Shown here: positions 1 to 64,000 of the stretch, one piece after another
How the letters are laid out: every line of letters begins with the position of its first letter
Numbering within the stretch: the first letter of the stretch is position 1
Source: Bradyrhizobium sp. WSM471
GTDB lineage: Bacteria; Pseudomonadota; Alphaproteobacteria; Rhizobiales; Xanthobacteraceae
Reading direction: 5' to 3'
Assembly: GCF_000244915.1 (NCBI RefSeq)
Contig: NZ_CM001442.1
Location: 6,770,012 to 6,834,011, forward strand
DNA length: 64,000 bases
Position numbers and translations under genes: made by a program
Notes under the pieces: model-generated
What the model saw: only the letters and a program-made list of their open reading frames with translations
What the model was told of the DNA's origin: nothing
Database searches by the model: none

Positions 1-594
1 CGCGGTGATTGGAAAGGTGCTGCCGCGTTGAAGGTCGAGCCGAGCCGGTTTGCCTATGTCGATGCGATCACCTATTTCGCCCGCGCCCTTGGCGCCGCGC
101 GCTCCGGCAATGCAGACGCAGCAACTCCGGACATCGCCAAGCTGGCGGAGTTGCGGGACAAGCTGCAGCAGGACAAGGACGCCTATTGGACCGAAATCGT
201 GGACATCCAGCGGCAGGTCGCCACAGCTTGGCAGCTCAACGCCCGGGGGAAACAGGCGGAGGCGCTGGAAGCGATGCGCCTGGCCGCCGATGCCGAAGAC
301 AAGACCGAGAAATCCATCGTGACGCCGGGTCCGCTTGCCCCCGCACGCGAGCTTTACGGGACCATGCTGCTCGAACGCGGCATGGCGACCGAGGCATTGA
401 CCGCGTTTGAAAGCACCATGCGCAAGGAGCCGAACCGCTTTGGCGCGACCATCGGCGCCGCTCACGCGGCCGAGAAAGCGGGGGATGCTGTGAAGGCCCG
501 CCAGTACTACGCAAAAATCGTCGAAACGGCGAGAAATGGCGACTCGTCGCGGGAAGACCTCGCAGCCGCACGAAAGTTGATGGCTCAGAATTAG
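1..594 (+). CDS. TPR-like protein, C-terminal part (partial at window start)
   Basis: The reading frame is open from the first base, so the N-terminus lies outside the window; the visible part has about 197 residues. It is alpha-helical and Ala/Lys/Glu-rich, with helix pairs resembling degenerate tetratricopeptide repeats (for example LYGTMLLERGMATEALTAFE followed by a second pair ending in KARQYYAKIV). TPR proteins mediate protein-protein contacts, and no catalytic motif is visible in this fragment. An internal TTG near base 28 could pass for a start, but the same frame continues upstream. It ends 22 bases before the next gene, with which it may be co-transcribed. The specific function is unknown. 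Confidence 0.6.
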   Translation, partial: RGDWKGAAALKVEPSRFAYVDAITYFARALGAARSGNADAATPDIAKLAELRDKLQQDKDAYWTEIVDIQRQVATAWQLNARGKQAEALEAMRLAADAEDKTEKSIVTPGPLAPARELYGTMLLERGMATEALTAFESTMRKEPNRFGATIGAAHAAEKAGDAVKARQYYAKIVETARNGDSSREDLAAARKLMAQN

Positions 595-616
595 CAAAAG
601 TGCCGCGGCAGCATCC

Positions 617-1183
617 ATGCGCCTGACAGGCAAATTTGTTGCAATCGGCGCAGTCGCTGCACTGCTCTGCGCAGCCGCTGCGGTCTGGATATTGCGATCC
701 GGTGAACCGGCACGCGCAACAGCGGCATCCGGGGAGGTCCGACCCGTGTGGACGGAAATTGATTGGCCTTTCGGAGCGGATCCGTGGGGGAAAGGCAAGG
801 CGTTCCGCTGCAAGGCCGGGGATTGCGGTGGCGAAGTCCAGCTCTACGTTCGTGCCAAGCTCGGCTTTTGCAATTGCGCCACCGGCGTTGCCGACGACGG
901 CGACCTCGAGCAGATGGGCGACCTGCCGCTGATTGGCAAAGCAACGCCGATGGGGGCGGGCCGAGAGATCGTCGTCGGTCCAATGCGCGGTCGCAGCCGG
1001 GCATATCGCATCGAGGGGAACCCCAAGGCCGCGCTCTCACTCGCCTTCAATCAACGCTGCGACATGGTGGCCGCGACGGCTTTGCTCGCACCGGGCGCGA
1101 CAGCGTCACTGGAGCCGGCGGTGCTGTCGTTCCTCAATAGCGACAGCATGTTGAAATGGGCCGAGATCGCGCTTGGGTTGTGA
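617..1183 (+). CDS. Hypothetical secreted or membrane-anchored protein
   Basis: A protein of 188 residues. Residues 6-28 form a hydrophobic segment (AIGAVAALLCAAAAVWIL) typical of a signal peptide or N-terminal anchor, so it probably acts in the periplasm. The mature part holds four cysteines in two close pairs (around FRCKAGDCGG and FCNCATG), which could form disulfides or bind metal. I do not recognise a family. It follows the TPR-like gene closely on the same strand, and the pair may form one operon. No strong Shine-Dalgarno sequence is seen before this ATG, so the start is moderately certain. Confidence 0.6.
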   Translation: MRLTGKFVAIGAVAALLCAAAAVWILRSGEPARATAASGEVRPVWTEIDWPFGADPWGKGKAFRCKAGDCGGEVQLYVRAKLGFCNCATGVADDGDLEQMGDLPLIGKATPMGAGREIVVGPMRGRSRAYRIEGNPKAALSLAFNQRCDMVAATALLAPGATASLEPAVLSFLNSDSMLKWAEIALGL

Positions 1184-1228
1184 CTCAAAGCAATAGCTGA
1201 ATTGAAGGCGACAATCTCGGCACACGCC

Positions 1229-1747
1229 TTACCGCGCCGTCCCCAGGCCGATCTCCGCGAGCCGCGTGGCGAACCAGCGCGACAGCGGTTGATCGAGGAC
1301 GCCGCTGACATAGACCTCCGAGATCGTCACATGGTCCTTGTCCAGCACCAGCAGCACGCCGATCCAAAAGGCGAACCAGACATGCGCATCGGTCAGCGCC
1401 ATCAGCTTGTGCTGGTCGTGGTCGAGCGCGGTGTGATTGCTCGCCTTGCGGATCTCCACGGTGAGCAAATTGTTCGGGATCTCGCGCTGATGCACGACGA
1501 CGTCGGGATAGATCGACTTGCCCAGATGATCGTCGGTCGAGATGATGGTGCCGTGCGGCAGATGCAGCGTACGCTCGCCGAGCCGGTCGTAGTTGCAGTC
1601 GACCGACCAGCCGGAGAACTGCTTCTCCAGATGCACGGCGAAGCGGTGCGTGATGGTCCGCTCGCCGATGTCCTTCTCGAACAGGAATGCTTCGTGCGCG
1701 TAGAAGTCCCGGAGCGCCGCGATCACCTTGTTCAGCTCGGTCTGCAT
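1229..1747 (-). CDS. Hypothetical protein, possible PD-(D/E)XK-like fold
   Basis: A protein of 172 residues. The ATG at 1747 was chosen because a strong GGAGG lies 5 bases upstream; the longer open frame runs through a palindromic repeat and is probably not coding. The middle contains IYPDVVVHQ followed about 10 residues later by LLTVEIRKASN, which recalls the PD...(D/E)xK core of nuclease-like folds, but the ExK spacing is not clean (EIRK). This is a weak structural guess only. No signal peptide or membrane segment is seen. It is transcribed towards the preceding gene. Confidence 0.55.
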   Translation of the reverse strand: MQTELNKVIAALRDFYAHEAFLFEKDIGERTITHRFAVHLEKQFSGWSVDCNYDRLGERTLHLPHGTIISTDDHLGKSIYPDVVVHQREIPNNLLTVEIRKASNHTALDHDQHKLMALTDAHVWFAFWIGVLLVLDKDHVTISEVYVSGVLDQPLSRWFATRLAEIGLGTAR

Positions 1748-1765
1748 CTTGCCTCCGGGCCCAAT

Positions 1766-1850
1766 CGTAGCCCGGATGGAGCGCAGCGCAATCCGGGTTC
1801 TCGCAAAACGCACGGCGTCCCGGATTACGCTGCGCTCCATCCGGGCTACG
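1766..1850. repeat. Palindromic repeat, family A copy 1
   Basis: An imperfect palindrome with outer arms GTAGCCCGGATGGAGC... and ...GCTCCATCCGGGCTAC and an inner CGCAATCCGGG / CCCGGATTACG pair. The same element recurs at 13755, 22911 and 51097. It lies between two minus-strand genes. Such elements fold into long hairpins in RNA. Confidence 0.9.
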
Positions 1851-1883
1851 TGAGGCCGGAATTCGCGGCGCAATCGACCAGAG

Positions 1884-3431
1884 TTACATCTGGACTTCGA
1901 TCAGCCGCGGCCCGGGCTCGGCGACGGCTTCGGCCAGCGCCTTGTTGAACTCGTCCGCGTTGGTGACGGCGCGGCCGGGCACGCCCATGCCCTTGGCCAG
2001 CGCCACGAAATCCAGCGTCGGCCGGTCGAGACGAAGCATGTCGGTGGCGCGCTGGCCGGGTTCGCCGGCGCCGACATTGTCGAACTCGCCGCGCAGGATC
2101 TGGTAGATGCGATTGGCGAACACGATGGTGACGATGTTGAGGTTTTCTCTTGCCTGCGTCCACAGCGACTGGATCGTGTACATCGCGCTGCCGTCGCCGA
2201 CCATGCAGATCACCTTGCGGTCCGGGCAGGCGATCGCGGCACCGATCGAGAGCGGCGTCGAGAAGCCGATCGAGCCGCCCATGTTCTGGAGCCAGTCGTG
2301 CGGAGCAGCCGCCGCCGTCGGCGGGAAGAAGGCGCGGCCGGTGGTGAGGGATTCGTCGACCAGAATCGCATTCTCCGGAATCGCATAGGCGATCGACTGG
2401 GCGATCGAGGCGTGGGTCAGTGCGCCGGTCGGCTTGAGCAGCTCGGCCGCGGCCTGCGGCTTGACGTCCTTCGCGCTGGCCTTCACCGCGCCCGCGAGGG
2501 CTTCCAGCGCCGCGACCGAATTCTCGCCCCAAGAGGTCATGCGATGCACGTCGCAGCCCTCGGGCTTGAGGATGCTCGGCTTGTTCGGATAGGCGAAGAA
2601 GGCCACGGGATCGTCGGACTCGACCAGCACGATATGGCGGAACCTCGCCAGCATCTGCAGCGCGTTGTCGATCACGTAATGAATGCGATCGATCGAGAAG
2701 CGGCCGCGGCCGCGCGCCATCCTGGGGCGGAAGGTCGGGCCCATCACGGTGCAGCCGGTCTTGGCGGCGATGCGCTCGGCCAGCGCCAGGCCCTGCTCGC
2801 TCAGCGCACTGCCGGTCATCAGCAGCAGCGTGCCCTCGCCGTCGCCGTGCAGGATCTTTGCGGCCTGCTCGACGGCCTGCGGCGAATAGCTCGCGCGCTG
2901 CTGCTCGGCCGGAACCTCGGCGATGCCGTCCGCTTCGTTCCAGGCGGTGTCGGCGGGCAGGATCAGGGTCGCGATCTGCGGCGGCGCGCTCTTGGCGGCC
3001 GCGATCGCCGCGGCACCGTCGGCGGCGACCGATTTGGAGTCCGGCGAGGTCCGGACCCAGGAGGACATCGGCCGGGCCAGGCCCTCGATGTCGGAGGTCA
3101 GCGGCGCGTTGTAGCCGATGTGGTAGACGGCGTGCTGGCCGACGATGTTGACGATGCCGGAATTCGCCTTCTTGGCGTTGTGCAGATTGGCAAGGCCGTT
3201 GGCGAGGCCGGGACCGAGATGCAGCAGCGTCGAGGCCGGCGTGCCCTTCATGCGGAAATAGCCGTCGGCGGCGCCGGTCACCACGCCTTCGAACAGGCCG
3301 AGCACGCAACGCATGCCGGGCACGCGGTCGAGCGCTGCGACAAAATGCATCTCGGAGGTGCCGGGGTTGGAGAAGCAGACGTCGACCCCGCCCTTGACCA
3401 TCGTCCGCACCAGACTTTCCGCACCGTTCAT
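1884..3431 (-). CDS. Thiamine diphosphate-dependent enzyme, acetolactate synthase large-subunit-like
   Basis: A protein of 515 residues with the usual three-part ThDP enzyme layout: an N-terminal PYR domain (FSNPGTSEMHF, and the cofactor-activating Glu in LGLFEGVVTGAADGY), a central domain, and a C-terminal PP domain with the ThDP/Mg motif GDGSAMYTIQSLWTQA followed by an Asn-containing segment. The length is shorter than the roughly 570-600 residues of true biosynthetic acetolactate synthase. No small regulatory subunit is adjacent, so a decarboxylase or carboligase on another 2-oxo acid is as likely as a role in branched-chain amino acid synthesis. A second, distinct ThDP enzyme lies at about 21.3 kb. 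The substrate is not assigned. Confidence 0.8.
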   Translation of the reverse strand: MNGAESLVRTMVKGGVDVCFSNPGTSEMHFVAALDRVPGMRCVLGLFEGVVTGAADGYFRMKGTPASTLLHLGPGLANGLANLHNAKKANSGIVNIVGQHAVYHIGYNAPLTSDIEGLARPMSSWVRTSPDSKSVAADGAAAIAAAKSAPPQIATLILPADTAWNEADGIAEVPAEQQRASYSPQAVEQAAKILHGDGEGTLLLMTGSALSEQGLALAERIAAKTGCTVMGPTFRPRMARGRGRFSIDRIHYVIDNALQMLARFRHIVLVESDDPVAFFAYPNKPSILKPEGCDVHRMTSWGENSVAALEALAGAVKASAKDVKPQAAAELLKPTGALTHASIAQSIAYAIPENAILVDESLTTGRAFFPPTAAAAPHDWLQNMGGSIGFSTPLSIGAAIACPDRKVICMVGDGSAMYTIQSLWTQARENLNIVTIVFANRIYQILRGEFDNVGAGEPGQRATDMLRLDRPTLDFVALAKGMGVPGRAVTNADEFNKALAEAVAEPGPRLIEVQM

Positions 3432-3693
3432 CCGTCAGCTCCCGCAACCATGATCGTAGATCCACGGCCGATCAAACATTGTTCGCCGTCTTCGTCAAAG
3501 CATTCGGCGGCATTGCTGCCCTGCCCGGCCCCGCGGCTGCGGACCTCGCCGTTCAATTTGACGGTCACCGTTTACGGATTCGCTAACGGCGACGCCATCG
3601 GGTTGCGCATGTTCACGGCGCCGGGGCTTGCGAAATCCCGGCGAATATGGCCTCTGATGGGTGTGTTGAATCGATTTTCCCCGGGGGTAGAGC

Positions 3694-4269
3694 ATGTTCC
3701 GGTTTTTTGCCGCGTCGGTCGCCGCAATGGCGCTTTTGGTCACCGGCGCGAGCGGCGTGTCCGCGGCAGGGATGGTAGACTTCACGGGTACCAGTTCCGG
3801 CGGATTTCTCGGCGGTGGCGCGAGCCCGATCCCGCGCTCGACCGTGATGTATCCGACCAATTACGCGCCGGGCACGGTCGTGGTGAACACCACCGAGCGC
3901 CGGCTCTATCTGGTGCTGGGAGGCGGCCAGGCCCTGCGCTACGGCATCGGCGTCGGCCGCGACGGCTTCCGCTGGGGCGGCGTGCACAGGATCACCGCGA
4001 AGAAGGAGTGGCCGGACTGGACGCCGCCGTCGCAGATGATCGCGCGCCGGCCGGACCTGCCGCGCCACATGAAGGGCGGCATCGAGAATCCGCTCGGTGC
4101 GCGCGCGATGTATCTGGGCTCGACGCTCTACCGCATCCACGGCTCCAACGAGCCGGAGACGATCGGCCAGGCAGTATCCTCGGGCTGCTTCCGCATGACC
4201 AACGACGACGTCACCGACCTCTACGGCCGCGTCGGGGTCGGCACCACCGTGGTCGTGCTGAACAATTAG
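3694..4269 (+). CDS. L,D-transpeptidase (YkuD domain), exported
   Basis: A protein of 191 residues with a signal peptide (residues 1-25, ending VSAAG). The YkuD domain covers roughly residues 60-190 and carries the catalytic signature with His149 (HGSNEP), Cys165 and Arg167 (SSGCFRM). L,D-transpeptidases form 3-3 crosslinks in peptidoglycan or attach proteins to it, acting in the periplasm with Cys as nucleophile. Gene order suggests a monocistronic unit or a loose pair with the following DUF2927 gene. Alphaproteobacterial genomes carry many paralogues, so the individual role cannot be named. Confidence 0.9.
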   Translation: MFRFFAASVAAMALLVTGASGVSAAGMVDFTGTSSGGFLGGGASPIPRSTVMYPTNYAPGTVVVNTTERRLYLVLGGGQALRYGIGVGRDGFRWGGVHRITAKKEWPDWTPPSQMIARRPDLPRHMKGGIENPLGARAMYLGSTLYRIHGSNEPETIGQAVSSGCFRMTNDDVTDLYGRVGVGTTVVVLNN

Positions 4270-4338
4270 CAGGAACCGCCGGGCGCGTGGATATGCGGTC
4301 TTGTGTGCGCGAGGCGAATACGGCAGCGTCGCCCGGCA

Positions 4339-5154
4339 ATGAGCGCAATGGCCCCGCCTTCGTCCGGCTTTCGCATCGCCCTGCTGGCGCTCGCCACCGT
4401 CGCGTTTGCCCCTGACACCGCTACCATCGCCGTCGCGGGCGAATTGCCCGCGATCGCCTCGCGCCAGCGCGCCGAGAAGAAGAGCTTTACGGACGGCGAG
4501 ATCGTCGATGGCTTTCTGAAGACGGCGTTCGGCGCCGAATATCACCTTGCCGGCCGTGTCGACCGCATCCGCAAGTTCGACGGACCGGTGCGCGTGTTTG
4601 CCGAGAGCGACCGCGCCGACCGCAAGGCGCAGCTCGCAAAGGTCGTGGCCGACATCGGCAAGCGCGTGCAGCATCTCGACATCGCCATGATCGACAGCAG
4701 CGAGGCCGCCAATGTGCGGGTGAAGCTCGTGCGCGACCGCGATCTGTTCCGCACCATCTCGAGCTTCTACGGTGCGGAGAAGGCCCGCGAGATCCGCACC
4801 TCGCTCGATCCGCAGTGCCTGTCCGGCTTCCGCAAGAACGACAATTTCGAGATCGAGCATTCCGACGTCATCCTCACCGTGGACAACGGCGATTTCACCT
4901 TCCTCGACTGCGCCTATGAGGAGCTGCTGCAATCGCTCGGCCCGATCAACGACACCGCGAGCGTGCCCTGGACCATGTTCAACGACAACGTCTCGATGGG
5001 CTATTTCGACGTCTACGACCAGTACATCCTCAACCTGCTCTACGATCCCCGCATCAAGGCCGGCATGACCGTGGCTGAGGTCAAGGCCGCGCTGCCCGGC
5101 GTGCTCACCGATGTGCGCATCTGGGTGAGGCGCGTGAACGATCTGAAGGAGTGA
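4339..5154 (+). CDS. DUF2927 domain protein, exported
   Basis: About 271 residues from the ATG at 4339, giving a signal-peptide-like N-terminus (FRIALLALATVAFAPDTA). A GTG at 4303 would add 12 residues upstream. The body matches the DUF2927 pattern as I remember it: FLKTAFGAEYHLAGRVDRIRKF near the start, FDGPVRVFAES, and a C-terminal part around YDQYILNLLYDP. The function of the family is unknown; two cysteines (PQCLSGF and FLDCAYEE) may pair in the periplasm. It follows the L,D-transpeptidase gene by about 70 bases, which hints at an envelope role but does not show it. Confidence 0.75.
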   Translation: MSAMAPPSSGFRIALLALATVAFAPDTATIAVAGELPAIASRQRAEKKSFTDGEIVDGFLKTAFGAEYHLAGRVDRIRKFDGPVRVFAESDRADRKAQLAKVVADIGKRVQHLDIAMIDSSEAANVRVKLVRDRDLFRTISSFYGAEKAREIRTSLDPQCLSGFRKNDNFEIEHSDVILTVDNGDFTFLDCAYEELLQSLGPINDTASVPWTMFNDNVSMGYFDVYDQYILNLLYDPRIKAGMTVAEVKAALPGVLTDVRIWVRRVNDLKE

Positions 5155-5158
5155 GGCA

Positions 5159-5278
5159 CTCTCACCCTCTCCCCCTGCGGGGGTTCTCTCAGCCCGCGAA
5201 CCTCTCGCTTTCGAGCTCGCTGAAGCAACCCCTCATCCGGCGCTTCGCGCCACCTTCTCCCGCAAGGGGAGAAGGGAA
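5159..5278. repeat. Palindromic repeat, family B copy 1
   Basis: A two-part inverted element: CTCACCCTCTCCCCCTGCGGGGG at one side and CCCCTCATCCGGCGCTTCGCGCC...CTTCTCCCGCAAGGGGAGAAGG at the other. It fills the gap between the convergent DUF2927 and methyltransferase genes. Related copies lie at 10263, 15250, 28729, 32550 and 59617. Confidence 0.8.
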
Positions 5279-5296
5279 GTCACTGTCAACGCGGCC

Positions 5297-6103
5297 TCAC
5301 GCCTTCTTCGCCTTCGTCATCAAAAATTGCTGGCGCATCACGTTGTGGCTTGCGTCGAAATATTCGGAGATCAGCGCCTCGAACTCGCTGCGAAAACTCC
5401 GCAACCTGTCCGGCTCGTCCTTGTACTGGGCAATGAGCTTGATCAAAGGCCCGATCGTCGTTTCCATGGTGCGGCGGAAATGCTGCGGGCTGAGTGCGGA
5501 TGGCGTCATGATGTCCATGTCGAAGGCGATGTCCTTCGCTTTCCCCGCGAGACGTTCGGAGACGATCTTCGGATCGCCCCACGACACCGGTGATGCCACA
5601 CCCTCGGGCGGCGGCAGATGGCGGGAGATCAGCGCGAACATCCGTCCGACATAGAGATGCGGGGGCCAGGTGGAGAAGGCGATGATGCCGCCGGGCTTCA
5701 GCACACGCAGCATCTCGCCGATGGCGACCTCGGGACGCGGCGCGAACATGTGGCCGAACTGGCTGAGCACCACGTCGAACTCGTTGTCGCCATAGGGCAG
5801 GTTTTCGGCGTCGCCCTCGGCGAAGTCAACGTCGAGGTTCGCCAGCCGCGCGTGCTCGCGAGCGCGTTCGATCAGGACTGGCGACAGGTCGAGGCCCCTG
5901 ACCTTCGCACCGCGGCGCGCCGCCGTAATCGCGGCAACGCCGGTGCCGCAGCCGACGTCGAGCAGCCTTTGGCCGGTCGCGACCCCGGCGAAGCTCACGA
6001 GCTTGGCGGCCGAGGGCGTCGTGAACACTTCCATCGGCGTAAACAGCGACCAGGCTTCCTTCTGGACTGCCTTGAAACCAGCAAACGGGTCTTGCGCGGT
6101 CAT
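5297..6103 (-). CDS. Class I SAM-dependent methyltransferase
   Basis: A protein of 268 residues. The start at 6103 is preceded by a GGGAGAG ribosome binding site; the longer frame adds 27 residues without support. Motif I is LLDVGCGTGVAAI (binds S-adenosylmethionine), followed by an acidic loop (GLDLSP), motif II/III around GDAENLPYGDNEFDVV and VLKPGGIIAF. This is the Methyltransf_11/UbiE-like group, which methylates small molecules or lipids in the cytoplasm. The substrate cannot be deduced. It lies about 100 bases downstream of the PLP enzyme gene on the same strand and may be co-transcribed with it. Confidence 0.85.
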   Translation of the reverse strand: MTAQDPFAGFKAVQKEAWSLFTPMEVFTTPSAAKLVSFAGVATGQRLLDVGCGTGVAAITAARRGAKVRGLDLSPVLIERAREHARLANLDVDFAEGDAENLPYGDNEFDVVLSQFGHMFAPRPEVAIGEMLRVLKPGGIIAFSTWPPHLYVGRMFALISRHLPPPEGVASPVSWGDPKIVSERLAGKAKDIAFDMDIMTPSALSPQHFRRTMETTIGPLIKLIAQYKDEPDRLRSFRSEFEALISEYFDASHNVMRQQFLMTKAKKA

Positions 6104-6205
6104 GGAACTCTCCCTTCGCTCGAGGTCGGTTTTCATGAGGCTGACGACGGATGCCAAAGGTTCAACGCGGGCCCATGACGGCAACGGCTTCGCCTCCTTG
6201 CGGTC

Positions 6206-7333
<1,128 letters not shown>

Positions 7334-7606
7334 GGCGGTCTCCAAGGAAGACGATGAGGTTGGCGATAGGGCAAAGGCGATCTGTACGTTTGGTTTGATG
7401 ACACGTTTTGTCCGGAAACTCGACGACCGCCGCGCAACCCGTGCACCGCCCCTTGAAAACGTGAAAACCATAATTACTTCATCAGCTTACGGCGATGGCA
7501 GCGAGCTCCGCCAGTGCGGTGGCGTGGCACTCGGGCAAGCGCTGCCGGGTCGCGGGATGACGGGAATTTGGCCGCGAGCCGCCCTGCCCCGCGCAGCACG
7601 ATTAAC

Positions 7607-7633
7607 TTGTCTGTCGCGACTGCCCGCTACAAT
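7607..7633 (+). promoter_or_regulatory. Possible sigma-70-like promoter of the URC cluster
   Basis: TTGTCT, 15 bases, TACAAT. The spacing is short of the ideal 17, so this is tentative. It would start transcription near 7640 and leave a leader of about 90 bases. It lies in a 399-base gene-free stretch (7334-7732) between divergent genes; apart from this site and the hairpins below I see nothing else in that stretch. Confidence 0.3.
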
Positions 7634-7654
7634 ATGTTGGATTGAGCTCGCGCC

Positions 7655-7720
7655 GCCGATGTTCCGCATCGGCAGCGCGACGAGCCAAGGCCCGTCCGAG
7701 CGGCGGGCCGTTGGCTTTTT
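7655..7720 (+). terminator. Leader hairpins with intrinsic-terminator-like element before the URC genes
   Basis: Two hairpins lie in the leader. The first is GCCGATG-TTCCG-CATCGGC (7655-7673). The second pairs GCCAAGGCCCG (7684-7694) with CGGGCCGTTGGC (7704-7715), 11 pairs with one bulged G, and is followed at once by TTTTT (7716-7720). The ribosome binding site GGGAG begins at 7721 and the ATG at 7733. No plus-strand gene lies upstream that needs a terminator, since the neighbour is divergent, so this looks like an attenuator or a fold that controls access to the ribosome binding site. Confidence 0.6.
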
Positions 7721-7732
7721 GGGAGTTTGGTC

Positions 7733-8989
7733 ATGAGCCGCGCGAACCGTACCGACCACATCCGCCTGACCTCCCATCCGGAGCCGGGCAGGACAGCCGC
7801 CTTCCCGATCCACTGGGGCGCCGCCGACGCACGCGCCCGCGGGCCGATCATCGGCACGGTGTCGCGCGCCGGGGATCGCAACGTGATCGGCAGCCATGGC
7901 GGCTCCTATGCGATGTACCGCGCGCTCGCGGTGTCCGCCGGCGCACTCGATCCGATCCGGCGTCCCGACCTCACCAATACCTTTCCGGCCGCCACCATCG
8001 GGCCGTTTCCGCAATGGAGCGATCCCGCCAAGATCGTCGCGCTCGATCCCTGGGGGCATCTCGTCGCCGAGAATTTCGGCAAGGACATCGCTGAGGGCAT
8101 CGACATCAGGCCGAGCATCGCGGTGACGCGTGCGCGGCTGGACCTGCCGGAGATCCGCGAGGCGCTCGCCGCCAAGCGCCTGCGCGCCGACGGCGACGTC
8201 GTGCACGCCAATGGCAGCGTGTCGGTGGTGAAGATCGCGATCGATCCGGTCTGGTATCTGCCGGGTCTTGCGGAGCGCTTTGCCACCAACGAGACCGAGC
8301 TGCGGCGCACGCTGTTCGAGCAGACCGCCGGCATGTTCCCTGAGCTCGTGACCCGGCCGGACATGAAGGTGTTTCTGCCACCGATCGGCGGCACCACCGT
8401 CTACATGTTCGGCGATGTCACCAAGCTGCCGGACCACCGCACCAAGATCACCTGCCGGGTGCATGACGAGTGCAACGGCTCCGACGTGTTCGGCTCCGAC
8501 ATCTGCACCTGCCGCCCCTACCTCATTCACGGCATCGAGGAATCCGCGCGCGGCGCCCAGGAGGGCGGGCTCGGGCTCGTGATCTACAACCGCAAGGAAG
8601 GCCGCGCGCTCGGCGAGGTCACGAAATTCCTGGTCTACAATGCGCGCAAGCGCCAGGAAGACGGCGACGCGGCCGCCGCCTATTTCGAGCGCACCGAATG
8701 CGTCGCCGGCGTCCAGGACGCGCGTTTCCAGCAATTGATGCCGGATACGATCCACTGGCTCGGCCTGAAGCGCATCGACCGCTTCCTGTCGATGAGCGAC
8801 ATGAAGCACGACGCGCTGACCTCTCAGGGCATCGACATTGTCGAGCGCGTGCCGATCCCGCCCGAGCTCATTCCCGCCGACGCCTATGTCGAGATCGCCG
8901 CGAAGAAGGCCGCCGGCTATTACTCCACCGACATCGCGCCGGAGAAGGACGTCGACGGCGTGGTCGGGCGTTCGCTGGAAAAATACTGA
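7733..8989 (+). CDS. GTP cyclohydrolase II-like protein of the URC uracil-degradation type
   Basis: A protein of 418 residues; the start is fixed by GGGAG 7 bases upstream. The C-terminal half is a GTP cyclohydrolase II domain: zinc ligands Cys247, Cys258 and Cys260 (HDECNGSDVFGSDICTC), the active-site stretch YNRKEGRALGE, and a conserved tail (RFLSMSDMKHDAL). It is far longer than RibA (about 200 residues), with an extra N-terminal region of about 210 residues, and it has CTCRPYL where RibA has CDCGxQL. These features fit the URC1 group, needed for uracil breakdown in Lachancea kluyveri, rather than riboflavin synthesis. The next gene starts 8 bases after the stop and encodes the URC4-type partner. 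Confidence 0.85.
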   Translation: MSRANRTDHIRLTSHPEPGRTAAFPIHWGAADARARGPIIGTVSRAGDRNVIGSHGGSYAMYRALAVSAGALDPIRRPDLTNTFPAATIGPFPQWSDPAKIVALDPWGHLVAENFGKDIAEGIDIRPSIAVTRARLDLPEIREALAAKRLRADGDVVHANGSVSVVKIAIDPVWYLPGLAERFATNETELRRTLFEQTAGMFPELVTRPDMKVFLPPIGGTTVYMFGDVTKLPDHRTKITCRVHDECNGSDVFGSDICTCRPYLIHGIEESARGAQEGGLGLVIYNRKEGRALGEVTKFLVYNARKRQEDGDAAAAYFERTECVAGVQDARFQQLMPDTIHWLGLKRIDRFLSMSDMKHDALTSQGIDIVERVPIPPELIPADAYVEIAAKKAAGYYSTDIAPEKDVDGVVGRSLEKY

Positions 8990-8996
8990 TCGATTG

Positions 8997-10235
8997 ATGG
9001 CAGACGCTTTGGAATTGCAGGCCCGTTCCCTGCTCAGCGCAGCAGCGGTTCGCGCGCGTGCCGGCGAGATGCTCGAGATCGGCCTGAACGGAGGGCTGAC
9101 GCACTTCACGATCGATCTCGATCGCATGGACGGCGTTGCCGACGCCGTGTTGGCTGTTACGCGAAAAGCCTATCCCACGCTGGAGATTCCGTTCCATGCG
9201 CGCTGGCGGCATTTCGTGCTCGGCGGCGTCGACCGTTGGGCGCGGCTTGCGGATTCGGCGTCATGGACCGATCGCGCGGCACGGGCGCGCGCGGAGTTCG
9301 ACCTTGCCATCGTCAGCGTGCTGCTCGATGCCGGCGCGGGTGCGGCGTGGCGATACCGCGACGCTGTGACGGGACAAAGCATCGGCCGATCCGAAGGACT
9401 GGCGATTGCAAGTCTCGACATGTTCGCGAGCGGTCTTTTTTCCCACGATGCCCGCGCGCCTTTCAGGGCCGATGCCGACGTGCTCGCGCAACTGCCGCTC
9501 GCCGCGCTCACTCCGGCCTTTCAGGTGAGCGATGCCAATCCGCTGCTCGGGCTCGAGGGGCGGACCGATCTGCTGCGGCGTCTGGGCAAGCTGGTGGCGG
9601 AGCGCGCGGACGTGTTCGGCTCGCACGACACGCCGCGGCCGGGCGGGCTGTTCGATCACATCGCGGCACAGGCGAAGGGCGGCGCGGTTCCCGCGCCCGC
9701 GATCCTATCGGCGGTGCTGAACCAGCTCGGACCGATCTGGCCGTCGCGGCTCGAGCTTGCCGGGATTCCGCTCGGCGATTGCTGGCGCCATCCGGCGATC
9801 AAGGCCAGCGATGCCACCTCGGGCCTCGTGCCTCTGCACAAGCTGTCGCAATGGCTGAGCTATTCGCTGATCGAGCCGCTGCAGCGCGCCGGAATTGACG
9901 TCACCGACATCGACGGCCTGACCGGGCTGGCCGAATATCGCAATGGCGGCCTGTTCGTCGATCACGAGGTGTTGCGCCTGCGCGACGCCGCTGACGCCGA
10001 ACATGCGCATGCGGTGGACTCCCTGCTCGTCGTCGAGTGGCGCGCGCTGACGGTGGCGCTGCTGGACCGGCTCGCCGAACTGGTTCGCGCAAAACTCGGC
10101 CGCACCCCTGAAACATTGCCGCTCGCCAGCATTCTGGAAGGCGGCACCTGGGCCGCGGGCCGCGCGATCGCCTTCGCGCGCCGGCCCGACGGTTCGCCGC
10201 CGCTCACGGTGATCAGCGACGGCACGGTGTTCTAG
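8997..10235 (+). CDS. DUF1688 (URC4-like) protein
   Basis: A protein of 412 residues, starting 7 bases after the preceding stop. Family marks as I recall them are VPLHKLSQWLSYSLIEP, GLTGLAEYRNGGLFVD and a GDCWRHP-like segment. DUF1688 proteins are known as URC4 in the fungal uracil catabolic pathway; their chemical step is not established. There is no signal peptide and no transmembrane segment, so it should be cytoplasmic. Tight linkage to a URC1-type GTP cyclohydrolase II homologue and to a uracil phosphoribosyltransferase homologue is the expected bacterial arrangement for this pathway. Confidence 0.88.
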   Translation: MADALELQARSLLSAAAVRARAGEMLEIGLNGGLTHFTIDLDRMDGVADAVLAVTRKAYPTLEIPFHARWRHFVLGGVDRWARLADSASWTDRAARARAEFDLAIVSVLLDAGAGAAWRYRDAVTGQSIGRSEGLAIASLDMFASGLFSHDARAPFRADADVLAQLPLAALTPAFQVSDANPLLGLEGRTDLLRRLGKLVAERADVFGSHDTPRPGGLFDHIAAQAKGGAVPAPAILSAVLNQLGPIWPSRLELAGIPLGDCWRHPAIKASDATSGLVPLHKLSQWLSYSLIEPLQRAGIDVTDIDGLTGLAEYRNGGLFVDHEVLRLRDAADAEHAHAVDSLLVVEWRALTVALLDRLAELVRAKLGRTPETLPLASILEGGTWAAGRAIAFARRPDGSPPLTVISDGTVF

Positions 10236-10262
10236 TCTCTCGTTCGAGTTCGCGGAAACAGA

Positions 10263-10340
10263 CCCCTCATCCGGCGCTTCGCGCCACCTTCTCCCACATC
10301 CGCCTTCGCCAAGGCTTCGGCGGACATAAGGGGAGAAGGG
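10263..10340. repeat. Palindromic repeat, family B copy 2
   Basis: CCCCTCATCCGGCGCTTCGCGCC, then CTTCTCCC and, after a 30-base insert carrying its own CGCCTTCG.../...CGAAGGC-like arms, GGGGAGAAGGG. It separates the DUF1688 gene from the uracil phosphoribosyltransferase homologue inside what is otherwise a gene cluster, so it may fold in the shared mRNA. Confidence 0.75.
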
Positions 10341-10391
10341 AAGCATCGGCCCGTCGCGTTTCACCCAAGTGCATTTCGTTAGGAGCGTTCC

Positions 10392-11021
10392 ATGCAAGGC
10401 GTTACGATCGTCGATCATCCGCTGGTGCAGCACAAGCTGACCCTGGTGCGGGACAAATCGATCTCGACCAAATCGTTTCGGGAGCTGATCAAGGAGATCG
10501 GCATGCTCCTGTGCTACGAGGTGACGCGCGACCTGCCGCTCGCCGATACCGTCATCGAAACGCCGCTGGCGACGATGCATTCGGCCAAGATCGCGGGCAA
10601 GAAGCTGGTATTCGTGCCGATGCTGCGCGCCGGCACGACCTTCGTCGACGGCATGATGGACCTGGTGCCGACCGCGCGCGTCGCCCATATCGGACTCTAT
10701 CGTGAGCCGCACAGCTTTGCGGCGGTCGAGTACTTCTTCAAATCGCCGTCCGATCTCAGCGAGCGCCTGGCGATCGTGGTGACGCCGGTGGTTGCGACCG
10801 CCAACACGGCTGTGGCCGCAATCGACCGGCTCAAGGAGCGCGGCGCCAAGGATATTCGCCTCGCCTGCCTGATCGCCGCCCCCGAAGGGCTCGAGCGGCT
10901 GCGCGGACTGCATCCTGACGTCCCGATCTGGACGGCCGCGGTGGACGAAGGTCTCGACGAGAACGGCTTTATCCTGCCGGGCCTCGGGGACGCCGGCGAC
11001 CGCGCCTACGGGACAAGATAG
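10392..11021 (+). CDS. upp: Uracil phosphoribosyltransferase homologue with altered PRPP loop
   Basis: A protein of 209 residues, the usual length of uracil phosphoribosyltransferase (UPRT; uracil + PRPP to UMP). The uracil-binding C-terminus is intact ([16 protein letters not shown]), as is [14 protein letters not shown]. The PRPP-binding loop, normally DPMLATGGS, reads TPVVATANT (residues 131-139): the acidic residue and both glycines are gone. The flexible loop normally containing YEE/EP also differs ([13 protein letters not shown]). The context with URC1- and URC4-like genes fits a role in uracil breakdown. Whether it still makes UMP is open; it could use another substrate or be regulatory. 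The symbol is given by homology only. Confidence 0.8.
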
Positions 11022-11100
11022 GCGCCGGCCCGCAAACCGCGTCACGTTAGGAACAGCTTCGCCCGCGCAAGGTTCTTCCTGCTCTACGATGGAGAGCACG

Positions 11101-11310
11101 ATGACCTATCAGGATGACCGCAGGGCAGACAGAGCACGCCGCAACAGCCCGGTGGGCTGGGCGATCGGCGCGATCTTCGTGATCGCCGTGGTCGCGGCCG
11201 TCTTCTTCTACAATGGACGCGACGTCGGTCCGCAGACCACGACCTCCAGCCCGAACAACGCGCCGAGCGTCACCACCGGATCGAACCCGCCTGCTGCGCC
11301 CGCGAAATGA
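11101..11310 (+). CDS. Small single-pass membrane protein
   Basis: A protein of 69 residues. The start at 11101 is favoured over an ATG 12 bases upstream because GGAGAG sits at the right distance. A charged N-terminus (about 16 residues, Arg/Asp-rich) is followed by one hydrophobic helix (residues 18-38, VGWAIGAIFVIAVVAAVFFY) and a Thr/Ser/Asn/Pro-rich tail of about 30 residues, probably periplasmic. I know of no family function. It stands alone between the uracil gene set and the convergent M48 peptidase gene. Confidence 0.65.
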   Translation: MTYQDDRRADRARRNSPVGWAIGAIFVIAVVAAVFFYNGRDVGPQTTTSSPNNAPSVTTGSNPPAAPAK

Positions 11311-11328
11311 TGCGCCGAGGGCGGCGCG

Positions 11329-12438
11329 TTATACCTTGCCGCTGCCGCAGATCCCCTTCAGTGACCGCCACTCCGCATCGGTCAGCAGCGGCGCGCCGCT
11401 GGCGGGGCGGTCTTCTTTCGTCATGCGTGCGAGGCGGTCCTCGGTCAGCGGATGGCTCGCCAGGATCGACGTGAGGCCGCCGCCCTCCTTGCCGGTGATG
11501 CGGAACATCAATTCGGCCGCGGGCTTCGGCGAACGGCCGAGCTTGTGCATGATCTCGATGGCAAACGTATCCGCGGCGGTCTCGGCCTCGCGCGAATAGG
11601 AGGCCTCGACCACGCTACGCGAGGCGAAGATCACGGCGCTCGAGCCGGTGACGTCGCCGAACAACAAGCCGATCAGGAACGAGGTGCCGCCGTTGTAGAT
11701 CAGGCCGCGCATGTTGTCGTAATGCTTGAGATGACCGAGCTCGTGGGCGAGGATGCCGGCGAGCTCGTCCGGGCTTTCGGCCTTGTCGAGCAGGCCCTTC
11801 AGCACGAAGACCTTGCCGCCGGGCAGCGCGAACGCGTTCGGCACCGGGGTCGGCAGCACGCCCGCGGTCATGGAATCGTCGTCGAGGCCGGCGGCATCGC
11901 GCAGCCGATTGACGAGCTTGATGAACGCCGCCTTCCCTGCCGCGTCCTCGCACGCGTTGCGGCCGAAGATCGTCTTCACCTGAACCTCCGACGCGTCGCC
12001 GATGCGCCGCTCGATCGGTTTCGGCACCAGCGGCGCGAGGCGGTCGGCGGCGAGCGGCACGCCGAACAGCACGACGCAGACGATGGAGACGGCGGCAGCC
12101 ATCGACCAGCCGACGATCTTTGCGACGCCGCGGCGCGAGGTCTGGTGCTCGTCGAGCCGCATGCAGCGGGCGGTCACGTCTGAGGCGAGCAGAGCGTCGC
12201 GGATTTCCAGCCGCGCCAGCGGCGGCGCGGAAGCGCAGGCGAGTCGCAAGATGCCGGGCGGGCTGTCGGCGCGGCGGATGTCGGCATAGGCCCAGCGAAC
12301 GGGCGTCGCACCCTCTTCGAGGATCTCGAGCGCGTCAATGAGCGTCAGCACCACCTGCCGTCTGCGGCTGGACACGCCGTCGAAGAAGATCGTCGGCTTC
12401 GCGGACTGCGCCGGGGCCTCAGCGAATACGTCACTCAC
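11329..12438 (-). CDS. M48 family zinc metallopeptidase, membrane-anchored
   Basis: A protein of 369 residues. One transmembrane segment lies near residues 109-128 (WSMAAAVSIVCVVLFGVPLA). The zinc motif HELGH is at residues 232-236 and the third ligand is in REAETAAD, as in M48 peptidases of the HtpX/Ste24/BepA group. The N-terminal 100 residues are a separate cytoplasmic domain that the M48 domain does not need. The peptidase domain likely faces the periplasm. Its start codon lies 3 bases after the stop of the DUF898 gene, so the two form an operon and may act on the same membrane process. Confidence 0.85.
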   Translation of the reverse strand: MSDVFAEAPAQSAKPTIFFDGVSSRRRQVVLTLIDALEILEEGATPVRWAYADIRRADSPPGILRLACASAPPLARLEIRDALLASDVTARCMRLDEHQTSRRGVAKIVGWSMAAAVSIVCVVLFGVPLAADRLAPLVPKPIERRIGDASEVQVKTIFGRNACEDAAGKAAFIKLVNRLRDAAGLDDDSMTAGVLPTPVPNAFALPGGKVFVLKGLLDKAESPDELAGILAHELGHLKHYDNMRGLIYNGGTSFLIGLLFGDVTGSSAVIFASRSVVEASYSREAETAADTFAIEIMHKLGRSPKPAAELMFRITGKEGGGLTSILASHPLTEDRLARMTKEDRPASGAPLLTDAEWRSLKGICGSGKV

Positions 12439-12441
12439 AGC

Positions 12442-13596
12442 TCAGAATCCCGCGACATCGAGTCCATCGGCAAAGCCTTCGCCCAGAGCGCTGGCAAGCT
12501 CGGCGCTGCCGCGCACGTCAGCCGCGGCCCCGATGTTGTGCACATCGACCGTTTCCAGCACCTTGGCCCAGAGATCGCGCTGGAGATAGACCCGCATGAC
12601 GATGTTGAGGGCGAGAGCGAGTGCGAAGTAGCCGATCACCATCATCACCAGTGTCGGGATGCTCTTGGCGGCATTGCCGGGCCCCAACGCCTGCTCGACC
12701 GAAAGGCCGCTCAGCTTGACGACGAGCATGGTCGCTCCGCCGATATAGGCGGCGAAGATCACCGAGAGCAGCATCCACCAGCCGATTACCTTCCAGTACA
12801 GGCCGTAGAATGCGTTGTGCGGCAGTTGCGAGGACACGCTGACGCCGCCGATACGGATACCGTCGAGCCACCAGCGCCACTCGCGCGCCTTGAACTCGGC
12901 ATAGAAGAACGGCGCCAGCGGAAAGATCACCATTGCAATCGGGCTCAGCAGCCACAGCCACCAGCCGCGCTTGAAGAACGTCCAGCCGTCGGCATCGAAA
13001 TCGCCGCGCAAATCGCCGTAATGGGTGTGCCGCATCTTGTAGCGTTCGAGCGAGGCCTCGCGCCACGGCAACGCGAGCCCAAGCGTCAGAAACACCAGCA
13101 AGCCCCACAGCATGGCGCGGAACGAATAGGCCCAGCCCGATCCGTCCATCCAGAACCGCACGCCGCGCCAGACCGTGCGCGTCAGCCGATAGCGCCGCGC
13201 GCGAAAGATCGCGAACTGGCCGAAGGCGTAGAAGCTGATGAACAGCGGCGTCGAGGCAAAGCCCTGCCAGCGCTCGAACTCGATACCGACAAGGAAGTAA
13301 GCGAGGTAGATCGGCACCAGAATCGCGAGCGCGAACAGGAAGCCGACCAGAAGCTCCTTGGCCCGCCCGGTATATTCGGCGGCGTCGCCGTCGACCGCGA
13401 TGTTCGCCCACAGATGACGGCGGATGTCGGTGACGAGCCAGAACCGGTAGAAGCCGAAGGTGACGAGCTCCAGCAGGGCACCCTTGGTGACCAATTTGCG
13501 AAACTCGGTGCGGTTGCCGGTGAAATCGACCCGCGTGGGCGGCAGCGGCGGGGGTAAGGGTTCTGAGCCGATAGGGGCCCATTGCATGTCGTTCAC
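12442..13596 (-). CDS. DUF898 (YjgN-like) polytopic membrane protein
   Basis: About 384 residues. The GTG at 13596 is chosen because GAGG lies 8 bases upstream; an ATG 9 bases further in and a TTG at 13632 are alternatives. A short cytoplasmic N-terminus leads into at least six hydrophobic segments, among them LLVGFLFALAILVPIYLAYF and MLWGLLVFLTLGLALPW. The motif FRARRYRLTRTVWRG and the later YKMRHTHYGD fit DUF898/YjgN. Function is unknown for the family; the operon partner is an M48 peptidase gene that begins 3 bases downstream, an arrangement that suggests envelope quality control. Confidence 0.8.
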   Translation of the reverse strand: MNDMQWAPIGSEPLPPPLPPTRVDFTGNRTEFRKLVTKGALLELVTFGFYRFWLVTDIRRHLWANIAVDGDAAEYTGRAKELLVGFLFALAILVPIYLAYFLVGIEFERWQGFASTPLFISFYAFGQFAIFRARRYRLTRTVWRGVRFWMDGSGWAYSFRAMLWGLLVFLTLGLALPWREASLERYKMRHTHYGDLRGDFDADGWTFFKRGWWLWLLSPIAMVIFPLAPFFYAEFKAREWRWWLDGIRIGGVSVSSQLPHNAFYGLYWKVIGWWMLLSVIFAAYIGGATMLVVKLSGLSVEQALGPGNAAKSIPTLVMMVIGYFALALALNIVMRVYLQRDLWAKVLETVDVHNIGAAADVRGSAELASALGEGFADGLDVAGF

Positions 13597-13754
13597 GGCG
13601 GCAACCTCGGGGTGCGGACCTGGTTCGATCAAACTATAGATCAGAGATTAGTCGATCCCCAAGATGGGCGGGTTCGATTTGGCTCGATTCCAGTCGCTTT
13701 CTGGCACGATTTCACGGCCGAGGGGGTGCGCGAGATCACGTTCGCGAATGTCCG

Positions 13755-13839
13755 GTAGCCCGGATGGAGCGGAGCGCAATCCGGGACGGCGGCAGTGGCG
13801 GCCTGAATCCCGGATTTCGCTTCGCTCCATCCGGGCTAC
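13755..13839. repeat. Palindromic repeat, family A copy 2
   Basis: GTAGCCCGGATGGAGCG...CAATCCGGG and the matching CCCGGATTTCGCTTCGCTCCATCCGGGCTAC. It occupies most of the 364-base gap between the divergent DUF898 and P450 genes; outside it I see only the likely P450 promoter and ribosome binding site region. Confidence 0.9.
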
Positions 13840-13960
13840 TACACACCCATGTGGCAAAACTCGCCCTTGCTCCGGCGCAGACAACCGGCTGTAATTGCAA
13901 ATCAAATACCGCAGCGCAGAATTCAACGAGAACGCGCGGTTGATGTCAGGGAGAGCGGTC

Positions 13961-15226
13961 ATGCATGGGACCATCGAAAACGCGGCGAAGCTCGACGCGT
14001 TACGCGCACGCGCTACGTCACTGCCACTGGAGCAGTTCGATCCGGGCGACCCAGAGCTGTTCAGGACCGATACGTTCTGGCCCTATTTCGATCGCCTGCG
14101 CCGCGAAGATCCCGTGCACTATTGCAAGGACTCGATGTTCGGGCCGTATTGGTCGGTGACGCGCTACAACGACATCATGGAGATCGAGACCAATCATTCG
14201 GTGTTCTCCTCGGCCTCCTCGCTCGGCGGCATCACCATCCGCGACATCGATCCGGACCTGCGCCGCGAGAGCTTCATCTCGATGGACCCGCCGCGCCACG
14301 CGGCGCAGCGCAAGACCGTGGCGCCGATGTTCACACCGACGCATCTGGACAATCTGGCCCTGAGCATCCGCCAGCGCTCGGCCGAGTGTCTGGACAATCT
14401 GCCGCGTGGCGAGGTGTTCGACTGGGTCGACCATGTCTCGATCGAGCTCACCACGCAGATGCTCGCGGTGCTGTTCGATTTTCCCTGGGAGGATCGCCGC
14501 AAGCTGACGCGCTGGTCGGACATCGCGACCACCATTCCCGGACCCGATGGCCTCGTCGCCACCGAAGACGAGCGTCAGGCCGAGCTGACGGAATGCGCCG
14601 GCTATTTCGCGCGGCTGTGGAAGGAACGCATCGCGCAGCCGCCGAAGAGCGACCTGTTGTCGATGATGGCGCATGGCGCCGCGACGCGCGACATGGACGC
14701 GAAGAACTTCCTCGGCAATCTCATCCTTCTGATCGTCGGCGGCAACGACACCACCCGCAACACCATGTCGGGCTCGCTCCACGCGCTGAGCCAGCATCCG
14801 GAGCAATATCGCAAGCTGCGCGAAAATCCCGCGCTGCTCGACAGCTTCGTGCCGGAAGTGATCCGCTGGCAGACGCCGCTGGCCCATATGCGCCGCACCG
14901 CGCTTGCCGACTTCGAGTTCCGCGGCAAGCAGATCAAGAAAGGTGACAAGGTCGTGATGTGGTACGTCTCGGGCAACCGCGACGCCGACGCGATCGAAAA
15001 GCCCTACGAATTCATCATTGACCGCGCCCGCCCGCGCACGCATCTCTCGTTCGGCTTCGGCATCCACCGCTGCGTCGGCTTGCGGCTTGCCGAACTCCAG
15101 CTCAAGATTATCTGGGAAGAGATCCTCAAGCGATTCGACCATATCGAGGTGGTCGGCGAACCCAAGCGGGTCTATTCGAGTTTCGTGAAGGGTCTCGAAA
15201 CCTTGCCGGTGAAGATTGCGGCGTGA
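13961..15226 (+). CDS. Cytochrome P450, CYP153-like, first of a tandem pair
   Basis: A protein of 421 residues from the ATG at 13961, which has AGGGAGAG just upstream; the open frame begins earlier but without support. P450 marks: I-helix LIVGGNDTTRN, ExxR in PEVIRWQTPLAHMRRTA, and heme-ligand loop FGFGIHRCVG with Cys371. No N-terminal membrane helix, so it is a soluble bacterial class I enzyme. The WQTPLAHMRRTA and VVMWYVSGNRD stretches resemble CYP153 terminal alkane/fatty acid hydroxylases; this is from memory of the family. No ferredoxin or ferredoxin reductase gene is adjacent, so electrons must come from elsewhere. Confidence 0.85.
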   Translation: MHGTIENAAKLDALRARATSLPLEQFDPGDPELFRTDTFWPYFDRLRREDPVHYCKDSMFGPYWSVTRYNDIMEIETNHSVFSSASSLGGITIRDIDPDLRRESFISMDPPRHAAQRKTVAPMFTPTHLDNLALSIRQRSAECLDNLPRGEVFDWVDHVSIELTTQMLAVLFDFPWEDRRKLTRWSDIATTIPGPDGLVATEDERQAELTECAGYFARLWKERIAQPPKSDLLSMMAHGAATRDMDAKNFLGNLILLIVGGNDTTRNTMSGSLHALSQHPEQYRKLRENPALLDSFVPEVIRWQTPLAHMRRTALADFEFRGKQIKKGDKVVMWYVSGNRDADAIEKPYEFIIDRARPRTHLSFGFGIHRCVGLRLAELQLKIIWEEILKRFDHIEVVGEPKRVYSSFVKGLETLPVKIAA

Positions 15227-15249
15227 CGTGCGGCATGCGCCGGTGCTTG

Positions 15250-15391
15250 TCTCCCTCGCCCCGCTTGCGGGGAGAGGGTGGGGTGAGGGGGAGTCTCCGC
15301 GAGGACGGTGACAGCCGGATCGTGGAGAGTCCCCCTCACCCGGATCGCATCTAACGATGCGATCCGACCTCTCCCCGCAAGCGGGGCGAGG
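15250..15391. repeat. Palindromic repeat, family B copy 3
   Basis: CTCGCCCCGCTTGCGGGGAGAGGGTGGGGTGAGGGGGA-like left arm (in parts) and CCCCCTCACCCGGATCGCATC...GATGCGATCCG...CTCTCCCCGCAAGCGGGGCGAG right arm, with an inner GGATCGCATC / GATGCGATCC hairpin. It fills the gap between the two P450 genes and could separate their expression. Confidence 0.8.
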
Positions 15392-15435
15392 TGAACTGCG
15401 TCCCGGCGTCCGATTCAAACACTGGAGCAACCACC

Positions 15436-16710
15436 ATGAACATTCAAGCGCCGGTTCAAGTGGACAAGGCCGAACGCATGCGTCGGGCCCGCGAGGAGGC
15501 CTATGCGACGCCGCTGGCGCAATTCCACCCCGGCGCGCCCAGGCTGTTCCAGGACGATACCCTGTGGCCGTGGTTCGAGCGGCTGCGCAAGGAAGAGCCG
15601 GTGCATTACTGCACCAATGCGCCGATCGAGCCGTATTGGTCGGTGGTGAAGTACGACGACATCATGCATGTCGACACCAACCACGGCCTGTTCTCCTCCG
15701 ATTCAACGCTCGGCGGCATCGGGATCCGCGACGTGCCGGAAGGCTACGACTGGCCGAGCTTCATCGCCATGGACCAGCCGCGTCATTCGTCGCAGCGCAA
15801 GACGGTGTCGCCGATGTTCACGCCGACGCATCTGGACGAGCTGGCAAAACTGATCCGCCAGCGCTCGCAGACCGTGCTCGACAATCTGCCGCGCAACGAG
15901 ACCTTCAATTTCGTCGAGCGCGTCTCGATCGAATTGACGACGCAGATGCTGGCCACCCTGTTCGACTTCCCCTGGGAGGAGCGGCGCAAGCTGACGCGCT
16001 GGTCCGATGTCGCGACCGCGCTGCCCAAGAGCGGCATTGTTGCCTCGGCCGAAGAGCGCCGCCGCGAGATGGACGAGTGCTACGCCTACATGTCCAGGCT
16101 CTGGAACGAGCGAGTCAATTCCGCGCCGCGCAACGATTTGTTGTCGCTGATGGCGCACAACGACGCTACACGGTTCATGGATCCCGACAATCTCATGGGC
16201 AACATCATCCTGCTCATCGTCGGCGGCAACGACACCACGCGCAACACCATGACCGGCTCGGTGCTGGCGCTGAACGAGAATCCGGAGCAGTACGACAGGC
16301 TGCGCGCCAACCCGGAACTGATCGATTCCATGGTGCCCGAAGTGATCCGCTGGCAGACCCCGCTCGCGCATATGCGCCGCACTGCGCTGCAGGACACCGA
16401 AGTTGGCGGCAAGCACATCAAGAAGGGCGACCGCGTCGTGATGTGGTACGTCTCCGGTAACCGCGACGAGGAGATGTTCGAGAGGCCGAACGAGTTCGTC
16501 ATCGATCGCCCGCGGCCGCGCACCCACCTCTCCTTCGGTTTCGGCATCCACCGCTGCGTCGGCATGCGCCTCGCCGAGCTCCAGCTCAAGATCGTCTGGG
16601 AAGAGATGCTGAAGCGCTTCGACCGCATCGAGGTGGTCGGCGAGCCCAAGCGGATCTATTCGAGCTTCATCAAGGGCTATGAGTCACTGCCGGTGAGGAT
16701 TCCGGGGTAG
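15436..16710 (+). CDS. Cytochrome P450, CYP153-like, second of a tandem pair
   Basis: A protein of 424 residues (GGAG before the ATG). It is clearly a paralogue of the upstream gene: the same I-helix LIVGGNDTTRN, the same PEVIRWQTPLAHMRRTA, the same FGFGIHRCVG loop with Cys374, and near-identical C-termini. Differences concentrate in the N-terminal 60 residues and in the B-C region (for example GIGIRDVPEGYDWPSF versus the longer, more charged segment in the first copy), which in P450s shapes substrate access. The pair thus looks like a duplication that has diverged in substrate range. No redox partner gene is nearby. Confidence 0.85.
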   Translation: MNIQAPVQVDKAERMRRAREEAYATPLAQFHPGAPRLFQDDTLWPWFERLRKEEPVHYCTNAPIEPYWSVVKYDDIMHVDTNHGLFSSDSTLGGIGIRDVPEGYDWPSFIAMDQPRHSSQRKTVSPMFTPTHLDELAKLIRQRSQTVLDNLPRNETFNFVERVSIELTTQMLATLFDFPWEERRKLTRWSDVATALPKSGIVASAEERRREMDECYAYMSRLWNERVNSAPRNDLLSLMAHNDATRFMDPDNLMGNIILLIVGGNDTTRNTMTGSVLALNENPEQYDRLRANPELIDSMVPEVIRWQTPLAHMRRTALQDTEVGGKHIKKGDRVVMWYVSGNRDEEMFERPNEFVIDRPRPRTHLSFGFGIHRCVGMRLAELQLKIVWEEMLKRFDRIEVVGEPKRIYSSFIKGYESLPVRIPG

Positions 16711-16749
16711 ACTTCACTGTCCGTCATTGCGGCGCGTTCAACTCTATCC

Positions 16750-16853
16750 CCTCACCCTGAGGAGCCTGCGAAGCAGGCGTCTCGAAGGGCGAGGCCGAGA
16801 GCAGGGCCTGCATCCTTCGAGACGCGCGAAGACGCGCTCCTCAGGATGAGGAT
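16750..16853. repeat. Palindromic repeat, family C copy 1
   Basis: CCTCACCCTGAGGAGC...CTCGAAGGGCGAGGCC on the left and CATCCTTCGAGACGCGCG...GCTCCTCAGGATGAGG on the right. It lies between the second P450 gene and the convergent LysR gene. Related copies lie at 21159, 38580 and 45319. Confidence 0.85.
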
Positions 16854-16950
16854 AAACGCCTTTCGCGCGGATATAAAATTCCGGCATGACAGCTCGCACA
16901 ACATGCGATGGGTCGCACACGGCGTACTGTCCTAAACCGCACGGACACAT

Positions 16951-17871
16951 CTAACTCAACTTGATGTCCCAGACCCCGTCCTTGCGGCAGGCGGCGACTT
17001 CCTCGCGCAGGAGGGCGGTGACGGCGACCGAGGCCGTCGAGACCGGACGGTCGATCGGAGAGGCGAATATGAGCTCGCGGGTCATCGGCTTCGAGACGAC
17101 GGCGGTTTCCAGCCGCCCGTCCGCGACCTCGCCGTGGACCGACGAGGGCGGCAGCAGCGCGAAACCGAGGCCTTCCTCGACGAGACTCGTGAGCACGCGG
17201 AACGAATCCGCCTCGAGCTGGACGTTGAGCTTGATCTTGCGCTGGGCCGCCGCGTGCTCGATCAGCGCACGGAGACCGTGGGAATGACTGGGCAGCACCA
17301 GCCGTTGCCGCAGCAGCCAGCCGATATCGACGCTCTTCTTGCGCGCCAGGCCACAACCGCGCGGACCAACGGCGACGATGTTGTCGCGACCGAGGCTTTC
17401 CACGTTGAGATGCAGATCGGCGGAGCGGCCGTAGAGGATGGCGAGATCCATCTCGCCGCGATGCAGCCATTCGACGAGATGGCCGCTGTAGCTCTCGACG
17501 ATGCGCAGCGAAATGCCGGGAAACTTTTCGACGCAGCGCCGCGCGAAGCGCGCCGACAGTACGCAGCTCACGGTCGGGACCAGGCCGAGCACGACCTGGC
17601 CGGACGGCGGCCCCTTGGAGGACTGGATGTCGTCTCGGATCTGGTCGATCTGCCGCACGATGCCGGAGGTGCGCGCCAGCAAGAGGCGGCCGGCATCCGT
17701 GAGCACCATGCCGCGGCCGTTGCGGGTGAACAATTCGGTGCGCAGCTCGTGTTCCAGCAGCTTGATCTGCCTGGAGAGCGCCGGCTGCGCCACGCGCAAC
17801 GTGTCGGACGCCTTGGAGAGGCTGCCGAGCTCCGCCACGCAACTGAAGGTCCTGAGCTGACGGAAATCCAT
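16951..17871 (-). CDS. LysR-type transcriptional regulator
   Basis: A protein of 306 residues from the ATG at 17871. Residues 1-60 are the winged helix-turn-helix (MDFRQLRTF, then LSKASDTLRVAQPALSRQIK), followed by a linker helix and a two-lobed periplasmic-binding-like effector domain (from about residue 90). LysR proteins usually bind a T-N11-A box and respond to a pathway metabolite. The gene is divergent from an acyl-CoA dehydrogenase / CoA-transferase / hydratase operon, which it very likely controls together with itself; a fitting T-N11-A palindrome lies in the shared promoter region. Confidence 0.9.
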   Translation of the reverse strand: MDFRQLRTFSCVAELGSLSKASDTLRVAQPALSRQIKLLEHELRTELFTRNGRGMVLTDAGRLLLARTSGIVRQIDQIRDDIQSSKGPPSGQVVLGLVPTVSCVLSARFARRCVEKFPGISLRIVESYSGHLVEWLHRGEMDLAILYGRSADLHLNVESLGRDNIVAVGPRGCGLARKKSVDIGWLLRQRLVLPSHSHGLRALIEHAAAQRKIKLNVQLEADSFRVLTSLVEEGLGFALLPPSSVHGEVADGRLETAVVSKPMTRELIFASPIDRPVSTASVAVTALLREEVAACRKDGVWDIKLS

Positions 17872-17902
17872 GCTTGCCAATCCTGGAAGGCTACTCCATA
17901 CG

Positions 17903-17949
17903 CTATAGCAAATGAGCATAGGGGGCTGGCGTTGTTTTCACAACGCCAG
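17903..17949. promoter_or_regulatory. LysR-box-like palindrome and adjacent 10-bp inverted repeat
   Basis: CTATAGCAAATGAGCATAG (17903-17921) is an interrupted palindrome with T17906-N11-A17918, the LysR consensus geometry. Five bases on, CTGGCGTTGT-TTTC-ACAACGCCAG (17926-17949) is a perfect 10-bp inverted repeat. Both lie between the LysR gene and the divergent acyl-CoA dehydrogenase gene, where an activation region is expected. Confidence 0.5.
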
Positions 17950-17995
17950 AGGATCGGCCGGCGTTATCTTGACTGCCGCATATACGGGAAACCCC

Positions 17996-19165
17996 ATGAG
18001 TGAAGAACACCACACCGAAGATCACGCCGACATCCGCGAAGCCGTCGCAAAGCTCTGCGCGCAGTTTCCCGGCGAATACTGGCGCAAGCTCGACCGTGAG
18101 ATGGCCTACCCCAAGGCCTTCGTCGACGCGCTGACCGAGGCCGGTTATCTCTCGGTGCTGATCCCCGAGGAATATGGCGGCGCGGGCCTGAAGCTTTCAG
18201 CGGCCGCGGCGATCCTCGAAGAGATCCAGCGCGCGGGCTGCAACGGCGGCGGCTGCCACGCCCAGATGTACACGATGGGCACCGTGCTGCGGCACGGCAA
18301 TGACGAGCAGAAGGCAAAATATCTGCCGAAGGTGGCGAGCGGCGAATTGCGGCTGCAGGCCTTCGGCGTCACCGAGCCGACCAGCGGCACCGACACCACC
18401 TCGCTGAAGACCTTCGCGCGCAAGGACGGCAATGCCGGTTACGTCGTCAACGGCCAGAAGATCTGGACCAGCCGCGCCGAACATTCCGACCTGATGCTCC
18501 TGCTGGCGCGGACCACGCCGAAGGACCAGGTCAAGAAGCGCACCGACGGCCTTTCCGTGTTCATCGTCGACATGCGTGAGGCCAAGAACAAGGGCCTCGA
18601 GATCCGCCCGATCCGCACCATGATGAACCACGCCACCACCGAAGTGTTCTTTACCGACATGAAGGTGCCGGCGGAGAATCTGATCGGCGAGGAAGGCAAG
18701 GGCTTTCGCTACATCCTCTCCGGCATGAATGCCGAGCGCATCCTGATCGCGGCCGAATGCGTCGGCGATGCCAAATGGTTCATCGCCAAGGCCACCAACT
18801 ACGCCAAGGAGCGCAGCGTTTTCGGCCGGCCGATCGGTCAGAACCAAGGCATCCAGTTCCCGATCGCCAAGGCCTACGCCGCGATGCGCGCGGCCGAATT
18901 GATGGTGAAGGAAGCGACGCGCAAATATGAGGCAGGGCTCGACTGCGGCGCGGAGGCCAACATGGCAAAAATGCTCGCGGCCGATGCTTCGTGGGAAGCG
19001 GCCAATGCCTGCGTCCAGACCCATGGCGGCTTCGGCTTCGCCGAGGAGTACGACGTCGAGCGCAAGTTCCGCGAAACGCGGCTCTATCAGGTCGCGCCGA
19101 TCTCGACCAATCTCGTGCTGTCCTTCATCGCCGAGCACGTGCTCGGCATGCCCCGCTCGTACTGA
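17996..19165 (+). CDS. Acyl-CoA dehydrogenase family protein
   Basis: A protein of 389 residues from the ATG at 17996. The family layout is clear: N-terminal helical domain, middle beta domain with LQAFGVTEPTSGTDT (FAD/substrate contacts), and C-terminal helical domain with ERSVFGRPIGQNQGIQFPIA and HGGFGFAEEYDVERKFRE. These flavoenzymes oxidise acyl-CoA to enoyl-CoA and pass electrons to ETF. The usual catalytic glutamate in IYEGT is absent; the segment reads RLYQVAPISTNLV, so the base must lie elsewhere or the reaction differs. It is first in an operon with a CoA-transferase and a MaoC-type hydratase. Confidence 0.88.
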   Translation: MSEEHHTEDHADIREAVAKLCAQFPGEYWRKLDREMAYPKAFVDALTEAGYLSVLIPEEYGGAGLKLSAAAAILEEIQRAGCNGGGCHAQMYTMGTVLRHGNDEQKAKYLPKVASGELRLQAFGVTEPTSGTDTTSLKTFARKDGNAGYVVNGQKIWTSRAEHSDLMLLLARTTPKDQVKKRTDGLSVFIVDMREAKNKGLEIRPIRTMMNHATTEVFFTDMKVPAENLIGEEGKGFRYILSGMNAERILIAAECVGDAKWFIAKATNYAKERSVFGRPIGQNQGIQFPIAKAYAAMRAAELMVKEATRKYEAGLDCGAEANMAKMLAADASWEAANACVQTHGGFGFAEEYDVERKFRETRLYQVAPISTNLVLSFIAEHVLGMPRSY

Positions 19166-19175
19166 GGCCACCGTC

Positions 19176-20279
19176 ATGGGAGCTCTTGACGGGATCAGGG
19201 TGATTGCGGTCGAGCAGGCGGTGGCGGCGCCATTCTGCTCGTCGCGGCTGGCGGATGCCGGTGCGGAAGTCATCAAGATCGAGCGGCCCGAAGGCGATTT
19301 CGCCCGCGGCTATGACGCGGCGGCCAAGGGCCAGAGCAGCTACTTCGTGTGGCTCAACCGCGGCAAGCAATCGGCGGTGGTCGATCTCGCAACCAAGGAA
19401 GGCTGCGCCGAGCTGGAGAGACTGATCGCGAGCGCGGACGTGCTGATCCAGAACCTCAAGCCGGGCTCGATGGACAAGCTCGGCTTTTCGCGCGAGCGGC
19501 TGCTGAAGGATTATCCCAAACTGATCTCGTGCACGATCACCGGCTATGGCGACGACGGCCCCTATGCGCACCGCAAGGCCTATGATCTCCTGATCCAGGC
19601 CGAGAGCGGCCTTGCCTCGATCACCGGCAATCCCGACGGTGCCTCGCGGGTCGGCATGTCCATCGTCGACGTCGCGACCGGCGCCACCGCGCATGCGGCG
19701 ATCCTGGAGGCGCTGATTGGGCGCGGGCGCACCGGCAAGGGCGCCGACATCCGGATCTCCATGTTCGACGTGATGGCGGACTGGTGCACCGTGCCGCTGC
19801 TCAACTCGGAAGCCGGTAATCCGCCCAAGCGCATGGGGCTCCGCCATCCCTCGATCGCGCCCTATGGCGTGTTCACGTCCAGCGACGGCAAGGACATTCT
19901 GATCTCGATCCAGAGCGAGCGCGAGTGGAAGACGCTTTGCGCAAAAGTGCTGGACCAGCCGGATCTGCCCGCCGATCCGCGCGTTGCCAACATGGTCGAG
20001 CGCGTACGCAACCGCGACTTCACCGACAAGACGGTCGCGGATGCCTTCGGCAAGATGACGCGCGACGAGCTATTGAAGCGGCTGTCCGACGCCGACATCG
20101 CCTTTGCCGAGGTCAACACCATGGCCGACCTCACCAACCATCCGCATCTGCGCCGCATCGAGGTGGACACCCCGCAGGGACGTGTCAGCTATCCCGCGCC
20201 GGCGCCGATCATTGTCGGCGAGACGCGCAGCTATGGCGCGGTGCCGGGGATCGGCGAAAATCCCCAATCCAAGAAATAA
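19176..20279 (+). CDS. CaiB/BaiF family (class III) CoA-transferase
   Basis: A protein of 367 residues, starting 10 bases after the preceding stop with GAGG upstream. The class III fold is evident from LDGIRVIAVEQAVAAPFCS at the N-terminus, DAGAEVIKIERPEGDFAR, and the region YDLLIQAESGLASITG where the catalytic aspartate lies (KAYDLL). Such enzymes move CoA between carboxylic acids through an aspartyl-CoA anhydride. Between an acyl-CoA dehydrogenase and a MaoC-type hydratase, it probably activates the pathway's acid. It is similar in kind to, but distinct from, the CoA-transferase at about 38.8 kb. Confidence 0.88.
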   Translation: MGALDGIRVIAVEQAVAAPFCSSRLADAGAEVIKIERPEGDFARGYDAAAKGQSSYFVWLNRGKQSAVVDLATKEGCAELERLIASADVLIQNLKPGSMDKLGFSRERLLKDYPKLISCTITGYGDDGPYAHRKAYDLLIQAESGLASITGNPDGASRVGMSIVDVATGATAHAAILEALIGRGRTGKGADIRISMFDVMADWCTVPLLNSEAGNPPKRMGLRHPSIAPYGVFTSSDGKDILISIQSEREWKTLCAKVLDQPDLPADPRVANMVERVRNRDFTDKTVADAFGKMTRDELLKRLSDADIAFAEVNTMADLTNHPHLRRIEVDTPQGRVSYPAPAPIIVGETRSYGAVPGIGENPQSKK

Positions 20280-20294
20280 CGAGAGCGAGGCGTC

Positions 20295-21143
20295 ATGACC
20301 GGGAAGCTCGACATCGATCATCTCAGGCAATGGATCGGCCGCAGCGAAGAGGCCACCGACACCGTCACCGCGCAGCTCGTGAAGGGTCTGCGCGCGACGC
20401 TGTTCCAGGAGGTCGGCTCGCCCAAGGCCGGCGATGCGGCGCCGTTCACGGTGCATTGGTGTCTGGCGCAGCCGGTGTTTCCGATGTCGATGCTCGGCCC
20501 CGACGGCCACCCCACCCGCGGCGGCTTCCTGCCGCCGGTGCCGCTGCCGCGCCGGATGTGGGCCGGCGGCGAGATCGAGTTCCTGCAACCGCTGCGCGTC
20601 GGCGACGAATCGACGCGGACCTCGCGCATTGCCGACGTGCAGGTGAAGACCGGCTCGACCGGCACGCTGTGCTTCGTCTCGGTCGAGCACAGCATCTCCT
20701 CGCCGCGCGGCGTCGCCATCCGCGAGCGGCAGGACATCGTCTATCGCGAGATGACGACGACGCCCGCGCCGGCAAAGGCGCCACCTCCGCCGCCCAAGGC
20801 CCAGCATCGCGAGGCGCATGTCTCCGATCCCGTGCTGCTGTTTCGTTATTCCGCGCTGACCTTCAACGGCCACCGCATCCATTACGACCGCGACTATGTC
20901 ACCAAGGTCGAGGGCTATCCCGGCCTGATCTTCCACGGGCCGTTACAGGCGGCGCTGATCATCGAGATGGCCGCGAGGCTGCACGGCGGCAAGGCGCCTA
21001 AGAAGTTCACCTATCGCGGCTTGCAGCCGCTGTTCGAGGGCAGCGAGTTCTCCATCAACGCCAACGAGACCGCCGATGGCATGGAGCTGTGGACCGCGAA
21101 CGCGGAGGGGCAGCCGACGATGAAGGGGACGGCGGTGTGGTGA
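20295..21143 (+). CDS. MaoC/FAS1-type hydratase (itaconyl-/mesaconyl-CoA hydratase-like)
   Basis: A protein of 282 residues with two tandem hotdog-like halves joined by a Pro/Ala/Lys linker (around residue 160). The second half has the hydratase core SALTFNGHRIHYDRDY followed by EGYPGLIFHGPLQ, where Asp/His catalyse water addition. The first half has RRMWAGGEIEFLQPLRVGD. This architecture and length match the mesaconyl-C4-CoA and itaconyl-CoA hydratase group. It is last in the LysR-linked operon, 15 bases after the CoA-transferase. No CitE-type lyase is nearby. Confidence 0.8.
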   Translation: MTGKLDIDHLRQWIGRSEEATDTVTAQLVKGLRATLFQEVGSPKAGDAAPFTVHWCLAQPVFPMSMLGPDGHPTRGGFLPPVPLPRRMWAGGEIEFLQPLRVGDESTRTSRIADVQVKTGSTGTLCFVSVEHSISSPRGVAIRERQDIVYREMTTTPAPAKAPPPPPKAQHREAHVSDPVLLFRYSALTFNGHRIHYDRDYVTKVEGYPGLIFHGPLQAALIIEMAARLHGGKAPKKFTYRGLQPLFEGSEFSINANETADGMELWTANAEGQPTMKGTAVW

Positions 21144-21158
21144 TACACTGCTGCTAGA

Positions 21159-21263
21159 CCCTCACCCTGAGGAGCGCGTCCTTCGCGCGCGTCTCGAAGG
21201 GCGAGGCCACCAGCCGGGCCTTCATCCTTCGAGACGCGCGAAGACGCGCTCCTCAGGATGAGG
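21159..21263. repeat. Palindromic repeat, family C copy 2
   Basis: CCCTCACCCTGAGGAGCGCG...CTCGAAGGGCGAGGCC and CATCCTTCGAGACGCGCG...CGCTCCTCAGGATGAGG. It lies between the hydratase gene and the benzoylformate decarboxylase gene, both on the plus strand, ending about 18 bases before the latter's start, so it is part of its leader if transcribed. Confidence 0.85.
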
Positions 21264-21281
21264 AATTAGAAGGACGGAACC

Positions 21282-22904
21282 ATGGCGAAGAACGGCAAGA
21301 CCGGCAGCAAATCCGTCACCGTCAAGCAGGCGGCGCTCGACCTGCTGCGCTCCTTCGGCATCAGACGCGTCTTCGGCAATCCCGGCTCGACCGAGCTGCC
21401 GTTCCTGAGCGACTGGCCCGACGACATCGACTACGTGCTGGCGCTTCAGGAAGCCTCGGCCGTCGGCATGGCCGATGGTTATGCGCAGGCGACGCGCAAT
21501 GCCGGCTTCGTCAATTTGCATTCGGCCGCCGGCGTCGGCAACGCGCTCGGCAACATCTATACCGCGCATCGCAACCAGACGCCGCTCGTGATCACCGCGG
21601 GCCAGCAGGCGCGCTCGATCCTCCCGTTGCAGGCGTTCCTCTATGCGGAGCGTGCATCCGAATTCCCGCGGCCTTATGTGAAGTACAGCGTCGAGCCGGC
21701 ACGGCCCGAGGACGTGCCGGCCGCGATCGCACGCGCCTATTACACCGCGATGCAGCCACCCTGCGGGCCGACTTTCGTGTCGATCCCTGTCGACGACTGG
21801 GCGCATGCGACAGCGCCCGTCGAAGCCCGCAAGGTCAGCCGCGAGATCGGGCCCGAGGCTGACGCGATGAAGGCGCTGGTCACGGCGCTCGGCTCGGCCA
21901 GGCACCCTGCCCTCGTCGTCGGCCCCGGCGTCGACCGCGCCGGCGCGGTCGACCTGATGGTGCGCGTCGCCGAGAAGGCCAGGGCCAGCGTCTGGGTCAG
22001 CCCGTTTTCGGCGCGCTGCTCGTTCCCGGAACGCCATCCGCAATTCGCGGGCTTCCTGCATGCCTCGCCGGCGCAATTGTCCGACGCGCTGCGCGAGCAC
22101 GACCTCGTCGTCGTGATCGGCGCGCCGGTGTTCACCTTCCACGTCGAAGGCCACGCCGCGATCTTCGACGGCGGCGCGACGATCTTCCAGATCACGGATG
22201 ACCCGGATGCCGCAGCGGTGACGCCGGTCGGGACCAGCATCATCGCGACGATGAAGCCGGCGCTCACGGCGCTGCTCGAGCTCCTGCCCGAGAGCAAGCG
22301 CGCCGCACCGAAGGGGCGTACGCTGCCGCCCGGCCCGCAGGCCGGCGAGCCGCTTCCGGTCGAATTCCTGCTGCATTCGCTGTCGCAGGCGATGCCGGAT
22401 GGCGCGTCTCTGGTCGAGGAAATCCCCTCGCACCGGCCGGCGATGCAAAAGTTCATGCCGATGCGCGGCCAGGACAGTTTCTACACCATGGCGAGCGGCG
22501 GCCTCGGCTACTCCCTGCCCGCCGCTGTCGGCATGGCGCTCGGCAAGCCGAGCAGCCGCACCGTGTGCCTGATCGGCGACGGCTCGGCGATGTATTCGAT
22601 CCAGGCGCTGTGGACCGCCGCGCAGCGCAAGCTGCCGCTCACCATCATCGTCATCAACAATTCCGGCTACGGCGCGATGCGCTCGTTCAGCCAGGTGATG
22701 CAGGTGAGGAATGTGCCGGGGCTCGAGCTGCCGGGGATCGATTTCGTCCGGCTCGCCGAGGGCATGGGTTGCCATGCGGTGCGGGTGACGAAGGCAGCCG
22801 AACTGGGCGAGGCGCTCAAGCGCGGGATGGCATTCGAAGGGACCAGCCTCGTCGAGGTCGTCGTGGATTCGGCGGTGCCGGTGCTATACGGGCAGAAGCA
22901 TTGA
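21282..22904 (+). CDS. mdlC: Benzoylformate decarboxylase-like ThDP enzyme
   Basis: A protein of 540 residues. Key residues of Pseudomonas putida benzoylformate decarboxylase are present with an offset of ten: Ser36 (FGNPGSTELPF), Glu57 (LALQEAS), His80 (NLHSAAG) and the His in GAPVFTFH. The ThDP motif is GDGSAMYSIQALWTAAQRK with NNSGYGAMRSF downstream. The reaction would be benzoylformate to benzaldehyde and CO2, in mandelate or related aromatic catabolism. Mandelate dehydrogenase or racemase genes are not seen in the window, so a related aromatic 2-oxo acid is possible. The convergent SDR gene lies beyond a palindromic repeat. Confidence 0.8.
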   Translation: MAKNGKTGSKSVTVKQAALDLLRSFGIRRVFGNPGSTELPFLSDWPDDIDYVLALQEASAVGMADGYAQATRNAGFVNLHSAAGVGNALGNIYTAHRNQTPLVITAGQQARSILPLQAFLYAERASEFPRPYVKYSVEPARPEDVPAAIARAYYTAMQPPCGPTFVSIPVDDWAHATAPVEARKVSREIGPEADAMKALVTALGSARHPALVVGPGVDRAGAVDLMVRVAEKARASVWVSPFSARCSFPERHPQFAGFLHASPAQLSDALREHDLVVVIGAPVFTFHVEGHAAIFDGGATIFQITDDPDAAAVTPVGTSIIATMKPALTALLELLPESKRAAPKGRTLPPGPQAGEPLPVEFLLHSLSQAMPDGASLVEEIPSHRPAMQKFMPMRGQDSFYTMASGGLGYSLPAAVGMALGKPSSRTVCLIGDGSAMYSIQALWTAAQRKLPLTIIVINNSGYGAMRSFSQVMQVRNVPGLELPGIDFVRLAEGMGCHAVRVTKAAELGEALKRGMAFEGTSLVEVVVDSAVPVLYGQKH

Positions 22905-22910
22905 CCGTGC

Positions 22911-22997
22911 CGTAGCCCGGATGGAGCGCAGCGTAATCCGGGAATCGTGCCACACGCGAATCCGCCCCGGATTACGCTACGCTCCATCCGGGCTACG
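22911..22997. repeat. Palindromic repeat, family A copy 3
   Basis: CGTAGCCCGGATGGAGCG...GTAATCCGGG and CCCGGATTACGCTACGCTCCATCCGGGCTACG. It sits exactly between two convergent genes and its right end supplies the TAG stop codon of the SDR gene (complement of 22993-22995). A bidirectional transcription barrier is plausible. Confidence 0.9.
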
Positions 22998-23769
22998 AAG
23001 CGAGGAACCCCCCATCCGCCGCCAGCACATGCCCGACGACATAGGACGCCGCGTCGGACGATAGCCACACCACCGCCTCGGCCACCTCCTCCGGGCTCCC
23101 CATCCGTCGCAGCGGCAGGCCCGCGCTGACGGTTGCGACATCGCCGACACCGGCGCGCAGCATCATGTCGGTGACGACGCGGCCGGGAGCGACGGCGTTG
23201 ATACGGATGCCACGTGGAGCGTTCTCCATCGCGGCTGAGCGCGTCAACGAGATCGCCGCGGCCTTGGATGCCGAGTAGAGCGAGAAGCCGGGATTGGGAT
23301 TGCGCACGCCGCTGACGGAGGCGTTGACGACGATGCTGCCGCGGCCTTGCGCGAGCATGACCGGCAATTGATGGCGCAGGCACAGGAACAGCGCGCGGAC
23401 GTTGGTGTCGAACACGCTGTCGTAGACATCCATGCCCTGCTCCTCCAGCGGCGCGCGCCGCTCCTGGAAGCCGGCATTGTTGAAGGCGACGTCGAGCCGG
23501 CCGCATCGCTCGACCGCCGTGGCAACGAGGCGCGCGACGTCGTCCTCGCGCGTGATGTCGGTCTTGAACGCGATGGCGTTCGCACCGAGTTCGCGGCACG
23601 CCGCAGCGGTGGCGTCGATCTCGGCTTCGCGCCGGCCCGCCACGACGATCGCCTCCGCGCCTTCGGACGCCATTCGCAACGCCGTGGCACGCCCGATGCC
23701 GCTGCCGCCGCCCGTCACCAGGCAGACCTTGCCGCTCATCCGCGCCCCCGCAGGCAAAGCTCCGCTCAT
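22993..23769 (-). CDS. Short-chain dehydrogenase/reductase, MarR-linked
   Basis: A protein of 258 residues; GGGGTGAG precedes the ATG. Rossmann motif LVTGGGSGIGRA (residues 17-28), NNAG (97-100), and the catalytic set Ser/Tyr165/Lys169 (LYSASK). It is a classical NAD(P)-dependent SDR acting on a hydroxyl or keto group. It is divergent from a MarR regulator across a perfect palindrome, so its expression is probably repressed by that protein and induced by its substrate or a toxic phenolic. The stop codon lies within the neighbouring palindromic repeat. The substrate is unknown. Confidence 0.88.
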   Translation of the reverse strand: MSGALPAGARMSGKVCLVTGGGSGIGRATALRMASEGAEAIVVAGRREAEIDATAAACRELGANAIAFKTDITREDDVARLVATAVERCGRLDVAFNNAGFQERRAPLEEQGMDVYDSVFDTNVRALFLCLRHQLPVMLAQGRGSIVVNASVSGVRNPNPGFSLYSASKAAAISLTRSAAMENAPRGIRINAVAPGRVVTDMMLRAGVGDVATVSAGLPLRRMGSPEEVAEAVVWLSSDAASYVVGHVLAADGGFLAS

Positions 23770-23800
23770 GGCTCACCCCAAAACGCTTGCACGCGCCGTT

Positions 23801-23837
23801 CCGCGCATATAGTTGTATTGTACAACTATATGCGCGG
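23801..23837. promoter_or_regulatory. Perfect 37-bp palindrome, probable MarR operator
   Basis: Two perfect 17-base arms (CCGCGCATATAGTTGTA and its complement) around a 3-base centre TTG. It ends 8 bases before the MarR start codon, so its right arm reaches into the ribosome binding site region (GGAG), and lies about 30 bases from the divergent SDR start. This is the expected position of an operator controlling both genes. Confidence 0.75.
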
Positions 23838-23845
23838 AGTCAAGC

Positions 23846-24307
23846 ATGACCAGGCTGTCGCTGATCGACGACATTCGCGCGGCCTCGCGCCTGATGGTAC
23901 GCGAGCTCGGCTTCATGGATGCGACCGTGGCGGCATCGGACTATCCGCCGTCGGCCGTGCACACGATCCTGGAGATCGGTATCCGGGGGCCGATGAATTC
24001 CGGCGAGCTCGGCGATTTCCTGCGGCTGGAGAAATCGAGCGTCAGCCGCCTGGTGCGCAAGCTGATCGACTGCGGCGAGCTGCGGGAAACGCCCGATGCG
24101 GCCGACGCGCGCAGCAAGCTGCTGTCACTGACCGCGAAGGGCCGCCGCACGCTGGAGGCGCTGCACGCGTTCGGACGGCAGCAGGTGAGTGGTGCACTGG
24201 CCGCACTGACAGAGGCCGAGCAGCGCACGGTCCGGGAAGGGATGATGCTCTATGCGCGGGCTTTGCGGCAGAGCCGGGTGGAGGGCGAGGTGGAGTCGGC
24301 GGCGTAG
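23846..24307 (+). CDS. MarR family transcriptional regulator
   Basis: A protein of 153 residues from the ATG at 23846 with GGAG upstream. The winged helix-turn-helix spans about residues 45-110 (LGDFLRLEKSSVSRLVRKLI, then a wing with DARSKLLSLTAKGRRTLEAL), flanked by dimerisation helices. MarR proteins bind palindromes as dimers and usually leave DNA on binding a small aromatic ligand. The perfect 37-bp palindrome directly upstream suggests autoregulation and joint control of the divergent SDR gene. No obvious redox cysteine of the OhrR type is present. Confidence 0.9.
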   Translation: MTRLSLIDDIRAASRLMVRELGFMDATVAASDYPPSAVHTILEIGIRGPMNSGELGDFLRLEKSSVSRLVRKLIDCGELRETPDAADARSKLLSLTAKGRRTLEALHAFGRQQVSGALAALTEAEQRTVREGMMLYARALRQSRVEGEVESAA

Positions 24308-24314
24308 CTACCAG

Positions 24315-24443
24315 CGTCGTCCTGGCGAAAGCCAGGACCCATTCCCCCAGGGAGAAGTTTGGCGAAGACTTGTCGTTCGGTACTGCTACCACGGCAAGAT
24401 CGATCGACCTCGCGGTATGGGTCCTGGCCTTCGCCAGGACGAC
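24315..24443. repeat. Palindromic repeat, family D copy 1
   Basis: CGTCGTCCTGGCGAAAGCCAGGACCCAT on the left (in two hairpin arms) and ATGGGTCCTGGCCTTCGCCAGGACGAC on the right. It separates the MarR gene from the convergent second SDR gene. The other copy is at 62212. Confidence 0.85.
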
Positions 24444-24467
24444 TCCGAAATTGTCGGCCCGCCTTCC

Positions 24468-25262
24468 CTACGTCCCGAAATCTTCCCGCATCCTGGCCTG
24501 GATCTTGGCCATGCCGCCGATCCAGCGGTCATAGTTCTCGGTCTTCTTGCGCATGTAGCCGAGCACCTGCGGGTGCGGCAGGATCAAGAAGGTCTCCTGC
24601 TCGAGGCCGGCGAGCACGTCCCTGGCGACCTGCTCGGGCGAGAGGTCACCGTCGCCGGATTGCGGGCCCTTGGGAATCGAACGCAGCATGTTGGTATCGA
24701 CGCCCTGCGGGCAGAGGATCGAGACCCGGATGTTGTGCGCCTTGTGCGAGATCGCGAGATTTTCGGCAAAGCCGACCGCGGCATGCTTGGTGGTGGAGTA
24801 AGCCGGGCTACCGACCTGCGACAGCAGGCCCGCGGCCGAGATGGTGTTGAGGAAATAACCGCCGCCGCGCGCCTTCATGCGCGGGATCAGGTGCCGCGCC
24901 GCATAGACATGCGCCATGACGTGGATCGCCCAGCTGCGCTGCCACGGCTCATCCGAGGCGCCACCGGCATTGACCGACATCGGATCGAAGCCGCCGCCGA
25001 TGCCCGCATTGGAGCAGAACAATTCGATCGGGCCGAACAGCCGCTCGGTCTCCTCGATGACGTGGGAAATATCCTTTTCCTGCGCGACATCGCATTTGAA
25101 GGCCGCGCCATCCACCGTGGCTGCGACCGCCCTCGCATTGTCCGCGTCCATATCGGCCACGACGACCTTGGCCGCACCGGCCTTGTGAAACGCTTCGCAC
25201 AGCGCCTTGCCGATGCCGTTGGCGCCGCCCGTGACGACCACGACCTTGCCGGTCACCTGCAT
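24468..25262 (-). CDS. Short-chain dehydrogenase/reductase
   Basis: A protein of 264 residues. TGGANGIGKA (residues 11-20) binds the cofactor, SNAG stands in place of NNAG (84-87), and the catalytic residues are Ser142, Tyr155 and Lys159 (AYSTTK). The C-terminal 50 residues carry an Arg/Lys-rich helix (YMRKKTENYDRWIGGM) beyond the usual core. It is an NAD(P)-dependent oxidoreductase, cytoplasmic, with unknown substrate. It is not in an obvious operon: the neighbours are a palindromic repeat and a PAQR membrane protein gene about 60 bases upstream. Confidence 0.88.
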   Translation of the reverse strand: MQVTGKVVVVTGGANGIGKALCEAFHKAGAAKVVVADMDADNARAVAATVDGAAFKCDVAQEKDISHVIEETERLFGPIELFCSNAGIGGGFDPMSVNAGGASDEPWQRSWAIHVMAHVYAARHLIPRMKARGGGYFLNTISAAGLLSQVGSPAYSTTKHAAVGFAENLAISHKAHNIRVSILCPQGVDTNMLRSIPKGPQSGDGDLSPEQVARDVLAGLEQETFLILPHPQVLGYMRKKTENYDRWIGGMAKIQARMREDFGT

Positions 25263-25324
25263 GCGACGTCTCCCTCTTGTTTTATACCTATGCAGTTGCG
25301 CTTATTCCGCTTCGCGGAGCTTGC

Positions 25325-26020
25325 TCAGCTCAACACGAGGTCGAGCACCGCGGTATAATGGCATGCCGCGCCGGCCAAGACAAAGCCGTGCCAGATCGCA
25401 TTCTGGAAGCGCAGCCGCCGCCAGGCATGAAAGATCACGCCAAAGCTGTAGAGCAGTCCGCCCGCAAGGATGAAGCCCAGCACCAGCGCAGGCAACGCCT
25501 TGACCACGGAATCGTAGAGCATCACGCCGCTCCAGCCCATCGCGAGATAGATGCCGACCGCGACGCGGTCGAACCGGCCGGGATAGAGAAGCTTCAGCAC
25601 GATGCCGAGGATCGCCACGCACCAGACGCCGGCGAGCAGCACCAGCGCGAAGGCGCTGTCCTTCACCTCCAGGATGAACGGCGTGTAGGTCGCCGCAATC
25701 AGGAGATAGATCGCCGAATGGTCGAAGCGGCGCAGCAGCCATTTGGCCGGCGAGACGGGCCAGAGATTATAGGTCGCCGACAACACCAGCATCGAGAGCA
25801 GGCCGGCGACGTAGATCGAGACGCCGAGGATGTCGGTCCCGTCGGCAAAGAGCACCGTCAGCACCACCAGCACGGTCGCGGCAATGATGCCGCAGAGCAC
25901 GCCGATCGCGTGGATCACGCCGTCGGCGATCAACTCGGCGCGGTCGTAATGCCAGCCGACCGCGTCAGCGGCTGCGTGGACGGAGAAGGATGCGAGCTGT
26001 TTCAGTTGGAAGACGGTCAT
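25325..26020 (-). CDS. trhA: PAQR/hemolysin III family membrane protein (TrhA-like)
   Basis: A protein of 231 residues with seven predicted membrane helices. Family signatures: DGVIHAIG with its His, SATYNLW, RRFDHSAIYLLIAATYTP with Asp-His, and the C-terminal IWHGFVLAGAACHY with two His. These Ser/Asp/His residues form a putative metal site as in adiponectin receptors; bacterial members are linked to membrane lipid homeostasis rather than haemolysis. It is on the minus strand with about 60 bases to the SDR gene. About 185 bases with no clear feature lie between its start and the divergent ycjX gene. Confidence 0.88.
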   Translation of the reverse strand: MTVFQLKQLASFSVHAAADAVGWHYDRAELIADGVIHAIGVLCGIIAATVLVVLTVLFADGTDILGVSIYVAGLLSMLVLSATYNLWPVSPAKWLLRRFDHSAIYLLIAATYTPFILEVKDSAFALVLLAGVWCVAILGIVLKLLYPGRFDRVAVGIYLAMGWSGVMLYDSVVKALPALVLGFILAGGLLYSFGVIFHAWRRLRFQNAIWHGFVLAGAACHYTAVLDLVLS

Positions 26021-26205
26021 GGCAATCCGGAGGCAAGGAAGGGGCCACTTTTCTATGGGTCTTTCGGCATCGGCGCGTCGTTCAAATAGCTGATTTGCCG
26101 ATAAAGGCGGTGGAAGTGTGAAGCTTGATTTTCCTCAGGCAGTTGCCATTTTTGTGATTAGTCCGTTTTGCGTATTTGCCCCCCGCCCGAGACCCTCTCG
26201 TTCAC

Positions 26206-27675
26206 ATGGCATTCAGTTTCCAGGATATCGTCGAAGAAGCGCGGCTGTCGGCGAGGGCGCTGATCGACTACGGCGAGCATTTCTTCAATCCGACGGTACG
26301 ATTGGGGGTCACCGGCCTGTCCCGGGCCGGCAAGACGGTGTTCATCACCGCGCTGATCCACGGCCTCACGCGCGGTGGGCGGTTTCCGGTCTTCGAGGCC
26401 TATTCATCCGGGCGGATCGCGCGGGCGCATCTGGCGCCGCAGCCGGACGACGCCGTGCCGCGCTTTGCCTATGAGAGCCATCTGCGCGCGCTGATCGAGG
26501 AGCGGCGCTGGCCGAACTCGACTGTCGACATCAGCGAGCTCAGGCTCGTCATCGACTACCAGCGCCAGAACGGCGCCGACCGCACGCTGACGCTCGACAT
26601 CGTCGACTATCCCGGCGAGTGGCTGCTCGACCTGCCGCTGCTCCAGAAGAGTTTTGAGCAATGGTCGGCCGAAAGTCTCGCCCTGTCGCGCGAGGCGCCG
26701 CGCGTCCATCTGGCCGCGGACTGGCACGCGCATCTCGCAACGCTCAAACCCGAAGCGCGCGAGGACGAGCAGGCGACGCTCACGGCCGCAAAGCTCTTCA
26801 GGAGCTATTTGCAAGGCTGCCGCGACGAGCGGTTTGCGATGAGCCTGCTGCCGCCCGGCCGCTTCCTGATGCCGGGCAATCTCGCCGATACACCAGCGCT
26901 GACCTTTGCGCCGCTCGACGTGCCCGCAGGCGGCCAGGCGCCGGAGGGATCGCTGTGGGCGATGATGGTACGTCGCTACGAGGCCTACAAGGACGTCGTG
27001 GTGCGGCCGTTCTTCCGTGATCATTTTGCCCGGCTCGATCGCCAGATCGTGCTGGCCGACGCGCTCGCCGCGTTCAACGCCGGCCCCGAAGCGCTGCACG
27101 ATCTCGAAGCCGCACTCGCGGGCATTCTCGACTGCTTCAACATCGGCCGCAGCACGATCCTCTCCGGCCTGTTTCGGCCGCGGATCGACCGCGTGCTGTT
27201 CGCGGCGACCAAGGCCGATCATCTGCATCATTCCAGCCACGACCGGCTCGAGGCCGTGCTGCGCCGCGCCGTCTCGGGAGCCGTTGCGCGCGCGGAAACT
27301 ACCGGCGCGGTGATCGACGTCGTCGCGCTTGCCGCCGTCCGCGCTACCCGCGAGGCGCAGGTTGCGCATGGCCGCGACAAATTGCCGTCGATTTTGGGAA
27401 CGCCGGCCGCAGGCGAAAGCGCCGGCGGCGAGTTCTTCGATGGCAACACCGAGGTGGCAACCTTTCCGGGCGACCTGCCGCTGGATCCCGAACCCCTGTT
27501 CAACGGCACCGACGCGTTCCGCGGGCTCTCGACCGAGGCCGTCGAGAAGAGCGATTTTCGTTTCCTGCGTTTTCGTCCGCCAAAGCTCGAACGCGAGGGG
27601 GACGACCAGCCGGCGCTGCCTCACATCCGCCTCGACCGTGCCTTGCAGTTCCTGATCGGAGACAAATTGTCATGA
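26206..27675 (+). CDS. ycjX: YcjX family P-loop NTPase (DUF463)
   Basis: A protein of 489 residues from the ATG at 26206. The P-loop is GLSRAGKT (residues 37-44) near the N-terminus and IVDYPGEW serves as the Walker B/switch region, both typical of YcjX. Family members are GTP-binding proteins of stress response whose exact role is not settled. The stop codon overlaps the next start by four bases (ATGA), so it is translationally coupled to the YcjF-like membrane protein, a pairing conserved widely in proteobacteria. Confidence 0.9.
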   Translation: MAFSFQDIVEEARLSARALIDYGEHFFNPTVRLGVTGLSRAGKTVFITALIHGLTRGGRFPVFEAYSSGRIARAHLAPQPDDAVPRFAYESHLRALIEERRWPNSTVDISELRLVIDYQRQNGADRTLTLDIVDYPGEWLLDLPLLQKSFEQWSAESLALSREAPRVHLAADWHAHLATLKPEAREDEQATLTAAKLFRSYLQGCRDERFAMSLLPPGRFLMPGNLADTPALTFAPLDVPAGGQAPEGSLWAMMVRRYEAYKDVVVRPFFRDHFARLDRQIVLADALAAFNAGPEALHDLEAALAGILDCFNIGRSTILSGLFRPRIDRVLFAATKADHLHHSSHDRLEAVLRRAVSGAVARAETTGAVIDVVALAAVRATREAQVAHGRDKLPSILGTPAAGESAGGEFFDGNTEVATFPGDLPLDPEPLFNGTDAFRGLSTEAVEKSDFRFLRFRPPKLEREGDDQPALPHIRLDRALQFLIGDKLS

Positions 27676-28700
27676 ACGACCGATCGAAGCCACGGCGGCC
27701 GGCGACGTTCCGGCTCGACGATCCCGGCGTCGTCGTCACCGAGGCCGACGAGACGACCCGGCTCGGCCGCACCACCATCCAGATCACGCCGGAGCCCGAT
27801 CCGGCGAATTTTCCGGTGCCGATCGCAGCGACGCTTCCGGCGCGGCGCGGCTTTCCCTGGGGCACATTGTTCTGGTCCGGCGTTGCCGGGCTGACGCTGC
27901 TCGGGGTCGGGCTCGGCGTCGTCCGTCTGATCGAGGATCTGTTTGCGCGCAGCGAAAGCCTCGGCTTCGTCGGACTGGCGCTTGCCTTCGTCACTGCGCT
28001 TGCGCTCGCGGTGGTGACCGGACGCGAGGCGTTCGGGCTGGCGCGGCTGGCAACGATCGAAAAGCTGCATCAGCGCGCAGCCGCCGTCCTTGCCAGCGAC
28101 GACCGCAAGGAGAGCCGCATCATCGTGCAGGATCTGCTCAAGATCGCGCACCAGAACCCGCAGCTCGCGCGCGCCCGCGCCACGCTGGAAAGCCATGCCG
28201 GCGAGATCATCGACGGCGCCGACATGATCCGGCTCGCCGAGCGCGAATTGATGTCGCCGCTGGACATCGAGGCGCGGCGGCTGGTGTCGTCAGCCGCGCA
28301 AAAGGTCTCGATCGTGACAGCGGTTTCGCCCCGCGCGCTGATCGACGTGTTGTTCGTGTTCGTGGCGTCGCTGAGATTGATACGCCAGCTCGCTTTTCTC
28401 TACGGCGGCCGTCCCGGCGCACTCGGTATGATCCGCCTGCTCCGCCACGTCATCGCCCATCTCGCCATCACCGGCGGCATGGCGGCGAGCGACAGTCTGG
28501 TGCAGCAGATGCTCGGCCATGGGATTGCGGCGAAGCTGTCGCAGCGGCTGGGCGAAGGCATGCTGAATGGATTGCTGACGGCGCGGCTGGGCCTCGCCGC
28601 GATCGACGTCACACGACCGCTGCCGTTCGCGGCCCTGCCGCCGCCGAAGCTGTCGGATCTCGCGACCGATCTTCTGCGGAAGAAGGACGACGAGGAGTAG
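27672..28700 (+). CDS. ycjF: YcjF family membrane protein (DUF697, TIGR01620)
   Basis: A protein of 342 residues. After an Arg/Pro-rich cytoplasmic N-terminus come two hydrophobic helices (about residues 60-80 and 95-115), then a soluble helical part and a third hydrophobic region around GALGMIRLLRHVIAHLAITG, as in DUF697 proteins. It overlaps ycjX by four bases and is expected to anchor or regulate the YcjX GTPase at the inner membrane. The gene is followed by two copies of a palindromic repeat, not by a further gene on this strand. Confidence 0.88.
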   Translation: MNDRSKPRRPATFRLDDPGVVVTEADETTRLGRTTIQITPEPDPANFPVPIAATLPARRGFPWGTLFWSGVAGLTLLGVGLGVVRLIEDLFARSESLGFVGLALAFVTALALAVVTGREAFGLARLATIEKLHQRAAAVLASDDRKESRIIVQDLLKIAHQNPQLARARATLESHAGEIIDGADMIRLAERELMSPLDIEARRLVSSAAQKVSIVTAVSPRALIDVLFVFVASLRLIRQLAFLYGGRPGALGMIRLLRHVIAHLAITGGMAASDSLVQQMLGHGIAAKLSQRLGEGMLNGLLTARLGLAAIDVTRPLPFAALPPPKLSDLATDLLRKKDDEE

Positions 28701-28728
28701 CGTTCTGTTCGCGCGACGCGACCGCTGT

Positions 28729-28880
28729 TCCCTCTCCCCTTGCGGGAGAGGGTGGCTCGCCGCAAAGCGGCGAGACGGGTGAGGGGTTCTCTCCTCGAGT
28801 CCAACTCTCATTCGAATTTGCGGAGAGATACCCCTCATCCGGCGCTTCGCGCCACCTTCTCCCACAAGGGGAGAAGGAAG
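28729..28880. repeat. Palindromic repeat, family B copies 4 (double)
   Basis: CCCTCTCCCCTTGCGGGAGAGGGTGG followed by GCTCGCCGCAAAGCGGCGAG, and then CCCCTCATCCGGCGCTTCGCGCC...CTTCTCCCACAAGGGGAGAAGG. It lies between the convergent ycjF and glycosyltransferase genes. Confidence 0.8.
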
Positions 28881-28892
28881 AAGGCCGCCTTG

Positions 28893-30458
28893 CTATGCGA
28901 GCGTACGTCGCTCGAATTCTCCCGCCAGCACGCGCCACTGGAACAGCGGCGAGTCCTTCGGTGGTGAAAGCTCCGGAGTCCAGCCGGTGAGCTTTTCCAG
29001 CGTGTACGTGTCCATCACGAGTCCGCGCCAGCGGCGCTCGACCTGACCGAGCGGCTCGCGCCTGGCGGGGATGTTCTCCCACAGCGGCGAGCGGTTGTCT
29101 GGCTCGCGCCCAACATAAATGCCGGCGTGGCCCTTGATCCGATCCATGCCGGGATCACGAAAATCCTGGAAGCGGCCGCGCTCGTTGATCTCGATCACGG
29201 GCACGCGGCCCCTGAACAGCCAGCGCATCATGGCATAGGTGCGGTAGTCCGTGGTTGCGATCCAGGTCGCGCCGGTCTCGTCCAATGCGGCCTGTGCGCG
29301 CGCGGCGACCTGCTCGTAACCGGACTCGGCACCGATCGGATCGATCTTGCCGAGCAAATTCCAGGGCGCGGCGACGTAGTAGAGGAACACGATGACGACA
29401 AAGGCGATGCCCGAGACCACCGCCGTGTTGGCCCAGAACAGCGCCGACCTGAGCATCCGCGCCGATCTTCCTTCGCGCGACAGCATGGTGAGGTTGACAG
29501 CGGCGGCGGCGAAACCGACCGGCCACATGAACATCGGCCAAGTGTCGCCGACGCGGAGGGTCAGGGATTTCAAGAGGAAATAGAGAAACGGCACCAGCAC
29601 CGCGGTCGACAGCAAAATCGCGACCGGCTCGCGCGTGCGATAGCCGCGCCACGCCGTCAGCACCACCCCCGTCAGCACCACCGGCAGCATGACGAAGCCG
29701 ACCAGTCCGAATTGCAGGCCGATGTAATCGCCGAAGGTGCGGAGCGAGATGCCGTAGCTGGTGGTGGCACGCACACCCTGGAAGCGGATCGCGGCCCAGT
29801 CGTGCTGCACGTTCCAGATCAGGACGGGCGAGAATACGGCAATTGCGATCAGGACCGCGAGATACGGATAGGGGCTGCGCAGCCAGCGCCAGCGCCAATC
29901 CGGCACCAGCAGAAAGGCGGCAACCGCCGGCGCGAACATGATCACGGTGAATTTCGACAGCATCGCCAGCCCGGCGAACAGGCCGGCCGCGAGCCACCAG
30001 CAGCCGTCGCCGCCCTGCGCAAGCCGCACCAGGCACCACATCATCGCCACCGCAAGCGGGATCATGGCGACATCGGGCGCGACCTTCGCCATCAGCAGCC
30101 CGTAATAGAGCGCGGCCTCCGGCATCAGCACCGCGAGCACGACGGCGCGCATGTCGTGGGTGAGGCGGCGAACGATATCGGCGAGCAGGAGCTGCGTCAC
30201 CAGCATCGCGACGATGCCGCCAAAGCGCACACCGAGCGTGGTGTCGCCGAAGATCGCGGTGCCGAACCGGATCAGCCAGGCGATGCCGGGAGGATGATCC
30301 AGGAAGCTGAGCGCCGTCTCCCGCGACCAGGTCCAGTAATAGGCCTCGTCCGTGCGCAGCTCGATGGCCGAGGCGTAGACGATGCGCAGCAGCGTCATCG
30401 CGGCGATGATTACCGCGGCCATGACGAGCGGCCGGCGCGCCGCGCCGGCGGGGGGCAT
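28893..30458 (-). CDS. ArnT-like polytopic glycosyltransferase (GT39/GT83 type)
   Basis: About 521 residues from the ATG at 30458; a GTG at 30482 is an alternative, and neither has a strong ribosome binding site. The protein is highly hydrophobic with about ten to twelve helices. The first periplasmic loop holds RTDEAYYWTWS followed by LSFLDHPPG, the conserved DE motif and aromatic residues of polyprenyl-phosphate-sugar transferases. These enzymes move a sugar from a lipid carrier to lipid A, protein or another acceptor on the periplasmic face. The soluble C-terminus (about 120 residues) may bind the acceptor. It is not part of an operon here. Confidence 0.85.
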   Translation of the reverse strand: MPPAGAARRPLVMAAVIIAAMTLLRIVYASAIELRTDEAYYWTWSRETALSFLDHPPGIAWLIRFGTAIFGDTTLGVRFGGIVAMLVTQLLLADIVRRLTHDMRAVVLAVLMPEAALYYGLLMAKVAPDVAMIPLAVAMMWCLVRLAQGGDGCWWLAAGLFAGLAMLSKFTVIMFAPAVAAFLLVPDWRWRWLRSPYPYLAVLIAIAVFSPVLIWNVQHDWAAIRFQGVRATTSYGISLRTFGDYIGLQFGLVGFVMLPVVLTGVVLTAWRGYRTREPVAILLSTAVLVPFLYFLLKSLTLRVGDTWPMFMWPVGFAAAAVNLTMLSREGRSARMLRSALFWANTAVVSGIAFVVIVFLYYVAAPWNLLGKIDPIGAESGYEQVAARAQAALDETGATWIATTDYRTYAMMRWLFRGRVPVIEINERGRFQDFRDPGMDRIKGHAGIYVGREPDNRSPLWENIPARREPLGQVERRWRGLVMDTYTLEKLTGWTPELSPPKDSPLFQWRVLAGEFERRTLA

Positions 30459-30537
30459 CGTGATGTCGGGAGCTGTCGTCACGGCGGCGCTTTTCGCCAA
30501 CCTGGGAGGGGGAGTCAATGTGGGGGGAAGAAACCTG

Positions 30538-30692
30538 TCGTCCCGGGGCGCGACGCAGTCGCGAGCCCGGGACCCATAACCACAGGGAGTGGTGTGGCGC
30601 GAGCTGATCACCACGAGTCGTCGCCAAACCCGGTCCTGTGGCTATGGGTCCCGGATCTGCGCGCGCCCAAGGGCGCGCTTGTCCGGGACGAC
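30538..30692. repeat. Palindromic repeat, family E copy 1
   Basis: GTCGTCCCGGGGCGCGACGC...GCGAGCCCGGGACCCATA and CTATGGGTCCCGG...GCGCGCCCAAGGGCGCGC...TCCGGGACGAC. It fills about half of the 336-base gap between the divergent glycosyltransferase and cyclase genes; the rest shows no clear feature. Confidence 0.85.
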
Positions 30693-30794
30693 AATGGAGT
30701 GATTCCTGCCGCGGATGTGATCCCGCGAACCGATCGAGCCCGGAATTAAACGCGGCGCTGGCTGTTCTCCTTCATGAACTGATACAACAGAATC

Positions 30795-32528
30795 ATGGCC
30801 GCAACCGCATCCACCCGATTTTCCGAGCTTTCCCGCGCCATCAGCTTGCGCCAGGTGCGGCTGGTCTGCGGCGTCATCCTGTTCGCCTATGTGGTCAGCC
30901 ATTTCCTCAACCATGCACTCGGCAACATCTCGGTCGATGCCATGGAGATCGGGGTCACCTACCACACGCTGTTCTGGCAGTTCCTGCCGGTTGCGATCGT
31001 GTTCTACACGGCGGCGCTGACGCATATGGGGCTCGGCATCTATGCACTGTATCAGCGCCGGCAGTTCCGCTGGCGGACGGTCGAGCCGCTGCAGCTCGTG
31101 CTGGGCTTGAGCATCCCCGCGCTGGTCATGGCGCATGTGATCGGGGTGCGGCTCGGCCAGACGCTTTACGGACACCAGAAACTCTATCCGCAGGAACTCT
31201 ATCTGTTCTTCGTCGCGTCGAACCGTATCTGGACCATGACGGTCCTGCTTCTCATCGCCTGGGTGCACGGCTGCATCGGCATCTATTTCTGGCTTCGCCT
31301 CAAACCGTTCTTCACGCGCGCGGCGCCCTATCTGCTCGCGGCGGCCGTGCTGATCCCGACGCTGTCGCTGCTGGGTGTCTACCAGGGTGGCCGCAGCGTC
31401 GAGGTCGAGGCCGACGACGGGGAATGGCGGACGCACAATCTCACGCGCCGCCAGGTCGGCACGGCGGCCGAGGCCACGACGCTCGACCGCATCACCGGCG
31501 GCCTTACCGCCGGTTATCTCGGATTGCTCGCCTTGGCGCTGGCCGCACGCGGCGTACGGGCCTTGCGCGAACGACGCGGTGGCATGATCGCGCTGTCCTA
31601 CGGCAACGGCAAGACGGTGCGCGTCCCCAAGGGCCTCTCCGTGCTGGAGGCGAGCCTGCGCCACAATGTGCCGCATGCCAGCGTCTGCGGTGGCCGCGCC
31701 CGCTGCTCGACCTGCCGCATCCGCATCATCGGCGATCACGGCGCCCTGCCCGAGCCGTCGCAGCGCGAGGCGTTCGTGCTGACCCGTGTCGGCACCAGCG
31801 ACCCCTCGATCAGGCTCGCCTGCCAGCTGCGGCCGACGTCGGATCTCTCCTTCTTCCAGCTCTTCACCGCGCATACCCTGACGGCGAGCTCGCAGGCCTC
31901 GACGCCCGCCAGAATCGGCCAGGAGCGCTATCTCGTCAGCCTGTTCGTGGACATGCGCGGCTCGACGCAGCTCGCCGAGAAGCGGCTGCCGTTCGACACC
32001 GTCTTCATCGTCAACCGCTTCCTCGGCGCCGTCTCGCAGGCGGTCATCGAGAATGGCGGCCAGCCAAACCAGTTCGTCGGCGACGGCATGCTGGCGCTGT
32101 TCGGACTGAGCGCCGATCCGCAAGAAGCCTGCCGGCAGGCGCTGAAGGCCGCAGCCGGCATTGCCGTGCATATCGACGAGCTCAACGAGCTCCTGAGCCA
32201 CGATCTGCGCCAACCGATCCGCTTCGGCATCGGCATCCACGGCGGCGAGGTCATCATCGGCGACATCGGCTATCGCGATCACATCGTCTTCACGGCGCTG
32301 GGCGATGCCGTCAACGTCGCGGCCCGGCTCCAGGACATGACCAAGACACTGGCCTGCGAAGCGGTCGTGTCGGAGGAAGTCCGCCGCACCGCCGGCCTTG
32401 CCGAGGATGCGCTGCCACAGCAGGAGGTCCCGATCCGCGGCCGCGACGAACCGATGGCCGTGCGCGTCGTCGCGGACGCCAGGGAGCTGTCGGCGCTCGT
32501 CGACCACGGCGAACGCGTCGCGGCGTAA
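30795..32528 (+). CDS. cyaC: CyaC-like redox-controlled adenylate cyclase
   Basis: A protein of 577 residues with three parts. Residues 20-255 form a six-helix membrane domain like the anchor of diheme succinate:quinone oxidoreductase; His36, His77, His114 and His158, one per helix, are good heme b ligands. Residues 262-350 form a plant-type 2Fe-2S domain with Cys298, Cys304, Cys307 and Cys343. Residues 378-565 are a class III cyclase domain with metal-binding Asp386 (FVDMRGST) and FVGDGMLALFG. This is the architecture of Sinorhizobium meliloti CyaC, whose activity follows the quinone redox state. It probably makes cAMP. The start is the only good ATG, though its ribosome binding site is weak. 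Confidence 0.88.
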   Translation: MAATASTRFSELSRAISLRQVRLVCGVILFAYVVSHFLNHALGNISVDAMEIGVTYHTLFWQFLPVAIVFYTAALTHMGLGIYALYQRRQFRWRTVEPLQLVLGLSIPALVMAHVIGVRLGQTLYGHQKLYPQELYLFFVASNRIWTMTVLLLIAWVHGCIGIYFWLRLKPFFTRAAPYLLAAAVLIPTLSLLGVYQGGRSVEVEADDGEWRTHNLTRRQVGTAAEATTLDRITGGLTAGYLGLLALALAARGVRALRERRGGMIALSYGNGKTVRVPKGLSVLEASLRHNVPHASVCGGRARCSTCRIRIIGDHGALPEPSQREAFVLTRVGTSDPSIRLACQLRPTSDLSFFQLFTAHTLTASSQASTPARIGQERYLVSLFVDMRGSTQLAEKRLPFDTVFIVNRFLGAVSQAVIENGGQPNQFVGDGMLALFGLSADPQEACRQALKAAAGIAVHIDELNELLSHDLRQPIRFGIGIHGGEVIIGDIGYRDHIVFTALGDAVNVAARLQDMTKTLACEAVVSEEVRRTAGLAEDALPQQEVPIRGRDEPMAVRVVADARELSALVDHGERVAA

Positions 32529-32549
32529 GGCGGCCACTGAGGCGGAGCG

Positions 32550-32668
32550 CTCCCTCTCCCGCTTGCGGGAGAGGGTCGGGGAGAGGGTGTCTCCGCAACG
32601 GGACAATCCCCCAGAGGAGAAAACCCTCACCCGCACCTTCGGCGCGACCTCTCCCGCAAGCGGGAGAG
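32550..32668. repeat. Palindromic repeat, family B copy 5
   Basis: CTCCCTCTCCCGCTTGCGGGAGAGGG and CCCTCACCCGCACC...GCGACCTCTCCCGCAAGCGGGAGAGG. It occupies the first part of a 324-base gap between cyaC and sorA. The remainder of the gap shows no clear promoter, only GGGAGGAG before the sorA start. Confidence 0.85.
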
Positions 32669-32852
32669 GTGCACCGTCGTCGCGGCTACGGCTCGGCTCA
32701 ATCTCCTTGCAAGCGAAACACCGGCTTGCTGCAACGCAGCGGCATGGGCTTGCTGCGAAAGCACGAATTGACTTCAACTGAGTCGTTGCGACACATGGAC
32801 GCGAGATGGCGGTGATGACCGCCATCAACGAAAAGCTCCGGGAGGAGACCAC

Positions 32853-34052
32853 ATGTTCGATCGACGCGACCTGCTCAAAGGAGCGGGCTTTGCTGCTGCT
32901 GCGGCTGCAATGAGCCCGACCAAAGCGCTGGCACTCGACACCGTCACCCTGCCCTTCGCCAATGGCGAACGTCCCTTGGTGAAATATCCGCAGAAGCGGC
33001 CGATGATCGGCCTGACCAGCCGCCCGCCGCAGCTCGAGACGCCGTTCGCGGTGTTCAACGACGGCCCGATCACGCCGAATAACGCGTTCTTCGTGCGCTA
33101 TCACCTTTCCGACCTGCCCTACAACATCGACCCCGACAAGTTCACGCTCGAGGTCAAGGGCAAGGTCGACAAGCCGCTGAAGCTGTCGCTGAAGGACATA
33201 AGGAAGATGAAGGCGACCGAGATCGTCGCCGTCAACCAGTGCTCCGGCAACAGCCGCGGCTTCCTGGATCCGCGCGTCGCCGGCGGCCAGCTCGCCAACG
33301 GCGCGATGGGCAATGCGCGCTGGCGCGGCGTACCGTTGAAGGCCGTGCTGGCGATGGCGGGCGTGCAGAGCGGCGCCAAGCAAGTCACCTTCAACGGCAT
33401 GGACGGTCCGGTCAGCGACAAGACGCCCGATTTCGTCAAGGCGCTCGATATCGATCATGCCAGCGACGGCGAGGTGATGCTGGCCTATGGCATGAACGGC
33501 GAGGACCTGCCGTTCCTCAACGGCTTTCCGCTCCGCCTGATCGTGCCCGGCTATTACGGCACCTACTGGGTCAAGCACCTCAACGAGATCACCGTCGTCG
33601 ACAATGTCTATGACGGCTTCTGGATGAAGTCGGCCTATCGTATTCCGGACACGCCGAACAATGCGATCGAGCCGGGCACCGCGCCGAAGGCGACGATCCC
33701 GATCAACCGCTTCACCATCCGTTCCTTCATCACCAGCGTTCCCGACGGAGCCAAGCTGAAAGCAGGCGGCACCACGCTGCGCGGCATCGCCTTCGACGGC
33801 GGCAAGGGCATCAAGGAGGTCGCGGTCTCCACTGACGGCGGCAAGACCTGGACCGGCGCCAAGCTCGGCAAGGATCTCGGCAAATACTCATTCCGCGAAT
33901 GGACGCTGCCGGTGAAGCTCGCGGCGGGCTCCCACGAGCTCAAGGTGCGCGCCACCGGCAATGGCGGCGAAACCCAGCCGGATACGCCGCGCTGGAATCC
34001 GGCGGGTTACTTGCGCAACGTCGTCGAAACCGTCCGCGTCACCGTGGCTTGA
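32853..34052 (+). CDS. sorA: SorA-type sulfite dehydrogenase, molybdenum subunit
   Basis: A protein of 399 residues with a twin-arginine signal (DRRDLLKGAGFAAAAAA, residues 3-19). The molybdopterin-binding sulfite oxidase fold is seen from FFVRYHLSDLP, the molybdenum ligand Cys130 in VNQCSGNSRG, and GYYGTYWVKHLNEI; the C-terminal Mo-co dimerisation domain starts near residue 285. It oxidises sulfite to sulfate in the periplasm after folding with cofactor in the cytoplasm. A c-type cytochrome gene follows after 11 bases, the expected electron acceptor SorB. Related enzymes of the SoxC group are possible but have other neighbours. Confidence 0.9.
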   Translation: MFDRRDLLKGAGFAAAAAAMSPTKALALDTVTLPFANGERPLVKYPQKRPMIGLTSRPPQLETPFAVFNDGPITPNNAFFVRYHLSDLPYNIDPDKFTLEVKGKVDKPLKLSLKDIRKMKATEIVAVNQCSGNSRGFLDPRVAGGQLANGAMGNARWRGVPLKAVLAMAGVQSGAKQVTFNGMDGPVSDKTPDFVKALDIDHASDGEVMLAYGMNGEDLPFLNGFPLRLIVPGYYGTYWVKHLNEITVVDNVYDGFWMKSAYRIPDTPNNAIEPGTAPKATIPINRFTIRSFITSVPDGAKLKAGGTTLRGIAFDGGKGIKEVAVSTDGGKTWTGAKLGKDLGKYSFREWTLPVKLAAGSHELKVRATGNGGETQPDTPRWNPAGYLRNVVETVRVTVA

Positions 34053-34063
34053 GGGGAACGATC

Positions 34064-34372
34064 ATGCAGCGCACCGTTTTCCTCGCCATCACGCTCGCCC
34101 TCGCCGCATTGGTGGGTTCGGCACTTGCAGCACCGGTCAATTACAAGACCCCCGATGAGGTCGCGGCGTTCAAGCCCGGGCCCAATCTCGAAGTGGTTCA
34201 GGGCAATTGCACGGCCTGCCACTCGTCCGACTACATCAACACGCAGCCGCCGATGAAGGACAAGAAAGGTTTCTGGCAGGCCGAGGTGACCAAGATGATC
34301 AAGGTCTATGGCGCCCCCATCGACGATGCCGATGTCGGCAAGATCGTCGATTATCTGGCCGCGACTTATTGA
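34064..34372 (+). CDS. sorB: SorB-type cytochrome c, electron acceptor of sulfite dehydrogenase
   Basis: A protein of 102 residues with a Sec signal peptide (cleavage likely after LAA). One heme motif, CTACH (Cys49, Cys52, His53), and a methionine in QPPMKDKKGFW that can be the distal ligand. It takes electrons from SorA and hands them to the respiratory chain in the periplasm. The short spacing from sorA and GGGG before the start indicate one transcript. The length is typical for SorB. The following region up to the cold shock gene has no further open frame. Confidence 0.88.
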   Translation: MQRTVFLAITLALAALVGSALAAPVNYKTPDEVAAFKPGPNLEVVQGNCTACHSSDYINTQPPMKDKKGFWQAEVTKMIKVYGAPIDDADVGKIVDYLAATY

Positions 34373-34579
34373 GGATGGCGCGCGGTGCGCGGACCAAGTG
34401 ACCGCGAAACGGGCAAATCCGGCAAAAACGCCGCGAAGTTGAGCGGAATTCGGCGAAATGCAGATGTGGTTTGAGCTACCAAGCCAGCCACATTCCGCGT
34501 ATCGTATTAGGACCGAACCGGCCGGTTGGCGGGGACTGGCGGTTCGAGATCTCGGAGGAAGACCCGCGGAGAAGTCGTG

Positions 34580-34780
34580 ATGGCTAAAGGTACGGTCAAG
34601 TGGTTCAACCCGACGAAGGGTTATGGATTTATCCAGCCTGCGTCGGGCGGCAAGGATGTGTTCGTGCATATCTCGGCAGTGCAGAAAGCCGGTCTGTCGT
34701 CCCTGAACGAAGGACAGACGGTGGAGTATGAAGAGATCGCAAACCGAGGCAAAAGCTCCGCAGAGAACCTCAAAGTATAA
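34580..34780 (+). CDS. CspA family cold shock protein
   Basis: A protein of 66 residues, one cold shock domain. RNP1-like KGYGFI and RNP2-like VFVHIS bind single-stranded RNA or DNA. The ATG at 34580 is preceded by GGAGAAG. An untranslated leader of over 100 bases upstream (from about 34460) is GC-rich and could fold as in other cold shock mRNAs. The protein acts as an RNA chaperone in the cytoplasm; genomes of this group hold several paralogues, so cold induction is not certain for this copy. Confidence 0.93.
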
Positions 34781-34818
34781 GCCCGCCGGCTTTTGCTAAC
34801 TCCCGGATCAATCCGGGA
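34779..34818 (+). terminator. Possible terminator and hairpin after the cold shock gene
   Basis: AAGCC-CGCC-GGCTT followed by TT directly overlaps the stop codon end, and TCCCGGAT-CA-ATCCGGGA (34801-34818) is a perfect 8-bp hairpin just downstream. The U-tract is short, so termination is uncertain. Confidence 0.35.
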
Positions 34819-34950
34819 CCCGGGCCAAGAAAATTTCAGAAGACGGTCAGTGCATTCGACGACAGGCGTTGCGATTGCACACGGAGAACTATTTGCCCGT
34901 GAAGACCGCCCGTTCGACGCCACAGCAACGACAATCGCGACGGCATTTCG

Positions 34951-35412
34951 TTAGTCCACCGGCAATGGTGCGTCGCGCTTGATCTCTTCCATCACCGCAT
35001 AGGTTCGCGTTTCGCGCACGCCCGGCATCGACAGCAAGGTCTCGCCGAGGAAACGTCGATACGCGGTCATGTCTGCCAGCCGCGCCTTCACAAGATAGTC
35101 GAAGCCGCCGGCAACCATGTGACACTCCAGCACTTCGGGCGCGAGTTTCACCGCGCGGGCAAAACGCTCGAAATTGTCGGGCGTGGTCTTGTCGAGCAGC
35201 ACCTCCACGAACACCAGGAGCCCGAGGCCGAGCCGGTGCGGGTTGAGCCGCGCGCCATAGCCTTCGATGAAGCCCTCTCGCTGCAAACGCTTCAGCCGCT
35301 CGCCGATCGAGGTCGGCGACAGCCCGATGCGCTCCGCGAGCTCGACATTGGCGATTCGCCCGTCTTGCTGCAAAATCGAGAGGATTTTCCGGTCGGTTCG
35401 ATCTAATTCCAT
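34951..35412 (-). CDS. putR: Lrp/AsnC family regulator, PutR-like
   Basis: A protein of 153 residues. The N-terminal helix-turn-helix (DRTDRKILSILQQDGRIAN, then SPTSIGERLKRLQREG) is followed by a RAM domain (VFVEVLLDKTTPDNF and HMVAGGFDYLVKARLADM) that binds an amino acid. The gene is divergent from putA with 114 bases between, the arrangement of PutR in alphaproteobacteria, which activates putA in response to proline. The target site is probably a direct repeat found in the shared region. The symbol is by context and family. Confidence 0.85.
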   Translation of the reverse strand: MELDRTDRKILSILQQDGRIANVELAERIGLSPTSIGERLKRLQREGFIEGYGARLNPHRLGLGLLVFVEVLLDKTTPDNFERFARAVKLAPEVLECHMVAGGFDYLVKARLADMTAYRRFLGETLLSMPGVRETRTYAVMEEIKRDAPLPVD

Positions 35413-35414
35413 AT

Positions 35415-35466
35415 TTCATAAGGCCAAATGGCTCGATTGCTTCATTTTATAAGCCGAATGAGCTAA
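35415..35466. promoter_or_regulatory. Direct repeat in the putR-putA promoter region
   Basis: TTCATAAGGCCAAATGGCTC (35415-35434) and TTTATAAGCCGAATGAGCT (from 35446) are imperfect direct repeats 31 bases apart, near three helical turns, so both lie on the same DNA face. That fits cooperative binding by an Lrp-type regulator. The region is AT-richer than its surroundings. Confidence 0.5.
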
Positions 35467-35526
35467 ATTGTCTATCGAGCTAAGGTAGCGTGGGCATTAT
35501 CCTGGATTTGAGCCACGGGACACGCC

Positions 35527-38500
35527 ATGCCGAACATTCCGCCTCCCTTCTCCGCCGCCTACGCGCCCGATGATGCCGACATCGCCGCGCGCCTCTTGCC
35601 GTCTGCGCATCTCGGCGCGCCGCAGGAGGCGCGGATCGATCGCACCGCGACGCGGCTGATCGAAGCCATCCGCAAGCGGGACGACCGGCTTAGCGGCAGT
35701 CTTGGCGGTGTCGAGGACATGCTGCGGGAGTTCGCGCTCTCGACCAAGGAAGGCCTCGCCTTGATGGTGCTGGCCGAGGCGTTGCTGCGCGTGCCCGACG
35801 CGCGCACCGCCGACCAGTTCATCGAGGACAAGCTCGGCGAGGGCGACTTCATCCACCACGAGACCAAGTCCACCGCCTTCCTGGTCAACGCCTCGGCCTG
35901 GGCGCTGGGCCTCTCGGCGCGGGTGATCCAGCCCGGCGAGACGCCCGACGGCACTATCGGCCGTCTGGTGAAGCGGCTGGGCGCACCCGCCGTGCGCACC
36001 GCCACGCGCCAAGCGATGCGGCTGATGGGCAATCATTTCGTGCTGGGCGAGACCATCGCGCAGGCGCTGGAGCGGGCCCGACCGCGCTCCGGTGAGAGGG
36101 CGCGTTATTCGTTCGACATGCTTGGCGAAGGCGCGCGCACGGCCACTGACGCCAAGCGCTATTTCGACGCCTATGCCAGCGCGATTCTGACCATCGGCAA
36201 GGCGACCGGAAACCATCCCCTGCCCGACCGGCCCGGCATCTCCGTCAAGCTGTCGGCGCTGCATCCGCGCTTCGAGGCGATCAGCCGCGACCGCGTGATG
36301 GCTGAGCTGGTGCCGCAACTGCTGGACCTGGCGCAACGCGCCAAGGCCCATGACCTCAACTTCACCGTCGATGCCGAGGAAGCCGACCGGTTGGAATTGT
36401 CCCTCGACGTGATCGCGGCAACGCTCGCCGATCCCTCGCTTGCCGGTTGGGACGGATTTGGCCTCGCGATCCAGGCCTATCAGAAGCGCGCCGGCGCCGT
36501 GATCGACTATGTCGATGCGCTGGCCCGCGCGCACGATCGCAAGCTGATGGTGCGGCTGGTCAAGGGCGCCTATTGGGACACCGAGATCAAGCGCGCGCAG
36601 GAGCGCGGGCTGGACGGCTATCCCGTATTCACCCGCAAGGCGATGACCGATCTGAACTTCGTCGCCTGCGCTCAAAAGCTGTTGAGCCTGCGGCCGCGGA
36701 TCTTCCCGCAATTCGCCACCCACAATGCGCTGAGCGTCGCGACCGTGCTGGAGCTTGCCGGTGCGAACGGCGGCTTCGAATTCCAGCGCCTGCATGGCAT
36801 GGGCGAGGCGCTCTACGAACAGCTCGCCAAGGATCACCCCGAGATCGCCTACCGCACCTACGCCCCGGTCGGCAGCCATCGCGACCTGCTCGCTTATCTG
36901 GTGCGGCGACTGTTGGAGAACGGTGCCAACTCCTCCTTCGTGGCGCAGGCGTCCGATTACCGCGTGCCGGTTACGGCGCTGCTGCAACGTCCGGCGGATG
37001 CCGTCGTCGGGCCGCAGCAGGCGGCCCATCCTAAAATTCCACTGCCGTGCGATCTGTTCGCGCCGGAGCGGCGCAATTCGCGCGGCGTCGAATTCGGCGC
37101 GCGCGCCGCGCTCGACCGGTTACTGACGGAGGTCAAGGCCGAGAGGGCCGACCTCAAGCCGATCGCGGACGCAACGCCGGATCAGGCCAATGCGGCCGTG
37201 ACGGCTGCGCGCGCGGGCTTTGCCGCCTGGGACCGGACTCCGGCAGCCACGCGCGCGGCGGCGCTGGAGCAGGCCGCGCATCTTCTGGAGAGCCGCGCGC
37301 CCCGTTTCATCGCGCTGCTGCAACGCGAGGGCGGCAAGACGCTCGACGATGCGCTGTCGGAGCTGCGCGAGGCCGCCGACTTCTGCCGCTATTACGCCGC
37401 GCAGGGCCGCAAGCTGTTCGGCAATGATGTGGCGATGCGAGGTCCGACCGGCGAAAGCAATGTGCTGGCCATGCGCGGCCGTGGCGTCTTCGTGGCGATC
37501 TCGCCCTGGAATTTTCCGCTGGCGATCTTCCTCGGCCAGGTCACGGCAGCGCTGATGGCCGGCAACAGCGTGGTGGCCAAGCCCGCGGAGCAGACCCCGC
37601 GGATCGCGGTTGAGGCGGTGCGGCTGCTGCACGAGGCCGGCATCCCCGCGAGCGCGCTGCACCTCGTCACCGGCGACGGCCGCATCGGCGCCGCGCTGAC
37701 CGCGCATCCCGATATCGCCGGAATCGTCTTCACCGGCTCGACCGAAGTCGCGCGCAGTATCAACCGCGCGCTGGCAGCCAAGGACGGACCGATCGTGCCG
37801 CTGATCGCGGAGACCGGCGGCATCAACACCATGATCGCCGATGCGACCGCGTTGCCCGAGCAGGTCGCAGACGACGTCGTCACCTCGGCGTTTCGTTCCG
37901 CCGGCCAGCGCTGCTCGGCGCTGCGGCTGCTGTTCGTGCAGGAGGACGTCGCCGACCGCATGATCGAAATGATCGCGGGTGCGGCGCGCGAGTTGAAGAT
38001 CGGCGACCCCAGCGACGTCGCGACCCATATCGGTCCGGTGATCGATATCGAGGCCAAGCAGCGCCTCGATGCGCACATCGCACGAATGAAGAGAGAGGCA
38101 CGGCTGCACTTTGCCGGCACCGCGCCGGAGGGCTGCTTCGTCGCGCCGCATATTTTCGAGCTTGGGGATGCCGGCCAGCTGACCGAGGAGGTGTTCGGCC
38201 CGATTCTCCACGTCGTGCGCTATCGTGCGGAACATCTCGAACGCGTCCTGCATGCTATCGAGCGCACCGGCTACGGGCTGACACTCGGTGTCCATTCCCG
38301 CATCGACGATACGATCGAGGCGATCGTCGACCGCGTTCAGATCGGCAACATCTACGTCAACCGCAACATGATCGGCGCCGTGGTCGGCGTGCAGCCGTTC
38401 GGCGGCAACGGCCTGTCCGGAACCGGCCCGAAAGCCGGCGGCCCGCACTACCTCGCGCGCTTTGCGACCGAGCAGACCGTGACGATCAACACCGCAGCAG

Positions 38501-38538
38501 CCGGCGGCAACGCTGCCCTGCTCGCAGGAGATGAGTGA
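35527..38538 (+). CDS. putA: Bifunctional proline dehydrogenase / L-glutamate-semialdehyde dehydrogenase PutA
   Basis: A protein of 1003 residues, the shorter PutA type without the N-terminal ribbon-helix-helix of Escherichia coli PutA, in keeping with a separate regulator. Residues of about 190-480 form the FAD-containing proline dehydrogenase barrel (VKLSALHPRF, DAEEADRLELSLDV, VRLVKGAYWDTEIKRA). Residues 535-980 form the aldehyde dehydrogenase with SPWNFPLAIFLGQ, the glutamate in IAETGGIN, and nucleophile Cys796 (SAGQRCSA). It converts proline to glutamate in two steps with internal channelling and reduces quinone and NAD. Its promoter region holds sites for the divergent PutR-like gene. 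Confidence 0.97.
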   Translation: MPNIPPPFSAAYAPDDADIAARLLPSAHLGAPQEARIDRTATRLIEAIRKRDDRLSGSLGGVEDMLREFALSTKEGLALMVLAEALLRVPDARTADQFIEDKLGEGDFIHHETKSTAFLVNASAWALGLSARVIQPGETPDGTIGRLVKRLGAPAVRTATRQAMRLMGNHFVLGETIAQALERARPRSGERARYSFDMLGEGARTATDAKRYFDAYASAILTIGKATGNHPLPDRPGISVKLSALHPRFEAISRDRVMAELVPQLLDLAQRAKAHDLNFTVDAEEADRLELSLDVIAATLADPSLAGWDGFGLAIQAYQKRAGAVIDYVDALARAHDRKLMVRLVKGAYWDTEIKRAQERGLDGYPVFTRKAMTDLNFVACAQKLLSLRPRIFPQFATHNALSVATVLELAGANGGFEFQRLHGMGEALYEQLAKDHPEIAYRTYAPVGSHRDLLAYLVRRLLENGANSSFVAQASDYRVPVTALLQRPADAVVGPQQAAHPKIPLPCDLFAPERRNSRGVEFGARAALDRLLTEVKAERADLKPIADATPDQANAAVTAARAGFAAWDRTPAATRAAALEQAAHLLESRAPRFIALLQREGGKTLDDALSELREAADFCRYYAAQGRKLFGNDVAMRGPTGESNVLAMRGRGVFVAISPWNFPLAIFLGQVTAALMAGNSVVAKPAEQTPRIAVEAVRLLHEAGIPASALHLVTGDGRIGAALTAHPDIAGIVFTGSTEVARSINRALAAKDGPIVPLIAETGGINTMIADATALPEQVADDVVTSAFRSAGQRCSALRLLFVQEDVADRMIEMIAGAARELKIGDPSDVATHIGPVIDIEAKQRLDAHIARMKREARLHFAGTAPEGCFVAPHIFELGDAGQLTEEVFGPILHVVRYRAEHLERVLHAIERTGYGLTLGVHSRIDDTIEAIVDRVQIGNIYVNRNMIGAVVGVQPFGGNGLSGTGPKAGGPHYLARFATEQTVTINTAAAGGNAALLAGDE

Positions 38539-38579
38539 GGCGCGGCGAGGAGCACGCTACGACGCATGATCTCAGTTCC

Positions 38580-38706
38580 GTCATCCTGAGGTGCCGGAGC
38601 GTAGCGGAGGCCTCGAAGGGTGAACGGCCGAGATGCAGCCGGGCCGTTCATCCTTCGAGGCTCCGCATGGGCCGCGATGCGCCCATGCCTCGCACCTCAG
38701 GATGAC
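38580..38706. repeat. Palindromic repeat, family C copy 3
   Basis: GTCATCCTGAGGTGC...GGCCTCGAAGGGTGAACGGCC and GGCCGTTCATCCTTCGAGGC...GCACCTCAGGATGAC. It takes up part of the 304-base gap between putA and the CoA-transferase gene; the rest holds the latter's probable promoter and a GAGGGAG ribosome binding site. Confidence 0.85.
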
Positions 38707-38842
38707 GGGAGTGGTACCGCAGCGAAGCTCTGCGCCCGCCGCCGTTGCATCCCGCCGAAACATCGGTCTAATGCTGCCCGTGACGTAGCCCTCGCCAATT
38801 CCAGCGCGCGGGAAACAACACGAGCGAGGGAGCAATTCCGCG

Positions 38843-40048
38843 ATGGAAAAGGGCATTTTTGCAGGGCTCAAGGTGCTGGATTGCGCGAGCTTCATCGCAG
38901 CACCAGCGGCCGCGACCGTGCTGTCGGATTTCGGCGCCGATGTCGTCAAGATCGAGCCGCCCGGTGCCGGCGATCCCTACCGCAACCTGCCCAACATCCC
39001 GGGCTATCCGAGCAGTGAGCACAATTTTGCCTGGCTGCTGGAAGCCCGCAACAAGAAGAGCATCGCGCTCGACCTCGCAAAGCCCGAGGCGCAGGCCGTG
39101 CTCTACAAGCTCGTGGCAGAGGCCGACGTCTTCATCACCAACATGCCGCCGCCGGTGCGCGCCAAGCTCGGCATCACCTACGACCACCTCGCCCATCTCA
39201 ACGACCGGCTGATCTACGCCTCCTTCACCGGCTACGGCGAAAAGGGCGAAGAGGCCAACAAGCCCGGCTTCGACAGCAACGCCTATTGGGCGCGCTCCGG
39301 CCTGATGGACCTCGTCCGCGCCGACACCAACACGACGCCGGCCCGCTCGGTCGCCGGCATGGGCGACCATCCCTGCGCCATGGCGTTCTACGGCGCCATC
39401 GTCACCGCGCTGTACCAGCGCGAGAAGACCGGCAAGGGTTCGCATGTCGCCTCCAATTTGATGGCGAACGGCGTGTGGGCTGCGAGCGTGCTGGCGCAGG
39501 CAAAGCTCTGCGGCGCCAAGTTCGCCGAGCGGCGGCCGCGCGAACGCGCGTTGAACGCGGTCGCCAACCACTACCAGTGCAAGGACGGCCGCTGGCTGAT
39601 CCTGTCGCTGCTGAGCGAGGAGAAACAGTTTCCGACGCTGGCCAGGTGTCTCGGCCGCGAAGACCTCATCACCGATCCGCGCTTCGCCACCAAACCCGAT
39701 CGCCACGCCCGCTCGGTCGAGCTGATCAAGATCTTCGACGAGACCTTTGCAACCAAGGATCTCGCCGAATGGCGCAAGATCCTCGACGGCAACGGGTTGG
39801 TGTTCGGCATCGTCGGCATCCTCGACGACATCCCGAACGACAAGCAGATGCTCGATAACGAAGTGCTGGTGCCGTTCGAGAACGACACCATGCTCACCAT
39901 CTCCAGCCCGATCTGGATCGACGGCGCCAAGAAAGTGCAGCCGCGCAAGCCCCCCGGCGTCGGCGAGCACAGTGACGAGATCTTGCGTGGCGCGGGATAC
40001 GACGAGGCCGCGATCAAGCAGCTGCGGTCGCAGGGGGCGGTGGGGTAA
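38843..40048 (+). CDS. CaiB/BaiF family (class III) CoA-transferase
   Basis: A protein of 401 residues. N-terminal LKVLDCASFIAAPAAATVLSD, FGADVVKIEPPGAGDPYRNL and ARNKKSIALDL are typical of the class III family; FDSNAYWARSGLMD probably holds the catalytic aspartate. These enzymes transfer CoA between carboxylates such as oxalate, carnitine, bile acids or benzylsuccinate. No dehydrogenase or hydratase is adjacent, so the substrate cannot be guessed. It stands between repeats and appears monocistronic. Confidence 0.88.
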   Translation: MEKGIFAGLKVLDCASFIAAPAAATVLSDFGADVVKIEPPGAGDPYRNLPNIPGYPSSEHNFAWLLEARNKKSIALDLAKPEAQAVLYKLVAEADVFITNMPPPVRAKLGITYDHLAHLNDRLIYASFTGYGEKGEEANKPGFDSNAYWARSGLMDLVRADTNTTPARSVAGMGDHPCAMAFYGAIVTALYQREKTGKGSHVASNLMANGVWAASVLAQAKLCGAKFAERRPRERALNAVANHYQCKDGRWLILSLLSEEKQFPTLARCLGREDLITDPRFATKPDRHARSVELIKIFDETFATKDLAEWRKILDGNGLVFGIVGILDDIPNDKQMLDNEVLVPFENDTMLTISSPIWIDGAKKVQPRKPPGVGEHSDEILRGAGYDEAAIKQLRSQGAVG

Positions 40049-40074
40049 GAGAGGCGGCTCGCTGCATCTACTAT

Positions 40075-40234
40075 GTCGTCCCGGCCTAGTGCGCAATTGC
40101 GCACGGGGGCCGGGACCCATATCCCAGAGTGAGAGTTGTCGCGCAAAGCCGCCAACTCCGAGTCCTCGCCAAACCACATTCGGTGGTTATGGGTCCCGGC
40201 CCCCGTGCGCAATTGCGCACTAGGCCGGGACGAC
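40075..40234. repeat. Palindromic repeat, family E copy 2
   Basis: GTCGTCCCGGCCTAGTGCGC and AATTGCGCACGGGGGCCGGG on the left mirror TATGGGTCCCGGCCCCCGTG and CGCACTAGGCCGGGACGAC on the right, with inner GTGCGCAATTGCGCAC palindromes at both ends. It lies between the CoA-transferase and GST genes. Confidence 0.9.
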
Positions 40235-40280
40235 GGTGAGGGATAACTTGCTTCAACTACATTCGCCATCGCGAGGTCCC

Positions 40281-40928
40281 ATGCCCAGCTACCGCCTGCA
40301 CTACTTCCCCGAATCCGGCAACAGCTACAAGCTGGCGCTGATGCTGACGCTTTGCGGCGAGAGGTTCGAGCCGGTCTGGACCGATTTCGGCGGCGGCGTC
40401 ACGCGGACGGCGGAATGGCGCAAGAGCGTGAACGAGATGGGCGAGATTCCCGTGCTCGAAATCGACGGTGTGAAGATGACGCAGACCGCGCCTCTCCTGC
40501 TCAAGCTTGCCGAGCAGTACGGGCGTTTCGGTGCCGAGACCGAGGAGGAAAAGTTCGAGCTGCTGCGCTGGCTGTTCTGGGACAACCACAAGCTCACCGG
40601 CTACATGGCGACCTACCGTTTCATGCGCGCCTTCACGCAAAGCAACGATCCGCAGGTGCTGAAACATTTTCGCCGGCGGCTCGAGGATTTTCTCGGCATT
40701 CTCGACGGCCATCTCCAGCACAATCAATTCGCGATCGGCACCAGGCCGACCGTCGCCGACATCTCGATGATGGCCTATCTGCACTATCCGAGCGACGAGC
40801 ACGGCTTCGATTTCGCGGAAAGCTATCCCGCCATTCACGCGTGGCTTGGCCGCATGGCTGCACTGCCCGGGTGGAAGCCGGCCTACGAGCTGCTGCCCGG
40901 CAAACGGATGACGAATTACGCGAAGTGA
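40281..40928 (+). CDS. Glutathione S-transferase family protein
   Basis: A protein of 215 residues from the ATG at 40281 (GAGG upstream). The N-terminal thioredoxin-like domain begins YRLHYFPESGNSYKLALML and ends with the glutathione-binding cis-Pro and acidic-Ser-like segment GEIPVLEIDGVKMTQTAPLL; the C-terminal helical domain contains the N-capping motif TVADISMMAYLHYP. It would conjugate or reduce electrophiles with glutathione in the cytoplasm; the specific substrate is unknown. Nothing in the neighbourhood ties it to a pathway. Confidence 0.88.
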   Translation: MPSYRLHYFPESGNSYKLALMLTLCGERFEPVWTDFGGGVTRTAEWRKSVNEMGEIPVLEIDGVKMTQTAPLLLKLAEQYGRFGAETEEEKFELLRWLFWDNHKLTGYMATYRFMRAFTQSNDPQVLKHFRRRLEDFLGILDGHLQHNQFAIGTRPTVADISMMAYLHYPSDEHGFDFAESYPAIHAWLGRMAALPGWKPAYELLPGKRMTNYAK

Positions 40929-40937
40929 GGGCGCCGA

Positions 40938-41102
40938 CTACTTCAGCGCCAGCCAGCCGAGCGTGAACAGGATTCCGCCGATGATGACGACGACCGCGAC
41001 CGCCGAGGTGCTGACGCGGAAGCTGCCGCTGACCTGCTTGGCCTCTTCATTCTGCGCGATCTCGCGATTGCGCTCCTTGTTGGCTTCGCTGGAGTTCGTC
41101 AT
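40938..41102 (-). CDS. Small single-pass membrane protein
   Basis: A protein of 54 residues from the ATG at 41102. A hydrophilic, Glu/Asn-rich N-terminus (NSSEANKERNREIAQNEEAK) leads to one membrane helix (VSTSAVAVVVIIGGILFTLGW) at the C-terminus, so it is likely tail-anchored with the N-terminus in the cytoplasm. No family is recognised. A longer open frame upstream adds an Arg-rich stretch but lacks a good ribosome binding site. It is convergent with the GST gene. Confidence 0.55.
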   Translation of the reverse strand: MTNSSEANKERNREIAQNEEAKQVSGSFRVSTSAVAVVVIIGGILFTLGWLALK

Positions 41103-41204
41103 GGGGTCATCCAAACCGATTGTGGGCTTTATCTTGCGCGTGATCTTCTCGGAAAACCGCTGCACACTTTGCGCTGGCGCGGCCCTCCGGGTCCGGATCA
41201 CGCG

Positions 41205-42752
41205 CTAACGCGTCTTGATGAAGCACATGCCGATGCGGCGCGAGGCCGCGGCAGCCTGACAGGTCAGCCCTTTAGCACAGCTCCATGACGTAAAACTCCT
41301 GTCGGCCGATCCCGATCCCGCATTTTCCAGGGAACAATGCGCACCCCAGCCATCCTGATATTCGGTCCCGGCCAGCTCAGTGCTGCCGCGGGTCTGCGGC
41401 CGGCTGGCAAATCCGCGTGAGAAATCAGGACGTTTGCCCGCGGCCATCGCGGTCAGGATGTCACGGCGGCGGACCTGGTCGCCAAGAAAATGCGGCGAGG
41501 CCGGCACGATGGTCGAGTTGGACGGCTTGTCCGCAAGCCAATCGACGCCCGGGAAATGAAAGCCGCCGATGCCGCGGGTCTGGTGGCAGCCGGCGCAGGT
41601 GACGTCATTGAGGCGGCGCTGGAAGCCCGCAACCGAGCGGACGTTCAGCATGTCCCCGCGCGCAGCAGCTTGCTTCAGCGCACCAACCACGTCGTCGTCG
41701 GAGAAGACCGGCTCGCCTTGTCCCTCTCCATTGCCCTCCCCTTGCATCATCCCGAACTCCGGCTGCAACGGAGAAGCATCGAGGCCGGCTGGCGTCGGCA
41801 CGATTGCAGCCTTGGCCAGGAATTTCTCGGGGATCAGCACCGTGCCGCGATCGAAATCCCGAAGATGATCGGGCGCGAGCAGCCAATCCCTGAAGTCGCG
41901 CCGGAGATCATTGTCGGCGAGGATGCGGTCACGGTCGATCTGGTTCTCCAGCGTCGATTCCTCGAACGTCTTTGAGGAAGCGTCGTATCTGAACACCTTG
42001 AGCAGATAATCGGAGCGGAAATCGTGCAGCGCCGATTTGGCCGCAACCGAGATCTGAATGTTGGTCTCGATGCGATCGAGCATCGCATCATAAGGATGGA
42101 AGCTGCTGCCGATCAGCCCCTGCCAGTCGCCATGACCGAGCCAGCGTCGCGCGACCTCGGCGCAGGTGATCGGTTTGCCGCTCGCATCCGTCTGCCGCGC
42201 ATCGCGCGCTTTCATCACCAGGTTGAGCGTCATAGGCAGCCGCGTTGCGGTTGTGCCGCCGTCCGGCTTGGTCTCGAAACGCGCGAGACGATAGATCAGC
42301 CTGATCTCGCCGCAAGAGTCTTCCGAGACATAGGCCCGGTCCATGCGGTTGACTAAGCCGGCCAGCACGAAACGGGTGTCGCGGGATTTCAGATTGGACT
42401 GATCGAACAATTGTACGTCGAAGCCATCGCCGACGCCGATGGTCTCGGTCGGATATGCCGCCTTCTGCCGCGCGACGTAGCGGTCGATCTCGCCTTCGAT
42501 TGCGGGGCGAATTTCCTTGAGCTGCGACAACCACGAAAACATCAGATCCGTCGTCAGCGGAAAGTTCGCGTTCCGCTCCGGCCACAACAGGCGCGAGATC
42601 GTGAACGCATCGTGCTGGTCGAGCTCGCGCAGGAGATCGGGATCGGTGATCGCCGTGCCGCGCGCCAGTTGCGCATTCTCCGCGGCCAACGACGAGACGA
42701 CGCCGCCGGAAAACACGGCGGCGGCAACGAGAATTCGTAAGGCGCGGCTCAT
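41205..42752 (-). CDS. Secreted protein with one c-type heme motif, function unknown
   Basis: A protein of 515 residues with a signal peptide (first 24 residues, ending SLAAE). The motif CAGCH (residues 386-390) marks covalent heme attachment, but no typical cytochrome c fold is recognisable around it. The first 300 residues are unlike any family I know. The C-terminal tail has four cysteines after residue 470 (HCSLENAG, SWSCAKGLTC, GMCFIK), a probable disulfide knot. A Gly/Glu linker GEGNGEGQGEP lies before the heme. A role in periplasmic electron transfer or peroxide chemistry is possible, not shown. Confidence 0.6.
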   Translation of the reverse strand: MSRALRILVAAAVFSGGVVSSLAAENAQLARGTAITDPDLLRELDQHDAFTISRLLWPERNANFPLTTDLMFSWLSQLKEIRPAIEGEIDRYVARQKAAYPTETIGVGDGFDVQLFDQSNLKSRDTRFVLAGLVNRMDRAYVSEDSCGEIRLIYRLARFETKPDGGTTATRLPMTLNLVMKARDARQTDASGKPITCAEVARRWLGHGDWQGLIGSSFHPYDAMLDRIETNIQISVAAKSALHDFRSDYLLKVFRYDASSKTFEESTLENQIDRDRILADNDLRRDFRDWLLAPDHLRDFDRGTVLIPEKFLAKAAIVPTPAGLDASPLQPEFGMMQGEGNGEGQGEPVFSDDDVVGALKQAAARGDMLNVRSVAGFQRRLNDVTCAGCHQTRGIGGFHFPGVDWLADKPSNSTIVPASPHFLGDQVRRRDILTAMAAGKRPDFSRGFASRPQTRGSTELAGTEYQDGWGAHCSLENAGSGSADRSFTSWSCAKGLTCQAAAASRRIGMCFIKTR

Positions 42753-42789
42753 GCCTCAGGTAACACCGCGCCGGGACGGCTATTCAAGC

Positions 42790-42825
42790 AAAAAGGCGCT
42801 TCACATGGTGGTGAAGCGCCTTTTC
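42790..42825 (-). terminator. Rho-independent terminator
   Basis: Perfect 14-base arms AAAAGGCGCTTCAC and GTGAAGCGCCTTTT around a 6-base loop. Read on the minus strand it ends in a run of five T and lies 21 bases beyond the stop of the gene at 42846-43835, so it terminates that transcript. It may also work in the other direction. Confidence 0.85.
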
Positions 42826-42845
42826 GAAAATCGGATAGCAGCCGC

Positions 42846-43835
42846 TCAGCGCGCGACGATCAGCCCCTTGCTGGTGACGACCACCCAGCGGCCGTCCTGA
42901 CGGCGGATCGCATCGACGCGGCCAACGCCGGGGATGGGGTCGCCGGCATAGACCTCGTAGAGGCCATTGCGGCCCTCGACCAGTGCGCCGCCGTTGGAGA
43001 CGTCGCGCAGCACCCAGCCTTCAACCGTCGGCAGCCGGCCGACCTCGGTCTTGGGTGCGGCGGGAGCCGGCGCAGCTGCCGCGGTCGCAACCTGGGCCGG
43101 CGCGATCGAGCCGGTGGTCTCCCTGGCGGACACGGCGGCTGCCGCCTGGGGCGCCGCGGGCGGGGTGGCACGGAGCTTGTCGACGGTCTCGGACAGCTTC
43201 GCGATTTTGGCCATCGGCTCGGCCTGAGCCTTCTCGAGCTTGTCGAGGCGGTCGTTGGTCCGGTTGAACTGGCCGAGGCCGGTCTTGGAGGTATGTTCTA
43301 CGTTGGCCTTGAGCGCGACGACATCGGCATCGATCCGGGCGACCGAGGATTCCAGCGCGCTGGTGTCGGCAACCTGTGCCGGCGCGGGGCTTGCGAAGTG
43401 CATCATCCCTGCGGTCGCGAGCGCGCCGCTGATGGCGCCGACACTGGCCGCTATCGCCACCACCGCGGCCATCGCCGACAGGCGGCGCTTGCCGCCGGTC
43501 TCGCGCGGCTCGTCCGCCTTCACATGCGGCGCAAACTCCTCACGGTCCCAGGACCGCTCCGCGGGTGCCATGACGATGAGCTTGCCGGGCTTCGGCTCGG
43601 GCTTGGTCTCGGCTTTGGGCTCAACCTTGGCCTCGAACTTGGGCACCTCGATCCTCGACGCCTCGATTTTTGGCGGCTCGATCTTGACCGGGTCGGGTTT
43701 GGGCGGCGTCTCGTGGTCGGGGGCAATCGAGGGGGCCTCGATCCCGGCAGCAGCCTCGATGGCCTGCGGCACGGTCGCTGCGGCTTCGACGACGCCAGTA
43801 TCCTGGGCGGCCTGCTCGGGCATTGGTTCGCTCAC
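42846..43835 (-). CDS. Membrane-anchored protein with Pro/Glu/Ala-rich stalk and coiled coil
   Basis: A protein of 329 residues. Residues 1-110 are low-complexity, rich in Pro, Glu, Lys and Ala, including repeated KIEPPKIEA/KVEPKAE units. One membrane helix lies near residues 118-143 (AAVVAIAASVGAISGALATAG). Residues 155-225 are heptad-like (LESSVARIDADVVALKANVE, DRLDKLEKAQ) and probably coiled. The last 70 residues form a small domain, GWVLRDVSNGGALVEGR...VTSKGLIVAR, also found at the C-terminus of other alphaproteobacterial membrane proteins. Function is unknown; a structural envelope role fits. A clear terminator follows. Confidence 0.65.
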   Translation of the reverse strand: MSEPMPEQAAQDTGVVEAAATVPQAIEAAAGIEAPSIAPDHETPPKPDPVKIEPPKIEASRIEVPKFEAKVEPKAETKPEPKPGKLIVMAPAERSWDREEFAPHVKADEPRETGGKRRLSAMAAVVAIAASVGAISGALATAGMMHFASPAPAQVADTSALESSVARIDADVVALKANVEHTSKTGLGQFNRTNDRLDKLEKAQAEPMAKIAKLSETVDKLRATPPAAPQAAAAVSARETTGSIAPAQVATAAAAPAPAAPKTEVGRLPTVEGWVLRDVSNGGALVEGRNGLYEVYAGDPIPGVGRVDAIRRQDGRWVVVTSKGLIVAR

Positions 43836-44106
43836 GGCTCAAATACTCCAGTCTCGGTTGACCTTTTGGTAACTTTCATTGCTTGCGAATTCCTTACCTG
43901 CGGACCCGCTTACCGAAATTTTAGGAACTCATCCGGGGCCGAATTGGGCCGGGATCGTGGAACCGGTGTGGCGCTGTGCAACAAATTGTCAGCCGATGCT
44001 GCCCTGCGGCAGGCCACGCTCTCCCCGAACAGGCTGTTGCCCGCCCCTGTTACCCCGCTAACATGATGTCAGCCAGAACGGCTGCAGAAGGCCCTTGGGG
44101 GGTGTC

Positions 44107-44478
44107 ATGACGATCGAGAAGTGCATCAACGAGTTTGGCGTCGACGACATCATCTTCGAGGAGGGCTCGACCGGCCGCGAGCTGTACGTTGTCCTCGACG
44201 GCGAGGTCGAGATCGCCAAGATCAGCGGCGCCAGCAAGACCAGCATCATCAAACTCGGCAAGGGCGAATTCTTCGGCGAGATGGCCGTGATCGACGGCTC
44301 GGCACGTTCGGCGACCGCGATCGCGGCGGCGCCGAACACCAAGGTGATGAGGGTCAACCACGCCCGCTTCGTCTATCTCGTCAGCCAGCAGCCGGCGTTT
44401 GCGCTGATGGTGATGGATGCGCTGTCGAAGCGCCTGCGCGCCGCCAACGCGGTCAGCTACAGGGCGGCCCAATCATGA
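44107..44478 (+). CDS. Cyclic nucleotide-binding domain protein (stand-alone)
   Basis: A protein of 123 residues consisting of a single cNMP-binding domain. The phosphate-binding cassette reads GEFFGEMAVIDGSARSATAIA, with the Glu and Arg that contact the ligand's ribose and phosphate in CRP. There is no DNA-binding domain, so it acts on a partner, not directly on DNA. The start at 44107 follows GGGGGG. The stop overlaps the next start by four bases, coupling it to an MBL-fold hydrolase, its likely partner. With a CyaC-like cyclase about 12 kb away, cAMP is a candidate ligand (inference). Confidence 0.8.
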   Translation: MTIEKCINEFGVDDIIFEEGSTGRELYVVLDGEVEIAKISGASKTSIIKLGKGEFFGEMAVIDGSARSATAIAAAPNTKVMRVNHARFVYLVSQQPAFALMVMDALSKRLRAANAVSYRAAQS

Positions 44479-45287
44479 GCGACGGCAAGCCGACGGCCTT
44501 TCCGGTCCTGATGAAGAACGACACCTGCTCGCTGATCCAGGCTGCGGACGACGTCTACCAGATCCGTTTCTCCAATCGCGCCGCCAACGTCTATCTCGTG
44601 CGCGGCTCGGCGCGGACCATCCTGATCGATACCGGGCTGTCCTCGAATTATGCGGCGATGGTCGATTGCCTGAACTTCGTCGGCTGCCCGCCGGAGAAGA
44701 TCGACATGGTGGTGCTCAGCCACGAGCATCTCGACCACATCGGCGCGGCCTGGCACTTCAACGAGCGCCGCACCTTCGTCGCCGCCCATCGCCTCGCCGC
44801 CAACAAGATCATGCTGCGCGACGACTTCTCGATGCTGCGAAAGATGTTCAACGAGCCGAACGTGCCTGTTAATATCGACATCTGGCTCGAGGAGGGCAAT
44901 CTGATCGACCTCGGCAATTTCCGTCTCAACGTCATGCACACGCCGGGACACACCTCGGCCTGCATCACGCTGTTCGACCAGGACAAGGGCCTGCTGTTTG
45001 CCGCCGATACGCTCATGCCCGGCGGCGTGATGGGCGGCGTGTTCGGCTCGGGCAGCATCGCCGACTACATCGAATCGCTGGAGCGGCTCAAGGGATTGAA
45101 CGCGAAGATCTTGCTATCGGGCCATGGCCGGCTGTCGGACACACCGCAGCAAGACGTCCGCATCGCGATCGCGAGGTCGCATGGGTTGCTGGACGACACC
45201 GCGCAACTGTTCGACGCGCTCGATGCGCGCTCGAACTTCGAGCCGATCATGCAGTCGGTGCGGGATCTGAACAAGCTGGACGATTAG
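44475..45287 (+). CDS. MBL-fold metallo-hydrolase
   Basis: A protein of 270 residues. Metal ligands: LSHEHLDHIG (His83, His85, Asp87, His88), a further His in MHTPGHTSAC, Asp in FAADTLMP and His in LSGHGRLSD, so two metal ions are expected. The family covers hydrolases and, with flavin partners, oxidoreductases; thiolesterase, lactonase or phosphodiesterase activity are all possible. It is translationally coupled to the upstream cNMP-binding protein, which suggests nucleotide control of the hydrolase. It has no signal peptide. Confidence 0.85.
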   Translation: MSDGKPTAFPVLMKNDTCSLIQAADDVYQIRFSNRAANVYLVRGSARTILIDTGLSSNYAAMVDCLNFVGCPPEKIDMVVLSHEHLDHIGAAWHFNERRTFVAAHRLAANKIMLRDDFSMLRKMFNEPNVPVNIDIWLEEGNLIDLGNFRLNVMHTPGHTSACITLFDQDKGLLFAADTLMPGGVMGGVFGSGSIADYIESLERLKGLNAKILLSGHGRLSDTPQQDVRIAIARSHGLLDDTAQLFDALDARSNFEPIMQSVRDLNKLDD

Positions 45288-45318
45288 GTGGGCGTGCGGC
45301 ACCCGCCTCTCCTGGCCC

Positions 45319-45445
45319 GTCATCCTGAGGTGCGAGCGGCGCGATGCAAAGCATCGCGCCGGGAGCCTCGAAGGATGAACGGCCGAGATGCAGCCGGGCC
45401 GTCGCCCTTCGAGGCTCGCCGAAGAGGCGAGCACCTCAGGGTGAC
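45319..45445. repeat. Palindromic repeat, family C copy 4
   Basis: GTCATCCTGAGGTGCGAGC...CCTCGAAGGATGAACGGCC and GCCCTTCGAGGC...GCACCTCAGGGTGAC. It lies between the convergent MBL-fold and TPM-domain genes. The left half includes an inner GCGATGC-AAA-GCATCGC hairpin. Confidence 0.85.
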
Positions 45446-45479
45446 GGTGATAGATTATCGCGAGCTATGACCGCTCCCA

Positions 45480-45977
45480 TCACATCACCACCGGTGCATC
45501 CGGCAGCTCGTTGGGATGCGGGCCGCTTGGCGGAAAGTGCTTTGCCAGCTGCCGGGACACCGCCTCGATCCCGCCGATCACGCCGCGCTCGAACTGCCCC
45601 GACCTGAACTCGACTTCCATGGCGCGGCAGATGCGTTCCCAACGCTCGCCACCGACCTTCGCATCGATACCGCGATCGGCGATGATCTCGACATCGCGGT
45701 CGGCGAGCAGGAGATAGATCAGGACGCCGTTGTTGTGCGCGGTGTCCCAGATGCGCAGTTGCGAGAAGACGTCGAGCGCGCGCTCGCGCGCCGGCTGGTT
45801 GCGAAACAGCGGGCCGCCGTCGAGCGCGCCTTCGACCACGAACCGTACCTGGCCGGAATGCATGGCTTCGCCGCGCCTGATCGCCTGCTCGATGCGGTCG
45901 AGCATGTCTTTTGGGAACACCTGCTTGGCACGCCAATGATGCTGAAGCAGATGCCGGGTGATGCGCTTGATGCTCAT
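45480..45977 (-). CDS. TPM domain protein (short)
   Basis: A protein of 165 residues made of one TPM (Thylakoid/Psb32-MOLO1) domain: IEQAIRRGEAMHSGQVRFVV, then RALDVFSQLRIWDTAHNNGVLIYLLLADRDVEIIADRGI (in parts) and a helical C-terminus. No signal peptide is seen. TPM proteins in bacteria are often encoded next to LemA, as here; their molecular role is unsettled, with suggestions of membrane protein repair. Its start is 3 bases beyond the stop of the larger TPM gene, so the three form one operon. Confidence 0.85.
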   Translation of the reverse strand: MSIKRITRHLLQHHWRAKQVFPKDMLDRIEQAIRRGEAMHSGQVRFVVEGALDGGPLFRNQPARERALDVFSQLRIWDTAHNNGVLIYLLLADRDVEIIADRGIDAKVGGERWERICRAMEVEFRSGQFERGVIGGIEAVSRQLAKHFPPSGPHPNELPDAPVVM

Positions 45978-45980
45978 GAC

Positions 45981-46874
45981 CTACCAGCTCCCCGAAGCAC
46001 CGCCGCCGCCAAAGCTGCCGCCACCGCCACTGAAGCCGCCGCTCGACGACGACCCGCTGCTCCAGCCGCCGGATGACGAGCCGCTCGACCACGAGCGGCC
46101 GCGCGAGGACCCGGTGCCCGATCCCGCCCCAAACAGATCGGCGATAAACGTCAGGACAGCGCCGAGCACACCGACACCCAGTCCGATGACCGCAGAGCCG
46201 ATCACGAACCAGGCGAGGACACCAACGATCGCCCCGGTTATGCCCGAACCAAACAGCCGCCCGAACATGGAACGCAGGATGCCGCCGATCACCAGCGGCC
46301 CGAACAGCAGGAAGAAAAAAAGCGGCTCGATGTCGTTCCAATCGCCGAAATTCACGCTGCGCGAGGGCGTCGGCAGCGGCTCGCCATCGATGACGCGGAT
46401 CATGCGATCGACGCCCGCCGTGATGCCGCCGGCGAAATCGCCGCTCCGGAATTTCGGCGTGATGTCTTCGTCAATGATGCGCCGCGAGGTGACGTCGGTG
46501 AGCGCGCCCTCGAGGCCGTAACCGACCTCGATGCGCAAATGCCGGTCGTTCTTGGCGACCACCAGGATGGCGCCGTCGTCGACCTTCTTGCGCCCGATCT
46601 TCCAGGCCTCCGCAACGCGGATCGCGAATTGCTCGATCGTCTCCGGATCCGTCGTCGGCACGATCAGGACGGCGATCTGGCTGCCCTTGCGGGTCTCGAA
46701 GTCCTGCAGCTTTTGCGACAGCGCGGCGATGTCGCCGCTGGAAAGCGTGCCGGTCTGATCGACGACGCGGCCGGTGAGCTGGGGTATGGCGACATCAGCT
46801 GAGGCGGGAAGCGCAAAGGTGAGAAAGAATGAGAATGCGACGGCGACTATCGCTCGCCACACATGCGCTGTCAT
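45981..46874 (-). CDS. TPM domain protein with Gly/Ser-rich tail
   Basis: A protein of 297 residues from the ATG at 46874. A signal peptide (residues 1-26, SFFLTFALPASA) is followed by the TPM domain (VVDQTGTLSSGDIAALSQKL, GSQIAVLIVPTT, and VAKNDRHLRIEVGYGLEGAL), then two or three membrane helices (residues about 185-260) and a Ser/Gly tail ending in FGGGGASGSW. This is the YgcG layout. The TPM domain faces the periplasm. Located between LemA and the short TPM gene on one strand, it is the middle gene of a conserved operon. Confidence 0.9.
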   Translation of the reverse strand: MTAHVWRAIVAVAFSFFLTFALPASADVAIPQLTGRVVDQTGTLSSGDIAALSQKLQDFETRKGSQIAVLIVPTTDPETIEQFAIRVAEAWKIGRKKVDDGAILVVAKNDRHLRIEVGYGLEGALTDVTSRRIIDEDITPKFRSGDFAGGITAGVDRMIRVIDGEPLPTPSRSVNFGDWNDIEPLFFFLLFGPLVIGGILRSMFGRLFGSGITGAIVGVLAWFVIGSAVIGLGVGVLGAVLTFIADLFGAGSGTGSSRGRSWSSGSSSGGWSSGSSSSGGFSGGGGSFGGGGASGSW

Positions 46875-46960
46875 CGCCCGGCTCGCCGTCTTCGCTGACG
46901 CTTCGCCGGCCCCATATCGAGGAGTCCGGCGAAGCCCTTGGCGAAGCCGGGACCGGGCGA

Positions 46961-47036
46961 TCCAGTATTCCAGACACGCCAGCGGGATACGGTGAAGCCG
47001 CGGCGTACTGGATTCCCCGCTTTCGCGGAGAATGAC
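46961..47036. repeat. Palindromic repeat, family G
   Basis: CCAGTATTCCAGACACGCC on the left against GGCGTACTGGATTCCCCGC on the right, followed by GCTTTCGCGGAGAATGAC. It lies between the lemA and TPM genes inside the operon, so it may modulate relative expression. Only one copy was found in the window. Confidence 0.6.
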
Positions 47037-47078
47037 AGTGGTGGGTGGGGCTGGGCGCATGCGCAAAATAGCGCGCAC

Positions 47079-47687
47079 TTACTTCGACGACGCAGGTGCC
47101 GGATTGAAATCGACCTTCGGTGCGGTCGAGATTTCCTTCTCGTTCCCGACCGTGAAGTTTGGCTTCTCCTTGTAGCCGAACATCATCGCAGTGACGTTGC
47201 TCGGGAACGAGCGGATGGTGACGTTATAGTCCTGCACCGCCTTGATGTAGCGGTTGCGCGCCACCGTGATGCGGTTCTCGGTGCCCTCGAGCTGCGACAT
47301 CAGATCCTTGAACAGCGCATCCGACTTGAGCTGCGGGTAGTTTTCGGTGACCACGAGCAGCCGCGACAGCGCGCCCGAGAGCTCGCCTTGGGCGGCCTGG
47401 AATTTCTGGAATGCGGCGGGATCGTTCAGCACCTCGGGCGTCGCCTGGATGCTTCCGACCTTGGCGCGGGCATTGGTGACGCCGAGCAGCACGTCCTTCT
47501 CCTGCTGCGCAAAACCCTTCACCGAGTTGACGAGATTGGGCACGAGATCGGCGCGGCGTTGATACTGGTTCACGACCTCGGACCAGTTGGCCTTGATCTG
47601 CTCGTCCTCGCTCTGGATCGCGTTATAGCCGCAATTGGTGAGGCTCAACGAGGCCAGCGCCGCCAGCACGGTCAGGATCTTGCGCAT
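47079..47687 (-). CDS. lemA: LemA family lipoprotein
   Basis: A protein of 202 residues from the ATG at 47687, preceded by GGGAGA. The signal peptide ends in a lipobox LTNC (Cys19), so it is probably a lipoprotein. LemA family features follow: NWSEVVNQYQRRADLVPNLV, FAQQEKDVLLGVTNARAKV, and ENRITVARNRYIKAVQDYN, forming a long helical bundle. The role is unclear across the family, but it is repeatedly found with TPM proteins, as here. It is the first gene of the operon. Confidence 0.92.
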   Translation of the reverse strand: MRKILTVLAALASLSLTNCGYNAIQSEDEQIKANWSEVVNQYQRRADLVPNLVNSVKGFAQQEKDVLLGVTNARAKVGSIQATPEVLNDPAAFQKFQAAQGELSGALSRLLVVTENYPQLKSDALFKDLMSQLEGTENRITVARNRYIKAVQDYNVTIRSFPSNVTAMMFGYKEKPNFTVGNEKEISTAPKVDFNPAPASSK

Positions 47688-47870
47688 CAAATTTCTCCCG
47701 GTGGAATCGGGCGCAAGCTACCAGATTGCATACGCGAGATGCCAGACATCTTGCGTCCGCGCCGAGGCCGCGAAAAGCAGCCAATGTACGCAAGCCTCTT
47801 GCTTAATCCCGGCTGTAATAGTCAACTTGAGGGAACAATAATACCGGGTCGGGAACGCCAGGGGAACGCG

Positions 47871-48725
47871 ATGAGTTCGTTCGAGACCATCCTCGTGGAG
47901 AGGCCGGAGCCGGCGATTGCCCGGATCGTGATGAACCGGCCCGACGCGCGCAACGCGCAGAACCTGCAAATGACCTACGATCTCAACGCCGCCTTCGATG
48001 AGGCGGTGCAGGACGATGCGGTCAAGGTGATCATTCTCGCCGGCAACGGCCCGCACTTCTCCTCGGGCCATGACCTGCGGCCCGGCAGCAAGAATGAAGC
48101 GGGCGTGGATTTTCCGCCGATCGGAAATTGGGGCGGCTTCGCTGAATCAAATGCTCATGGCCGCTTCGCGCGCGAGCAGGAGATCTATCTCCAGATCACA
48201 CGGCGCTGGCGCAACCTCGCCAAGCCGACCATTGCCGAGGTGCACGGCAAGTGCATCGCCGGCGGCCTGATGCTGGCCTGGGCCTGCGATCTCATCGTCG
48301 CCAGCGACGATACGCAGTTCTGCGATCCCGTGGTCACCATGGGCGTCTGCGGCGTCGAATGGTTCGTGCACCCATGGGAGCTTGGCCCTCGCAAGGCCAA
48401 GGAGTTTCTGTTCACCGCCGACGCATGGAGCGCGCAAGAGGCGCACCAGCTCGGCATGGTCAACCGGGTCGTGCCGCGCGCAGAGCTGTCAGCCGCCGTG
48501 CTGGCGCTGGCGCGCCGGATCGCGTCAAAGCCGTCCTTTGCGCTGAAGCTGACCAAGGAGGCGGTGAATCGTTCGGTTGACGTGATGGGCCAGCCGGCCG
48601 CAATCGACCAGGCCTTCGCGCTGCATCAGCTCTGTCACGCGCATAATCTTCAGGAATTCGGCATGGTCGTCGATCCATCCGGCCTGCATCCCTCCGTGCG
48701 CAAGCCGCCGGCGGCCGCGGAGTAG
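47871..48725 (+). CDS. Crotonase superfamily protein lacking both hydratase glutamates
   Basis: A protein of 284 residues. The crotonase fold is clear: FSSGHDLR forms part of the oxyanion/CoA site and GKCIAGGLMLAWACDLIVAS the core. In enoyl-CoA hydratase the two catalytic glutamates lie in GGGCEL and QPEI; here those positions read AGGLML (Met) and DPVV (Val). It is therefore unlikely to be a simple hydratase and may be an isomerase, hydrolase or lyase of the superfamily. It starts an operon with two acyl-CoA dehydrogenases (6 bases to the next start), which suggests acyl-CoA catabolism. Confidence 0.85.
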   Translation: MSSFETILVERPEPAIARIVMNRPDARNAQNLQMTYDLNAAFDEAVQDDAVKVIILAGNGPHFSSGHDLRPGSKNEAGVDFPPIGNWGGFAESNAHGRFAREQEIYLQITRRWRNLAKPTIAEVHGKCIAGGLMLAWACDLIVASDDTQFCDPVVTMGVCGVEWFVHPWELGPRKAKEFLFTADAWSAQEAHQLGMVNRVVPRAELSAAVLALARRIASKPSFALKLTKEAVNRSVDVMGQPAAIDQAFALHQLCHAHNLQEFGMVVDPSGLHPSVRKPPAAAE

Positions 48726-48730
48726 ACAGG

Positions 48731-49879
48731 ATGGATCTCAATCTCACCGACGAGCAACGCCTGCTGCGCGAAAGCGCGGAGCGCTTCGTGGCCGAAAGTT
48801 ACGATGCCGATCACCGCCGCAAGATGGCGAACGATCCGCTCGGCTTCAGTCCGGCGGTGTGGACGCAATTCGCCGAGCTCGGCTGGCTGGCGTTGCCGAT
48901 TGCGGAAGAGTTTGGCGGGCTCGGCGGCAGTGCGGTCGAGATCGGCATTTTGATGGAAGCCTTCGGCCGCGGGCTGGTGTCGGAGCCGTATATCGCAACA
49001 ATCGTGCTTGGCGCCGCGTTGATCGAGCGATGCGGCAGCACGGCGCAGAAGCAGGCAATCCTGCCGAAGATCGCGGACGGATCGATGAAGCTCGCGCTCG
49101 CGCATTCCGAGCGCGCGGCGCGGTTCGATCTTGCCAAGGTTGCAACCATCGCCCATAGGACTGCGCAAGGCTGGCGCCTTGCTGGCAGCAAGATTGCCGT
49201 GCTCGACGGTCATGCCGCCGACGAGATCATCGTCTCCGCGCATATCCATGATCATCAGGGGCCCTCGGCGCGGATCGGCCTGTTTCTGGTCGCGGCGACG
49301 ACGCCGAATGTTGCGATATCCGACTCCGAGCGCCTCGGCGGCGGGCGGGCCTGCAACATCGTGCTGTCGGACGTGCAACTGCCGGAGGATGCCTTGCTCG
49401 GCAACGGGCATGACGCGCTGCCGGCCATCGAATGGGCTGTTGACCGCGCCATGGCTGCGCTTGGCGCCGAGGCCGTCGGCATCATGCAGGTGCTCCTGGA
49501 CACGACGCTGGAGTACACCAAGATCCGAAAGCAATTCGGCCGGCCGCTCTCGGCCAACCAGGTGATCCGCCACCGCCTCGCCGACATGGCGGTGCAGGTC
49601 GACGAAGCGCGCTCGATGGCGCTGCGCGCCGCGCTGAAGGTCGACGCCGATCCGGTCGAGCGCGCGCGGGCCGCATCGGGCGCCAAGGCGAAGATCGGCA
49701 GATCTGCGCGCTTCGTCGGCGAGCAGGCGATCCAGCTTCACGGCGGCATGGGCGTCACCGAGGAGCTCGAGGTCGGCGCTTATTTCAAGCGGCTGGTCGC
49801 CTTCGACACGTTGTTCGGCGGCAGCGCGCACCATTATGGCCGCCACGCCCTGCTTGGCCGCACCATCGTGCCGGCCTGA
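48731..49879 (+). CDS. Acyl-CoA dehydrogenase, shorter partner
   Basis: A protein of 382 residues, starting 6 bases after the crotonase stop. The family is recognised by LTDEQRLLRESAERFVAE at the N-terminus, YTKIRKQFGRPLSANQVIRH and QLHGGMGVTEELEVGAYFKR near the C-terminus. The canonical catalytic IYEGT segment reads TLFGGSAHH, so the usual base is missing. In several actinobacterial and proteobacterial systems paired acyl-CoA dehydrogenases form heteromers with one active site per pair; the adjacent, longer gene is the obvious partner. Cytoplasmic; the substrate is unknown. Confidence 0.87.
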   Translation: MDLNLTDEQRLLRESAERFVAESYDADHRRKMANDPLGFSPAVWTQFAELGWLALPIAEEFGGLGGSAVEIGILMEAFGRGLVSEPYIATIVLGAALIERCGSTAQKQAILPKIADGSMKLALAHSERAARFDLAKVATIAHRTAQGWRLAGSKIAVLDGHAADEIIVSAHIHDHQGPSARIGLFLVAATTPNVAISDSERLGGGRACNIVLSDVQLPEDALLGNGHDALPAIEWAVDRAMAALGAEAVGIMQVLLDTTLEYTKIRKQFGRPLSANQVIRHRLADMAVQVDEARSMALRAALKVDADPVERARAASGAKAKIGRSARFVGEQAIQLHGGMGVTEELEVGAYFKRLVAFDTLFGGSAHHYGRHALLGRTIVPA

Positions 49880-49894
49880 TACTGGGAGAGCCTC

Positions 49895-51091
49895 ATGGAC
49901 CTGTCGTTCAATGCCGAGGAGCGCGCCTTCCAGGACGAGGTGCGCGGCTTCATTGCCAAAAATCTTACCGAGGAGGTGAAGCGCGCGACCGCGCTGACGC
50001 CGTCGGTGTTCTCCGACCCCGATATCGGCATGGCCTGGCAGCGCACGCTGCACAAGCAAGGCTGGGGCGCGCCGGGCTGGCCGGTCGAGCATGGCGGTCC
50101 CGACTGGACGCCGGCGCAGCGCTGGATTTTCGAGACGGAAAGCGCGCGTGCCGGCGTGCCCAATGTCAATGTGATGGGCGTGAAGATGGTCGGCCCCGTC
50201 ATCATCGGCTTCGGCTCGGCGGAGCAGAAGAACTTCTACCTGCCGCGCATTCTCTCCGGCGAGGATTATTGGTGCCAGGGCTATTCCGAGCCGGGCTCCG
50301 GCTCCGATCTCTCCTCGCTAAAGACGCGCGCGGTGCGCGACGGCGACGACTACATCATCAACGGCACCAAGATCTGGACCACGCATGCCCACCACGCCAA
50401 CCGCATGTTCGCGCTGGTGCGCACCAGCGACGGCCCGCGGCAGCAGGACGGCATCAGCTTCATCCTGATCGACATGAAGACGCCGGGCATCACCACGCGC
50501 CCGATCCTCACCATCGGCGGCGACCACGAGGTCAACCAGGTGTTCTTCGACGACGTGCGCGTTCCCGTGGCGAACCGCGTCGGCGAGGAAGGCAAGGGCT
50601 GGACCTACGGCAAGTATCTGCTCGAGTTCGAGCGCGGCTCCGGCATCGCCTCGGCAAAATTGCGCGAAGGGCTGAAGGCGATCGCGGAGCTTGCTGAATC
50701 GGACCTGACGGGCCGCGCGATCGACAGTCCCGACATCGCGACGCGCATCTCCGAGGTCGAAATCGACATCGACGCGCTGGAGATGACCGAGCTGCGCGTG
50801 CTGGCGGCGCTGCAGACCGGACAGAATCCCGGCGCGGTGTCGTCGATCCTGAAGCTGCGCAACAGCGAGATCCGGCAGGCCGTGACGCGGTTAGGCGTCG
50901 ACGTGATCGGCCATGACGCCCTCACGGTCGAGCCGATGCGCCCGCTCTACAGGCTCAACCACGAGCCGGCGATGCCGGAGGAGATGCTAACCGTGGTGCC
51001 GGAATATCTCAACGGCCGCGCCTATACGATCTTCGGCGGCACCTCGGAGATCCAGCGCGACATTATTGCGAAGATGATGCTGGGGATTTAG
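49895..51091 (+). CDS. Acyl-CoA dehydrogenase, longer partner
   Basis: A protein of 398 residues with GGGAG before the start. Middle-domain features are strong: [16 protein letters not shown], then [17 protein letters not shown] for FAD and acyl-CoA contacts. The C-terminal segment is [19 protein letters not shown], with Gly where IYEGT has Glu, as in FadE groups that use a different base or act as heteromers. It ends the crotonase / acyl-CoA dehydrogenase operon and is followed by a palindromic repeat. Sterol side-chain or branched acyl-CoA breakdown is a possible role, not shown. Confidence 0.88.
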
Positions 51092-51096
51092 CACTT

Positions 51097-51176
51097 GTAG
51101 CCCGGATGGAGCGCAGCGCAATCCGGGACAACAATCGCGAGCGGCCCCGGATTTCGCTTCGCTCCATCCGGGCTAC
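51097..51176. repeat. Palindromic repeat, family A copy 4
   Basis: GTAGCCCGGATGGAGCGCAG and CAATCCGGG against CCCCGGATTTCGCTTCGCTC and CATCCGGGCTAC. It separates the convergent acyl-CoA dehydrogenase and CoxL-like genes, the same convergent setting as copy 3. Confidence 0.9.
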
Positions 51177-51187
51177 ACGCCGAGCAA

Positions 51188-53509
51188 CTACCCCACCTTC
51201 GCGTCCCGGATCGCCTGCCAGATCTTCTGCGGCGTCAGGGGCGTGTTGAGCTGGGTGATGCCGAGTTCGGCGAGCGCATCCATCACGCCGTTGGTGACGC
51301 AAGGCGGGCCGCCGATGGCGCCGGATTCGCCGCAGCCCTTGGCGCCGAGCGGATTGGTGCGGCAGGGCGCGGAATCATCCAGCGTCACCACAATGGGCGG
51401 AACGTCGTCGGCGCGCGGGATGCAATAGTCCTGGTAGCTCGCGGTGAGCAACTGACCGTCGGAATCATAGGACACGGCTTCATACAGCGCCTGGCCGATA
51501 CCCTGCGCCACGCCGCCATGGATCTGCCCCGTCACCAGCATCGGATTCACGGCGACACCGACGTCGTCGACGGTGGTGTAGCGCACGACCTTGGAGACGC
51601 CGGTCTCGGGGTCGATCTCGACCTCGCAGATATGCGTGCCGTTCGGCCAGCTCGGGCCATCGACCTCGCCTTCGGAATCGACGCTGAGTTTTGCGCCGCT
51701 CTCCTTCTCTGCAATATCGAACAGGCTGATGCGGCGGTCGGTGCCGACCACGGTGAGCATGCCGCCCTGGTATTCGATGTCCTCGATCGAGGTCTCCAGC
51801 ACGTTCGCCGCCTTCTCACGCGCCTTCTGGATCAGATCGTTGGAGGAGACCGCGACCGCCGTGCCGCCGACGAACAGCGAACGCGAGCCGACGCTGCCGA
51901 AGCCCGTGGCGAGATCGGTGTCGCCCTGGACCACGTCGATCTTGTCCATGGCAATGCCGAGCGTGTCGGAGATCATCTGGGTGTAGGTGGTCTGCAACCC
52001 CTGCCCCATCGCCATGGTGCCGGAATGCAGGATGACGCGGCCTTCCGACGTCGCGTGCAGGCTGACCTTTTCGGTGTGGGCGCGGCCACCGGTCCATTCG
52101 ATATAGGAGGTAAGACCGCGGCCATAGAGCAGACCCTTCTTCTTCGCCGCCTTCTTGCGCGCGGCAAAGCCGTCCCAGTCGGCGAGCTTCACGGCGCGGT
52201 CGAGCATGTGCGCGAAGGCGCCGGAATCGTAAACCTGCCCGGCAGCATTGGTGTAGGGGAGCTGTGCCGGCTTGATGTAGTTGGCTTTCCGGATCGCGCG
52301 CGGGTCCATGCCGATTTTCCGCGCGGCCGCGTCGAACAGGCGCTCGACGATGAACACCGCCTCGGGCCGGCCCGCACCGCGATAGGCACCGACGGGTGCG
52401 GTGTGGGTCATCACCGACTTCACCTCGAAATGCACCAGCGGCAAATCGTAGACGCCGGTCTGCACGAACGGCCCCAGCACCAGCGGAATGATGTTGGCCG
52501 CGCCCGAGGAATACGCGCCGGTGCAGCCGATCGAGCTGACACGATAGGCCAGCACCTTGCCCTTCTCGTCCAGCGCGAAGGAAGCGGTCGAGGTGAGATC
52601 GCGGCCGTGGGTGCCGCCGACGAATTCGTCGGTGCGGTCCCCTCGCCAGCGGATCTTCCTGTTCAGCTTGGTTGCGGCATAGGCGACGATGCCGTCCTCG
52701 GGATAGAGATTGGTCTTCTGGCCAAAGCCGCCGCCAATATCGCCGACCAGCACGCGCACGCTGTCCTTCGGACGCTTCAGCACGGCCTCGGCCAGCACGT
52801 CGCGGGTCGAGGCGGGCGTCTGCGACTGCACATGCAGCAAAAGGCGGCCGGACTTCTTGTCGATCTCGGCAATGGTCGAGCGCGGCTCCATGGCCGAGGG
52901 CACCAGGCGCTGGCTGACGAGATCGAGCTCGACGGTATGCGTCGCCTTGGCAAAAGCCTCGTCAACCTTGGCGGCATCGCCGTAAGCCATCGCGCCGACG
53001 ATGTTGTCGGGCGCCTCCGGCCACACCAATGGCGCGCCGGGCTTGACCGCCTCGACCGGATCGACCACCGCCGGCTGCACGTCATATTCGACCACGATCG
53101 CTTCGGCTGCGCTCTGCGCGTCGGCACGCGAGGAGGCCACCACTGCGGCCACAGCCTCGCCGGCATAGCGCACGATCTCGTGCGCCAGCAGGCGACGTGG
53201 CGGCACCGTCATCGGCTTGCCGTCGGGGCGCTTGAAGATGCTCAAGGTCGGGATGATTCCGATGTCGTCCTTGACGAGGTCGGCGCCGGTGTAGACCGCG
53301 GTCACGCCGGGCATTGCAGTGGCGGCGCCAGTGTCGATCGAGACGATCTTCGCGTGGGCATGGGGCGAGCGCAGCAGGTACAACCACAGCGCGCCATCTT
53401 CCGGCTTGTCGTCAATGAACTGCCCCTTCCCGGTGAGCAGTCGCTGGTCTTCCAAACGCTTGACGGGCTGCCCCGCTCCGAAACGCAAATTGCCGGGAAG
53501 AATGTTCAT
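51188..53509 (-). CDS. CoxL-like (form II) molybdopterin-binding oxidoreductase large subunit
   Basis: A protein of 773 residues of the xanthine oxidase family. It contains the hallmark [10 protein letters not shown], the form II motif [10 protein letters not shown] (form I CO dehydrogenases have AYxCSFR), the segment [12 protein letters not shown] and the terminal Glu loop [10 protein letters not shown] that serves as base at the molybdenum. Form II enzymes oxidise various aldehydes or N-heterocycles; true CO oxidation is doubtful. The FAD (CoxM) and 2Fe-2S (CoxS) subunit genes are not adjacent, so partners are encoded elsewhere. The N-terminus lacks a signal, so it is cytoplasmic. Confidence 0.88.
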
Positions 53510-53652
53510 TCCGTGGGGTCCCTTAATGTCTCAAAAGCGGCTGCCTTTTAGCGGATCGAGGCATGCGAGGCCAGCCGCGGTTTTGGGCGGTCTATCCACG
53601 ATTTCGTCATGCCGGGCATAGGCGAGCGGAAGCGAAGCCGTCCTATGGACGC

Positions 53653-54528
53653 CTAGCCAAGCTCCCGCAGGGCCGCTTCCACGATCTTGCGCGCATCGGC
53701 CGTGAGAGCGGCCTGCGGCAGGACGGGATCGCCGACGTCGTAGCCCTGGATAGCCAGCCCGGCCTTGATGCAGGCCGCCAGGTTGAAGCGGGCAAAAGCC
53801 TCGTTGATGCGCCACAGCCTGCGCTGGAGCGCCATCGCCTCATCCCAGCGGCCGGCCTTGCAGAGGTCGTAGAGCGCGACGCTCTGGCGCGGAATGATGC
53901 AGGCCGGGCCCGCCATCCAGCCGAGGCCGCCGATCAGCATCACCGCGGCCGGGATATGGGCGGAGGCCGAGAACACCCGCAAGGCATCGCCGCAGCGGTT
54001 CATGATCGAGAGCAGCCGGCCGGTGTTGGTCGAGGCGTCCTTGATGTAGCCGATGCGCGGATGTTCGGCGAGACGCGCGATGATGTCGAGGGTGAGATCG
54101 GAGCGCTGGAATTGCGGATTGGTGTAGATGACGACGGGGATGTCCACGGCATCCGCGATGGCGCGGAAATAGGATTCGACTTGGGCGTCGGCGAGCGGGA
54201 AATACGCTTCCAGGATCGCCAGAATGCCGTTGGCGCCGAGCTTCTGATACGCTTTCGCCTGCGCCACCGCGTCCGCCGTCGAGGTGGAGGCGACGCCCGC
54301 GACAACGGGCACGCGGCCCATTGCCGCCTCGATCGTGGTCTGCACGACCGCGGTGCGTTGGGCGGCATTGAGATAGGCGAACTCGCCGGTCGAGCCGAGC
54401 GGGGTCAGACCGTGGACGCCGGCACCGACCAGATCGTCGCAGAGCTTTGCGAGCACGTTCGTGCGCACCGCGCCATCGGCAGCGACGGGCGAGACGAGAT
54501 AAGGGAAGACGCCGCGAAAATCGGACAT
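53653..54528 (-). CDS. DapA/NAL superfamily aldolase or lyase
   Basis: A protein of 291 residues, a TIM barrel of the dihydrodipicolinate synthase family. GSTGEFAYL replaces GTTGE; the catalytic tyrosine lies in VVIYTNPQF and the Schiff-base lysine in YIKDAS. Lysine biosynthesis is less likely than a sugar acid, hydroxyproline or aromatic aldol step, as the genome should hold a separate dapA and the neighbours are a CoxL-like oxidoreductase and a VOC protein on the same strand. Substrate not assigned. Confidence 0.87.
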
Positions 54529-54592
54529 GTCAGGTGTGAATCCCGGAAACTGGCCAGCGCCTGACCGGTCATACCAACGCTGGCGCCGGCGA

Positions 54593-55558
54593 TCAAACCC
54601 TGATCAGCCGCACCCGCGTGCCCCAGGGATCGATCGCCTCGACGCCATTGGCCAGCGCCGTGACTTTCGCGCCGCCCTTGCGCAGGCGCTCGTCCTGCGC
54701 GGCAAGCAGGTCCGGCTTCTCCGTCACCAGCGAGAACCAGGCGAGCCCTGTTGCCTGATCGTCGCGCTGGCCGGCGCCCTGGCTCTGCCAGACGTTCATG
54801 CCGAGGTGATGATGATAGCGCCCCGACGACAGGAACGCGGCACCGTTGCGGCTGCGGGTCGGGTCCAGGCCGATGGCACCGTGATAGAAGCGCTCGGCCT
54901 GCGCGAGGTCGCCGACGCGCAGATGCATGTGGCCGATGCGCATTCCGTCCGGCGCCTTGGCATAATCAGGCACACGCGCATTGGTCAGCGACAGCAGATC
55001 GGGGATGTTGAGCTCGTCGGACGCCATCTTCACGCTGCCCTCGCTCCACTGCCATTGCGAGGGATCGCGGTCGGCATAGACCTCGATGCCGTTGCCTTCG
55101 GGATCGTCGAGATAGACGGATTCGCTGACGAGGTGATCGGCAAAGCCCGACAGCGGCACACGATGCGAGGCCGCTGCTACCAGCCAGCGCGCAAGGTCCT
55201 TGCGGGTCGGCATCAGGAAGGCGGTGTGGTAAAGGCCCGCGGCGTTGCGTGGTTCGATCTCGGCATCAGGACGGGCCTCCAGCACCAGCAGCGCGATGCC
55301 GGCCGTGCCAAGCTTGGCGGCGCTCGCCGAGCGTTCCATCACAGTGAGCCCGATGACGTCGCGGTAGTAGTCCGCAACCTTGTCGAGATTTTTCACCCGG
55401 AGCGTCACCATGCCGACCCGCATCGGGGTGCGGCTGGCATAGGTCGGCCCGCCGCCCTGCGGTGTGCCCTCGGCGCGCGCCGCGCCCGCGGCCGCCATTG
55501 CAAGCGAGGAGACGCCCGCGAGTTGAAGCAGGGTGCGGCGTGTGAGGTCGATGGTCAT
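54593..55558 (-). CDS. Tat-exported VOC family protein (extradiol dioxygenase-like)
   Basis: A protein of 321 residues from the ATG at 55558; a TTG just upstream is an alternative. A twin-arginine signal ([20 protein letters not shown]) indicates export in folded form. Two VOC modules follow: [20 protein letters not shown], and [20 protein letters not shown] after about residue 205. Metal ligands are likely His (GLYHTAF, GHMHL) and Glu (GIEVYAD). The fold fits catechol 2,3-dioxygenases and glyalase-type enzymes, but export of such an enzyme is unusual. It is downstream of no clear operon partner. Confidence 0.8.
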
Positions 55559-55760
55559 CAATCAGGGCTCGCAAAAAACGGCTCGAGGCCGTACGGCACA
55601 AGGTCGAGCCGATTGCTACACTTTCCCGTGAGCGGCTCCAATCACATGTTCGTCGGCCGTGGTCTTACGGACCAGCTTCCCTGCCTATTTCCTGGCCATG
55701 CGGCCAGTTACGCGATCGCCCGCGACATCCCAGATTGAGGACAGCTTACAGGAGCCTGCC

Positions 55761-56627
55761 ATGACCGACTCAACTCCCCTGTCCTCGCTTTCGTCCGCGC
55801 TCGCGGATTTGGTCGCGCGCACTGCGCCGTCCGTCCTCGCCGTGCATTCGCATCGCTCTCGCGCCACCGGCTTCGTCTGGAAACCCGGCCTGATCGTCAC
55901 CGCCGACGAGGCGCTGGCTGACGAGGGGGACGTCGCGATCGGCCTCCCCGACGGCAGCCAGGTGGCTGCCACGATCGCGGGCCGTGACCACACCACCGAT
56001 ATCGCGCTGCTGCGCGCCGATACGGCGATTGCTCCGGTCAAGCTGGCCACAACGGTGCCGCCCCTCGGCGCGTTGTCGGTCGTCGTCGCCACCAACCGCG
56101 ATGCGTCGAGCGCCGCGCTCGGCATGGTGTCGCTGTCCGGCAAGAGCTGGCGCTCCTTGCGCGGCGGCGACATCGACGCGCGGATCGAGCTCGACGTCCG
56201 CTTGCGCTCCAGCCAGCAGGGCGGCCTCGCGCTCGATGCATCGGGCGAAGCCTTCGGCATGGCCGTGCTCGGCCCGAGGCGTGTGCTGGTGATCCCGACG
56301 GCGACGATCGAGCGGGTCGCGGCTCAGTTAGAGGCCCGCGGCCGCATCGCACGCGGATATCTTGGCCTCGGGCTGCAGCCGGTCCGGCTCGACGACGGCG
56401 TCGGCGCGATGGTGATGAATGTCGACAAGGCCGGCCCTTCGGCCGCGGCCGGCATCCGCCAGGGCGACGTCATCGTCGCGGTCAACGACCAGAAACTGTC
56501 CGGCGTGCGCGCGCTGTCGCGGACGCTGGGTCCGGCGAGTGTCGGCACGGTGGTCGATGTCGCGGCGCGCCGCGGCGGAGAGCCCGTCAGCTTCAAGGTC
56601 ACGATCGGCGAGAGGCCGGCGGCGTGA
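55761..56627 (+). CDS. Deg/HtrA-like pseudoprotease with PDZ domain
   Basis: A protein of 288 residues from the ATG at 55761, preceded by AGGAG. It has an HtrA-like trypsin fold followed by one PDZ domain (about residues 195-280, LGLGLQPVR and AGIRQGDVIVAVNDQKLSGV). The catalytic triad is lost: where HtrA has VTNNHVV it reads VTADEAL (His replaced), the Asp in GRDHTTDIALL remains, and GNSGGP reads SQQGGLA (Ser replaced). No signal peptide is seen, so it is probably cytoplasmic. It is coupled to a LuxR-type gene by a four-base overlap. A binding or sensor role is more likely than proteolysis. Confidence 0.75.
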   Translation: MTDSTPLSSLSSALADLVARTAPSVLAVHSHRSRATGFVWKPGLIVTADEALADEGDVAIGLPDGSQVAATIAGRDHTTDIALLRADTAIAPVKLATTVPPLGALSVVVATNRDASSAALGMVSLSGKSWRSLRGGDIDARIELDVRLRSSQQGGLALDASGEAFGMAVLGPRRVLVIPTATIERVAAQLEARGRIARGYLGLGLQPVRLDDGVGAMVMNVDKAGPSAAAGIRQGDVIVAVNDQKLSGVRALSRTLGPASVGTVVDVAARRGGEPVSFKVTIGERPAA

Positions 56628-56995
56628 GCGAGGATATCGCGCCCGAGATCGTTCTGGCCCTGGAGATCGACGATCCCGCCCTCGCCGATCGCCTGGCGGC
56701 TCTGCTCGGCAATATCGCCGGGCTTCGCCTCGCCGAACCCGGCGAGAAGGCCGCCGCGACGATCGTCACTCGCGATCCGCGCATCATGCCTGAGGACATC
56801 GCGCTGACACAGCGCGAGCTCGATGTACTGGCGTTGATGGCGGAAGGTGGCTCCAACAAGATGATCGCGCGTCAGCTCGGCATTTCCGTCCACACCGTGA
56901 AATTCCATGTCGGCTCGCTGCTCGACAAGCTCGACGCCACCGGCCGCACCGACGCGGTGGCACATGCGGCCCGCCGCGGCGTGATCGAACTCTAG
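56624..56995 (+). CDS. LuxR-type HTH protein with short N-terminal domain
   Basis: A protein of 123 residues starting at GTG 56624, which overlaps the preceding stop (GTGA). Residues 60-120 form a LuxR/NarL helix-turn-helix (LTQRELDVLALMAEGGSNKM, then IARQLGISVHTVKFHV). The N-terminal 55 residues are too short for a full receiver domain and carry no obvious phospho-acceptor site; they may be a remnant or a protein-binding part. The coupling with a pseudoprotease suggests that protein controls this regulator. Its stop codon overlaps that of the convergent kinase gene in CTAG. Confidence 0.82.
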   Translation: MSEDIAPEIVLALEIDDPALADRLAALLGNIAGLRLAEPGEKAAATIVTRDPRIMPEDIALTQRELDVLALMAEGGSNKMIARQLGISVHTVKFHVGSLLDKLDATGRTDAVAHAARRGVIEL

Positions 56996-58065
56996 AGCGG
57001 GAGCAGCGGGAAGCTGAGCTGAACCGTCAGGCCCGGCGCGTTGTCGTGCAGGGCAATCTCGGCGCCATGGAGGCCGGCGACCGCGGCGACCAGGCTTAAG
57101 CCAAGGCCGTTACCCGGCGTGTAGCGGCTCTGTTCGAGCCGGTAGAAACGCTTGAACACGTGATCGCGCTGATCCGCCGGAATGCCCGGTCCATCGTCGG
57201 CGACCGCGATCGTCGCGCCACGGTCGGTGCTGCGGCAGGTGACGGTCACCTGCCCGCCTTTGCAGCCGTGCTTGATCGCGTTGTCGACGAGATTGGCGAA
57301 GGCGTCGAACAGCAGGTCGCGGTCGCCCGTGATCGCCACCTCGCGATCGCCGCCCAGGCTGAGCCGGGTCGCGACCTGTTCGGCGGCGGCATCGTAGAGC
57401 TCGACGACCTCGCCGGCGACCTCAGTGAGATTGAGCTTGCGAAACGCGCTGCGGCGGGCTCGGGTCTCGATCTCGGAAATGCGGGTGATGGAGGCAAACA
57501 TGCCGAGCACGGCGTCGAGATCGGCGATGGTGTCGCCGATCAGCGCCGCGTCGGCCTCGTCATTGCGCGAGGCGTGATAAGCTTTTTCCAGCCGACCCCG
57601 CATGCGCGTCAGCGGCGTGCGCAAATCATGGGCGACGTTGTCGCTGACCTGCTTGACCTCGCCCATCAGCGTCTCGATGCGGTCGAGCATCTGGTTGAGG
57701 TTTTCGGCGACGCGGTCCCACTCGTCGTGGCTGCCGCGCAAGGGAATGCGCTGGTCGAGGCCCGACATCATGATGGCGCGGCTGGTGGCGTTGATCTCCT
57801 CGATTCGCCCGACCGTGCGGCGCGTCACCAGCACCGCGGCGAGCCCGGCGAGCACCAGCATCAGCACGGCTACCGCAGCCATTGCGAGCTCGATCATCGC
57901 GGTGAAGCCGCCGTGATCGCCGGCATCGCCGACCCGGCTCCGCACATAGGCGATCGTACCGAAATAGACATACGCCATGATTGCCGCGACGATCAGCCCA
58001 AACGCTGCGATCGCGATCAGCGCAAGGCGGAAGGTCGAGGAGCGGAGCGTTTTAGCCAGGAGCAC
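56992..58065 (-). CDS. HAMP-domain sensor histidine kinase
   Basis: A protein of 357 residues. Two membrane helices (about residues 12-34 and 58-80) enclose a very short periplasmic loop of about 25 residues; a HAMP domain follows (about 80-135). The phospho-acceptor is His146 in NVAHDLRTPL. The ATPase part shows LVDNAIKHG (N box), ADDGPGIP (G1), and NGLGLSLVAAVAG (G2). It is encoded downstream of its response regulator with a 14-base overlap. The tiny periplasmic loop suggests sensing within the membrane. Function not assigned. Confidence 0.92.
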   Translation of the reverse strand: MLLAKTLRSSTFRLALIAIAAFGLIVAAIMAYVYFGTIAYVRSRVGDAGDHGGFTAMIELAMAAVAVLMLVLAGLAAVLVTRRTVGRIEEINATSRAIMMSGLDQRIPLRGSHDEWDRVAENLNQMLDRIETLMGEVKQVSDNVAHDLRTPLTRMRGRLEKAYHASRNDEADAALIGDTIADLDAVLGMFASITRISEIETRARRSAFRKLNLTEVAGEVVELYDAAAEQVATRLSLGGDREVAITGDRDLLFDAFANLVDNAIKHGCKGGQVTVTCRSTDRGATIAVADDGPGIPADQRDHVFKRFYRLEQSRYTPGNGLGLSLVAAVAGLHGAEIALHDNAPGLTVQLSFPLLPL

Positions 58066-58744
58066 GGAGACAATATCCGATGCCGCGGATGGTGTGGATC
58101 AGCGGATAGGCCTGGGCACCATCGACCTTGCGACGGACGCGCCCGACATAGACGTCGATGATGTTGGTGGAGGGATCGAAGTGCAAATCCCAGACATGCT
58201 GGAGCAGCATCGCACGCGAGACGACGCGGCCCTCGTTGCGGACCAGATATTCGAGCAGCTGGAATTCCCGCGGCAATAGCGGAATCTTCCGGCCGCGGCG
58301 GCTCGCGCTGCGTGCGATCAGGTCGATGGCGAGATCTCCGATCCGCAGGATCGTCTCCTTGGCGACGGTGTCACTGCGCCGGCCGAGTGCCTCCAGCCGC
58401 GCCAGCAACTCGGTGAAAGAGAACGGCTTGACGAGGTAATCGTCGCCGCCGGCGCGCAAGCCGCGCACGCGGTCGTCGACTTCGCCAAGTGCGGAGATGA
58501 TCAGGAACGGTGCGGCGATGCCGTCGTCACGCAACTGGCGCATCACGCTGATGCCGTCGATGTCGGGCAGCATGCGGTCGATGGTGATGACGGCATAGTC
58601 GCGCGCGGCGCCGCGGCTGAGGGCTTCGCGCCCCGTGGCGGCGAGATCGACATCGTAGCCGGAGGTCGTCAGCTCCTCGACGAGCTGGCCTGCGGTTTCC
58701 GCATCGTCCTCGACGACCAGAATGCGGCGGTGAGCTCCGGTCAT
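58052..58744 (-). CDS. OmpR/PhoB family response regulator
   Basis: A protein of 230 residues. The receiver domain has the acidic pocket VEDD, phospho-acceptor Asp56 (VITIDRMLPD) and Lys106 (YLVKPFS). The C-terminal winged helix (residues 130-228) shows LLPREFQLLEYLVRNEGRVV and the recognition region NIIDVYVGRVRRKVD. It activates or represses genes on phosphorylation by the adjacent kinase, with which it overlaps by 14 bases. The target is unknown. Upstream of it about 100 bases are free before the Gly-rich protein gene on the same strand. Confidence 0.93.
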   Translation of the reverse strand: MTGAHRRILVVEDDAETAGQLVEELTTSGYDVDLAATGREALSRGAARDYAVITIDRMLPDIDGISVMRQLRDDGIAAPFLIISALGEVDDRVRGLRAGGDDYLVKPFSFTELLARLEALGRRSDTVAKETILRIGDLAIDLIARSASRRGRKIPLLPREFQLLEYLVRNEGRVVSRAMLLQHVWDLHFDPSTNIIDVYVGRVRRKVDGAQAYPLIHTIRGIGYCLRAPG

Positions 58745-58841
58745 GACAAACTCCGCGCGACGATCGCCACCAGACTATCCCGTTCCGGGGCTGAGCGGAA
58801 CCGTCCGATGACGATCGCGACAATGGTGCGGTACGGCGATG

Positions 58842-59345
58842 CTAGTACCAAGAGTCTCCGCACACATTGACCCATTGCCACCCATAGGGCGTCAAGCTCC
58901 TGCGCCAGCAGCCGTCATTGTAGCCGGCATAGATGAAAGGTGCTCCGAAGAAGAAGCGATGGTGGTGCCGGAAGAAGGCATGGCGACCAATGAAGGGCCT
59001 GCCGTGCCAGCCGGAGCCAGCGAAGCGCGGCCCGATCGCCGCATGTGCGAAGCGGGCGCCGCCGAAGCCGGGTCCGCCAACATGGGCGAAACGGGCGCCA
59101 CCCATGCCACCAACGTGCATGCCGCCGAAGCCACCGGCGTGCATGCCACCGCCGAAGCCTCCCGCGTGCATGCCACCACCACCGAAATGCCCGCCGCCAC
59201 CAAAGCCGCCATGACCTCCGCCGCCGAAACCACCACCGCCGTGGCCACCGCCTCCACCGCCGCCACGGGCGAGCACAGGCGAAGCGAGCGCCATCACCGC
59301 GGCGATCGACACCGCGGTGAGGCCTTTCAGAATCCTGTTGTCCAT
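58842..59345 (-). CDS. Secreted Gly/His-rich protein
   Basis: A protein of 167 residues from the ATG at 59345, which has GGAGG upstream; the open frame extends further but runs through a palindromic repeat. The signal peptide (residues 1-26, LTAVSIAAVMALASPVLA) is followed by about 65 residues of Gly-rich repeats with His, Met and Phe (GGGMHAGGFGG units), then a His/Phe/Arg segment and a C-terminal WQWVNVCGDSWY with a cysteine pair. Low complexity prevents a family call. It resembles small secreted Gly-rich proteins common in Bradyrhizobium, some linked to stress; metal binding by His/Met is possible. Confidence 0.65.
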   Translation of the reverse strand: MDNRILKGLTAVSIAAVMALASPVLARGGGGGGGHGGGGFGGGGHGGFGGGGHFGGGGMHAGGFGGGMHAGGFGGMHVGGMGGARFAHVGGPGFGGARFAHAAIGPRFAGSGWHGRPFIGRHAFFRHHHRFFFGAPFIYAGYNDGCWRRSLTPYGWQWVNVCGDSWY

Positions 59346-59479
59346 CGAAGCGTCCTCCGTGCTGCGCAGCGATACCTGCCGCGCGAGGAGGCTCAGATGA
59401 AAGCAAGGGACCGGCACCTTCAACTTACAAACGCGCCAGATTCTGACGCGGAAGTTAGGAGGCGTCCCGAATCTCTCCT

Positions 59480-59565
59480 CGTCATTGCGAGGAGCGAAGC
59501 GACGAAGCAATCCAGAGTCCCGCCGCGAAACGATTCTGGATTGCTTCGCTGCGCTCGCAATGACG
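59480..59565. repeat. Palindromic repeat, family F
   Basis: CGTCATTGCGAGGAGCGAAG and GAAGCAATCCAGA on the left pair with TCTGGATTGCTTCGCTGCGC and GCTCGCAATGACG on the right. It is a well-formed long palindrome in the 341-base gap between the Gly-rich protein gene and tex; a partial family B element lies at the other end of the gap. Confidence 0.88.
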
Positions 59566-59616
59566 ATTGGATAGAGCTCTCCATACATCGACCAGTGCGA
59601 TCAGCGGAGGCTCGGC

Positions 59617-59681
59617 CCTCACCCGGAATCCGCGCTTCGCGCGAATTCCGACCTCTCCCCGCAGAAGAGCGGGGACAGGTT
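59617..59681. repeat. Palindromic repeat, family B copy 6 (half element)
   Basis: CCCTCACCCGGAATCCGCGC, then GCGCGAATTCCG and CCTCTCCCCGC...GCGGGGACAGG. Only the right half of the family B unit is present. It lies just downstream of the tex stop codon. Confidence 0.7.
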
Positions 59682-59686
59682 AGAAG

Positions 59687-62026
59687 CTACGCCCGCTTGC
59701 CGCCGTTCTTCTCGGCCGCGCGGCGCAGCGCTTCGGCGAGCGCACCGCCGCCGCCGGAAGACTCCTGCTGGCGCGGGGCCGACGACGTCATGCGGGAGGG
59801 GTTGCGTGGGCTGTTGTCCCGCTGCATGCCGGGCGCGTCCTTCTTGGCGCCGACCTCGTCGTCGAGCCGCAGTGTCAGCGAGATGCGCTTGCGCGCGACC
59901 TCGAAGTCCAGCACCTTGACCTTGACGATGTCGCCGGGCTTCACCACCTCGCGCGGATCCTTGATGTAGGTCCTGGACATCGCCGAGATGTGCACGAGCC
60001 CGTCCTGGTGCACGCCGATATCGACGAAGGCGCCGAACGCGGCGACGTTGGTCACGGTGCCCTCGAGGATCATGCCCTTCTTGAGGTGCTTGATCTCCTC
60101 GACGCCGTCCATGAACACTGCTGCCTTGAACGCCGGACGCGGGTCGCGGCCGGGTTTCTCGAGCTCCCGCAGGATGTCGGTGACGGTCGGCAGACCGAAC
60201 GTCTCGTCCACGAAGTCTTTCGGCTTCAGCGTGCGAACGATGTCGCTGCTGCCGATCAGCGCCTTGATGTCGCTCTTGGTGGCGCTGAGAATCCGGCGCA
60301 CCACCGGATAGGCTTCCGGATGCACGCCGGAGGCGTCGAGCGGGTCCTCGCCGCCGAGGATGCGCAGGAAGCCCGCGCACTGCTCGAACGCCTTGGGGCC
60401 GAGTCGCGGCACGTCCTTCAGCGCCTTGCGCGACTTGAACGGACCGTTGGCGTCGCGGTGTGCCACGATGCTGGAGGCAAGGCCGGAGCCGACGCCCGAC
60501 ACGCGCGCGAGCAGCGGAGCGGACGCGGTGTTGACGTCGACGCCGACGGCGTTCACGCAGTCTTCGACCACCGCGTCGAGCGATTTGGCGAGCTTGGCCT
60601 GGCCGAGGTCGTGCTGGTACTGGCCGACGCCGATCGCCTTGGGCTCGATCTTGACGAGCTCGGCGAGCGGATCCTGAAGCCGCCGCGCGATGGACACCGC
60701 CCCGCGCAGGGTGACGTCGAGATCAGGCAACTCCTCCGAGGCGAAAGCCGAGGCCGAATAGACCGACGCGCCAGCTTCCGACACCACGATCTTGGTCATC
60801 TTCAAGTCAGGCAGGCCCTTGACGAGGTCGGCCGCGAGCTTGTCGGTCTCGCGGGAGGCGGTGCCGTTGCCGATCGCGATCAGCTCGACGCGATGTTTCA
60901 GCGCGAGCTTGCCGAGGATCGCAAGCGCCTCGTTCCACTGCCGCTGCGGCTCGTGCGGGTAGATCACGGCGGTATCCACTACCTTGCCGGTTGCGTCGGT
61001 GACGGCGACCTTGACGCCGGTACGGAAGCCGGGATCGAGGCCCATGGTGACGCGGGTGCCGGCCGGCGCGGCCAGCAGGAGGTCGCGCAGGTTCGAGGCG
61101 AACACGCGCACGGCCTCGGTCTCGGCGGCATTCCACAACCGCATGCGCAGGTCGATGTTGAGATGCACCTGGATCTTGGTGCGCCAGGCCCAGCGCACGG
61201 TGTCGATCATCCAGCGGTCGCCGGCGCGCTTGAGGTCGGCGATGCCGAACCGCTTCATGATCTTCAATTCATACACACTCGGCACGCCCGGGGGCGATGC
61301 TTCGGCCTCGGCCTGGATCTGGAGATCGAGGATTTCTTCCTTCTCGCCGCGGAACATCGCGAGGATGCGGTGCGAGGGCAGCTTGGTCAGCGGCTCGGAG
61401 AACTCGAAATAGTCGGCAAACTTTTCGCCCTCGGTTTTCTTGCCGTCGCGCACCTTGGAGGCCATGCGCGCATTGGTCCACACCTCCTCGCGAAGCGCAC
61501 CGATCAGGTCGGCGTCTTCGTCGAAACGCTCGACCAGGATGGCGCGGGCGCCGTCGAGTGCCGCAGCGGCATCGGCAACGCCCTTCTCGGCATTGACGAA
61601 GGCTTCGGCAACGACCTTCGGATCGTTGGTGGGCTCGGCCATGAGCTGATTGGCGAGCGGCTCGAGGCCGGCTTCCCTGGCGATCTCCGCCTTGGTGCGG
61701 CGCTTCGGCTTGAACGGCAGATAGATGTCTTCGAGGCGCGCCTTGCTGTCGGCGGCGAGAATGGAGGCTTCCAGCGCGGCATCGAGCTTGCCCTGCTCGC
61801 GGACCGAATCGAGGATGGCCTTGCGGCGGTCCTCGAGCTCGCGCAGGTAACCCAGTCGCTCCTCCAGCGTGCGCAATTGCGCGTCGTCGAGCGCACCGGT
61901 CGCTTCCTTGCGGTACCGGGCGATGAAGGGAACCGTGGCGCCGCCGTCGAGCAGAGCCACTGTCGCCTCGACCTGCTCCGCCCGAACTCCAAGCTCCTGC
62001 GCAATTTTCTGGTTGATATTTGCCAC
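59687..62026 (-). CDS. tex: Tex family RNA-binding protein
   Basis: A protein of 779 residues, the standard Tex length. Order of parts: N-terminal helical region with [15 protein letters not shown], a YqgF-like RNase H fold ([20 protein letters not shown]), a helix-hairpin-helix region ([19 protein letters not shown]), and an S1 domain near the C-terminus ([20 protein letters not shown]) followed by a low-complexity tail. Tex binds nucleic acid and affects transcription; it is a conserved single-copy gene. The start has family support ([12 protein letters not shown]). It stands alone on its strand. Confidence 0.97.
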
Positions 62027-62211
62027 GCGAGAACCCCTCTATCCAAGCACGCATCGCGGAGGCGAACCACCGGCTGCGGGACGCCGCTTATGGACCAATC
62101 AGGGTTGATTCATCAAGGTGCGACGCACGGCCGTCGACAAGGGATTTTTTGTTGAGCCGATGCGATCTCGCCACAATCGTGGGAGCGGGGAAGACGACGC
62201 ACATCTTCCGC

Positions 62212-62340
62212 CGTCGTCCTGGCGAAAGCCAGGACCCATACCGCGGAATTCATCGATTGTGGGCGGTATCAATACCGAACGACGAGCCTTCGCCAAACTC
62301 CCCCATGGGGTAATGGGTCCTGGCTTTCGCCAGGACGACG
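62212..62340. repeat. Palindromic repeat, family D copy 2
   Basis: CGTCGTCCTGGCGAAAGCC and AGGACCCATACC on the left against TGGGTCCTGGCTTTCGCCAG and GACGACG on the right. It lies in the 391-base gap between the divergent tex and cyanuric-acid-amidohydrolase-like genes; outside it the gap shows only the ribosome binding site region of the latter. Confidence 0.85.
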
Positions 62341-62417
62341 AGGAGGACACCTTGACAGGCGCCGCGGTTCAGCGGCTGTTTTGTCGGCCGGGCTCCTGAA
62401 CCCATGTGAGGACTATC

Positions 62418-63530
62418 ATGCGGACGACATCGGTCGGCGTCTTCAAGGTCGCCACCAAAGGCCCCGGCGACGTCTCCGGATTGATCAGCATGATCGGCTC
62501 CGGCGCGATCGATCCGGCATCCATCCTGGCGATCCTCGGCAAGACCGAAGGCAATGGCGGCGTCAACGACTTTACCCGGGAATATGCCGTCGCCGCGCTG
62601 TGCACGGCGCTGGCGCCGCGGCTCGGCCTGTTGCCGCAGGAGGTCGAGCAACGCATCGCTTTCGTGATGTCCGGTGGCACCGAGGGCGTGCTCAGCCCGC
62701 ACATCACGGTGTTCACGCGCCGGGAAGTCCCGCAGCGCCCGGCAGGCATCTCCGGCAAGCGGCTAAGCATCGGCATGGCGCACACGCGGGATTTTCTCCC
62801 GGAAGAGCTCGGCCGCTCCGCTCAGATCACGGAGACAGCCAAGGCCGTGAAGGCCGCGATGGCAGATGGCGGCATCGCCGATCCCGCCGACGTCCATTTC
62901 GTGCAGATCAAGTGCCCGCTGCTCACCAGCGAGCGCGTCGAAGCGGCGAATGCGCGCGGCCACAAGACGGCGACGATCAGCGCCTACAGTTCGATGGCCT
63001 ATTCCCGCGGCGCTTCCGCGCTTGGCGTTGCGGTCGCGCTCGGCGAGATCGCAACCGACATACGCGACGCGGACGTGCTGCGCCGCTACGATCTGTTCTC
63101 GAACGTCGCCTCGACCTCGTCCGGGATCGAGCTGATGCACAACGTCGTCATCGTGCTCGGCAATTCGATGTCCTCAACGAGCGAATTCGAGATCGGGCAT
63201 GCCGTGATGGGCGATGCGATCGACGCCACCGCAGTGCTTGCGGCACTGGAGAGCGTTGGGCTCCGTGCCGCGCCGCAGACGACGACCGGCCGCGAGCTCG
63301 TCAACATCTTCGCCAAGGCCGAGGCCTCGCCTGATGGCAACGTGCGCGGCTTCCGCCACACCATGCTGGAAGATACCGATATCAGCTCGACGCGCCACGC
63401 ACGGGCTGCCGTCGGCGGCCTGATTGCCGGCCTCGCCGGCATCGGGGCGGTCTACGTCTCCGGCGGCGCCGAGCATCAGGGCCCCGCCGGCGGCGGGCCG
63501 GTCGCGGTGATCGCAAAGCTCTCGAATTGA
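62418..63530 (+). CDS. Cyanuric acid amidohydrolase / barbiturase family ring-opening enzyme
   Basis: A protein of 370 residues with GAGG before the ATG at 62418. It has the three-fold AtzD/TrzD/barbiturase layout with a Ser and Lys in each unit: GKTEGNGGVNDFTR and SGGTEGVLSPH in unit 1, VQIKCPLL and SAYSSMAYSRGASALGVA in unit 2, and SSTSEFEIGHAVM with a Lys-containing NIFAKAEA in unit 3. The C-terminus EHQGPAGGGP matches the metal-binding end. These enzymes open the ring of cyanuric acid or barbituric acid. Sequence alone does not decide which; an amidase-type gene follows, as would suit further breakdown. Confidence 0.88.
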   Translation: MRTTSVGVFKVATKGPGDVSGLISMIGSGAIDPASILAILGKTEGNGGVNDFTREYAVAALCTALAPRLGLLPQEVEQRIAFVMSGGTEGVLSPHITVFTRREVPQRPAGISGKRLSIGMAHTRDFLPEELGRSAQITETAKAVKAAMADGGIADPADVHFVQIKCPLLTSERVEAANARGHKTATISAYSSMAYSRGASALGVAVALGEIATDIRDADVLRRYDLFSNVASTSSGIELMHNVVIVLGNSMSSTSEFEIGHAVMGDAIDATAVLAALESVGLRAAPQTTTGRELVNIFAKAEASPDGNVRGFRHTMLEDTDISSTRHARAAVGGLIAGLAGIGAVYVSGGAEHQGPAGGGPVAVIAKLSN

Positions 63531-63654
63531 TGCGCGCGCATGCAATGCGGGATTACCTCTCCATCCGGCGCAACCCTGCCCTTCGCGCCGCTCAGTTGAT
63601 TAAAGTGTTCCCGTGCGAAACTAAGATGGCGCCGCACGAAGAGGTTTGGATCGC

Positions 63655-64000
63655 ATGACTTTTCCGATGAGCTGGAACGAATGGGCGCAGCATGATGGCG
63701 TCGGGCTGGCCGCGCGCGTCCGCAAGGGCGAGCTCACGGCAAAGGAGTTGGCGCGCCAGGCCGCTGCAGGGGTTGCCAAGGTCAATCCGGCACTGTCGGG
63801 CGTGGTCGAGTTGTTCGATGACGTGATCGCCGATCCGGCCAAGGACGGCGCCAATCTCGCCGGCCCGTTCGCAGGCCTGCCCTTCCTGATGAAGGACCTC
63901 GGCCCGACCATGAAGGGCCGGCTCCAGGAGATGGGCTCGCTGCTGATGCGCGGCAATCGCGCCAGCGCCGACACGTTCCTGACCGGCAAATTCCGCCAGG
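63655..64000 (+). CDS. Amidase-signature family protein, N-terminal part (partial at window end)
   Basis: The frame opens at the ATG 63655, preceded by GAGG, and runs off the window with 115 residues. KGELTAKELARQAAAG and AGLPFLMKDLG match the start of amidase-signature enzymes; the Lys in FLMKDL is the first residue of the Ser-Ser-Lys triad. The Ser motif itself lies beyond the window. The family includes 1-carboxybiuret/biuret-type hydrolases (AtzE) and many others. Directly after a cyanuric-acid-amidohydrolase-like gene, a role on the ring-opened product is possible (inference). Confidence 0.8.
   Translation, partial: MTFPMSWNEWAQHDGVGLAARVRKGELTAKELARQAAAGVAKVNPALSGVVELFDDVIADPAKDGANLAGPFAGLPFLMKDLGPTMKGRLQEMGSLLMRGNRASADTFLTGKFRQ

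Follow-up and report, generated by a model that had tools for sequence, protein, structure and literature searches.

A linked URC uracil-degradation gene set in Bradyrhizobium sp. WSM471 and a candidate N-glycosidase role for its DUF1688 protein

The URC locus

The window analysed here is a 64,000-nt stretch of the Bradyrhizobium sp. WSM471 genome (G000:C1:6770012-6834011 of a 7.78 Mb single-contig genome). It carries the linked genes of the URC set, namely URC1, URC4, and a uracil phosphoribosyltransferase (UPRT), all on the + strand. The features are as follows, with positions counted in the window unless stated otherwise.

6206-7471, opposite strand: PLP-dependent enzyme, upstream of URC1
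7733-8989, + strand: URC1, a GTP-cyclohydrolase-II-like protein and proposed UTP cyclohydrolase (418 aa; ATG at 7733, stop codon ending at 8989)
8997-10235, + strand: URC4 / DUF1688, proposed N-glycosidase of 5-phosphoribosyl-urea (412 aa; ATG at 8997)
10236-10391, no strand: URC4-UPRT gap of 156 bases, containing a dispersed repeat (core 10272-10295)
10392-11021, + strand: URC6-type UPRT (209 aa; over the cut-offs of both NF001097 and TIGR01091)
11101-11310, + strand: 69-aa frame, downstream of UPRT
G000:C1 about 2697336-2698637 (L129 3337-4638), outside the window: RibB-GCH2-like fusion

Only 7 bases separate the URC1 stop codon from the URC4 ATG. Beyond the 69-aa frame lie an M48 peptidase and a DUF898 protein on the opposite strand, and the profiled neighbours of the trio include no transporter or regulator. 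The initial annotation had read this DNA as the core of the URC pathway of uracil degradation, made up of a GCH2-like protein, a DUF1688 protein, and a UPRT. Its coordinates and single strand agree with the gene frames, the families and their order are upheld by profile matches, and the uracil-degradation reading is supported by the three families, their order, and their linkage. We consider it probable that the cluster encodes the URC core, acting through the five-step scheme proposed below in which URC4 is a glycosidase.

The URC pathway is said to have been described by Andersen et al. in 2008 in Lachancea (Saccharomyces) kluyveri, with the genes URC1, URC4, and URC6, and the bacterial linkage of the trio was reportedly presented together with it. 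The products reported for the pathway are urea and 3-hydroxypropionate, and L. kluyveri disposes of urea by urea amidolyase. The same three protein families occur in the yeast and in the Bradyrhizobium cluster, the latter differing in its operon-like arrangement and in having urease for the urea step. Urease alpha is present in the genome, as is a match to TIGR01722 (MMSDH; 652 bits, cut-off 448.5). Two other uracil-related searches of the genome gave nothing above cut-off: RutA (best 54.1 bits, cut-off 498.3) and NF006183, which we take to be a dihydropyrimidine dehydrogenase subunit (31.8 bits, cut-off 335).

Conservation and linkage

DUF1688 is carried by 26 of 398 genomes sampled from the phylum, this one among them, and is spread over 15 of 212 genera; the rows without it begin at 'same order', with no same-genus or same-family genome among those listed (352 rows lie outside the list). 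A contig scan with URC4 retained the best 80 of 309 relatives. At these best 80 of 309, URC4 is directly preceded by URC1 in the same orientation at 78 loci and directly followed by UPRT at 78, with both flanking it at 76. The 26 DUF1688 loci of the phylum have URC1 upstream in every case, UPRT downstream in 23, and both in 23. This arrangement exceeds chance. As for the seven incomplete loci, L037 and L010 are cut off by the end of their contig no more than 60 bases from URC4, L004 and L013 have no UPRT in the 1.5 kb covered beyond URC4, and in the stretch covered L069 and L074 are without URC1 and L096 is without UPRT. The best-ranked named loci, those of Bradyrhizobium (L027-L055), have URC4 identities of 83-96%.

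Additional linked genes were sought by clustering 2313 mechanical open reading frames within 7 kb of URC4 at 48 of the best 80 of 309 loci. No regular fourth partner family emerged: beyond the trio and apparent shadow frames, families occur in at most 12 of the 48 surveyed loci, the commonest (12/48) being a TctC-type binding protein-like family, named by eye.

URC4 is also present in 13 of 72,556 records of a plasmid collection, one of them from Gordonia. Three annotated RefSeq plasmid regions carry a 'URC4/urg3 family protein' within the same trio, while a fourth region (Cupriavidus) is without annotation. The annotated trios, given as 'GTP cyclohydrolase II - URC4/urg3 family protein - upp' (Gordonia p174, Azospirillum TSH58_p04, and Pseudoroseomonas pL11-A), share genes, order, and strand with ours, with URC4 identities of about 55% for Azospirillum TSH58 and Pseudoroseomonas and 50% for Gordonia. 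Hence the bacterial three-gene set put forward in the initial annotation stands as a trio but not as a novelty, since it is already annotated on these plasmids. The gene set is known, the initial reading of it is correct, and the cluster is an ordinary member of that set. One difference lies downstream: the Azospirillum trio is followed on the same strand by a BMP-family protein, ABC transporter genes, and an amidohydrolase (L134 7946-13116), whereas the Bradyrhizobium trio is followed by the 69-aa + frame and then by opposite-strand genes. The arrangement of the Azospirillum genes after the trio could suit an operon for the uptake of nucleosides or bases.

URC1 is distinct from RibA by profile

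URC1 matches the Pfam families GTP_CH_N (265 bits) and GTP_cyclohydro2 (46.1 bits), and belongs to NCBIfam NF005536 (747.3 bits, cut-off 403, covering residues 3-418 of the 420-aa frame), which itself carries the name 'GTP cyclohydrolase II'. Its cysteines are at positions 241, 247, 258, 260, and 323, with a C-x10-C-x-C motif exactly at 247/258/260, where zinc cysteines had been claimed. In RibA, this motif supplies the zinc ligands and a Tyr/Asp/Arg set (Y105, D126, R128) is catalytic. URC1 has both features: C247/C258/C260, Y302, D329, and R331 align to C54/C65/C67, Y105, D126, and R128 of 2bz0, and all are invariant in 34 of 34 sequences. The structure model of URC1 is of middling quality (pLDDT 71.1).

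A canonical RibA identity for URC1 by HMM, which the initial annotation had named beforehand as telling against the uracil reading, was rejected, as URC1 scores far under the cut-offs of the RibA model TIGR00505 (48 bits, cut-off 205.85) and of NF001591 (57.4 bits, cut-off 148) while exceeding that of NF005536. We therefore regard it as highly improbable that the first gene is a RibA for riboflavin synthesis with only a secondary link to uracil. What speaks for such a role is that just one further GCH2 domain was found in the genome, the C-terminal part of the RibB fusion, and that this domain contains no cysteine. Against it, the sole GCH2 match of each of five checked relatives that are free of URC4 (G004, G028, G051, G055, and G103) is likewise without C-x10-C-x-C (5/5, gene frames read), and the URC4-bearing G091 and G012 have an additional protein with a zinc-motif GCH2. 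URC1 as a stand-in for a missing riboflavin enzyme was rejected, since the zinc-less GCH2 is found equally in the URC4-free relatives; thus, URC1 does not explain the missing zinc RibA, which, judged from these gene frames, is a wider feature among relatives.

Close structural counterparts of URC1 are 7EEV and 7EJ3, whose similarity spans residues 8-415 (phmmer E about 3e-172; 51-52% identity by structural alignment). Both are titled 'UTP cyclohydrolase', the depositors' molecule name being 'GTP cyclohydrolase II'. With these titles as our sole basis, we propose UTP as the URC1 substrate. GCH II performs two C-N cuts and excises C8 of GTP as formate. By analogy, we propose that the URC1 reaction is the GCH II reaction with the uracil ring replacing the imidazole, and because of this replacement the excised piece would be the three-carbon C4-C5-C6 unit.

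Two UPRTs in the genome

The cluster UPRT belongs to both NF001097 (269 bits, cut-off 114) and TIGR01091 (249.7 bits, cut-off 208.35). The genome has a second UPRT at 6385206 (293.6 bits to NF001097). In a tree thinned from 129 to 64 rows, the second copy falls in a set made up of 11 unlinked Bradyrhizobium copies (support 100/99), while the sets that contain the cluster UPRT consist solely of URC-linked UPRTs and are separate from this unlinked Upp clade of the genus; three further unlinked rows, from other families, are placed elsewhere. The URC-linked label needs at least three changes on the tree, so the URC-linked UPRTs are not one clade. Since the second UPRT sits in the unlinked genus set, separate UPRTs may serve salvage and degradation in this genome. 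Among 16 same-genus genomes (our own included), two yield nothing for UPRT at E <= 0.001 and two a single weak match below cut-off; by these matches, UPRT does not seem to be shared by the whole genus.

URC4 resembles the N-glycosidase Qng1

URC4 matches the DUF1688 profile with 488.9 bits (cut-off 25). DUF1688 profiles found no match among PDB sequences at E <= 10, and an ankyrin/DARPin identity for URC4, suggested by weak sequence matches, was rejected as it was not backed by the fold search. The predicted fold of URC4 is instead that of Qng1/DUF2419 (7U07, 7U91, 7UGK, and others), which it shares over most of the chain. The active-site Lys and acid of Qng1 are in register with K282 and Glu313 of URC4: K282 aligns to Qng1 Lys199 and is invariant, and Glu313 takes the position of Asp231 in every aligned sequence, with Glu found there in all 56 distinct URC4 rows (42 + 20, 6 shared). 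Identity to Qng1 is 16-21%. The profile comparison had two sequences on its Qng1 side; with a single Qng1 sequence, hhalign returned a probability of 4.5 and E of 0.009. The deposited Qng1 complexes carry queuosine 5'-monophosphate as ligand, and Qng1 cuts the N-glycosidic bond of this nucleotide. Taken together, the fold, the profile comparison, and the residues in register suggest an N-glycosidase identity for URC4.

We draw a distinction between working like Qng1, a claim we keep for URC4, and membership of the Qng1 family, which we do not claim. The two proteins belong to different Pfam families, and PF10343 (Q_salvage) gave no match to URC4 at E <= 10, only DUF1688 being reported (HMMER filters drop most matches above about 0.1). 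That URC4 is no glycosidase at all, the Qng1 fold being reused for, e.g., ureido hydrolysis or for binding or scaffolding together with URC1, would accord with this missing match, with an acid that is Glu where Qng1 has Asp, and with a length of 412 residues compared with 315-344 in Qng1 chains. We find this improbable.

The shared fold does not fix the substrate of URC4. Unlike Qng1, URC4 has linked genes that point to a uracil-derived one. Because the putative glycosidase adjoins a UTP-ring-opening enzyme and UPRT, it should cut ribose 5-phosphate off 5-phosphoribosyl-urea, and the urea so released would fit the products reported for the URC pathway. We think it fairly likely that, within the helix-hairpin-helix glycosylases, DUF1688/URC4 forms a branch acting on small molecules, a 5-phosphoribosyl-urea N-ribosyl hydrolase in which a Lys-Glu pair replaces the Lys-Asp pair of Qng1, and which excises urea from a broken nucleotide as base-excision enzymes excise DNA bases. 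The DUF1688 step, described as unsettled in the initial annotation, is in this way narrowed to a candidate N-glycosidase.

Q_salvage itself was found in 1 of 369 genomes in another class, that sequence being the bridge to the Qng1 sequences, and in 0 of 299 genomes of the phylum in a search in which no control matched either. In one genome, the Q_salvage gene (L174 3-887) lies near a nucleoside-hydrolase-like frame (1495-2475), named by eye.

Proposed pathway

From the families, linkage, predicted fold, and residues we infer every substrate and product of the following scheme. UPRT, on the strength of its family, would join uracil and PRPP to give UMP, which general kinases would take to UTP. 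The URC1 zinc enzyme would then bind UTP, free pyrophosphate, and hydrolyse the two C-N bonds holding the C4-C5-C6 piece, presumably yielding 5-phosphoribosyl-urea and malonic semialdehyde. In the fourth step URC4 would act as a helix-hairpin-helix/Qng1-type glycosidase and, by means of K282 and E313, cleave the N-glycosidic bond to release urea and ribose 5-phosphate. Finally, urease and a semialdehyde dehydrogenase or reductase encoded elsewhere in the genome would clear the products.

A different order of events is conceivable, in which URC1 opens the ring at N3-C4 only, the URC4 glycosidase cuts ribose from N-ribosyl-ureidoacrylate 5'-phosphate, and free ureidoacrylate breaks down into malonic semialdehyde plus either urea or carbamate. 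What speaks for URC4 as a glycosidase is equally compatible with that order, but GCH II makes two cuts, URC1 retains the zinc and catalytic residues of GCH II, and no further family is regularly linked to the trio at the 48 loci surveyed, and we judge this order unlikely.

If URC4 does cleave 5-phosphoribosyl-urea, the unsettled step of this uracil-degradation route can be assigned a defined reaction, defined residues, and an uncomplicated enzyme assay, and the DNA-glycosylase fold would gain DUF1688, a domain of unknown function. There would also be a case for giving NF005536 a new name, as 'GTP cyclohydrolase II' conceals a uracil enzyme.

A dispersed repeat in the URC4-UPRT gap

No inverted repeats of at least 12 bases were found in 10230-10395. 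The repeat is intergenic, and its identical 24-base core, CGGCGCTTCGCGCCACCTTCTCCC, occurs in the window at 5238-5261, 10272-10295, and 28840-28863 (0 matches in 100 shuffles), the second of these copies lying between URC4 and UPRT. Each core is followed by AAGGGGAGAAGG, which could form pairs with CCTTCTCCC.
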